This document shows positions 1-26,481 of a stretch of 26,481 nucleotides of DNA, in pieces. The stretch lies in the IMG/VR virus record IMGVR_UViG_3300023176_002353, positions 1-26,481 of that record, one strand, 5' to 3'. Position numbers and translations under genes: made by a program. The notes under the pieces are model-generated. The model was not told the origin of the DNA. It was given only the letters and a program-made list of their open reading frames with translations, and made no database searches. Numbering within the stretch: position 1 is the stretch's first letter; each line of letters begins with the position of its first letter. The DNA comes from a virus.

Positions 1-95
1 TATTTTTCACGTTCTTCTTTTGTTAGGCTTTTATACCAAGCACGATCCTTTGTGTCAATTGCTCGCATTTCGCTTTTAATATCTAGTTTACTCAT
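1..95 (-). CDS. N-terminal fragment of a conserved hypothetical protein
   Basis: The minus strand opens an ATG at 93-95 and reads 31 codons without a stop to the window edge; the protein begins MSKLDIKSEM and is rich in charged residues. Its start overlaps the TAA of the upstream gene by one base (TAATG), a coupling used repeatedly in this genome. That coupling is the main reason to accept it as real. I do not recognise a domain in the visible part. It lies just downstream of UvsW, in a replication and repair context; a DNA-polymerase accessory role is possible but nothing here shows it. Confidence 0.7.
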   Translation of the reverse strand, partial: MSKLDIKSEMRAIDTKDRAWYKSLTKEEREK

Positions 96-595
96 TACCA
101 AAGATCCGCTGTACTTAACACATCTGGTATCTTACTTGTTTCCTTAACAATAAAAATACAATCAGGATTTTCTTTTTCGCTTAGTGGTACTGTTAGTATA
201 TGCCCATATTTTAGTTTGGGAAAGTACCATTTTACTTCTTGAAAAATATTAACAATCTCAATTTCTGTAAATGCAGGGATAAAGCCAGTAATTGGATTAA
301 ACACAAAACTTTTAAACCCTCTATCATTTAAACTTGTGACAGGTAATACTTCTGGGTCGCCGATTGTAGGATCACAACATACTATACTCCAATCTAACGG
401 AACTTTTAGTGTTTTATTTCCTATTTTTAATACAGCCGCAGGACTATTAAAACTTTCTAAAAACACTAGCGGAACAAATATGTAGTCTGCATTATCTTTG
501 TCTGTATAATCTAGTACACAATAACGAATATCATCTATTTCTTCTGGTACAAAATCTACATCATATCCCTGATTTTCTACTGTTAATATTTTCAT
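95..595 (-). CDS. Conserved hypothetical protein of marine T4-like phages
   Basis: This 166-residue protein has no signal peptide or membrane segment. It is rich in beta-forming hydrophobic stretches (YIFVPLVFLESF, then WSIVCCDP, then VKWYFPKLKYG). From memory, a very similar protein sits beside uvsW in cyanophages, where it is also unassigned. The ATG at 593-595 shares an ATGA with the TGA of uvsW (4-nt overlap), so the two are co-transcribed and probably translationally coupled. Its function is unknown; the coupling to UvsW suggests a role in DNA repair or replication, by inference only. Confidence 0.85.
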   Translation of the reverse strand: MKILTVENQGYDVDFVPEEIDDIRYCVLDYTDKDNADYIFVPLVFLESFNSPAAVLKIGNKTLKVPLDWSIVCCDPTIGDPEVLPVTSLNDRGFKSFVFNPITGFIPAFTEIEIVNIFQEVKWYFPKLKYGHILTVPLSEKENPDCIFIVKETSKIPDVLSTADLW

Positions 596-2046
596 TTGTA
601 ATCTACTTTCTCTACACGGAAAGGATAGTTTGCTTCTTTGTAAAACTTTTTTCTCTCCGTTAAATGCCTTTTGCTAAATTTAGCACTACTTGTTATATCC
701 CATATTTGCACATGGTCTTTGTCTTTTGCTTTACGTATTCCACGACCTATTGATTGAATAACACGTACAAAAGATTTGCCAGGCTCAATAAGGACCAAGT
801 TAAAGATACGAGGAATATTAATCCCCACGGCAGCGACCCCATAGGTTGCAATAATGATTTTATTGTCTGCTCCAGATACTTCATCGTATTCATCTTTTCT
901 ATCTGTTGTTTTCATTGCACCGCTAATAAAAACTGTGTCCTCACCAAGTCGTTCAACTAATCCTTCGCCTGCTTTAATACGGTCAACTAGCACAAGTGTA
1001 TTACCCGACTCTGCCATACGTGCAATTAGTTCACTTACATAGTCTAAACGATTTCTGTCTGTTGTCAAGTAAGTCAACTCGCTTTGATAGTTGCCATAGC
1101 TAACTGTATCCTGTAACTGTAATATGTTAACATCACATTGTGCTAGTACACCTTGCTCTTGCAGTTCGCTTGCTGCTAGCTGGTGTACAACTTCTCCTAA
1201 GCCTACTTCCAAACTTAGACGTTCATGATCTGCTTTGGGTATTGTACCTGTTAGTCCCCAACGAATAGGAACGTTACGGAAACTGCCAGTTAACAGTTTC
1301 TTTAGTACATCTGCTTTTGCTTGGTGTACTTCGTCTACCATAATGCATACTACATCTTCGGCAAACTCGTCTAAACTCATTTCACTTTCGCCATCACGAA
1401 AACGTTTTTCAATAATGTTTAAACTTTGCCAAGTACAGATGGTATGTGTTTTACCAAACTCTTTACGGTCACCAAAGTACACACCAACATCAAGTCCTAA
1501 GTTAATGTAGTCTGCTTCTGTTTGTGTTACCAAGTCTTTGTTTGGAACAATAACAATACTACGTCCGTAAGGTTCTATTAAGTTGCTTAGTGCAGCCGTC
1601 ATTAGTGTCTTGCCTGCACCTGTTGCAATCTCTTGTATGCTTTGATTATTTTCTAAAAACTTGTTAATAATACTTACTTGATAGTCACGTAACACAACAG
1701 GCTCACCGGCAGCAGGATGTTTATCAGGCCATGTTCTATCACTAAAGTGATCTTCTGTAATTTGTTGGAAATCAAAGTTCCATGTATTGCGATTATCCTC
1801 TACTTCGAATTCATATTTGTTTTCCTGTAATATAGGAATAATATGACTAAGTGCATTAACAAAAGTATTGCCACCCATAGTAAAGAACCCTACACAGCCA
1901 TCCCAACGTCCTAGTTTATACGCTGGTACATGTCTTGCATAAGGCAAAAAGAACTTTAGTTTTTGTTCACACTTACGACGAGTTTGCAAATCGAGACCTT
2001 CGACTTTACAATTAACTTCGTCTTTGAGGATAATTTTACACTTCAT
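592..2046 (-). CDS. uvsW: UvsW-like superfamily 2 DNA/RNA helicase
   Basis: UvsW unwinds branched DNA and R-loops in T4 and helps shift replication from origin-dependent to recombination-dependent initiation. The 484 residues (T4 UvsW is about 500) carry the SF2 motifs in order: motif I GAGKT at about 143-147, motif II DEVH at 238-241, motif III GLTGT at 264-268 and motif VI QSIGRGIRK at 431-439. The N-terminal ~110 residues match the small UvsW N-domain (LGRWDG signature near 45-50). The ATG at 2044-2046 is preferred because a sigma70-like -10 box ends exactly 6 nt before it and there is no Shine-Dalgarno, so the mRNA should be leaderless. It is the first gene of the unit running off the left edge. 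Confidence 0.95.
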   Translation of the reverse strand: MKCKIILKDEVNCKVEGLDLQTRRKCEQKLKFFLPYARHVPAYKLGRWDGCVGFFTMGGNTFVNALSHIIPILQENKYEFEVEDNRNTWNFDFQQITEDHFSDRTWPDKHPAAGEPVVLRDYQVSIINKFLENNQSIQEIATGAGKTLMTAALSNLIEPYGRSIVIVPNKDLVTQTEADYINLGLDVGVYFGDRKEFGKTHTICTWQSLNIIEKRFRDGESEMSLDEFAEDVVCIMVDEVHQAKADVLKKLLTGSFRNVPIRWGLTGTIPKADHERLSLEVGLGEVVHQLAASELQEQGVLAQCDVNILQLQDTVSYGNYQSELTYLTTDRNRLDYVSELIARMAESGNTLVLVDRIKAGEGLVERLGEDTVFISGAMKTTDRKDEYDEVSGADNKIIIATYGVAAVGINIPRIFNLVLIEPGKSFVRVIQSIGRGIRKAKDKDHVQIWDITSSAKFSKRHLTERKKFYKEANYPFRVEKVDYK

Positions 2047-2052
2047 AAGTTT

Positions 2053-2081
2053 ACTATAACCTAAGATTGTTTTTTTGTCAA
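2053..2081 (-). promoter_or_regulatory. Sigma70-type promoter of uvsW (leaderless)
   Basis: On the minus strand TTGACA (2076-2081), a 17-nt spacer and TATAGT (2053-2058) form a near-consensus promoter. Six bases (AAACTT) separate the -10 box from the uvsW ATG, so the predicted transcription start is at, or within a base or so of, the A of the ATG. No ribosome-binding site is visible. Confidence 0.85.
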
Positions 2082-2109
2082 GAAGTACATAAATACTTAT
2101 ATAAAAGAA

Positions 2110-2140
2110 GGGCTAGTAAGATGTCTTACCTTACTAGCCC
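2110..2140 (-). terminator. Rho-independent terminator after the AAA+ ATPase gene
   Basis: On the minus strand an 11-bp perfect stem (GGGCTAGTAAG / CTTACTAGCCC) with a 9-nt loop is followed by TTCTTTTAT. It lies between the AAA+ ATPase gene and the uvsW promoter and would separate the two units. Confidence 0.85.
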
Positions 2141-2146
2141 CTAGTT

Positions 2147-2202
2147 AAACCCGGCGTGTGAGAGTGAGAGTGACGCAGACAGAGGAGTCCACTACCGGGT
2201 TT
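2147..2202 (-). other. Structured 3' untranslated element with ACCCGG/CCGGGT outer stem
   Basis: Directly after the stop of the AAA+ ATPase gene, the minus strand has AAACCCGG paired at distance with CCGGGTTT. The ~40-nt interior contains a possible second stem (AGTGGAC with GTCACT) and a CACTCT direct repeat. It precedes the terminator at 2110-2140. On the plus strand the same structure is followed by TTTTATTTTTT and would look like a terminator, but no plus-strand gene is upstream. A similar A-rich stretch followed by ACCCGG lies just 3' of the gp32 gene. Confidence 0.5.
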
Positions 2203-2208
2203 TATTTT

Positions 2209-3225
2209 TTAAGCACGTTTCATGCAGGTCATTTCTACATAACGTTGCCATTTATCACCGTTCATCCGTTTAAGGTCGGCGATTTTTAATACCATGCGCA
2301 GACTCATTTCACGAATCTTGTCACGGTTGCTAAAGATGTAATCAAGTAATTTATCTTGTTCATCTTGCGAGAAGTTATATTCTTGCAACATGCCATCTTT
2401 AACGATTTGTTTACAGCGCAAGAACTTGTCTCGCATTGTGTCTAGTGTCAGATCCAAGTAGTGACAACGTGACATAATAGCATCCAAGTGATCCTTCAAC
2501 TTACCACGTGTCTTATCAAACTTGAGGTTCGTAATAAAGATAATCGAACCTTTAAACTCAAACCGATCTGGGATACCTTCGTTAACTAGTGCACGGCTTT
2601 CCGAACGCCAACTTAGGTAACGCTTTGGGCTACTGTCTAGTGCAGCCTTTAGCAAGTTGAGTGAAGTCTCATCATACAGCACACTATCACAGTCGTCTAG
2701 TACTAGTACTGAGCCTGCCTCTGAATACTCATACAATAGTTTGAACAAACCAATTGGCGAAGCAGCGCCTTTTTCCATACCATATTTACGACCAGTGTTG
2801 CCTGAGCCTCCACCCATCTTATTCATTAGTTCCGCTTCACGTATTACTTTCTCAACTCCGTAGGACTTGCCTACACCTGGAGGTCCAGTAACAACCATTC
2901 CACGTACTACACCGTCACAACTTGCGTATGTCATATCTTCCAAAATTTGAAAACGCTCACGCAAGCGTTCGATAACTTGTTCGTCTGTTTCTTTTGTAGA
3001 AGTAGCAGACTCGACTACTTCGCCGTCTTTGACCAATTCAAAGTACTCCGGACTTTTTACTGTAACACGAATGTTACCATCTGGCATGCCTGCATGTTCT
3101 GTGCCGTCTACTGTAATGTAGTTGCTTTTGGCACCTTCTGTGTATTCTTTAACAAGTGTAAACACTGTGTCGGTTACTGGCATGTTACGGTAGCTTCCGT
3201 TACGAATTAAAACTTGTTGTTGCAT
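2209..3225 (-). CDS. AAA+ ATPase, role unknown
   Basis: A 338-residue AAA+ ATPase. The first ~100 residues are not recognised and end in a charged helix. The core has Walker A GPPGVGKS at 114-121, Walker B VLVLDDCD at 173-180, a sensor-1 like ITN at 231-233 and a candidate arginine finger in MSRC near 251-254. The C-terminal part is helical. The DDCD form of Walker B and the lack of clamp-loader features argue against it being gp44. It resembles AAA+ proteins annotated only as ATPase in marine phages. A Shine-Dalgarno-like GGAGTG lies upstream of the ATG at 3223-3225, and the gene ends in its own structured 3' region and terminator. It may remodel a protein or nucleic-acid complex; the substrate is unknown. 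Confidence 0.85.
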   Translation of the reverse strand: MQQQVLIRNGSYRNMPVTDTVFTLVKEYTEGAKSNYITVDGTEHAGMPDGNIRVTVKSPEYFELVKDGEVVESATSTKETDEQVIERLRERFQILEDMTYASCDGVVRGMVVTGPPGVGKSYGVEKVIREAELMNKMGGGSGNTGRKYGMEKGAASPIGLFKLLYEYSEAGSVLVLDDCDSVLYDETSLNLLKAALDSSPKRYLSWRSESRALVNEGIPDRFEFKGSIIFITNLKFDKTRGKLKDHLDAIMSRCHYLDLTLDTMRDKFLRCKQIVKDGMLQEYNFSQDEQDKLLDYIFSNRDKIREMSLRMVLKIADLKRMNGDKWQRYVEMTCMKRA

Positions 3226-3260
3226 GGTCTCTCACTCCATTAAACTGTTTCTGTCTATAA

Positions 3261-3293
3261 GTTGACAATAACATCTATATATCTACTGTCAAC
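3261..3293. repeat. Inverted repeat GTTGACA / TGTCAAC upstream of the AAA+ gene
   Basis: Seven-base arms (3261-3267 and 3287-3293) flank a 19-nt AT-rich centre in the only intergenic gap between the 233-residue protein gene and the AAA+ ATPase gene. Each arm contains a consensus -35 hexamer facing inward, one per strand, but no good -10 lies 16-18 nt away. It could be an operator or a poor promoter. Confidence 0.45.
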
Positions 3294-3990
3294 CTTTTTC
3301 TTCTACTTTTACGTAATTAATTACAGTTTCTTTACAATCACTGAACTTGCTCACGTCATGTTGCTTTACTTTACCAGTAATAATAACACGGCGTCCTTCT
3401 AGCAATCCTGCAATGTCGGGCTCTTTGCTAAAGAAGAACTTAACAATGTTCTCATCGTTGTTGACACAAGTTACCAAATGTATTCCATACTTAGCAATAA
3501 ACTTTACGTCCTTGACAAGAACTTCAAAACGCAAACGCTCGCCTGGTGTACCAACAAATTCACTTTTAGGACGCATGTCGCTAAACCAGTCATCTAGACT
3601 TTGACGTTTTTCTTGCACACGGAAACTATTTGGTAAGCTAGCAATAATACTAACACCAAAGTTATCACATTGTGTATCGCTAAGAGTTTTTAGTACATTT
3701 TCTTCAAATGAATTCATTGTACCCATTAGTTTTTTGGCAACCAAACTATCACGGAAAGTGTTAGTAATTTCTTTGGCTTGAGCTTTTACATCCTCAGATA
3801 TTTCGGGCATCTCAAAATCTTCGACACCGTTCAAATAACTTGAAATAGTAGTTTTGTTGTCGTATACATGTTTAGACGACTCGTGATCATAATAACCGTA
3901 ACCGCTTTTAATAAAACCTTGCGCAGAGTCTACAATAATAGCCAATTGAAGAACTTGCTCTGTATTATACAATGTACGCTGTTTAGCCAT
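3289..3990 (-). CDS. Hypothetical protein with OB-fold-like C-terminal domain
   Basis: A 233-residue protein with two visible parts. The N-terminal ~130 residues are mixed and unrecognised (begins MAKQRTLYNT). The C-terminal ~75 residues (FIAKYGIHLVTCVN, VKFFFSK, RRVIITGKVKQHDVSKF, then ETVINYVKV) have the strand pattern and GKVKxH motif often seen in small OB-like domains at the ends of phage DNA-metabolism proteins. This suggests nucleic-acid binding, but only by resemblance. It starts with a good AAGGAGT ribosome-binding site and follows the 69-residue gene closely (11-nt gap), so they share a transcript from the promoter at 4244-4272. Confidence 0.8.
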   Translation of the reverse strand: MAKQRTLYNTEQVLQLAIIVDSAQGFIKSGYGYYDHESSKHVYDNKTTISSYLNGVEDFEMPEISEDVKAQAKEITNTFRDSLVAKKLMGTMNSFEENVLKTLSDTQCDNFGVSIIASLPNSFRVQEKRQSLDDWFSDMRPKSEFVGTPGERLRFEVLVKDVKFIAKYGIHLVTCVNNDENIVKFFFSKEPDIAGLLEGRRVIITGKVKQHDVSKFSDCKETVINYVKVEEKG

Positions 3991-4001
3991 CTTTGGACTC
4001 C

Positions 4002-4211
4002 TTATACGCTCAGTGGACCTTTAAAATTACGGATACGTTCGTTAGCCTTTTCTTGTTCCCATTCGGCAACCTTATCCCAACTACGACACATAGCCCATTT
4101 ACCGCTGTTTGACATTTCAGCGTGACGCTTACGAGCTTGTTTTTCGGTTAAACCTGACATGTAAAAGTAGTCTGGATTCTCACCGTAGTTACGTGCTTCA
4201 ACTGCCCACAT
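4002..4211 (-). CDS. Small hypothetical protein (69 aa)
   Basis: A 69-residue, strongly charged protein beginning MWAVEARNYG, with a Trp/Cys-containing centre (KWAMCRSWDKVAEW) and a basic-acidic tail. No known motif is recognised. The ATG at 4209-4211 has AGGAGA 6 nt upstream, and the nearest promoter (4244-4272) is the consensus shared by three other places in this window. It is the first gene of a unit with the 233-residue protein. Confidence 0.75.
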   Translation of the reverse strand: MWAVEARNYGENPDYFYMSGLTEKQARKRHAEMSNSGKWAMCRSWDKVAEWEQEKANERIRNFKGPLSV

Positions 4212-4243
4212 ATTGATCTCCTATTGCTAACGTCTACATATAT

Positions 4244-4272
4244 AATATAGTGGTTTTACAACCCAATGTCAA
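4244..4272 (-). promoter_or_regulatory. Sigma70-type promoter, conserved CACTATATTATATATGTA family
   Basis: TTGACA (4267-4272), a 17-nt spacer and TATATT (4244-4249) on the minus strand. The sequence around and after the -10 (CACTATATTATATATGTA) is identical to those at about 7043 and 7673, which points to one regulon. Confidence 0.88.
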
Positions 4273-4276
4273 CAGG

Positions 4277-4302
4277 AAACGCAAGAAAAGAATCCTGCGT
4301 TT
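4277..4302 (-). terminator. Terminator-like hairpin after the 71-aa gene
   Basis: Stem AAACGCA / TGCGTTT around GGATTCTTTTCT on the minus strand, directly upstream of the promoter at 4244-4272. The T tract is weak on this strand (TTTCCTGTT). It closely matches the hairpin at 7706-7732 in sequence and position, including the flanking TTACAACCCTTTG. Confidence 0.6.
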
Positions 4303-4321
4303 TCAAAGGGTTGTAATTTTT

Positions 4322-4537
4322 TTATGCAACTTTTTTATATTCTCGGATTGTTTCGTGTGTCATTACACCGATAATCCAATTTTCTGCAGCATCTTCAACA
4401 TAAGTGTAACTGTTGTTAGGATACTCAATTTCGCCTACATGCTTTCCATTTTCATAAAAGGTACAACTTAGAATTTCTTTACTGATACTAATCACTGCAG
4501 ATTTTTCTTCGTTTTTAAATGTCTTTAGAATCTTCAT
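4322..4537 (-). CDS. Small conserved phage protein (71 aa)
   Basis: A 71-residue protein beginning MKILKTFKNE and containing YVEDAAENWIIGV near residues 46-58. That motif recurs, from memory, in small uncharacterised proteins of marine T4-like phages. It is predicted to be soluble, with several beta strands in the first half. AAAGGG precedes the ATG at 4535-4537. It overlaps the end of the 61-residue gene by 23 nt, and a terminator-like hairpin follows its stop. Confidence 0.75.
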   Translation of the reverse strand: MKILKTFKNEEKSAVISISKEILSCTFYENGKHVGEIEYPNNSYTYVEDAAENWIIGVMTHETIREYKKVA

Positions 4538-4700
4538 TGTAACCCTTTCTTAATTGTTTTGCTTCGTTACGCAGTTGTTTGGTTGTACTACGTTTTATCT
4601 TTTGTTTTTTAACTTTTTGTTTTCTAGGATCAGTAGTGTAATCCTGTACTGTTTCATCAACAGTATTATTCATTGGATACAGATTTTCTTTTTTTCTCAT
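4515..4700 (-). CDS. Small, very basic hypothetical protein (61 aa)
   Basis: The reading frame gives 61 residues, starting MRKKENLYPM and ending in a Lys/Arg-rich half (RKQKVKKQKIKRSTTKQL), which suggests nucleic-acid binding. The ATG at 4698-4700 overlaps the TGA of the zinc-ribbon gene as ATGA, so I choose it. A longer upstream frame would overlap that gene almost completely. An internal ATG at 4673 is a possible alternative start. Function is unknown. Confidence 0.6.
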   Translation of the reverse strand: MRKKENLYPMNNTVDETVQDYTTDPRKQKVKKQKIKRSTTKQLRNEAKQLRKGYNEDSKDI

Positions 4701-4867
4701 TTGTCGACTTCTTGATCTTTCTCTACACGACATTTTGTTCCACAGCCAGGACAATATAATGATGCTCTGTCTATGCAATACTTTTCTTCCATTGTAGGGA
4801 ATGACCAATAGTGCTTGCATTTACTGCAAGTCAAGTGCCAGATGATTTCTTTCTGTGCTCGTATCAT
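4697..4867 (-). CDS. Zinc-ribbon protein (56 aa)
   Basis: A 56-residue frame begins MIRAQKEIIW and carries two cysteine pairs, CSKC at 14-17 and CPGC at 39-42, the spacing of a rubredoxin-type zinc ribbon. C31 and C46 are extra. From memory, similar zinc-ribbon proteins occur in marine T4-like phages. Such domains usually bind nucleic acid or protein partners; the role here is unknown. It has no Shine-Dalgarno: the ATG (4865-4867) lies exactly 5 nt after a late-type box at 4873-4880, predicting a leaderless late mRNA. Its TGA overlaps the start of the next gene (ATGA). Confidence 0.85.
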   Translation of the reverse strand: MIRAQKEIIWHLTCSKCKHYWSFPTMEEKYCIDRASLYCPGCGTKCRVEKDQEVDK

Positions 4868-4872
4868 AAATT

Positions 4873-4880
4873 TATTTATG
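4873..4880 (-). promoter_or_regulatory. T4-late-type promoter of the zinc-ribbon gene
   Basis: CATAAATA on the minus strand, one base off the T4 late consensus TATAAATA, followed by 5 nt (AATTT) and the ATG. It overlaps the stop codon of the upstream gene. Confidence 0.65.
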
Positions 4881-5064
4881 TTGGTTTTTCTTCACGATAG
4901 ACACAAACTGCTTGACTTCCTGGTGGATAATAACCTTCTTTGCCGCCTACTGTAAAACTCATATCTTCACGTATTTCAAAACACTCATACATAGTTTCAA
5001 AATCTGCTACTACAGTAGACTCTAGTTTACCCCCTATGAAGACAAGGTAAACTAAAGTCCACAT
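4876..5064 (-). CDS. Small hypothetical protein (62 aa)
   Basis: A 62-residue protein beginning MWTLVYLVFIGG. The hydrophobic start is too short and strand-like for a clear membrane helix. It then contains FETMYECFEIRE (residues about 22-33) and ends AVCVYREEKPT. Similar short proteins with an FxTMxECxxxRE core are, from memory, frequent in marine phages. The start at 5062-5064 has GGAGAG about 6 nt upstream. The leader comes straight out of the RNA-like block at 5082-5310, so the mRNA may carry that structure as its 5' region. Confidence 0.7.
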   Translation of the reverse strand: MWTLVYLVFIGGKLESTVVADFETMYECFEIREDMSFTVGGKEGYYPPGSQAVCVYREEKPT

Positions 5065-5081
5065 TTTTTCTCTCCAAAAGG

Positions 5082-5310
5082 TGCCGGTCCTCTGTGTTCT
5101 TATCTATGGGATCTCGGCTTAATAATATGTGTGGGAAGGATTAGGATCCTCCAATGAGCCACTGCCAGTACTACCTGTCTAACTGGACTCATACCTGTCT
5201 GCATCCGCTAAGACGAACCGCTAAGTTCCTTCGACATTACCTTAGCCCCATACTGTAAGGGCTTATTCAGTCACCACGATCCACGACCCGTCGGTCTGGA
5301 AACTGTATTA
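5082..5310 (-). ncRNA. Candidate structured non-coding RNA of unknown class
   Basis: About 229 bases hold no convincing ORF on either strand. G+C is close to 48% by hand count over 5101-5310, clearly above the AT-rich neighbourhood and similar to the tRNA genes beside it. In plus-strand notation there are several plausible helices: GGAAGGAT with ATCCTCC, TGAG..CCAGT with ACTGG..CTCA, AGCCC with GGGCT, and GACC with GGTC. There are also direct repeat pairs TACCTGTCT (period 20), CCGCTAAG (period 13) and CCACGA (period 7). It adjoins tRNA-Thr and lies downstream of the promoter at 5660-5688. I do not recognise tmRNA, RNase P RNA, 6S or a ribozyme core. Strand and ends are inferred from the neighbours. 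Confidence 0.5.
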
Positions 5311-5386
5311 TGGTGCCGCTTGAGAGACTTGAACTCCCGACCCACTGATTACAAATCAGTTGCTCTACCAGCTGAGCTAAAGCGGC
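5311..5386 (-). tRNA. tRNA-Thr (anticodon TGT)
   Basis: Complete cloverleaf on the minus strand: acceptor GCCGCTT pairs with AAGCGGC, D-arm GCTC..GAGC, anticodon stem ACTGA/TCAGT with loop TTTGTAA, T-loop TTCAAGT, and an encoded CCA end. It reads ACA, an A-ending codon. Confidence 0.97.
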
Positions 5387-5387
5387 G

Positions 5388-5465
5388 TTATCTTCTTACT
5401 CTACAAGTTGAACACCAATCATTGTGTCCTAACTCGTTTTTGCATTCTGTACATACTTTATTCAT
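5388..5465 (-). CDS. 25-residue Cys4 microprotein between two tRNA genes
   Basis: The 91-base gap between tRNA-Thr and tRNA-Ser encodes a 25-residue frame starting MNKVCTECKN. CTEC is at 5-8, CSTC at 18-21 and the tail is RVRR. Two CxxC pairs ten residues apart form a plausible minimal zinc knuckle, and the basic tail could touch RNA or DNA. There is no Shine-Dalgarno. Instead AATAAATA lies exactly 5 nt before the ATG, the same layout as gp17, gp13 and the zinc-ribbon gene, which supports real expression as a leaderless late message. The stop lies 1 base from the 5' end of tRNA-Thr. A chance ORF cannot be excluded. Confidence 0.55.
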   Translation of the reverse strand: MNKVCTECKNELGHNDWCSTCRVRR

Positions 5466-5470
5466 ATGTT

Positions 5471-5478
5471 TATTTATT
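5471..5478 (-). promoter_or_regulatory. T4-late-type box of the Cys4 micro-ORF
   Basis: AATAAATA on the minus strand, 5 nt before the micro-ORF ATG. Its first base is the last A of the CCA end of tRNA-Ser. Confidence 0.5.
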
Positions 5479-5567
5479 GGCGGAAGCGGTGGGATTCGAA
5501 CCCACGAGACGCTTTCACGTCTAACGGTTTAGTAGACCGGCGCTTTCAACCACTCAGCCACGCTTCC
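5478..5567 (-). tRNA. tRNA-Ser with unusual anticodon ACT
   Basis: A class II tRNA with a long variable arm (AGACG..CGTCT): acceptor GGAAGCG/CGCTTCC, T-loop TTCGAAT, encoded CCA. The anticodon loop is CTACTAA on stem CCGGT/ACCGT, giving ACT where bacterial tRNA-Ser for AGY codons has GCT. The outermost anticodon-stem pair is a C-T mismatch. The class and amino acid are clear from the shape and long arm; the anticodon is the oddity. Confidence 0.9.
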
Positions 5568-5573
5568 TATATT

Positions 5574-5648
5574 TGGCTCCAGATGTAGGGATCGAACCTA
5601 CGACCAATTGATTAACAGTCAACTGCTCTACCGCTGAGCTAATCTGGA
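5574..5648 (-). tRNA. tRNA-Asn (anticodon GTT)
   Basis: Acceptor TCCAGAT/ATCTGGA, anticodon loop CTGTTAA, T-loop TTCGATC and an encoded CCA. It is the first tRNA after the promoter at 5660-5688. Confidence 0.97.
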
Positions 5649-5659
5649 ATGTTAACAAC

Positions 5660-5688
5660 AATATAATATATAAACTATTGTTTGTCAA
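5660..5688 (-). promoter_or_regulatory. Sigma70-type promoter inside the tRNA cluster
   Basis: TTGACA (5683-5688), a 17-nt spacer and TATATT (5660-5665) on the minus strand. The expected start is only a few bases before the 5' end of tRNA-Asn. It should drive tRNA-Asn, tRNA-Ser, tRNA-Thr and probably the RNA-like block. Confidence 0.85.
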
Positions 5689-5699
5689 CAATTATTTTA

Positions 5700-5776
5700 T
5701 GGTGCTCCCGATAGGACTCGAACCTATGACCAACCCGTTATGAGCGGGGAGCTCTAACCAACTGAGCTACAGGAGC
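5700..5776 (-). tRNA. tRNA with CAT anticodon (elongator Met or Ile2)
   Basis: Acceptor GCTCCTG/CGGGAGC with a G1-C72 pair, so it is not an initiator. The anticodon loop is CTCATAA, and a CCA is encoded. The TTGGTC variable region resembles E. coli tRNA-Ile2, where C34 is modified to lysidine to read ATA. An Ile2 identity would suit the AT-rich codon use here, but Met is not excluded. Confidence 0.92.
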
Positions 5777-5782
5777 GTTATT

Positions 5783-5868
5783 TGGTGCCCTCTCCCGGAC
5801 TCGAACCGGGACGCCGTAACCGGCGAGAGATTTTAAGTCTCTTGTGTCTACCATTCCACCAAGAGGGC
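5783..5868 (-). tRNA. tRNA-Leu (anticodon TAA)
   Basis: Class II tRNA with a GCCGGTTACGGCG variable arm, acceptor GCCCTCT/AGAGGGC, anticodon stem AGAGA/TCTCT with loop CTTAAAA and an encoded CCA. It reads TTA. Confidence 0.97.
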
Positions 5869-5879
5869 AATATAACTTA

Positions 5880-5956
5880 TGGCGATCACGGAAGGACTCG
5901 AACCCTCAACCTATTGATTAGAAGTCAATTGCTCTATCCAGTTGAGCTACGTGACC
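5880..5956 (-). tRNA. tRNA-Arg (anticodon TCT)
   Basis: Acceptor GGTCACG/CGTGATC (one G-T pair), anticodon stem ATTGA/TCAAT with loop CTTCTAA, T-loop TTCGAGT and an encoded CCA. It reads AGA. It is the first tRNA after the protein gene ending at 5965. Confidence 0.97.
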
Positions 5957-5964
5957 TTCATAAA

Positions 5965-6252
5965 TTATATCTGTACTGGAGTCTCCATAGTTACTGTATA
6001 CATTTTTTTGATGATACTGTCAACATCTTTTTCAGTTAACCATCCTTTTACTGTATCGCCTTTGTTAGTAATACCAGGAAGTTCAACTTGATCCATATCT
6101 TCAAACACTGCAATTTCATACAAGCCTTGCTTGCTACCATAACTCATTTCATTCTGTACAATACTAAGATCATACTTGCCGCCAAACCGTAGTACTACTT
6201 GAACACCGTTTGGCGACTTGGTTTCCATCATTTTAAAGTCTGCTAGTTTCAT
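5965..6252 (-). CDS. Hypothetical protein (95 aa)
   Basis: A 95-residue protein beginning MKLADFKMME, apparently mostly beta (GVQVVLRFGGKYDLSIV, then LYEIAVFED). It has no membrane segment, and I recognise no motif. The ATG at 6250-6252 overlaps the TGA of the small membrane-protein gene as ATGA, so the start is set by coupling. Only 8 nt separate its stop from tRNA-Arg, so the tRNA cluster is probably also read from this operon. Confidence 0.75.
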   Translation of the reverse strand: MKLADFKMMETKSPNGVQVVLRFGGKYDLSIVQNEMSYGSKQGLYEIAVFEDMDQVELPGITNKGDTVKGWLTEKDVDSIIKKMYTVTMETPVQI

Positions 6253-6392
6253 TTGTATAACATCCGTGCACAGGTTACAAAACTGTTTTCTTCTAAACAG
6301 TCACTCCAAGTATGTACTGTATACCAGCCAATGGATCCAAAGATTACAGCAATAGCAATCAAATACCCTATAATTTTAAACCAGTCTTTCAT
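6249..6392 (-). CDS. Small single-pass membrane protein (47 aa)
   Basis: A 47-residue frame begins MKDWFKIIGY and has one hydrophobic helix at about residues 6-24 (IIGYLIAIAVIFGSIGWY). A short Cys-containing tail follows (C33 and C42). The charge pattern, with Lys before the helix, suggests N-in, C-out in the inner membrane; if so the two Cys could form a disulfide in the periplasm. It is coupled on both sides: TAATG with the preceding gene and ATGA with the next. It could be a lysis accessory or host-membrane factor, but nothing proves this. Confidence 0.8.
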   Translation of the reverse strand: MKDWFKIIGYLIAIAVIFGSIGWYTVHTWSDCLEENSFVTCARMLYK

Positions 6393-6586
6393 TAGTGTAG
6401 TGCCTCCCATACTTTTTCATGTACAAACATTCCATTTTGATTAATAAACTCTAACTGTTCCTCTGTTGCAGGAACTCCGTCAATGTCACAACTTTCGATA
6501 TAAGCATCGCAGAAGTCAGGCCAATCTTTCATGTCAATGTCTTGAACAATTACGTTATCAATTTTATCGTATTGTACTTCTTTCAT
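6392..6586 (-). CDS. Small acidic conserved phage protein (64 aa)
   Basis: I start this gene at the ATG at 6584-6586 (MKEVQYDKID), which forms TAATG with the preceding stop, rather than at an upstream ATG that would overlap the 140-residue gene by 46 nt. The 64-residue protein is acidic and contains DWPDFCDAYIESCD, then PATEEQLEFIN and FVHEKVWEAL. This pattern is familiar from short uncharacterised T4-like phage proteins. It is soluble and probably mostly helical; function unknown. Confidence 0.75.
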   Translation of the reverse strand: MKEVQYDKIDNVIVQDIDMKDWPDFCDAYIESCDIDGVPATEEQLEFINQNGMFVHEKVWEALH

Positions 6587-7008
6587 TACGCTGCCTCCGC
6601 CATTGCTGTACATACATAAGGTTTGTTCCATTGACCAACGTTGATATCCAAGTAATAAGCAATATCAAAGTAGTCAGTTTGGATGTCGCTGTTGTTGTAC
6701 CAACCAGTGCCTTTCATTGCAGCAATAAGTTCTTCTAAAAACTCTTTCGCTTCACCGTAATGCTCAGGATAGTAAGTGTTAACTTGAACATATCCTTCAC
6801 TTGGATAATAAGGATGATTGCGGCGTTCTGCAATCTCACGATTCTTTTCGTTTGCCATGCCAATGAAATCAGCAGTGCCTTCTTTAATGTTTACAACAAG
6901 AGTGCTGTGGTTGTTAACTGCAATTGAGCCTTTGTAACCATGCTTTTTCAAAACTGCTTTGATAGCCGGTGCAAGTGCTTTTTTCTTCTCTTGATTCATG
7001 TATGCCAT
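6586..7008 (-). CDS. Conserved phage protein, LPD29-like
   Basis: A 140-residue protein beginning MAYMNQEKKK. The opening motif KKALAPAIKAVLKKHGYKGS followed by IAVNNHSTLVVNI matches, from memory, a domain called large polyvalent protein-associated domain 29, found in phage and mobile-element proteins. Later come YYPSEGYVQVNTYY and the YFDIAYYLDINVGQW segment. The molecular function of the family is not known to me. It is the first gene after the promoter at 7043-7071, with GAGGAC as a modest ribosome-binding site. Confidence 0.82.
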   Translation of the reverse strand: MAYMNQEKKKALAPAIKAVLKKHGYKGSIAVNNHSTLVVNIKEGTADFIGMANEKNREIAERRNHPYYPSEGYVQVNTYYPEHYGEAKEFLEELIAAMKGTGWYNNSDIQTDYFDIAYYLDINVGQWNKPYVCTAMAEAA

Positions 7009-7042
7009 TTTTGAAGTCCTCTTCTTTCTTGCTTACATATAT

Positions 7043-7071
7043 AATATAGTGTAAGATGTCTTGGTTGTCAA
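7043..7071 (-). promoter_or_regulatory. Sigma70-type promoter of the LPD29-like operon
   Basis: TTGACA (7066-7071), a 17-nt spacer and TATATT (7043-7048), with CACTATATTATATATGTA identical to two other promoters in the window. Its -35 overlaps the stop codon of the metallopeptidase gene; no terminator is visible before it. Confidence 0.88.
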
Positions 7072-7454
7072 GTCTTTTCTGAAACTTTTTTGAATTTTTT
7101 TAACATTTTTTCTTGTTCAGCATATGCTTCAATCTCCCACGGACGATCCATATAAGGTATCTCTGATGGAGTAAACATAGGAAATTCTTTTAACACATCT
7201 TGTTTAACGTGTACAAATTCGTGGAAGATAGCAGTGACAAGATCCTCATAATCTAATCCACGCTTAACACGGATTTCATACTCACGATCATCATCACCTT
7301 CTAAGCAGTCAGCATCAACATCTAAATGCTTGGTAATCTCTACATCAACAGCAAGTTTACGATGCCGTGGCAACCAATATTTTTTAGCAAACCAAAGTGC
7401 TTCAGTAACTGCTGCACGTTCTTTTTTAGTACCGCCGATTACACTGTAAAGCAT
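7068..7454 (-). CDS. Small zinc metallopeptidase-like protein (HExxH)
   Basis: From the ATG at 7452-7454 the protein has 128 residues. HEFVH at 78-82 is the classic zinc and catalytic motif, and a downstream PWEIEAYAEQE (about 105-115) could supply the third ligand and resembles the glutamate helix of gluzincin-like peptidases. There is no signal peptide, so it acts in the cytoplasm or virion. From memory similar short metallopeptidases occur in cyanophages. A TTG start two codons earlier is possible, but the TAATG with the preceding gene favours the ATG. The substrate is unknown; a SprT-like or peptidoglycan role cannot be told from sequence. Confidence 0.82.
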   Translation of the reverse strand: MLYSVIGGTKKERAAVTEALWFAKKYWLPRHRKLAVDVEITKHLDVDADCLEGDDDREYEIRVKRGLDYEDLVTAIFHEFVHVKQDVLKEFPMFTPSEIPYMDRPWEIEAYAEQEKMLKKFKKVSEKT

Positions 7455-7648
7455 TACCAAATTACCTCTTCAGTTACAATTATACGAGGAGTGTCCATTG
7501 CAGACTCAGTGTAGGTTTTTACAGCACCGTCATTATACATTACAGTAACAAGAGTTTCGCCATCTGCATCATCATGAATAGAAGTAATTTCTCCTAATGC
7601 GGTATAATCACGATACTGTCGAATAATTCCCATTCCAACTTCAAACAT
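7454..7648 (-). CDS. Small hypothetical protein (64 aa)
   Basis: The correct start is the ATG at 7646-7648 (MFEVGMGIIR), which has GGAGGAA about 7 nt upstream and follows the promoter at 7673-7701. A longer upstream frame would read through that promoter and the terminator before it. The 64-residue product looks like a small beta barrel (GEITSIHDDADGETLVTVMY, then KTYTESAM), similar in pattern to KOW or SH3-like domains. That is pattern resemblance only. Confidence 0.75.
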   Translation of the reverse strand: MFEVGMGIIRQYRDYTALGEITSIHDDADGETLVTVMYNDGAVKTYTESAMDTPRIIVTEEVIW

Positions 7649-7672
7649 ATTGTTTCCTCCGTCTACATATAT

Positions 7673-7701
7673 AATATAGTGATTGTAGATCCAGAAGTCA
7701 A
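7673..7701 (-). promoter_or_regulatory. Sigma70-type promoter of the 64-aa gene and metallopeptidase
   Basis: TTGACT (7696-7701), a 17-nt spacer and TATATT (7673-7678), again within CACTATATTATATATGTA followed by GACG. It directly follows the terminator at 7706-7732. Confidence 0.87.
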
Positions 7702-7705
7702 CAAA

Positions 7706-7732
7706 AAAGTGCAGAAAAGAATCCTGCACTTT
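7706..7732 (-). terminator. Rho-independent terminator after the UvsY-like gene
   Basis: Perfect 9-bp stem AAAGTGCAG/CTGCACTTT with loop GATTCTTTT, ending in a T6 tract on the minus strand. It closes the recombination operon and is the better copy of the repeated hairpin also found at 4277-4302. Confidence 0.92.
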
Positions 7733-7750
7733 CAAAGGGTTGTAATTTTT

Positions 7751-8209
7751 TTATAAACTAATGTCTTCTAATCCTGCTGCACGTAGTTTAACAATATTGT
7801 TTATTTGAAACTGCTTGGCGTCCAATGCTTTAATCAGTCCCATATACTTGTTTCGTATAAGTGCAAACTCATTACAAATATGCTGTTGGTCAACTACGTC
7901 TTGTTCACCTTCTGCGTACTTGTCTGCATCTCTCGAACTAAGAGCACGGTTGTAGTGTTCGAGAAACTTTTTGTATTTCTCTGTTTTAACTTTGCGTAAT
8001 TCAATATTAAGGTATTCTAATATTGCTTCAATTTCCTGCAACTGATTAAAACGATGCTCAACTATACCAGGCATATCTCTACTGTGTTTTTCAACATTGC
8101 CTTTGAGACTACACTCTACACGAGCTTCATCTAGTTGTGTTTCGTAATAATTAATTGCAGGAATTATTTTATTAAAGTCCTTGCGGATTTCATTAAACCA
8201 GTGTGACAT
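7751..8209 (-). CDS. UvsY-like recombination mediator (probable)
   Basis: A 152-residue, highly charged helical protein beginning MSHWFNEIRK. In T4, UvsY loads UvsX onto gp32-covered single-stranded DNA. The match rests on length (T4 UvsY 137), position beside uvsX, the heptad-like helix through QLQEIEAILEYLNIELRK, and the C-terminal pattern (residues about 129-147: AKQFQINNIVKLRAAGLED), which parallels the end of T4 UvsY. I could not align it fully, so a different conserved helical protein remains possible. Its ATG directly follows the TAA of the 81-residue gene, and a strong terminator follows it. Confidence 0.6.
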   Translation of the reverse strand: MSHWFNEIRKDFNKIIPAINYYETQLDEARVECSLKGNVEKHSRDMPGIVEHRFNQLQEIEAILEYLNIELRKVKTEKYKKFLEHYNRALSSRDADKYAEGEQDVVDQQHICNEFALIRNKYMGLIKALDAKQFQINNIVKLRAAGLEDISL

Positions 8210-8455
8210 TTACCATTCATCATCTTCGTTATATTCATCAAAGTCTGTATGTTCAATATAATGGTCTCTTAGTACTTTGTCAACCGTTCCATCATATCCA
8301 ACTAACTCATCTGCAACATCTTCAATATCGATTGTTTCTTCTAATGTCATAATAAACTTTTGACAAGCATCGTATTTGTCTTTTGCAGTAATGTATGGTT
8401 TAATAGCCATCCACAGATTCATGAACTGTTCGATTTCATCTTCACTCAGTTTCAT
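8210..8455 (-). CDS. Small acidic conserved protein of the uvsX operon (81 aa)
   Basis: An 81-residue, strongly acidic protein, beginning MKLSEDEIEQ and ending DEYNEDDEW. It is all-helical in appearance. From memory, homologues lie next to uvsX in cyanophages, without known function. The gene overlaps the end of uvsX by 14 nt and abuts the UvsY-like gene, so it belongs to the recombination operon. The acidic tail resembles those that compete with DNA, so an accessory to UvsX or gp32 is an inference. Confidence 0.8.
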   Translation of the reverse strand: MKLSEDEIEQFMNLWMAIKPYITAKDKYDACQKFIMTLEETIDIEDVADELVGYDGTVDKVLRDHYIEHTDFDEYNEDDEW

Positions 8456-9566
8456 TGATAGTTAATTCCTCAGATAGTGTTGTTTCGATATTTAGTTCTT
8501 CTTCTTCAATATCTTCAATAACATCATCTACTTCTTTGTCATCCCATTGTTTCATGATTAAGTCTAATACACCTTCGTCATTAGCTTCCCATGCTTTACG
8601 GAATTTGAGGATTGCTTCACCTGTTTCTTTATCAATATACTCTAAGCGGTTACCACTTTTCTTTAGGACACCTTTGCCTTCTGCTAAGTCTACTAACCCA
8701 CTATATGGACTCATTCCGGTCTCATATGGGATCTTAACTTGTACACTTTCGAAAGGTTTACTGTAACGTGTTTTCATTACTTTACATGCGGCACGAATAC
8801 CACGTACTTCTGAAATTTTGTTACCTTGCTCATCTTCTTTTAGTTTAAGTTTACGCATTGCAACAACGATACTGGATGCATAGATAAAGCCTTGTCCGCC
8901 ACTAATCTTGTCATCTGGATCAAACATATCTTGCGATGCGTATGTGTGGTTAGTTGCTACTAGGCCGACATTGTAATCACCAAACATGTTAACACAGTTA
9001 CGAACAAGTGCTGTAAGTGCTTTAGGTTTACGTCCCAAGTCACCTTTCATGTCACCTTTTTGGAACTGATCAATATCAGTAGGTGTTAGCATCATGCCAA
9101 GCGAGTCGATTACAAACAATACTTTAGGACGATCTTCTTCGTCTTTGTCTGCATACTGTGACTTATAATCTTTCATAAACTCACTGATAAGTTTAGCAAC
9201 GTCATCAATCATTGCTACATTTAGTTTGAGCAGTTTGTCTTCACTAACATCAACATCTAGTGCTTCTAGCCATTTTGCGTCTAGTGCATTTTCTGTATCA
9301 ATTAGTACAACAAAGATACCTTGCTTTTGTGCTTCACGTACTAAGTTGCCTGAGCAAATAAATGATTTGCCAGCACCTGATTCGCCTGCAAAGACTGATA
9401 CTTTGCCTAGTGGAATACCGCCATCAAAACGTCCACTAACTAATTTGTTTAATGTATAGTTGCCTGTACTAATCCATGTATCTGGATCTCTAAATCCGCT
9501 ACTAAGACCAGGCACACTCTTAGTAATACTTTTGCGAAATTTCGCAATGTCAAAAGGTTTTGCCAT
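8442..9566 (-). CDS. uvsX: UvsX RecA-like recombinase
   Basis: UvsX forms filaments on single-stranded DNA and catalyses strand exchange for recombination-dependent replication. The 374 residues (T4 391) carry Walker A GESGAGKS at 61-68 after the KVSVFAG strand. Walker B is VLFVIDSLG near 148-156, and a long acidic C-terminal tail (EVDDVIEDIEEEEL) follows, as in RecA-type proteins. The start at 9564-9566 has AGGAGA about 6 nt upstream. It lies directly downstream of gp32, with a GC hairpin between, and is followed by the small acidic gene and the UvsY-like gene. Confidence 0.96.
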   Translation of the reverse strand: MAKPFDIAKFRKSITKSVPGLSSGFRDPDTWISTGNYTLNKLVSGRFDGGIPLGKVSVFAGESGAGKSFICSGNLVREAQKQGIFVVLIDTENALDAKWLEALDVDVSEDKLLKLNVAMIDDVAKLISEFMKDYKSQYADKDEEDRPKVLFVIDSLGMMLTPTDIDQFQKGDMKGDLGRKPKALTALVRNCVNMFGDYNVGLVATNHTYASQDMFDPDDKISGGQGFIYASSIVVAMRKLKLKEDEQGNKISEVRGIRAACKVMKTRYSKPFESVQVKIPYETGMSPYSGLVDLAEGKGVLKKSGNRLEYIDKETGEAILKFRKAWEANDEGVLDLIMKQWDDKEVDDVIEDIEEEELNIETTLSEELTINETE

Positions 9567-9586
9567 AATTATCTCCTAGAAAGAAT

Positions 9587-9607
9587 GGGGCGACTTGGTG
9601 CCGCCCC
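9587..9607 (-). terminator. GC-rich hairpin between gp32 and uvsX (attenuator or processing site)
   Basis: On the minus strand GGGGCG/CGCCCC form a 6-bp stem with a 9-nt loop, followed by ATTCTTTC and then the uvsX AGGAG. The tail is a poor T tract, so partial termination or an mRNA-stability role is likelier than full termination. It would let gp32 be made in excess over UvsX. Confidence 0.5.
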
Positions 9608-9627
9608 GCCGGGTTTTTTGTTAAGAA

Positions 9628-10674
9628 TTAGTTTCCACGTGCACGAATTGCTGCAAGAATATCTTGCGCACTAGGCTTTTCGCCTTCTGCTGCTGGTGCT
9701 GTTGCTGCTACTGTTTCAGCAACTTGCTCCTGTTGTGCAGGAGGTGTTACAGGTGCAACAGGTTCTTGCCAACCAGTATCTGTTACTGTTTCAGCTACAG
9801 GAGTTGCAGCTGGAGTAGGCGTAGGTGCCGGTGCAGGACTAGCACTACCTGTATTTGGTGCACTGTTTGATGTATCAATTTGTACACCTGCTGGGCGATA
9901 AAAATTACCCCATGCTGCAGGATCATACAATTTACCATCAACACTTGCTTCAAACATTTCGCCAATAACACGAAGTTCTTCTTCGCTAGGCTGTTTAGGA
10001 AGATAATCGTTTAGATTATACAAACCATATGTGTCAATTGCTGCACGTTCATCGCTGTTTAGCGAACGCTCACGGCGTGCCCAACTTGATGTTGAGTAGT
10101 CTGCATATTGACCTTTTGTAGTTTTAGTTAAACGGAAGTCTGTACCTGCTTCATAATCAGTAGGTAGTTCTTCAAAGTCACTATCCATAAGTGCACCTTT
10201 GATAATGTTAAAGATGCTTGGGTTAATAATAAAACGACGGATTGGATTTTCCGGAGTTTCTTCATCGAGTGAATTCTCAACTACAAAACCTTGGAATACG
10301 TATGAACGTTTTTTCCAGTACTTACGACCCATATCTTCTAAACTAGGATCTTTAAACCAATTACGCACCTCTGACAGTACAGGGCAGCTTCCTACTGGTC
10401 CCCACATTTCGTTACAAGGTACATTAACTGTTACACGACGAGAATCAGGTTGTCCTTCGACTCCTGCAAATTCTAGTCTAATCATTTGACGCTCACGCCA
10501 AAAGAAAGTATTACTCGTATCTCCATCTGGAAGGAAACGAATTACACTAGTTGAATTTTCTGGGATATTCCAAAATGGGAAGATAGCATTGTCGCCTCCT
10601 CCGCTCGATTGATTACCGCTTCCACGGTTATCTTGTTCTTGTAGTTTTGCACGAATTTCTGCCAATGATGCCAT
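9628..10674 (-). CDS. 32: gp32-like single-stranded DNA-binding protein
   Basis: gp32 coats single-stranded DNA during replication and recombination. The 348 residues (T4 301) begin with a basic N-domain (MASLAEIRAKLQEQD), which mediates cooperativity in T4. The OB core includes FPFWNIPENSTSVIRFLPDG at about 33-52. A Cys pair (VPCNEMWGPVGSCPVL, Cys separated by 10) stands where T4 gp32 binds zinc, although the full His-Cys3 set is not obvious. A long Pro/Ala linker (PAPAPTPTPAATPVAE) leads to the C-terminal tail, which is longer than in T4. The start has AAGGAG and a 60+-nt unstructured leader with GGCAA repeats. It is transcribed from its own promoter. Confidence 0.93.
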   Translation of the reverse strand: MASLAEIRAKLQEQDNRGSGNQSSGGGDNAIFPFWNIPENSTSVIRFLPDGDTSNTFFWRERQMIRLEFAGVEGQPDSRRVTVNVPCNEMWGPVGSCPVLSEVRNWFKDPSLEDMGRKYWKKRSYVFQGFVVENSLDEETPENPIRRFIINPSIFNIIKGALMDSDFEELPTDYEAGTDFRLTKTTKGQYADYSTSSWARRERSLNSDERAAIDTYGLYNLNDYLPKQPSEEELRVIGEMFEASVDGKLYDPAAWGNFYRPAGVQIDTSNSAPNTGSASPAPAPTPTPAATPVAETVTDTGWQEPVAPVTPPAQQEQVAETVAATAPAAEGEKPSAQDILAAIRARGN

Positions 10675-10691
10675 AGTTATTCTCCTTAATG

Positions 10692-10722
10692 TTGCCTATG
10701 TTTTGTTTGCCTAAGTTTTGCC
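10692..10722 (-). promoter_or_regulatory. Triple GGCAA repeat in the gp32 mRNA leader
   Basis: The gp32 leader on the minus strand contains GGCAA three times (10718-10722, 10707-10711, 10692-10696) in an A-rich, largely unstructured stretch ending at AAGGAG. In T4, gp32 represses its own translation by binding an unstructured leader, so this could be the operator. Only the repeats are observed; the role is inferred. Confidence 0.45.
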
Positions 10723-10748
10723 TTTGTGACAATGTACTTATTGTCTTG

Positions 10749-10777
10749 ATAATAATACGTTTTGTGCCAGTTGTCAA
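10749..10777 (-). promoter_or_regulatory. Sigma70-type promoter of the gp32-uvsX operon
   Basis: TTGACA (10772-10777), a 17-nt spacer and TATTAT (10749-10754) on the minus strand. The -35 overlaps the stop of the 448-residue gene. Confidence 0.88.
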
Positions 10778-12120
10778 TTAAAAATTTTAGTTACATCATA
10801 ATTTTCGAACATCTTATCAAATTCTTGTTCCCAATCAACCGACTCTGAACGTACTTCTTCTTTCTCAACGACACTTAGTTTAGGCATCAACTGTGTGATT
10901 GCACGAGCTGATTTACCTAGCATAGCATCGTCTTGAATACTGTCAACTAATTTACTTGCTTCTTGCAATTTAGTTGCCAATTCCTGTTCGCTTTCGTCTA
11001 ATACGTTAGCGATATATTCCATTACTGCACCTAATTGCGATCTTGCTGATTCCATTTTTGCTCTCATTGGATTCTCAGGATCTGCTTTTAAGTTAGTTCC
11101 TTCACGTAAACCAAACATGTCCTTTGATTCAACAAACGCAACTAAGTTACCGATTGCTTCTTCAATTGCTGCACGTTGTTCACGCACTACTTGCATTTCT
11201 TTTACAAGTGCTTGTACATATGGTAATGCACCTTCTACATTTTCATCAAAATATGAAACTGTAAATTTATCCTTAATATCTGCGAAATCATCTTCATCTA
11301 GTTTTTCACCATCACTTGAAAATGCTTCAAGTGCTGCAGCATATGTTTTGCTGCCTTTAAGTTTGTTTAAACCTTCACGAATATTTGCAATACGTGAACT
11401 TACTGCTTCTACGATTTCTGCAGTATCTTCGTTGACCAGATTGTTTTTATCACTATAACGCTTAAACTCTTTAAGTTTCTTTAGTTCAATGCACTGTTCA
11501 ACGATGTGTTTGCCAAAGTCATCATATGGTGTTCCGCCTTCTTTGACATGACGCAACATAGCTCTACCACCTGCTAAGTTGTTGCTTGGAAACTTATAAC
11601 GCTCTCCGTCTGCATTTTCAATATAGATAGCACTAATATTTCTACTACGTGATCCACGCTGTTCTTCATTTACAGGCTTATTGTGTTTAATAATAAGTCT
11701 TGCGCTTTCTAATTTTTGATAGCTGCTTTTTGTGCTGCCATATGCTTGTCCGATTGCTTCGTTTACTGTATTCATGTCTCTTACCTTTTGTGCTTGGTAG
11801 TCAAAATCCTTTGGTTCGATTTCTTTGGTATAATTTTTTAATGTGTATTCAATAATACTTTTGTTTGCTAATTTTTTAACTTGGTATAGTGTATCTTTTA
11901 GCATGTCGATATCAGTTGTTGCACCAATACTTACTTTGATTTCACGCCTGTTATCAGTTTCATCGAGACTAACCATTGTCCCAGTGTCATTCAAGTAGAA
12001 ACGTCTACTTGTCGAAGGATCTACTGTAGAATCACCTTCGTCTGTAAACATTTGTAATTCGTGCCCGTTGCCCTTGAGTATCTTAAAAATCTTTTCTGCA
12101 ACTGTTTCTGAACTCAACAT
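10774..12120 (-). CDS. Conserved hypothetical protein of marine T4-like phages (448 aa)
   Basis: A 448-residue, mainly helical protein without membrane segments. The N-terminal part (MLSSETVAEKIFKILKGNG, then STSRRFYLND, then EPKDFDYQAQ near 103-112) corresponds, from memory, to a conserved unassigned family in cyanophages. The middle includes STKSSYQKLESARLIIKH, and the C-terminal third is long charged helices. It lies just downstream of terminase gp17 and has a perfect late box TATAAATA, so it is probably a late, virion-related product. AGAGAG precedes the ATG at 12118-12120. Its exact role is unknown. Confidence 0.8.
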   Translation of the reverse strand: MLSSETVAEKIFKILKGNGHELQMFTDEGDSTVDPSTSRRFYLNDTGTMVSLDETDNRREIKVSIGATTDIDMLKDTLYQVKKLANKSIIEYTLKNYTKEIEPKDFDYQAQKVRDMNTVNEAIGQAYGSTKSSYQKLESARLIIKHNKPVNEEQRGSRSRNISAIYIENADGERYKFPSNNLAGGRAMLRHVKEGGTPYDDFGKHIVEQCIELKKLKEFKRYSDKNNLVNEDTAEIVEAVSSRIANIREGLNKLKGSKTYAAALEAFSSDGEKLDEDDFADIKDKFTVSYFDENVEGALPYVQALVKEMQVVREQRAAIEEAIGNLVAFVESKDMFGLREGTNLKADPENPMRAKMESARSQLGAVMEYIANVLDESEQELATKLQEASKLVDSIQDDAMLGKSARAITQLMPKLSVVEKEEVRSESVDWEQEFDKMFENYDVTKIFN

Positions 12121-12145
12121 TCTTTAATCTCTCTTTGTTATATTG

Positions 12146-14129
<1,984 letters not shown>

Positions 14130-14134
14130 ACTAT

Positions 14135-14142
14135 TACTTATC
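14135..14142 (-). promoter_or_regulatory. T4-late-type promoter of the 136-aa gene (leaderless)
   Basis: GATAAGTA followed by ATAGT and ATG on the minus strand, nearly identical to the gp17 promoter. It lies just after the strong terminator at 14150-14179. Confidence 0.62.
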
Positions 14143-14149
14143 AATAAAA

Positions 14150-14179
14150 AAAGAGCTACATTTTAAAATGTAGCTCTTT
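14150..14179 (-). terminator. Strong Rho-independent terminator (30-bp palindrome)
   Basis: The perfect palindrome AAAGAGCTACATTTT/AAAATGTAGCTCTTT is followed on the minus strand by T7. It closes the unit of the 98-residue gene and precedes the promoter of the 136-residue gene. On the plus strand the tail is only TTTAAT. Confidence 0.95.
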
Positions 14180-14225
14180 AATCGTAAACCTTAACGCCTG
14201 AATTTAAGGTTGTAGTTCTAACTTT

Positions 14226-14522
14226 TTAATTTTTGTACCTATCACTGACAGGTTTTGTCATTCTTATTGTTTGTGGAGATAGAGCTGGCTGACCATGAAC
14301 ATATGGTTCTCCACTTGGTTCAAATGACTGCCCATCTGAACTAATTTTACTAGTTTGTGCATCACCACCTGTTAATCTTGTTGCTGTTTTTGCATCTAAT
14401 CCTTGTAAAAATGCATTAATTTTAATTTGATTATTGGTAGCTAGTACATCAGCATATTGCTGATCTATACTTGCTTCATTAATGCCTGCTAATTTTTTAA
14501 TTCTTGCAAGATCATCATTCAT
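14226..14522 (-). CDS. Hypothetical protein with KLAGI motif (98 aa)
   Basis: A 98-residue protein beginning MNDDLARIKKLAGINEASID. The IKKLAGINE motif near its start is repeated twice in the protein encoded just upstream. The remainder is polar and low in structure (TGGDAQTSKISSDGQSFEP). Its start overlaps the TAA of that gene by one base (TAATG). It is probably a late, capsid-associated or core protein, by context only. The terminator at 14150-14179 follows. Confidence 0.75.
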   Translation of the reverse strand: MNDDLARIKKLAGINEASIDQQYADVLATNNQIKINAFLQGLDAKTATRLTGGDAQTSKISSDGQSFEPSGEPYVHGQPALSPQTIRMTKPVSDRYKN

Positions 14523-15874
14523 TAGCGTAACTTCCTAAAATAATCTGGATTAGGTTTCGGAGGATTTGTATTAAATGGGTTTGGCCTTGGTCCGCCGAAT
14601 TTTGGCCAAATTTTGTCCTGGTCACCTTTTATATCAAATTTTTCACCTGGTTTTAAAATATATTCTGGATTTGGAAAAATTCCGCCGCCTGATCCGTCTC
14701 CTGAATATGGTAGATATTTCGGTATGCCATCATCGCCTTTAATATCAAATACACTAGGTCTATCACGACGTTCTGGACGTTCACGTGGGTCAATTGTACC
14801 CATTTCTTCAATACCTGCTAGTTTCTTTAATATATTTAAAGATTCATCAACATCGTCGTCTTCTTCTTTGTCTTTTGCAGCTTTTTTCATTGACTCTTCT
14901 TTGTCGCCGTCGCCGTCGATATCAATGTAGTCTGGTTTTGCACCTTCGTCTAAACTTTCGTTTACACTTTCCCATGTACCAGCATTTTCTTCGCCGTATT
15001 TCTTAATAAAGGCTGCTTTACTCATTTTTTCAGCATCATCTATCATTGCATCTTTAACAGCGCCTTCTTTGACTTTGTGTACTTTTCCGTCAACTTCGAA
15101 TTCATCTGCGCCTGCTGCTTTTGCTTTTGCAAGTGCACCTGAGTATGCATTACCTTCGCCTACTTCTGGTTCATCGATTTCAACTGATTCTCCTACTTCT
15201 AGCATTTTTTCAAACATAGCAATTGCTCTTTCACGTACATCAGTATCAGTTGCTTCTTCAAATTCTGGATCTTCTGCAAGATTATCAAGTGACTGGAGCA
15301 TTATTTTTAATGCTTGTTCTTTGCTTTCATAGTCACCGTCCATTAATAAAACGGCAGCGTCTTCTACACGCATCCCAACTTCTTCATTGCCTTTTTTTGT
15401 AAACATGCCGTAATCATGAGTATGCGGGTTAGCATCTTCTACATTGCTTTCATAGTCTCCGATTGCTAGATTATAATCTGGTGCACCAATACTTGCTTCA
15501 GCTTTTAGTTTACCGCCAAAACCTTTTGCAGGTGTTCTAATTTGTTTAAAGTATGCTGCAATTTCTTTGTCCAAGTTTGGTGTTGCAGATTCTGCTTTAA
15601 ATGCCGCATATGCTTCTGTTACACTTTCTACTGTGTGGTCAGGATATACTTCTTCGTCTACAGTAACGTGATCACCTTTTGCTTTCAAATAACGGCGCAG
15701 ACTTAAATCTGCATCGCTTCCCATTGTTGCCATTGGGTCATCCATCATTTCTTCTTGTGGTCTTGTTGTTGCATCTTCAAATCCTGCGCCATCTGCTTCT
15801 ACAGTTGGCTCTAGCTTGTTTAAAACTTCTGGGTTTACGATGCCTGCTAGTTTAACTAAGTCTCTTAAATCCAT
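14522..15874 (-). CDS. Large acidic hypothetical protein with KLAGI motifs and a calcium-loop-like segment
   Basis: A 450-residue, strongly acidic protein. LVKLAGIVN lies at residues 6-14 and LKKLAGIEE near 348. Between them, at about 315-330, YIDIDGDGDKEESMKKA has the Asp spacing of an EF-hand-like calcium loop, a segment I associate with prohead-associated proteins of marine phages. The C-terminal ~100 residues are Pro/Gly-rich (DGSGGGIFPNP, then NPFNTNPPKPNP). No enzyme motif is seen. The gene sits between head and packaging genes, and internal head protein is my best guess. The start at 15872-15874 follows the preceding gene by 4 nt. Confidence 0.8.
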   Translation of the reverse strand: MDLRDLVKLAGIVNPEVLNKLEPTVEADGAGFEDATTRPQEEMMDDPMATMGSDADLSLRRYLKAKGDHVTVDEEVYPDHTVESVTEAYAAFKAESATPNLDKEIAAYFKQIRTPAKGFGGKLKAEASIGAPDYNLAIGDYESNVEDANPHTHDYGMFTKKGNEEVGMRVEDAAVLLMDGDYESKEQALKIMLQSLDNLAEDPEFEEATDTDVRERAIAMFEKMLEVGESVEIDEPEVGEGNAYSGALAKAKAAGADEFEVDGKVHKVKEGAVKDAMIDDAEKMSKAAFIKKYGEENAGTWESVNESLDEGAKPDYIDIDGDGDKEESMKKAAKDKEEDDDVDESLNILKKLAGIEEMGTIDPRERPERRDRPSVFDIKGDDGIPKYLPYSGDGSGGGIFPNPEYILKPGEKFDIKGDQDKIWPKFGGPRPNPFNTNPPKPNPDYFRKLR

Positions 15875-15878
15875 TTTA

Positions 15879-16376
15879 TTATACCTTATACTCTGTGTTT
15901 AATTCAGACTTTGGTAAGTTTTTAACAAACTTTTCTACAAATTCGTTACCGTAGTTATCACTGTGATCAACTTTTTCTTCTTCACTGTAATCTGCGTCTG
16001 CTAGTACACTTTTACCTTCTTCTGGTTCATCCTCATCTAACGGATGAATTTCTTCAAACTCACCTTCATTATACACACGGATTGTTCCGTAATGAATGTT
16101 GGCTGCATTTGCTAATTCTTCTTGTAGTGCAGGAGGTGTTGTTGGCAGTTTAACTGCTACCTCAAATGTTGTTACTGCACTAGGACCAATATTACCAAAG
16201 CCAGCAGGGCTTTTTTGGATAATACTTGTTTTTGGTGCACTAACACTTTCTACATTATATCTTGCAAGATATGCTTCAATCTTGTCCATTGCTTCCTCTG
16301 TCATAGGTGCAACTGTCTGCACTTTAAACTTGTAAGTTTTTTCAGATTCGGCCAAATATTGTGCTAAACTTTTCAT
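15879..16376 (-). CDS. Probable internal head protein with capsid-targeting-like N-terminus (165 aa)
   Basis: A 165-residue protein beginning MKSLAQYLAESEKTY. The first 10 residues resemble the T4 internal-protein leader (IPIII begins MKTYQEFIAEA), which targets proteins into the prohead and is cut by protease gp21 after an (L/I)xE site; here LAE precedes S11. The middle (IEAYLARYNVESVSAPK, then TTFEVAVKL) looks like an alpha/beta domain, and the tail is acidic (LDEDEPEEG). I do not know the family's function. A late box at 16398-16405 and GAGGAA serve its expression. Confidence 0.78.
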   Translation of the reverse strand: MKSLAQYLAESEKTYKFKVQTVAPMTEEAMDKIEAYLARYNVESVSAPKTSIIQKSPAGFGNIGPSAVTTFEVAVKLPTTPPALQEELANAANIHYGTIRVYNEGEFEEIHPLDEDEPEEGKSVLADADYSEEEKVDHSDNYGNEFVEKFVKNLPKSELNTEYKV

Positions 16377-16396
16377 AATATCATTCCTCGTTATAG

Positions 16397-16930
16397 TTAT
16401 TTATCAGAATCATTTGATTTAATACGGTCTACAAGGTCGTTAAGTAAACTGCTTCTATCAAAAAATTCCTCTGCCTCACCCTCAATTGCAGTTTCACCTT
16501 TAGCATTTTCTTTAGCAATTTGATGTTCAAGTTTCTTTTCTTCTAAATCTAATTTACGTTTGCGCATTTGCATTTCGATCATCTTTAGTTTTTTATCCAT
16601 CTTTGCTGTTTTAGCAGTAATAGCATTTGTCATCATTTTACTAGCACTATCAAACACAGGTGCAGCATGCCTATCTTCTACATTTTGTCCCAAGTCCATC
16701 AAGTCTTGAAACGCATTTATTGCTTGTTTAGCATAGTCGTCCATTTCGTGGTCTAATGCTTCTAAGTCACGGACAGCAGGAAGTGCTGCATCAATTTTGT
16801 CTACTGTGTCCATTGTTTCACGTAGTTTGTCTAAATCAAAACCAGTTTCTTCTTCTTGTATTGGTTGTTCGATCTCCTCACGTTCATTCATCGGAGGCAA
16901 ATCAAATACTTCTTCAATTTTTCTACTCAT
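16397..16930 (-). CDS. 16: Probable terminase small subunit gp16
   Basis: The 177 residues match the size of T4 gp16 (164), which recognises DNA and stimulates the gp17 ATPase and packaging. The acidic first ~50 residues are followed by a helical hairpin core (DDYAKQAINAFQDLMD, then APVFDSASKMMTNAITAKTA). A long charged coiled-coil follows (KMIEMQMRKRKLDLEEKKL), the same order as in gp16 proteins of marine phages. Sequence identity cannot be shown by eye, so another coiled-coil head protein is possible. The ATG overlaps gp4 as ATGA. Four genes separate it from gp17. Confidence 0.6.
   Translation of the reverse strand: MSRKIEEVFDLPPMNEREEIEQPIQEEETGFDLDKLRETMDTVDKIDAALPAVRDLEALDHEMDDYAKQAINAFQDLMDLGQNVEDRHAAPVFDSASKMMTNAITAKTAKMDKKLKMIEMQMRKRKLDLEEKKLEHQIAKENAKGETAIEGEAEEFFDRSSLLNDLVDRIKSNDSDK
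16398..16405 (-). promoter_or_regulatory. T4-late-type box upstream of the 165-aa head protein
   Basis: GATAAATA on the minus strand within the last codons of the gp16-like gene, 21 nt before the next ATG, with GAGGAA in between. Confidence 0.5.
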
Positions 16931-17364
16931 TTTTTCTTTTTAGGATTATTAAACAGTTCATGTTCAGTTAAAACTCTAAATCCTACTCCTTGACGTTCTG
17001 CAAATACTTTTGCAGCTTGCCACTTTGCTTCGTTAACTACTGCAGCGGCTTTTTGTGCTGTACCTTTAGCATTACCTAATATTTGTCCTGCTGGTTTAAT
17101 CTCTATAAACTCTGCTTGCCGTTTACCATTTCTATCTTCGTAAACTACAAAAAAGTCTGGCACATAATTACTTGCTTTGTTTGTTAATGGATTTCTATAA
17201 GGTATTCTATGACTTTCACTAGCCCATGCAATGATATTTGGATGATCATCACACACTCGCATAAACTTTAATTCCCATCCACTACGATAACGTGGGCGGT
17301 GTTTGCCAATGTATTTGCTTGGGTTTTTGAGTTTGTATATACCTTGTTGAAACTTTGCTGCCAT
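16927..17364 (-). CDS. 4: Head completion protein gp4 (TnsA-like nuclease fold)
   Basis: The 145 residues (T4 gp4 150) match the head-completion family, needed to finish DNA-filled heads before tail joining. The opening KNPSKYIGKHRPRYRSGWEL is characteristic. The PD-(D/E)xK catalytic pattern is present: E31 in GWELKF, D70 in VPDFF and EIK at 88-90 in IEIKP. The basic tail ends PKKKK. It is probably not fully leaderless: the late box is 8 nt from the ATG, leaving only a few bases of leader. It is coupled to the gp16-like gene by ATGA. Confidence 0.92.
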   Translation of the reverse strand: MAAKFQQGIYKLKNPSKYIGKHRPRYRSGWELKFMRVCDDHPNIIAWASESHRIPYRNPLTNKASNYVPDFFVVYEDRNGKRQAEFIEIKPAGQILGNAKGTAQKAAAVVNEAKWQAAKVFAERQGVGFRVLTEHELFNNPKKKK

Positions 17365-17372
17365 TATATAGG

Positions 17373-17380
17373 TATTTATT
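17373..17380 (-). promoter_or_regulatory. T4-late-type promoter of gp4
   Basis: AATAAATA on the minus strand, 8 nt before the gp4 ATG, overlapping the stop of the tail-tube-like gene. No Shine-Dalgarno lies between. Confidence 0.6.
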
Positions 17381-18363
17381 TAATCTATATCAAAGCCAAA
17401 TGCACGAAATGTATCTCTGGCTTTTTCGGGATCCCATTTTAGTACAGCTTTTTGTATATTACCTGGATTAGGATCAGCTATTCCTGCTATAACAGGATTT
17501 CCATTTACATCTATCACAGGTTGTCCTAAATCATCTATTACTTGTTGTACTAGTGTACCTGTCGATGTTGTCCCTAAATTTTGTATACTATCCAATCTAA
17601 CAGCGTTACCTACTGCGTCTCTGATAACTTCGCCTGCTGCATTTACCAATACGCCTGCTGCAGCACTTTTAACTGCATTGTACGCTTGTGTAGGTGCATT
17701 AACTCCTACTGCTGATGCTCCATTACTTGAATTATCTCCATCAAAGTTAACGTGTTCTGGCAGAAATTGTACTGTCCAAACTACAGGATTGCTATCACTA
17801 TAATCTAATCTGTCGTGACTTACATTTGTAATCATACAGTTATACATATTAATTTCACGTTTAGAGTTTGCTGTATCTCTGCTTATAATTTTAATTTGAG
17901 GAAAGAAATAACGCTCACTAGTTGCAGTTGGTTTTACACCAAATGTTCCATCAAATGCAGGTGTTATTGTATCATATGTTACAATAGTTCTTTCGCTTAC
18001 TGAATGTCCATGTCCGTAATGCTGTGCATATGCTTGTAAGAGATTCTGAAACTGATTATCTACCGTATCATAAAATGTAATACCAGCTGAAGTTGGTTCT
18101 ATCTTAGTATGTAAGTATCTTTGTCTATTATACTGATTAACACTAGTAGTGTTATAACTATAATCAGGTAAGTTTACTCCTTGCACTCGATGAAAAATAA
18201 ACTTTCGTCCATATGATTCATCGAGCAAAGGAATTGTTTCGTTTACAGTTATTTCAACTGAAAACTGGAATTTTTTGCGAGGGATTTTTGTCATTATAGT
18301 GTCGTCGACACCGTAACGCTCTGCCGCTGCATTATAAGGGCCAGTATTAGCAGTTAATCCCAT
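17380..18363 (-). CDS. Second tail-tube-fold protein (gp19/gp54-like)
   Basis: A 327-residue protein lying 14 nt after gp19. Residues about 27-210 follow the tail-tube plan: KKFQFSVEI, then RVQGVNLPDYSY, then YLHTKIEPTSAGITFYDTVD, then YNCMITNVSHDRLDYSD. A Gly/Ala/Asn-rich extension of ~110 residues follows. T4 gp48 and gp54 (364 and 320 residues) share this fold and start the tube at the baseplate, so a tube-initiator role fits by size. An adapter at the head end or a minor tube subunit is also possible. GAGGT precedes the ATG. Confidence 0.72.
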   Translation of the reverse strand: MGLTANTGPYNAAAERYGVDDTIMTKIPRKKFQFSVEITVNETIPLLDESYGRKFIFHRVQGVNLPDYSYNTTSVNQYNRQRYLHTKIEPTSAGITFYDTVDNQFQNLLQAYAQHYGHGHSVSERTIVTYDTITPAFDGTFGVKPTATSERYFFPQIKIISRDTANSKREINMYNCMITNVSHDRLDYSDSNPVVWTVQFLPEHVNFDGDNSSNGASAVGVNAPTQAYNAVKSAAAGVLVNAAGEVIRDAVGNAVRLDSIQNLGTTSTGTLVQQVIDDLGQPVIDVNGNPVIAGIADPNPGNIQKAVLKWDPEKARDTFRAFGFDID

Positions 18364-18377
18364 CGCTCATTTACCTC

Positions 18378-18980
18378 TTACTGAGTGTTACCGCCAGTTG
18401 CGTTACTTACTGTTTGGTCCTGATCAGCGCCTGTTAGTGTTGCGTTACCTGCTGCATCATAAATTTCTGCATTATCGTAACGAATTGTTACAGACATTTG
18501 AACTTGATCACTAGTTGCATATGCCATATCGCCATACTGAATATTACTAATGTAGCAACCTGCTAGTTCAAACTTGTCTAGTACGCCTGGTGTTGGGTTT
18601 GCACCATCTAGTGTTTCAACTACTGTTTGGAACTTGTATGATGCGCCTGCACGTGGTGCACTTTGGTTTGCATGATCAACTTGTCTGTTAAGTTGATTGT
18701 TTAATTCTCTTAATACTGCACTGTCTACATCGTCACGTAATGTAACTGTTACTGGTTCCCATGTATGTTTACCAGCAAGATAAATTCTACTGTTATACAT
18801 GTCTAGTGGAATCTCATCGTGTGTTAGTGCTGGGCGTGTTACTGTCATTACACTGCGTGTTGGTGTTGCTGAAAAGCCATCGCCGATAAATGTTACACGA
18901 AAACGATATTGTAGTTTTGGCATAATTGTTGTGGTGTTACCTGCATTATCTGGTACACCAAGTGTTGTTAAAACTGCCAT
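18378..18980 (-). CDS. 19: Tail tube protein gp19
   Basis: gp19 hexamers stack to form the inner tail tube through which DNA is delivered. The 200-residue product (T4 163) has the typical start PKLQYRFRVTFIGDGF (about 21-36), then VTRPALTHDEIPLDMYNSRI, HTWEPVTVTLRDDVDSAVL and the C-terminal strand pair around LAGCYISNIQYGDMAY. About 20 extra polar residues at the end (ATLTGADQDQTVSN) are not in T4. It has AGAGGAG before its ATG and a late box at 19015-19022, so it forms a separate late unit after the terminator at 19040-19061. Confidence 0.94.
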   Translation of the reverse strand: MAVLTTLGVPDNAGNTTTIMPKLQYRFRVTFIGDGFSATPTRSVMTVTRPALTHDEIPLDMYNSRIYLAGKHTWEPVTVTLRDDVDSAVLRELNNQLNRQVDHANQSAPRAGASYKFQTVVETLDGANPTPGVLDKFELAGCYISNIQYGDMAYATSDQVQMSVTIRYDNAEIYDAAGNATLTGADQDQTVSNATGGNTQ

Positions 18981-19014
18981 AATTAATTCTCCTCTAATAC
19001 TGGCTCTGTACGTA

Positions 19015-19022
19015 TATTTATT
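19015..19022 (-). promoter_or_regulatory. T4-late-type promoter of gp19
   Basis: AATAAATA on the minus strand between the gp18 terminator and gp19, with a leader of about 30 nt that contains AGAGGAG. Confidence 0.65.
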
Positions 19023-19039
19023 ACAAATCAGTCAAAAAA

Positions 19040-19061
19040 ATGGACGCCCGAAAGCGTCCAT
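19040..19061 (-). terminator. Rho-independent terminator after tail sheath gp18
   Basis: Stem ATGGACGC/GCGTCCAT with loop TTTCGG on the minus strand, followed by a tract of six T. It separates gp18 from gp19, which then has its own late promoter. Confidence 0.94.
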
Positions 19062-19084
19062 TAAGTATTAAGTTAATTTTTTTA

Positions 19085-21487
19085 TTATATTTGTGCTGAA
19101 AGTGTGCCAGTATTTACAATTCGAATTGGAATGTAAATAAATTCTGCAACTTTAGCTGGTTCAATCGCAACATCAATATATAGTTCGTTACGATCAATTC
19201 TTGCTGGTGTATTGTTTGTTTCATCACATACAACTGCAAAGTCATAAATGCCTCTGCGGCTTAAAATGTCTGCTAGGAAACGTTCAAACACTAGTTTAGC
19301 TCTGTCACGTGTTTGCTGGTCGTTAATTTCAAACAAGAATGGACGAGCAATGTGATCAAAACGTTCACGTAAGTAAGCAACTAAACGTGCTACGTTTACA
19401 CGGTCTAGTGCACTATCAAAGTTGTGTAGTGTTTTTTGTCCAAATACAACTGTACCTTGTCCGATAAATGTTGTGATTGGGTTTAGTTTGTTTTCATACA
19501 TTGCATCACGCTGTCCTTGTGTAAGTGCAACTGCTTTGTATTCACCTTCGTCTGTTAGGTAACCAACACTACTTGCGTTTTGTACAACACCACGTGTTAA
19601 GCCTGCTGGTGCAAACCACTGGAATGATACATTATCATTGTATGCATATGTATATAGTGCCATATGTGATGGAGGAACAACAACTGTTTTGCCGTTTACT
19701 GGCTCAGTTCCTGCGCCTGCTGGATAGTAAACTGCACTGTATGTGTCGTTTGTTACTAGTCCATCTTCTCCATTTTCACTTGCAATACCTGCATTTTGTA
19801 CCCAAGTAATTGCATCTGTTGGATTTTTGCGCATCGGAGTATCAATAATGATAAATCCTGTTTCGCCTCTGTCACTGTTTAGTGCTACTAGTTCGTCTGT
19901 TAGTTCAGGGAAGTTAGGAGCTGCCATAAGTGTAAATGCATGTTGTGGATCACGTAAATCTTCGCCTACTGCTACCGCTTGCATTTTAGCTGCAATATAT
20001 TTGTGCTGTGCAAAACGTCCAAATGCCCCTGAGCCGTCTGCATGATTTGCTACTGCGTTTCTCCATGCACCTGCTGTTGCGTCATATTCACGAACAGTGT
20101 TTGCACTTTGTCCCATGTTAACAACTACCATACCATCTGGGAATACCAATGGATCTGGTCCGTCTGTAATAACAGTTGCAGCACCGCCGTTACTTGTGTC
20201 GCCTGCTGTATCAGTTACGTTTGCAAATAATACACCACGGTTTGTTGTTTGATCTGTATTATCATGTGATACCCAATCACCTACTGTTGTGTTATAAACA
20301 CGAATGTCTGGATATGCTCTTGCGTTTGCTTGATTTGTTCCTGCTAGTGCAGTATTAACCCAAATGTCACCACCCGACGGATTTGACGGAGAATTTGAAC
20401 CGTATGTTACGTTTGATGCCGGAACAAATGTATTACTACTTACTGTGTAAATGTCTAATGAATTTAGTGTATCATTAAACCAAACTTGACCATCTGCTGC
20501 AGTTGCAGTTGGGAAAGCAACACTTGCTTTAAATGTAGTTAATGCATTTACATCGCTGTCTGCATCTAACTCACCGATTTTAATAATATCGCCTGTTGTG
20601 TCTAATACAAGTTTATTTTCCTGTGATGAACTTGCTGTTAATGCAGTTGTACTAGTACCGTTTTGTGGAACATAACCTGTTACACTTGTACCAGAACCTA
20701 CACCTAGTACTGTACGCTGTACCCAACCTGTTGTTACATATTCATAAACAACTAAATCAATACCATTACCTGGTGATGTTGTTTTAATCCATGTATCACC
20801 ATTACTCGGTCCTGCTGGTGTACTAAAGTGCTCATCGAATGTTGCAACTGATGCTAGTGCTACCCATGCAGCACCGCTTTCTTTATAATATTCAATTGTA
20901 TTGTCATCTGTACTAATTACAACATGATAGCCGCCAGTTACAACTGTTGCTAGTGGAGCAGTACCCGCTGCACCTGTAATTACTTCAACTGTTGGTATTT
21001 TGTTGCGCCATACATCTGCAGTACTGTCATATTCGTGAATACCATATTTACTTGCGTCTGTATCTAACCAATGTGTGTTAGCAGTTGACCATGCTGCAGT
21101 TGGTTCTGTGTCTGAAGGTTCTAATTGACCTAAATCTACGTCAGCACGTACAATGTACGCAGTATTTCCTTGTCCAAGATAGCTGTATGCTGCCATTAGA
21201 CCATATTCGTTTGTTTCGTCACCTTGAATAACAACATCTGTACTATTTGTACGGAATGTAGGGTTACCAAAGAACTGTGTTACTTCTCTTTGTGATGTAA
21301 CACGAACAACTTCACCTGCGTATGCACTTTTTGTGTATTTTGCAATACCATCTGATGCACTACCCGTAGGGTCTGTTTTATTTTCTCTTGTAGCAAGTAC
21401 AATTAGCGGACTTGTGCCAGCGCCTGGGGCACCGTATGCACTCTCATCTGTAATTTGTACCTCTACACCTGGGGATACTAAAGCCAT
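19085..21487 (-). CDS. 18: Tail sheath protein gp18 with a large inserted repeat region
   Basis: gp18 forms the contractile sheath. The 800 residues (T4 659) open with MALVSPGVEVQITDES, the common phage sheath start. The last ~300 residues are the conserved contraction core (FMLAAP-like FTLMAAPNFPEL, TFIGQGTVVFGQKTLH, then NVARLVAYLRERFDHIARPFLF). Between about 130 and 480 lies an insertion of roughly five related modules with the pattern xNGDxWxxT..xYxxxxxxW, such as GPSNGDTWIKT and PSGGDIWVNT. It probably projects from the sheath surface. AGAGGAG precedes the ATG; a GGTAAATA at 21522-21529 may be a weak late box. Confidence 0.95.
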   Translation of the reverse strand: MALVSPGVEVQITDESAYGAPGAGTSPLIVLATRENKTDPTGSASDGIAKYTKSAYAGEVVRVTSQREVTQFFGNPTFRTNSTDVVIQGDETNEYGLMAAYSYLGQGNTAYIVRADVDLGQLEPSDTEPTAAWSTANTHWLDTDASKYGIHEYDSTADVWRNKIPTVEVITGAAGTAPLATVVTGGYHVVISTDDNTIEYYKESGAAWVALASVATFDEHFSTPAGPSNGDTWIKTTSPGNGIDLVVYEYVTTGWVQRTVLGVGSGTSVTGYVPQNGTSTTALTASSSQENKLVLDTTGDIIKIGELDADSDVNALTTFKASVAFPTATAADGQVWFNDTLNSLDIYTVSSNTFVPASNVTYGSNSPSNPSGGDIWVNTALAGTNQANARAYPDIRVYNTTVGDWVSHDNTDQTTNRGVLFANVTDTAGDTSNGGAATVITDGPDPLVFPDGMVVVNMGQSANTVREYDATAGAWRNAVANHADGSGAFGRFAQHKYIAAKMQAVAVGEDLRDPQHAFTLMAAPNFPELTDELVALNSDRGETGFIIIDTPMRKNPTDAITWVQNAGIASENGEDGLVTNDTYSAVYYPAGAGTEPVNGKTVVVPPSHMALYTYAYNDNVSFQWFAPAGLTRGVVQNASSVGYLTDEGEYKAVALTQGQRDAMYENKLNPITTFIGQGTVVFGQKTLHNFDSALDRVNVARLVAYLRERFDHIARPFLFEINDQQTRDRAKLVFERFLADILSRRGIYDFAVVCDETNNTPARIDRNELYIDVAIEPAKVAEFIYIPIRIVNTGTLSAQI

Positions 21488-21577
21488 TATATTTCTCCTC
21501 TGGGTTCGTATTTGATAATACTATTTACCAGAAAAGCTATATATCAGGGGGGAAACAGAGGATAACTACGTAGTTAA

Positions 21578-22090
21578 TTAGCTAGCACTGTAACTGTCAA
21601 TGTGACTAATAAGTGCATGTACATTAAATTCTAAATCCTCTAATGTACCATTATTACAAATTGTATAGTCTGCCATCCATTGTTCAAGACTCATTGAGTT
21701 TTTATTTTCAGGTGGCAAATGATCACTACGGTCAACCCATATACAATAGTCAAACACACCTGTATTTTTCATTGCATGGAATTCTTTTTTGTTACGTAGT
21801 CCACAGTAAATGTCATACTCTGCAAACATTTCTCTACCAAGTCTAGCAGGATCGGGAACGTTGTAGTCACAAATAGCATCATACCATTCTTGACGATGAC
21901 TATGTCTATCAGCATAGCATTCTTCTTCGTTAGCATAGCCGTACTTGTCTTTTAAGTCGTTGTAGATAAACAACTTGCTACAAAACTGACTACTTGATTC
22001 AAAACTATAACCATACTTGTCTCGCAAAATTTCGCAGACAGTATCTTTGCCATGGCGACCATGACCAATCACTAACAATTTTAATTTCAT
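21578..22090 (-). CDS. Deoxynucleoside monophosphate kinase-like (gp1-type)
   Basis: T4 gp1 phosphorylates dNMPs to supply DNA precursors. This 170-residue protein is shorter than T4 gp1 (241). The P-loop GHGRHGKD is at 9-16, and the lid/substrate region YGYANEEECYADRHSHRQEWYDAI is similar to phage adenylate/dNMP-kinase-like proteins. DIYCGLRNKKEF and IWVDRS follow. It sits among structural genes, oddly for a nucleotide enzyme. The promoter at 22097-22125 has a -10 box 6 nt before the ATG with no Shine-Dalgarno, so a leaderless, non-late transcript is predicted. Substrate range is unknown. Confidence 0.82.
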   Translation of the reverse strand: MKLKLLVIGHGRHGKDTVCEILRDKYGYSFESSSQFCSKLFIYNDLKDKYGYANEEECYADRHSHRQEWYDAICDYNVPDPARLGREMFAEYDIYCGLRNKKEFHAMKNTGVFDYCIWVDRSDHLPPENKNSMSLEQWMADYTICNNGTLEDLEFNVHALISHIDSYSAS

Positions 22091-22096
22091 AGTTAT

Positions 22097-22125
22097 ATTA
22101 TAATAGGATCAGGACCGTTTGTCAA
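22097..22125 (-). promoter_or_regulatory. Consensus sigma70 promoter of the dNMP kinase gene (leaderless)
   Basis: A perfect TTGACA (22120-22125), 17-nt spacer and TATAAT (22097-22102) on the minus strand. ATAACT follows and then the ATG at 22088-22090, so the predicted start coincides with the start codon. The -35 overlaps the end of gp13. Confidence 0.92.
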
Positions 22126-22862
22126 CCGATAATTACTCCAAAACCTGCTTGTCCATCAACAAAAGTTTTAAGTTCATCTTCTAGTTTATCGATTGCTGCT
22201 TGAGCATCCATGCGAAGCATATCAGCGTTTAAACTAGTGCCACCTTGTGGGCCAGCAATAGTGTTAAATTTACCACGTGCTTCTGCTAGCATTAGTTTTG
22301 AGTATGCTAGTGCTAGTTCTTTAATCCAGGGCATACTATAAGGATCAGTTAATAGTTCTTCGTCTGATCGTTGAATGTATGCATGTAGATATACAATGTC
22401 ATCTACTTTTTGCTTGCGGTGTATTAGCAATAATTTAGTTACTGTGTTCCAAGTAAACAACATTTCTTCACCAAATACACGGCTTAGTGCTTCACGATGC
22501 TGACTTAAAAAGTCAAACGTAGCAATACCACCTGCTCTACCGCTGTTTAGCAAGTAAGTATTTAGGTATGCTGTTTCAAATGGTTCAATGTCGCCAATAC
22601 TGCTACTGTTCAGTGCACCAGTTGTACGTCTGTAAATGTCTTTTACTTCAATAACATCATCACCGAGAGTATATTCAGCTTGTTCCTTTAGCAATTGTAG
22701 AGGAATAAACTTTTCCTCTACTGCATTTTCACTACGCTGTCTATATCTTTCAAATGCTTTTTTGATTGCAACTTCATAGTGCTCCGGGTCGAGCTCTACA
22801 TCAACCATTTGTCCGCCTAAGCGAAGTTCTATTTCTTTGATTAAGTCATCACGTTTTGCCAT
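22122..22862 (-). CDS. 13: Neck protein gp13
   Basis: gp13 and gp14 make the neck that closes the packaged head and receives the tail. The 246 residues (T4 309) match T4 gp13 at both ends: LIKEIELRLGGQMVDVELDP at 7-26 parallels its LRRLGAPIINVELTP, and the protein ends QAGFGVIIG where T4 ends PPFGILVG. The helical C-terminal half (WIKELALAYSKLMLAEARGK) also agrees. The middle lacks part of T4 gp13, consistent with the shorter length. The ATG is 5 nt after a late box, without a Shine-Dalgarno. Confidence 0.9.
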   Translation of the reverse strand: MAKRDDLIKEIELRLGGQMVDVELDPEHYEVAIKKAFERYRQRSENAVEEKFIPLQLLKEQAEYTLGDDVIEVKDIYRRTTGALNSSSIGDIEPFETAYLNTYLLNSGRAGGIATFDFLSQHREALSRVFGEEMLFTWNTVTKLLLIHRKQKVDDIVYLHAYIQRSDEELLTDPYSMPWIKELALAYSKLMLAEARGKFNTIAGPQGGTSLNADMLRMDAQAAIDKLEDELKTFVDGQAGFGVIIG

Positions 22863-22867
22863 ACTAA

Positions 22868-22875
22868 TATTTATT
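22868..22875 (-). promoter_or_regulatory. T4-late-type promoter of gp13 (leaderless)
   Basis: AATAAATA followed by TTAGT and ATG on the minus strand, abutting the TAG of the upstream gene. The box-TTAGT-ATG layout is the same as at gp17. Confidence 0.72.
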
Positions 22876-24036
22876 CTATTTGAATACTTTTAGTATGACC
22901 GTATCCTCATTCATTCTACCGTTCATTTTAGTATCAGTAGTTTTTAGGTAACCAAACTGTGATTTTAGTTTATGTTTTGTAACTTTTTTCCAATTTGGAA
23001 GTACTTCATCAGGCTTACGTACAGTTTTTTGTCTACTATTGTTTTCATCAAAGAACTGTAGTGTAGTTCCTTTAACTTGAATAGTAGCATGTTCAGCTGC
23101 ATAGTAAATACCTAGTTTACGTGTTTTACAGTTAAACACAACTACGGCTGTTGCACCAACTACATCTGCTGGATTAACACTTGCAATGCCATAATCTGCA
23201 TCACTTGGCTTAAACTTCATCTTTTTAACAAGATCTTGTGCACTCTTTTGCTTAGGCTTACGAACAGCACGAGTTTGTTTTTTCTCTGCACGAATAATTT
23301 CAAGTGCTTGGAATACACGTTGGTAAAAACCGTGTAGTTCTTTTTTCTCTTTTGTACTTAGATGATTATAACCTTCTGCAAGTTGCTGTTCCATTTCGTC
23401 TTGTTTTTTTGCAGGAGGTAAATTGATTAGTTCAGTAAGTTCTTCTAGTTCACCTTCGTAAAACTTTTGAATAAAGCGAGCATGTCCTAAGTTAATTTCT
23501 AGTTTACGGAACAATTGCAACGGCTGCTTATCTTTAAGAGGATTCTTTTTAGCATCACGCATCCAATCATCGACCCACTGGTCAAGTTCCTCCATCTTAT
23601 CAATTGTTGCTTCTTCTAGTCGTTCTTGAATACTAGGAATATACTTTGTCTTTTTTACTTTTTCTTCTGCACGTTTGATTTCAACAATTTTGTTGCCTTC
23701 TTCAGCAAGTTCTTTGATCCATTTGTCAAGTTTACCAACATAATCTGGATGCATATTGTTAGGAGCACGTTCTTCCATAAATGCTGCAGTAGCATAATGG
23801 CTTTTACCGCCAACTTTCCAGTCTGGTAGCTTGTTAATTGCTGCTACTGTTTTCTTGTCATAGTTAGCTTTAATGTAGGCTTTTACTTTTGTAAGCCATT
23901 CTTTAGATTCCATTAAGTAATGAATATGATATTGTGCTTTATGCCAGCTATCAGTCGGGACCATATCCCATACTGCTATTCTACGTTTTGCACGTGGTGC
24001 TTTCTTTTTAAGTTTAACTCCAGCAGCTTTTGCCAT
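22876..24036 (-). CDS. Conserved hypothetical protein of marine T4-like phages (386 aa)
   Basis: A 386-residue, highly basic protein beginning MAKAAGVKLKKKAPRAKRRI. The first ~260 residues are mostly charged helices (VDDWMRDAKKNPLKDKQPL, then LEELTELINLPPAKKQDEM). The C-terminal ~110 residues contain a beta-rich domain (VVVFNCKTRKLGIYYA, then IQVKGTTLQFFDE). From memory this is a frequent unassigned protein of marine myoviruses. It could be an internal DNA-associated virion protein because of its charge and its place before gp13, but this is speculative. AGGAGA is upstream of the ATG at 24034-24036, and both a sigma70-like and a late box lie before it. Confidence 0.85.
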   Translation of the reverse strand: MAKAAGVKLKKKAPRAKRRIAVWDMVPTDSWHKAQYHIHYLMESKEWLTKVKAYIKANYDKKTVAAINKLPDWKVGGKSHYATAAFMEERAPNNMHPDYVGKLDKWIKELAEEGNKIVEIKRAEEKVKKTKYIPSIQERLEEATIDKMEELDQWVDDWMRDAKKNPLKDKQPLQLFRKLEINLGHARFIQKFYEGELEELTELINLPPAKKQDEMEQQLAEGYNHLSTKEKKELHGFYQRVFQALEIIRAEKKQTRAVRKPKQKSAQDLVKKMKFKPSDADYGIASVNPADVVGATAVVVFNCKTRKLGIYYAAEHATIQVKGTTLQFFDENNSRQKTVRKPDEVLPNWKKVTKHKLKSQFGYLKTTDTKMNGRMNEDTVILKVFK

Positions 24037-24057
24037 AACACTCTCCTGACTATTTCT

Positions 24058-24065
24058 TACTTATA
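24058..24065 (-). promoter_or_regulatory. T4-late-type promoter of the 386-aa gene
   Basis: TATAAGTA on the minus strand, one base off TATAAATA. It overlaps the sigma70-like -10 box at 24063-24068, so the two promoter classes are nested. Confidence 0.6.
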
Positions 24066-24090
24066 ATAGCATCATTATATATGCTGTCAA
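24063..24090 (-). promoter_or_regulatory. Sigma70-like promoter of the 386-aa gene
   Basis: TTGACA (24085-24090), a 16-nt spacer and TATTAT (24063-24068) on the minus strand, followed by a leader with AGGAGA. The -35 lies 2 bp from the plus-strand late box, so the two directions share one short control region. Confidence 0.7.
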
Positions 24091-24092
24091 CC

Positions 24093-24100
24093 GATAAATA
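24093..24100 (+). promoter_or_regulatory. T4-late-type promoter of gp14 (plus strand)
   Basis: GATAAATA, 8 nt before the ATG at 24109. With T4 geometry the mRNA would start about 3 nt upstream of the ATG. No Shine-Dalgarno is present. Confidence 0.68.
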
Positions 24101-24108
24101 TAAGTGCT

Positions 24109-25269
24109 ATGCCAAGATTAAGTTTATATAAACCGACAAAAACTAATGATTATAACTTTATGGATCGCCAGATTCGTGAACAATTCTGGGTAGGTGGTAC
24201 AGGTGTACATGTACACAAGTATGTAGGGCCTGCTGTTGTTCCAACTGACGGAGATCCAAGTACACCAGACTACATAGATGGTAGAGAAATTGATCCACTA
24301 AGTGGAGAATTTATCAACATTGACGGTATTATCAACGAAACAAAAATACAAGACTTGCTGTTTATGGAAAACAGAGACCGCAAGTACGATTCAGACATTT
24401 ACGAACTACGTGGCATTTATAACGTAACTGACAATGACTTTGAACTTACACAGTTCGGTTTATTTTTAAGCAATGATATGTTATATATGTCATTTCACAT
24501 GAACGAAATGGTAGAAATACTTGGTAGAAAACTATTAGCAGGTGATGTGTTAGAGTTACCACACTTACGTGACGACTTATTACTTAATGCAGATAAAAAA
24601 GCAATCAACAAATATTATGTTATCAGCGATGCTAACAGAGGTGCTGAAGGTTTTTCACCTACATGGTATCCACATATTTGGAGAGTAAAACTAAGTCCAC
24701 TAACAGACAGTCAAGAATACAACGATATACTTGGAGATGCAAAAGGCGACGGCAGTCTTAAAGACGATATCAGTACATACATCACAGAATACAAAATCAA
24801 TGACGCAGTTGTTGCTAGTGCTGAAGCACAAGATCCAGATGGTACAACAGACAGAGATCATCTATTTGGTTATGATTATGCAACAAGCGGCGGTATTGTA
24901 AACAAAGACATTACATATAATCACGGTGAACCAATTGCAACAGGTACAGAGTTTCCAAGTAGTCCTGCAAACGGAGATTACTTTATACGTACAGACTTCA
25001 AACCTAATAGAATGTTTGTTCGCAGAGGAAACAAATGGCACAGAGTATACGATAACTTGACAGATCGTACTTGGACAGACATTACATATAACGCAAGTGA
25101 TTATATTAATAATAACAACACAACTGTTGTTTCAGATCAAGAATTTAACGAAAGACAACCTATAAGCCAGGTAATTACACCTAAACCAGATAACGAAGTC
25201 GAATACGACCCAAGTTCTGCTTATGCAATTGCTGGTTATTATAGCGAAGGGTATGTCGAGGACAGCTAA
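24109..25269 (+). CDS. 14: Neck protein gp14-like
   Basis: A 386-residue protein (T4 gp14 256) beginning MPRLSLYKPTKTNDYNFMDR. The conserved block around residues 80-205 (IQDLLFMENRDRKYDSDIYE, FGLFLSND, LYMSFHMNEMVEILGRKLL, GDVLELPHLRDDLLL, FSPTWYPHIWRVKLSPL) corresponds to gp14 of marine T4-like phages. It has the same order as T4 gp14 (short strand, GDLIYFP, WVEPYDPF). An added module near residues 280-310 (FPSSPANGDYFIRT..MFVRRGNKWHRV) resembles the modules in the gp18 insertion. It diverges from gp13 on the other strand, whereas T4 keeps 13 and 14 in tandem. Confidence 0.85.
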   Translation: MPRLSLYKPTKTNDYNFMDRQIREQFWVGGTGVHVHKYVGPAVVPTDGDPSTPDYIDGREIDPLSGEFINIDGIINETKIQDLLFMENRDRKYDSDIYELRGIYNVTDNDFELTQFGLFLSNDMLYMSFHMNEMVEILGRKLLAGDVLELPHLRDDLLLNADKKAINKYYVISDANRGAEGFSPTWYPHIWRVKLSPLTDSQEYNDILGDAKGDGSLKDDISTYITEYKINDAVVASAEAQDPDGTTDRDHLFGYDYATSGGIVNKDITYNHGEPIATGTEFPSSPANGDYFIRTDFKPNRMFVRRGNKWHRVYDNLTDRTWTDITYNASDYINNNNTTVVSDQEFNERQPISQVITPKPDNEVEYDPSSAYAIAGYYSEGYVEDS

Positions 25270-25287
25270 AGATTAAAGGAAAAGAAA

Positions 25288-26424
25288 ATGGCGATTGTTA
25301 AAAGATTAACTAAAGGTAGTGCACTAACACATGCAGAACTCGATGGTAACTTCACTGACCTAGACACCCGTGTTAGTACATTAGAAACTGCACCAGACAG
25401 TGATAGTCAAACACTAACACTAGTCGGAACAGATTTAAGCATTAGTAGTGGTAACACTGTTGACCTAAGCGGACTAGGCGGTGGTGCTGGCGGTATTGCA
25501 CTTACAGATATCAGTGTTACAAGTCTTGCAGCCGCAGGCAGCGGAACACTTACATACGATAACACAACTGGTGTATTTGATTATACTCCGCCGGATTTAA
25601 GTTCGTTTAGTACATTTGACGGTGATTATAACAGTTTAACCAATAAACCAACTATACCAAGTGCATTAACAGATTTAGGAATCGTTGACGGAACAAATGG
25701 TCAAGTATTAACAACAGATGGTGCAGGTAGCTTTACATTTACTACTGTAACAGGTGGTACTGCTTACACTGATGCTGATGTCGATACACACCTTAACACT
25801 AGTACTGCAACTGCTAATCAAATACTAAGTTGGGATGGAGCAGACTATGCATGGGTTGCGGATCAAACAGGTGCAGGCGGAACATACAGTGATACCGATG
25901 TTGCAACATACTTAAACGGCAACTTAGACACAAGTATTATTCCAGATACAAATGCTTCATATGATTTAGGCAGTGCTGAATACAAAATCAGACATTTGTA
26001 CCTAAGTGACAACAGTTTAAAATTTACAGACACAACAGATCCACTAAACATTGTAGAATATAGTGTAGGCAGAACTGGTACAGATATTACATTTAACGGT
26101 AGTGCACTAAAAAGTACAAGTTCAGAAGATGTAGTAGATGCAGGTACAATCGATATTACAAAAACAAATCACTTTGTAACAAACGGAACTACTGCAGTAC
26201 TTCCAGATGGTACATACATGGGACAAAAATTAGAGTTTTGGAGAGTAGTAGGAACAGGATCTGTTGATATTAACGTAAACAGTGCAATTTATATGGACGG
26301 CGGAAATACTGCAACAGGTCCAGCTCCTATTGTTTGGAGATTAGGCGATGCTAACCAAACACTTTACAGTTGTATATGGAACGGAGTTGCGTGGGTACTA
26401 TCGCACGGCGGCCCAGGAGTATAA
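25288..26424 (+). CDS. Fibre- or collar-like virion protein (378 aa)
   Basis: A 378-residue protein with the start MAIVKRLTKGSALTHAELDG, NFTDLD, frequent in marine phage fibre and virion proteins. A Gly-rich linker lies near 65-72. Residues ~115-155 carry the YNSLTNKPTIPSALTDLGI and TNGQVLTTDGAGSFTFTTV repeat typical of shaft regions. DTDVATYLNG and TDADVDTHLN form a second repeated unit. A C-terminal ~110-residue domain (ILPDGTYMGQKLEFWRVVG-like segment, ending VWRLGDAN, WNGVAWVLSHGG) looks globular and may be the tip or attachment domain. AAAGGAAA precedes the ATG, 18 nt after gp14. The receptor or position on the virion is unknown. Confidence 0.78.
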   Translation: MAIVKRLTKGSALTHAELDGNFTDLDTRVSTLETAPDSDSQTLTLVGTDLSISSGNTVDLSGLGGGAGGIALTDISVTSLAAAGSGTLTYDNTTGVFDYTPPDLSSFSTFDGDYNSLTNKPTIPSALTDLGIVDGTNGQVLTTDGAGSFTFTTVTGGTAYTDADVDTHLNTSTATANQILSWDGADYAWVADQTGAGGTYSDTDVATYLNGNLDTSIIPDTNASYDLGSAEYKIRHLYLSDNSLKFTDTTDPLNIVEYSVGRTGTDITFNGSALKSTSSEDVVDAGTIDITKTNHFVTNGTTAVLPDGTYMGQKLEFWRVVGTGSVDINVNSAIYMDGGNTATGPAPIVWRLGDANQTLYSCIWNGVAWVLSHGGPGV

Positions 26425-26436
26425 AGGATAAAATAA

Positions 26437-26481
26437 ATGGCAATTAATTTTCCAAGTAACCCAAATGTTAATGATACACAT
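26437..26481 (+). CDS. N-terminal fragment of a fibre/collar-type protein
   Basis: An ATG at 26437-26439, preceded by AAAGGA, opens 15 codons to the window end: MAINFPSNPNVNDTH. Proteins starting MAINFPSNPxxND are common among marine phage virion proteins carrying PSxPxxGDxWxxT-type modules. It is the third gene of the plus-strand operon. Confidence 0.75.
   Translation, partial: MAINFPSNPNVNDTH

Follow-up and report, generated by a model that had tools for sequence, protein, structure and literature searches.

The 165-residue protein encoded in the window (the whole 26,481-base virus record analyzed here, a T4-like jumbo-phage fragment with T4-type genes) is probably a conserved internal head or core protein of T4-like jumbo phages that carries a capsid-targeting propeptide of the T4 type. 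In the proposed pathway, residues 1 to 10 would form a short helix acting as a T4-type capsid-targeting sequence (CTS), with residues 4 and 7 (L and Y) docking the protein on the assembling prohead core. A gp21-type S77 protease would cut at LAE (residues 8 to 10), presumably also in the window phage itself. The leader is probably cut after prohead entry, and the cut would free, within the head, a mature ferredoxin-like domain (residues about 11 to 105) plus an acidic tail. There the mature protein would act in head morphogenesis or DNA organization, and not in host takeover; a role in the head is favored because of the conservation and the gene neighborhood of the 165-residue gene.

The original prediction had pointed to a 165-residue reading frame with a leader at this position. 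The frame is borne out: it lies on the minus strand, and its product starts MKSLAQYLAESEK, with LAE at residues 8 to 10 and S as residue 11. A CTS is recognized as an N-terminal leader of 10 to 19 residues ending in L/I-x-E, and MKSLAQYLAE before S is such a leader, its removal being predicted.

Gene order and virion association

The window genes run in a T4-type order: sheath, tube, a second tube-like gene, head completion gp4, a gp16-like gene, the 165-residue gene, a 450-residue acidic gene, a 98-residue gene, a 141-residue ORF, large terminase, a 448-residue gene of virion-structural type (phrog_13484), and genes for a single-stranded DNA-binding protein and a UvsX-like protein. Several of these names are presumptive, taken from gene order, and the 177-residue gene is presumed to be gp16 (small terminase) purely from its place in that order. 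Within the phage collection, the closest counterparts of the window terminase come from jumbo phages: PA5oct and its kin at 56%, Phosso at 53%, and Atu_ph07 at 49%. The window also contains a cluster of six tRNA genes on the minus strand at 5311-5956 (Thr, Ser, Asn, Met, Leu, and Arg).

Table 1. Positions of the features discussed, numbered along the window
Feature	Position	Strand	Basis
165-aa CDS, probable conserved internal head protein (phrog_14802-like) with CTS-like leader	15879..16376	-	ORF list, profile match, conservation
Leader codons 1-10, MKSLAQYLAE	16347..16376	-	conservation, leader profile, T4 CTS map (PMC9026906, in part)
Predicted gp21-type cut after E10	between 16347 and 16346	-	conservation, leader profile, T4 CTS map (PMC9026906, in part)
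GAGGAA, Shine-Dalgarno-like, upstream of the ATG of the 165-aa CDS	16384..16389	-	sequence
Predicted ferredoxin-like domain of the mature 165-aa protein, residues 15-105	16062..16334	-	model, mean pLDDT 60.8
450-aa acidic slot protein (102 D+E, 58 K+R), start MDLRDLVKLAGIVNPE	14522..15874	-	
N-terminal LAGI motif LRDLVKLAGI, residues 3-12 of the 450-aa protein	15839..15868	-	
Internal LAGI motif LNILKKLAGIEE, residues 346-357 of the 450-aa protein	14804..14839	-	
98-aa slot protein, start MNDDLARIKKLAGINEAS	14226..14522	-	
LARIKKLAGINE, residues 5-16 of the 98-aa protein: LAGI motif running into a putative I-x-E|A gp21-type site	14475..14510	-	
141-aa ORF, TTG start, end of slot, without tag	13719..14144	-	
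Large terminase (gp17-like), slot border	12149..13705	-	
177-aa gene in the gp16 (small terminase) position; phrog_16202, unknown function	16397..16930	-	

Residues 1 to 153 of the 165-residue protein match positions 1 to 155 of the 179 in profile phrog_14802, "virion structural protein" (E 3e-06). Orthologs are present in 11 named phages: Phosso, PA5oct, Atu_ph07, 121Q, RaK2, GAP32, XaC1, XbC2, Vibrio 2.275, CBB, and Kaldavass. The family has one conserved domain. In all 11 phages the ortholog sits behind tail-tube and head-completion genes (the neighbors in Vibrio 2.275 are labeled hypothetical), with ribonucleotide-reductase genes inserted before it in Phosso and Atu_ph07. A terminase gene follows soon after it in PA5oct, Phosso, Atu_ph07, and the marine group; none was found close behind it in the stretches covered of the 121Q/RaK2/CBB group. 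The record label is (virion) structural in 8 of the 11 and hypothetical in 3. Marine orthologs were retrieved on 10 contigs in a first scan; a second gave 33, partly the same, and a scan that started from a distant member gave 79. With the Vibrio ortholog as query no relatives were retrieved, and with that of Atu_ph07 a single locus of the same length and 100% identity. The annotated start of Atu_ph07 gp113 (L014 11592-12347) lies 29 codons downstream of the conserved ATG, from which the frame opens MKTLQDYLTES.

Packaging in the virion, which the original prediction placed more specifically in the head, is supported by mass spectrometry on orthologs. The CBB ortholog, CBB_210, was identified in virions by 13 unique peptides with 60.5% coverage (Table 4 in the accessible part of PMC5259590), and the record of PA5oct gp282 carries the entry "ESI-MS/MS", marking it as a virion protein. 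No N-terminal data on virion orthologs were found in the accessible part of the CBB virion study (PMC5259590). The gene that follows the ortholog in the 121Q/RaK2 group and in Vibrio 2.275, represented by 121Q_558 (L016 6499-7041), has (L/M)xE shortly before PYSR or PYGL near its N-terminus. From its sequence, this product is a possible further protease-cut head protein.

Conservation of the leader

The gp21-type (L/I)xE site read in the leader by the original prediction recurs, as a predicted site, throughout the marine family: [LI]xE occupies residues 8 to 10 in all 33 near and all 79 distant relatives, and residue 11 is S in 102 and A in 10 of these 112. E10 is invariant in all 112 and in a 47-row alignment, where it ranks first in conservation among 114 positions, S11 eighth, and L8 ninth. 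The 33 near loci were pooled from two scans, leaving out duplicates and two loci with missing starts, and one search pattern of the second scan includes E10-S11. The 79 distant loci were fetched by peptide patterns without residues 1 to 11, and thus the conservation of their leaders was not selected for. Compared over 60 residues, the near loci give 18 different sequences and the distant ones 44; compared over 12 residues, they give 7 and 29 different leaders, respectively.

Entropy within the leader is low at positions 2, 4, 7, 8, 10, and 11 and higher at 3, 5, 6, and 9. The low positions follow the map of T4 IPIII, in which targeting depends mainly on residues 4 and 7 and processing on 8 and 10 (PMC9026906, in the text available). 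Among the named phages, the site at 8 to 10 is present in 5 of 11 (Atu_ph07, 121Q, GAP32, CBB, and Vibrio 2.275). It is missing in the other 6, which have LTD (RaK2, XbC2, Kaldavass), LTA (XaC1), LSS (Phosso), or YDA (PA5oct); cleavage at this position is therefore not universal. The XaC1 ortholog has LQE at residues 4 to 6, and the PA5oct ortholog is virion-associated despite its YDA.

Likeness to T4 head substrates

A leader profile was built from 26 leaders of distant marine relatives, with T4 excluded from training. The window leader scores 21.4 and comes first of 519 possible starts in the window, the next scoring 5.4; a high score is to be expected for an ortholog of the profile members. 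Among 3,030 T4 starts, the same profile places gp61.1 first, IPIII third, IPII fourth, gp24 sixth, and IPI seventh. Ranks 2 and 5 fall to starts inside and opposite nrdB that are not preceded by a Shine-Dalgarno-like sequence, and the internal one outranks IPIII. In a control of 303,000 shuffled T4 starts, 18 reach the score of IPIII, 90 that of IPI, and none the 21.4 of the window. A profile of 42 family leaders, run against 3,021 T4 start codons on both strands, ranks IPIII 1, IPII 2, gp61.1 4, gp24 10, and IPI 11. The match to the T4 internal-protein leader, as originally proposed, is thereby confirmed at the level of sequence: the likeness exceeds chance.

This resemblance is carried by the leader and does not reflect common descent of the whole protein, since the mature parts are unrelated. 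When the family is compared with T4 IPIII by hhalign, residues 1 to 12 alone align. Homology of the mature domain to IPIII or IPI was accordingly rejected, nothing meaningful being found with IPI, as was homology to the T4 core protein gp68 (hhalign probability 0.15%).

T4 gp61.1, which tops the distant-leader profile, is a hypothetical protein of 54 residues (NC_000866 18966-19130, minus strand; L221) that starts MKTFKEFIKED. It may, judging from this start, be an unrecognized head-packed protein.

The gp21-type protease

The original prediction had asked for a gp21-like protease elsewhere in the genome. Such a protease is encoded by every named relative and was not found on the window, which is a 26.5-kb fragment of its genome. 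The S77 family profile of T4 gp21, PF03420, was run on 14 records and exceeds its curated cut-off in the 12 that belong to named phages; the other two, fragments G000 and G001, lack it. A second set comprised T4, which is positive, and 11 marine fragments, of which three are positive (G004, G006, and G008); each of these three contigs carries both the S77 protease and a distant member of the 165-residue family. The protease was not found on the near-relative contig pieces G002, G003, G011, and G012. When 12 of these S77 proteases are aligned, T4 positions H85 and S140 do not vary.

Predicted structure of the mature domain

An AlphaFold2 model based on 47 orthologs has modest confidence (mean pLDDT 60.8), with ten-residue blocks at 63 to 79 across residues 11 to 100. 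It shows a separate helix at residues 4 to 10, followed by a strand-helix-strand-strand-strand-helix-strand order to residue 103 and an acidic, low-confidence tail. Matches found with VIA-align run mostly from residues 11-15 to about 105 and are ferredoxin/ACT/ribosomal-S6-like (best Z 8.2). Because these matches begin at about residues 11-15, the folded domain would start directly behind the predicted cut; the ferredoxin/ACT/S6 likeness itself may be just a common arrangement.

Against viral models, Foldseek retrieves Atu_ph07 and uncharacterized phage proteins. It also gives a weak match to Ip7 of phage MX01 (E 2.8e-4, TM 0.28/0.42), which the shared leader may drive. Against the PDB it gives no match at E 0.001 or better. 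An enzyme or defense domain was sought and rejected: Pfam gives nothing over cut-off for the 165-residue protein and two orthologs, and a PDB sequence search with the 165-residue protein gives nothing below E 0.06.

The variable slot before the terminase

The interval between the 165-residue gene and the terminase is a variable slot. The 21 near loci with both borders comprise 15 distinct slots with 40 ORFs, and the slot of locus L003 contains the window's own slot ORFs beside a terminase 100% identical to that of the window. A LAGI-type motif lies near the N-terminus of 18 of the 40 slot ORFs and in the last residues of 32, where it forms a tail of the type LxxL(K/R)KLAG(I/L). A CTS-type leader, scored allowing an offset of up to 2 residues, is present on 8 of the 40, all of which also have the C-terminal tail; 36 of the 40 have at least one of these three features. 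The slot proteins examined are mostly acidic.

By blastp, the 8 leader-tagged slot proteins share modules and form one mosaic family, so the leader has been reused on one further family, not on eight. Behind the leader they have no blastp match to the 165-residue family at E 0.1. On contigs G002 and G003, the other starts that score above 10 on the leader profile are those of slot genes only (15.8 and 16.6, with the next at 5.3 and 4.5). In the window, the leader profile reveals no second CTS-type leader among the 519 starts. The 450-residue protein has N-terminal and internal LAGI copies and the 98-residue protein an N-terminal copy that runs into INE before A; a C-terminal tail was found on neither. 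Some tagged slot proteins have cysteine pairs (L055 6263-6706, L047 9886-10230, and L059 7577-8029), and two such proteins weakly resemble endonuclease VII, below cut-off or at E 0.007-0.015.

The strict gp21 site [LI]xE[ASG] is not enriched in the slot proteins of any of four sets (140, 64, 216, and 108 of 300 shuffles reach the observed count). Looser patterns are enriched in three relatives and not clearly in the window: the count for [LIVMF]xEA is reached by 0, 0, and 10 of 300 shuffles in the relatives and 39 in the window, and that for [LIV]xEA by 3, 0, and 4 in the relatives and 71 in the window. Since these looser patterns were written after the sequences had been seen, the idea of a polyprotein with many cut sites is weak.

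A tail shared with the prohead scaffold

The scaffold gene lies directly behind the S77 protease and is annotated as scaffold in Serratia phage BF. In 10 of 12 named relatives the scaffold ends in the same type of tail, as LRRLAGIK in PA5oct, LTKIAGIRK in Vibrio, and LDVLSGINKK in 121Q, with looser versions in CBB (RNAGISKNR) and XaC1 (SRAGIRK). In Phosso and Atu_ph07, no such scaffold gene was found in the available stretch behind the protease. Three marine scaffolds end IRRLAGI, IRRLAGLK, and IQRLAGLK, and T4 gp22 does not have the tail. Two scans gave 81 scaffold relatives (80, the best of 593, plus 1), and all 81, or 61 of 61 distinct sequences, have [LI][AS]G[ILVM] followed by no more than 4 residues as their C-terminus. 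On the prohead scaffolds of marine T4-like phages (L173 4476-5567; L222-L302) this tail is of a (K/R)RLAG(I/L) type.

Across seven genomes or contigs, 13 of 1,729 ORFs end in a LAGI-type tail: 8 slot proteins, 3 scaffolds, and one member each of phrog_13138 and phrog_13484, two families both labeled "virion structural". Individual genomes give 0 of 235 ORFs in T4, 1 of 543 in 121Q, and 1 of 383 in PA5oct, and shuffled controls average 0.04 to 0.18 per set, with at most 2. These counts describe rather than test, since the pattern was written after examples had been seen. The tail is not limited to slot and scaffold proteins, because the 157-residue phrog_13138 protein of G002 (L162 12856-13329), encoded far from the slot, ends LERVRSLAGL. 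A large G004 protein (L170 5385-7430) with a phrog_13484 match and a LysM domain (Pfam 1.4e-6) ends LKRLSGV. A large Phosso protein (L002 17756-20686), encoded directly behind the terminase, ends RLRKLAGI, and the window phrog_13484 protein in that same position has no such tail.

From the sequences, the slot is likely to be a cargo bay, with the leader type and the scaffold tail placed on changing neighbors. Its cargoes may stay in the head, act as additional scaffold, or be injected. A broader proposal, plausible though tentative, is that marine jumbo phages run two-address loading of prohead cargo, using a gp21-cut N-terminal leader and an LxxL(K/R)KLAG(I/L) helix shared with the scaffold C-terminus. 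A recombining slot cassette would supply acidic, sometimes cysteine-rich modules co-assembled with the scaffold, and these modules could be released in the head. The LAGI helix may be C-terminal, N-terminal, or internal in the cargo; in the latter two positions an xE protease site often follows directly, and a module could be released there inside the head.

Alternative explanations

The original prediction favored an early host-takeover effector over a simple structural part. As such an effector, the protein would be packed by means of its leader, cut free, ejected with the DNA, and then act on the host like T4 IPI or Alt. T4 proteins with such a leader are indeed ejected, and IPI and Alt act on the host (PMC9026906 and PMC3012670, in the portions available); the weak Foldseek match to Ip7, possibly leader-driven, points the same way. 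However, tail-tube and head-completion genes precede the gene in 11 of 11 named relatives, its label is structural in 8 of 11, and it encodes one conserved domain, unlike the T4 internal proteins, which are highly diverse according to the text available of PMC3012670. In addition, profile, Pfam, PDB sequence, and Foldseek PDB searches found no enzyme or effector domain. An effector is thus an unlikely reading, and the early-effector label, drawn by analogy with IPI and Alt, is a weak one for a conserved, syntenic head-cluster gene.

Other explanations concern the leader. If it were simply the helix that opens the protein's own fold or assembly interface, it would be neither a targeting tag nor a protease site. 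It is inherited together with the domain, the site at 8 to 10 is absent in 6 of 11 named relatives, and the PA5oct virion protein does without it. Yet a slot family (8 of the 40 slot ORFs) and T4 internal proteins, all unrelated to this protein, have such a leader too, and few stretches of the marine relatives are as strongly conserved as LxE followed by S or A; an own-fold helix is quite improbable. Alternatively, the leader might be a tag that docks the protein into the core and stays, uncut, in the mature head. T4 mutants with Asp at position 10 keep targeting and are blocked in processing (PMC9026906, in the text available), and three named relatives naturally have Asp there. Nevertheless, E10 is invariant in 112 of 112 near and distant marine relatives, and a tag that is never cut is likewise quite improbable. 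The reading of an internal head protein with a cleavable, T4-type leader is preferred.

If correct, this reading would extend the T4 capsid-targeting address to phages of the 121Q/CBB type and to marine jumbo phages that have not been cultured. The CTS is already known from T4 (the available part of PMC9026906). In the open literature searched, a CTS in RaK2-like or cyanophage-type phages was not evident among the matches listed, and those listed for jumbo phages concern SPN3US. A scaffold C-terminal tail as a cargo motif was not found there either, as judged by title or the start of the abstract. Neither the spread of the CTS to the marine jumbo and 121Q/CBB-type group nor the scaffold-tail tag, which is proposed as a second address, was found in this literature. 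The CTS also becomes searchable, a simple leader profile recovering known T4 head substrates from raw start codons, and the interval from the 165-residue gene to the terminase becomes a place to find new head-packed proteins by their tags. The natural Asp-10 variants of RaK2, XbC2, and Kaldavass are suited to separating targeting from cutting.

Comparison with known systems

The closest counterpart of the leader is the gp21-cut CTS of T4 IPIII, IPII, and IPI (MKTYQEFIAE type). Both are ten-residue N-terminal leaders with MK at the start, an aromatic or aliphatic residue at 4 and 7, L or I at 8, E at 10, and a small residue at 11. In the relatives, as in T4, the leader is found on a second, unrelated family, and a gp21-type protease is encoded. 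The carrier differs: here the leader is borne by a head protein that is conserved and syntenic and whose mature domain is another one. Position 4, Y in T4, is F or L, and some relatives have lost the cut site. The T4 internal proteins are a diverse set in which the CTS alone is conserved, whereas the 165-residue family has one domain and a kept neighborhood.

The phrog_14802 orthologs of RaK2, 121Q, CBB, PA5oct, and Atu_ph07 share with the window protein a homologous domain and the same upstream gene neighborhood, and are virion proteins. Compared with the versions in Phosso, Atu_ph07, and PA5oct, the window protein has a shorter C-terminus. Its LxE is intact.

Slot proteins of the relatives add a C-terminal tail that T4 lacks. 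The gp22-type prohead scaffold of these phages (phrog_10922, in PA5oct and the marine group) shares this LAG(I/L)-type tail with most slot proteins, which otherwise were not matched with it. T4 Alt, which gp21 processes at both its N- and C-termini (PMC9026906, in the text available), shows that head cargo can have a propeptide at each end. Unlike Alt, the slot proteins of the relatives share their C-terminal tail with the scaffold, and a cut before that tail is hypothetical.
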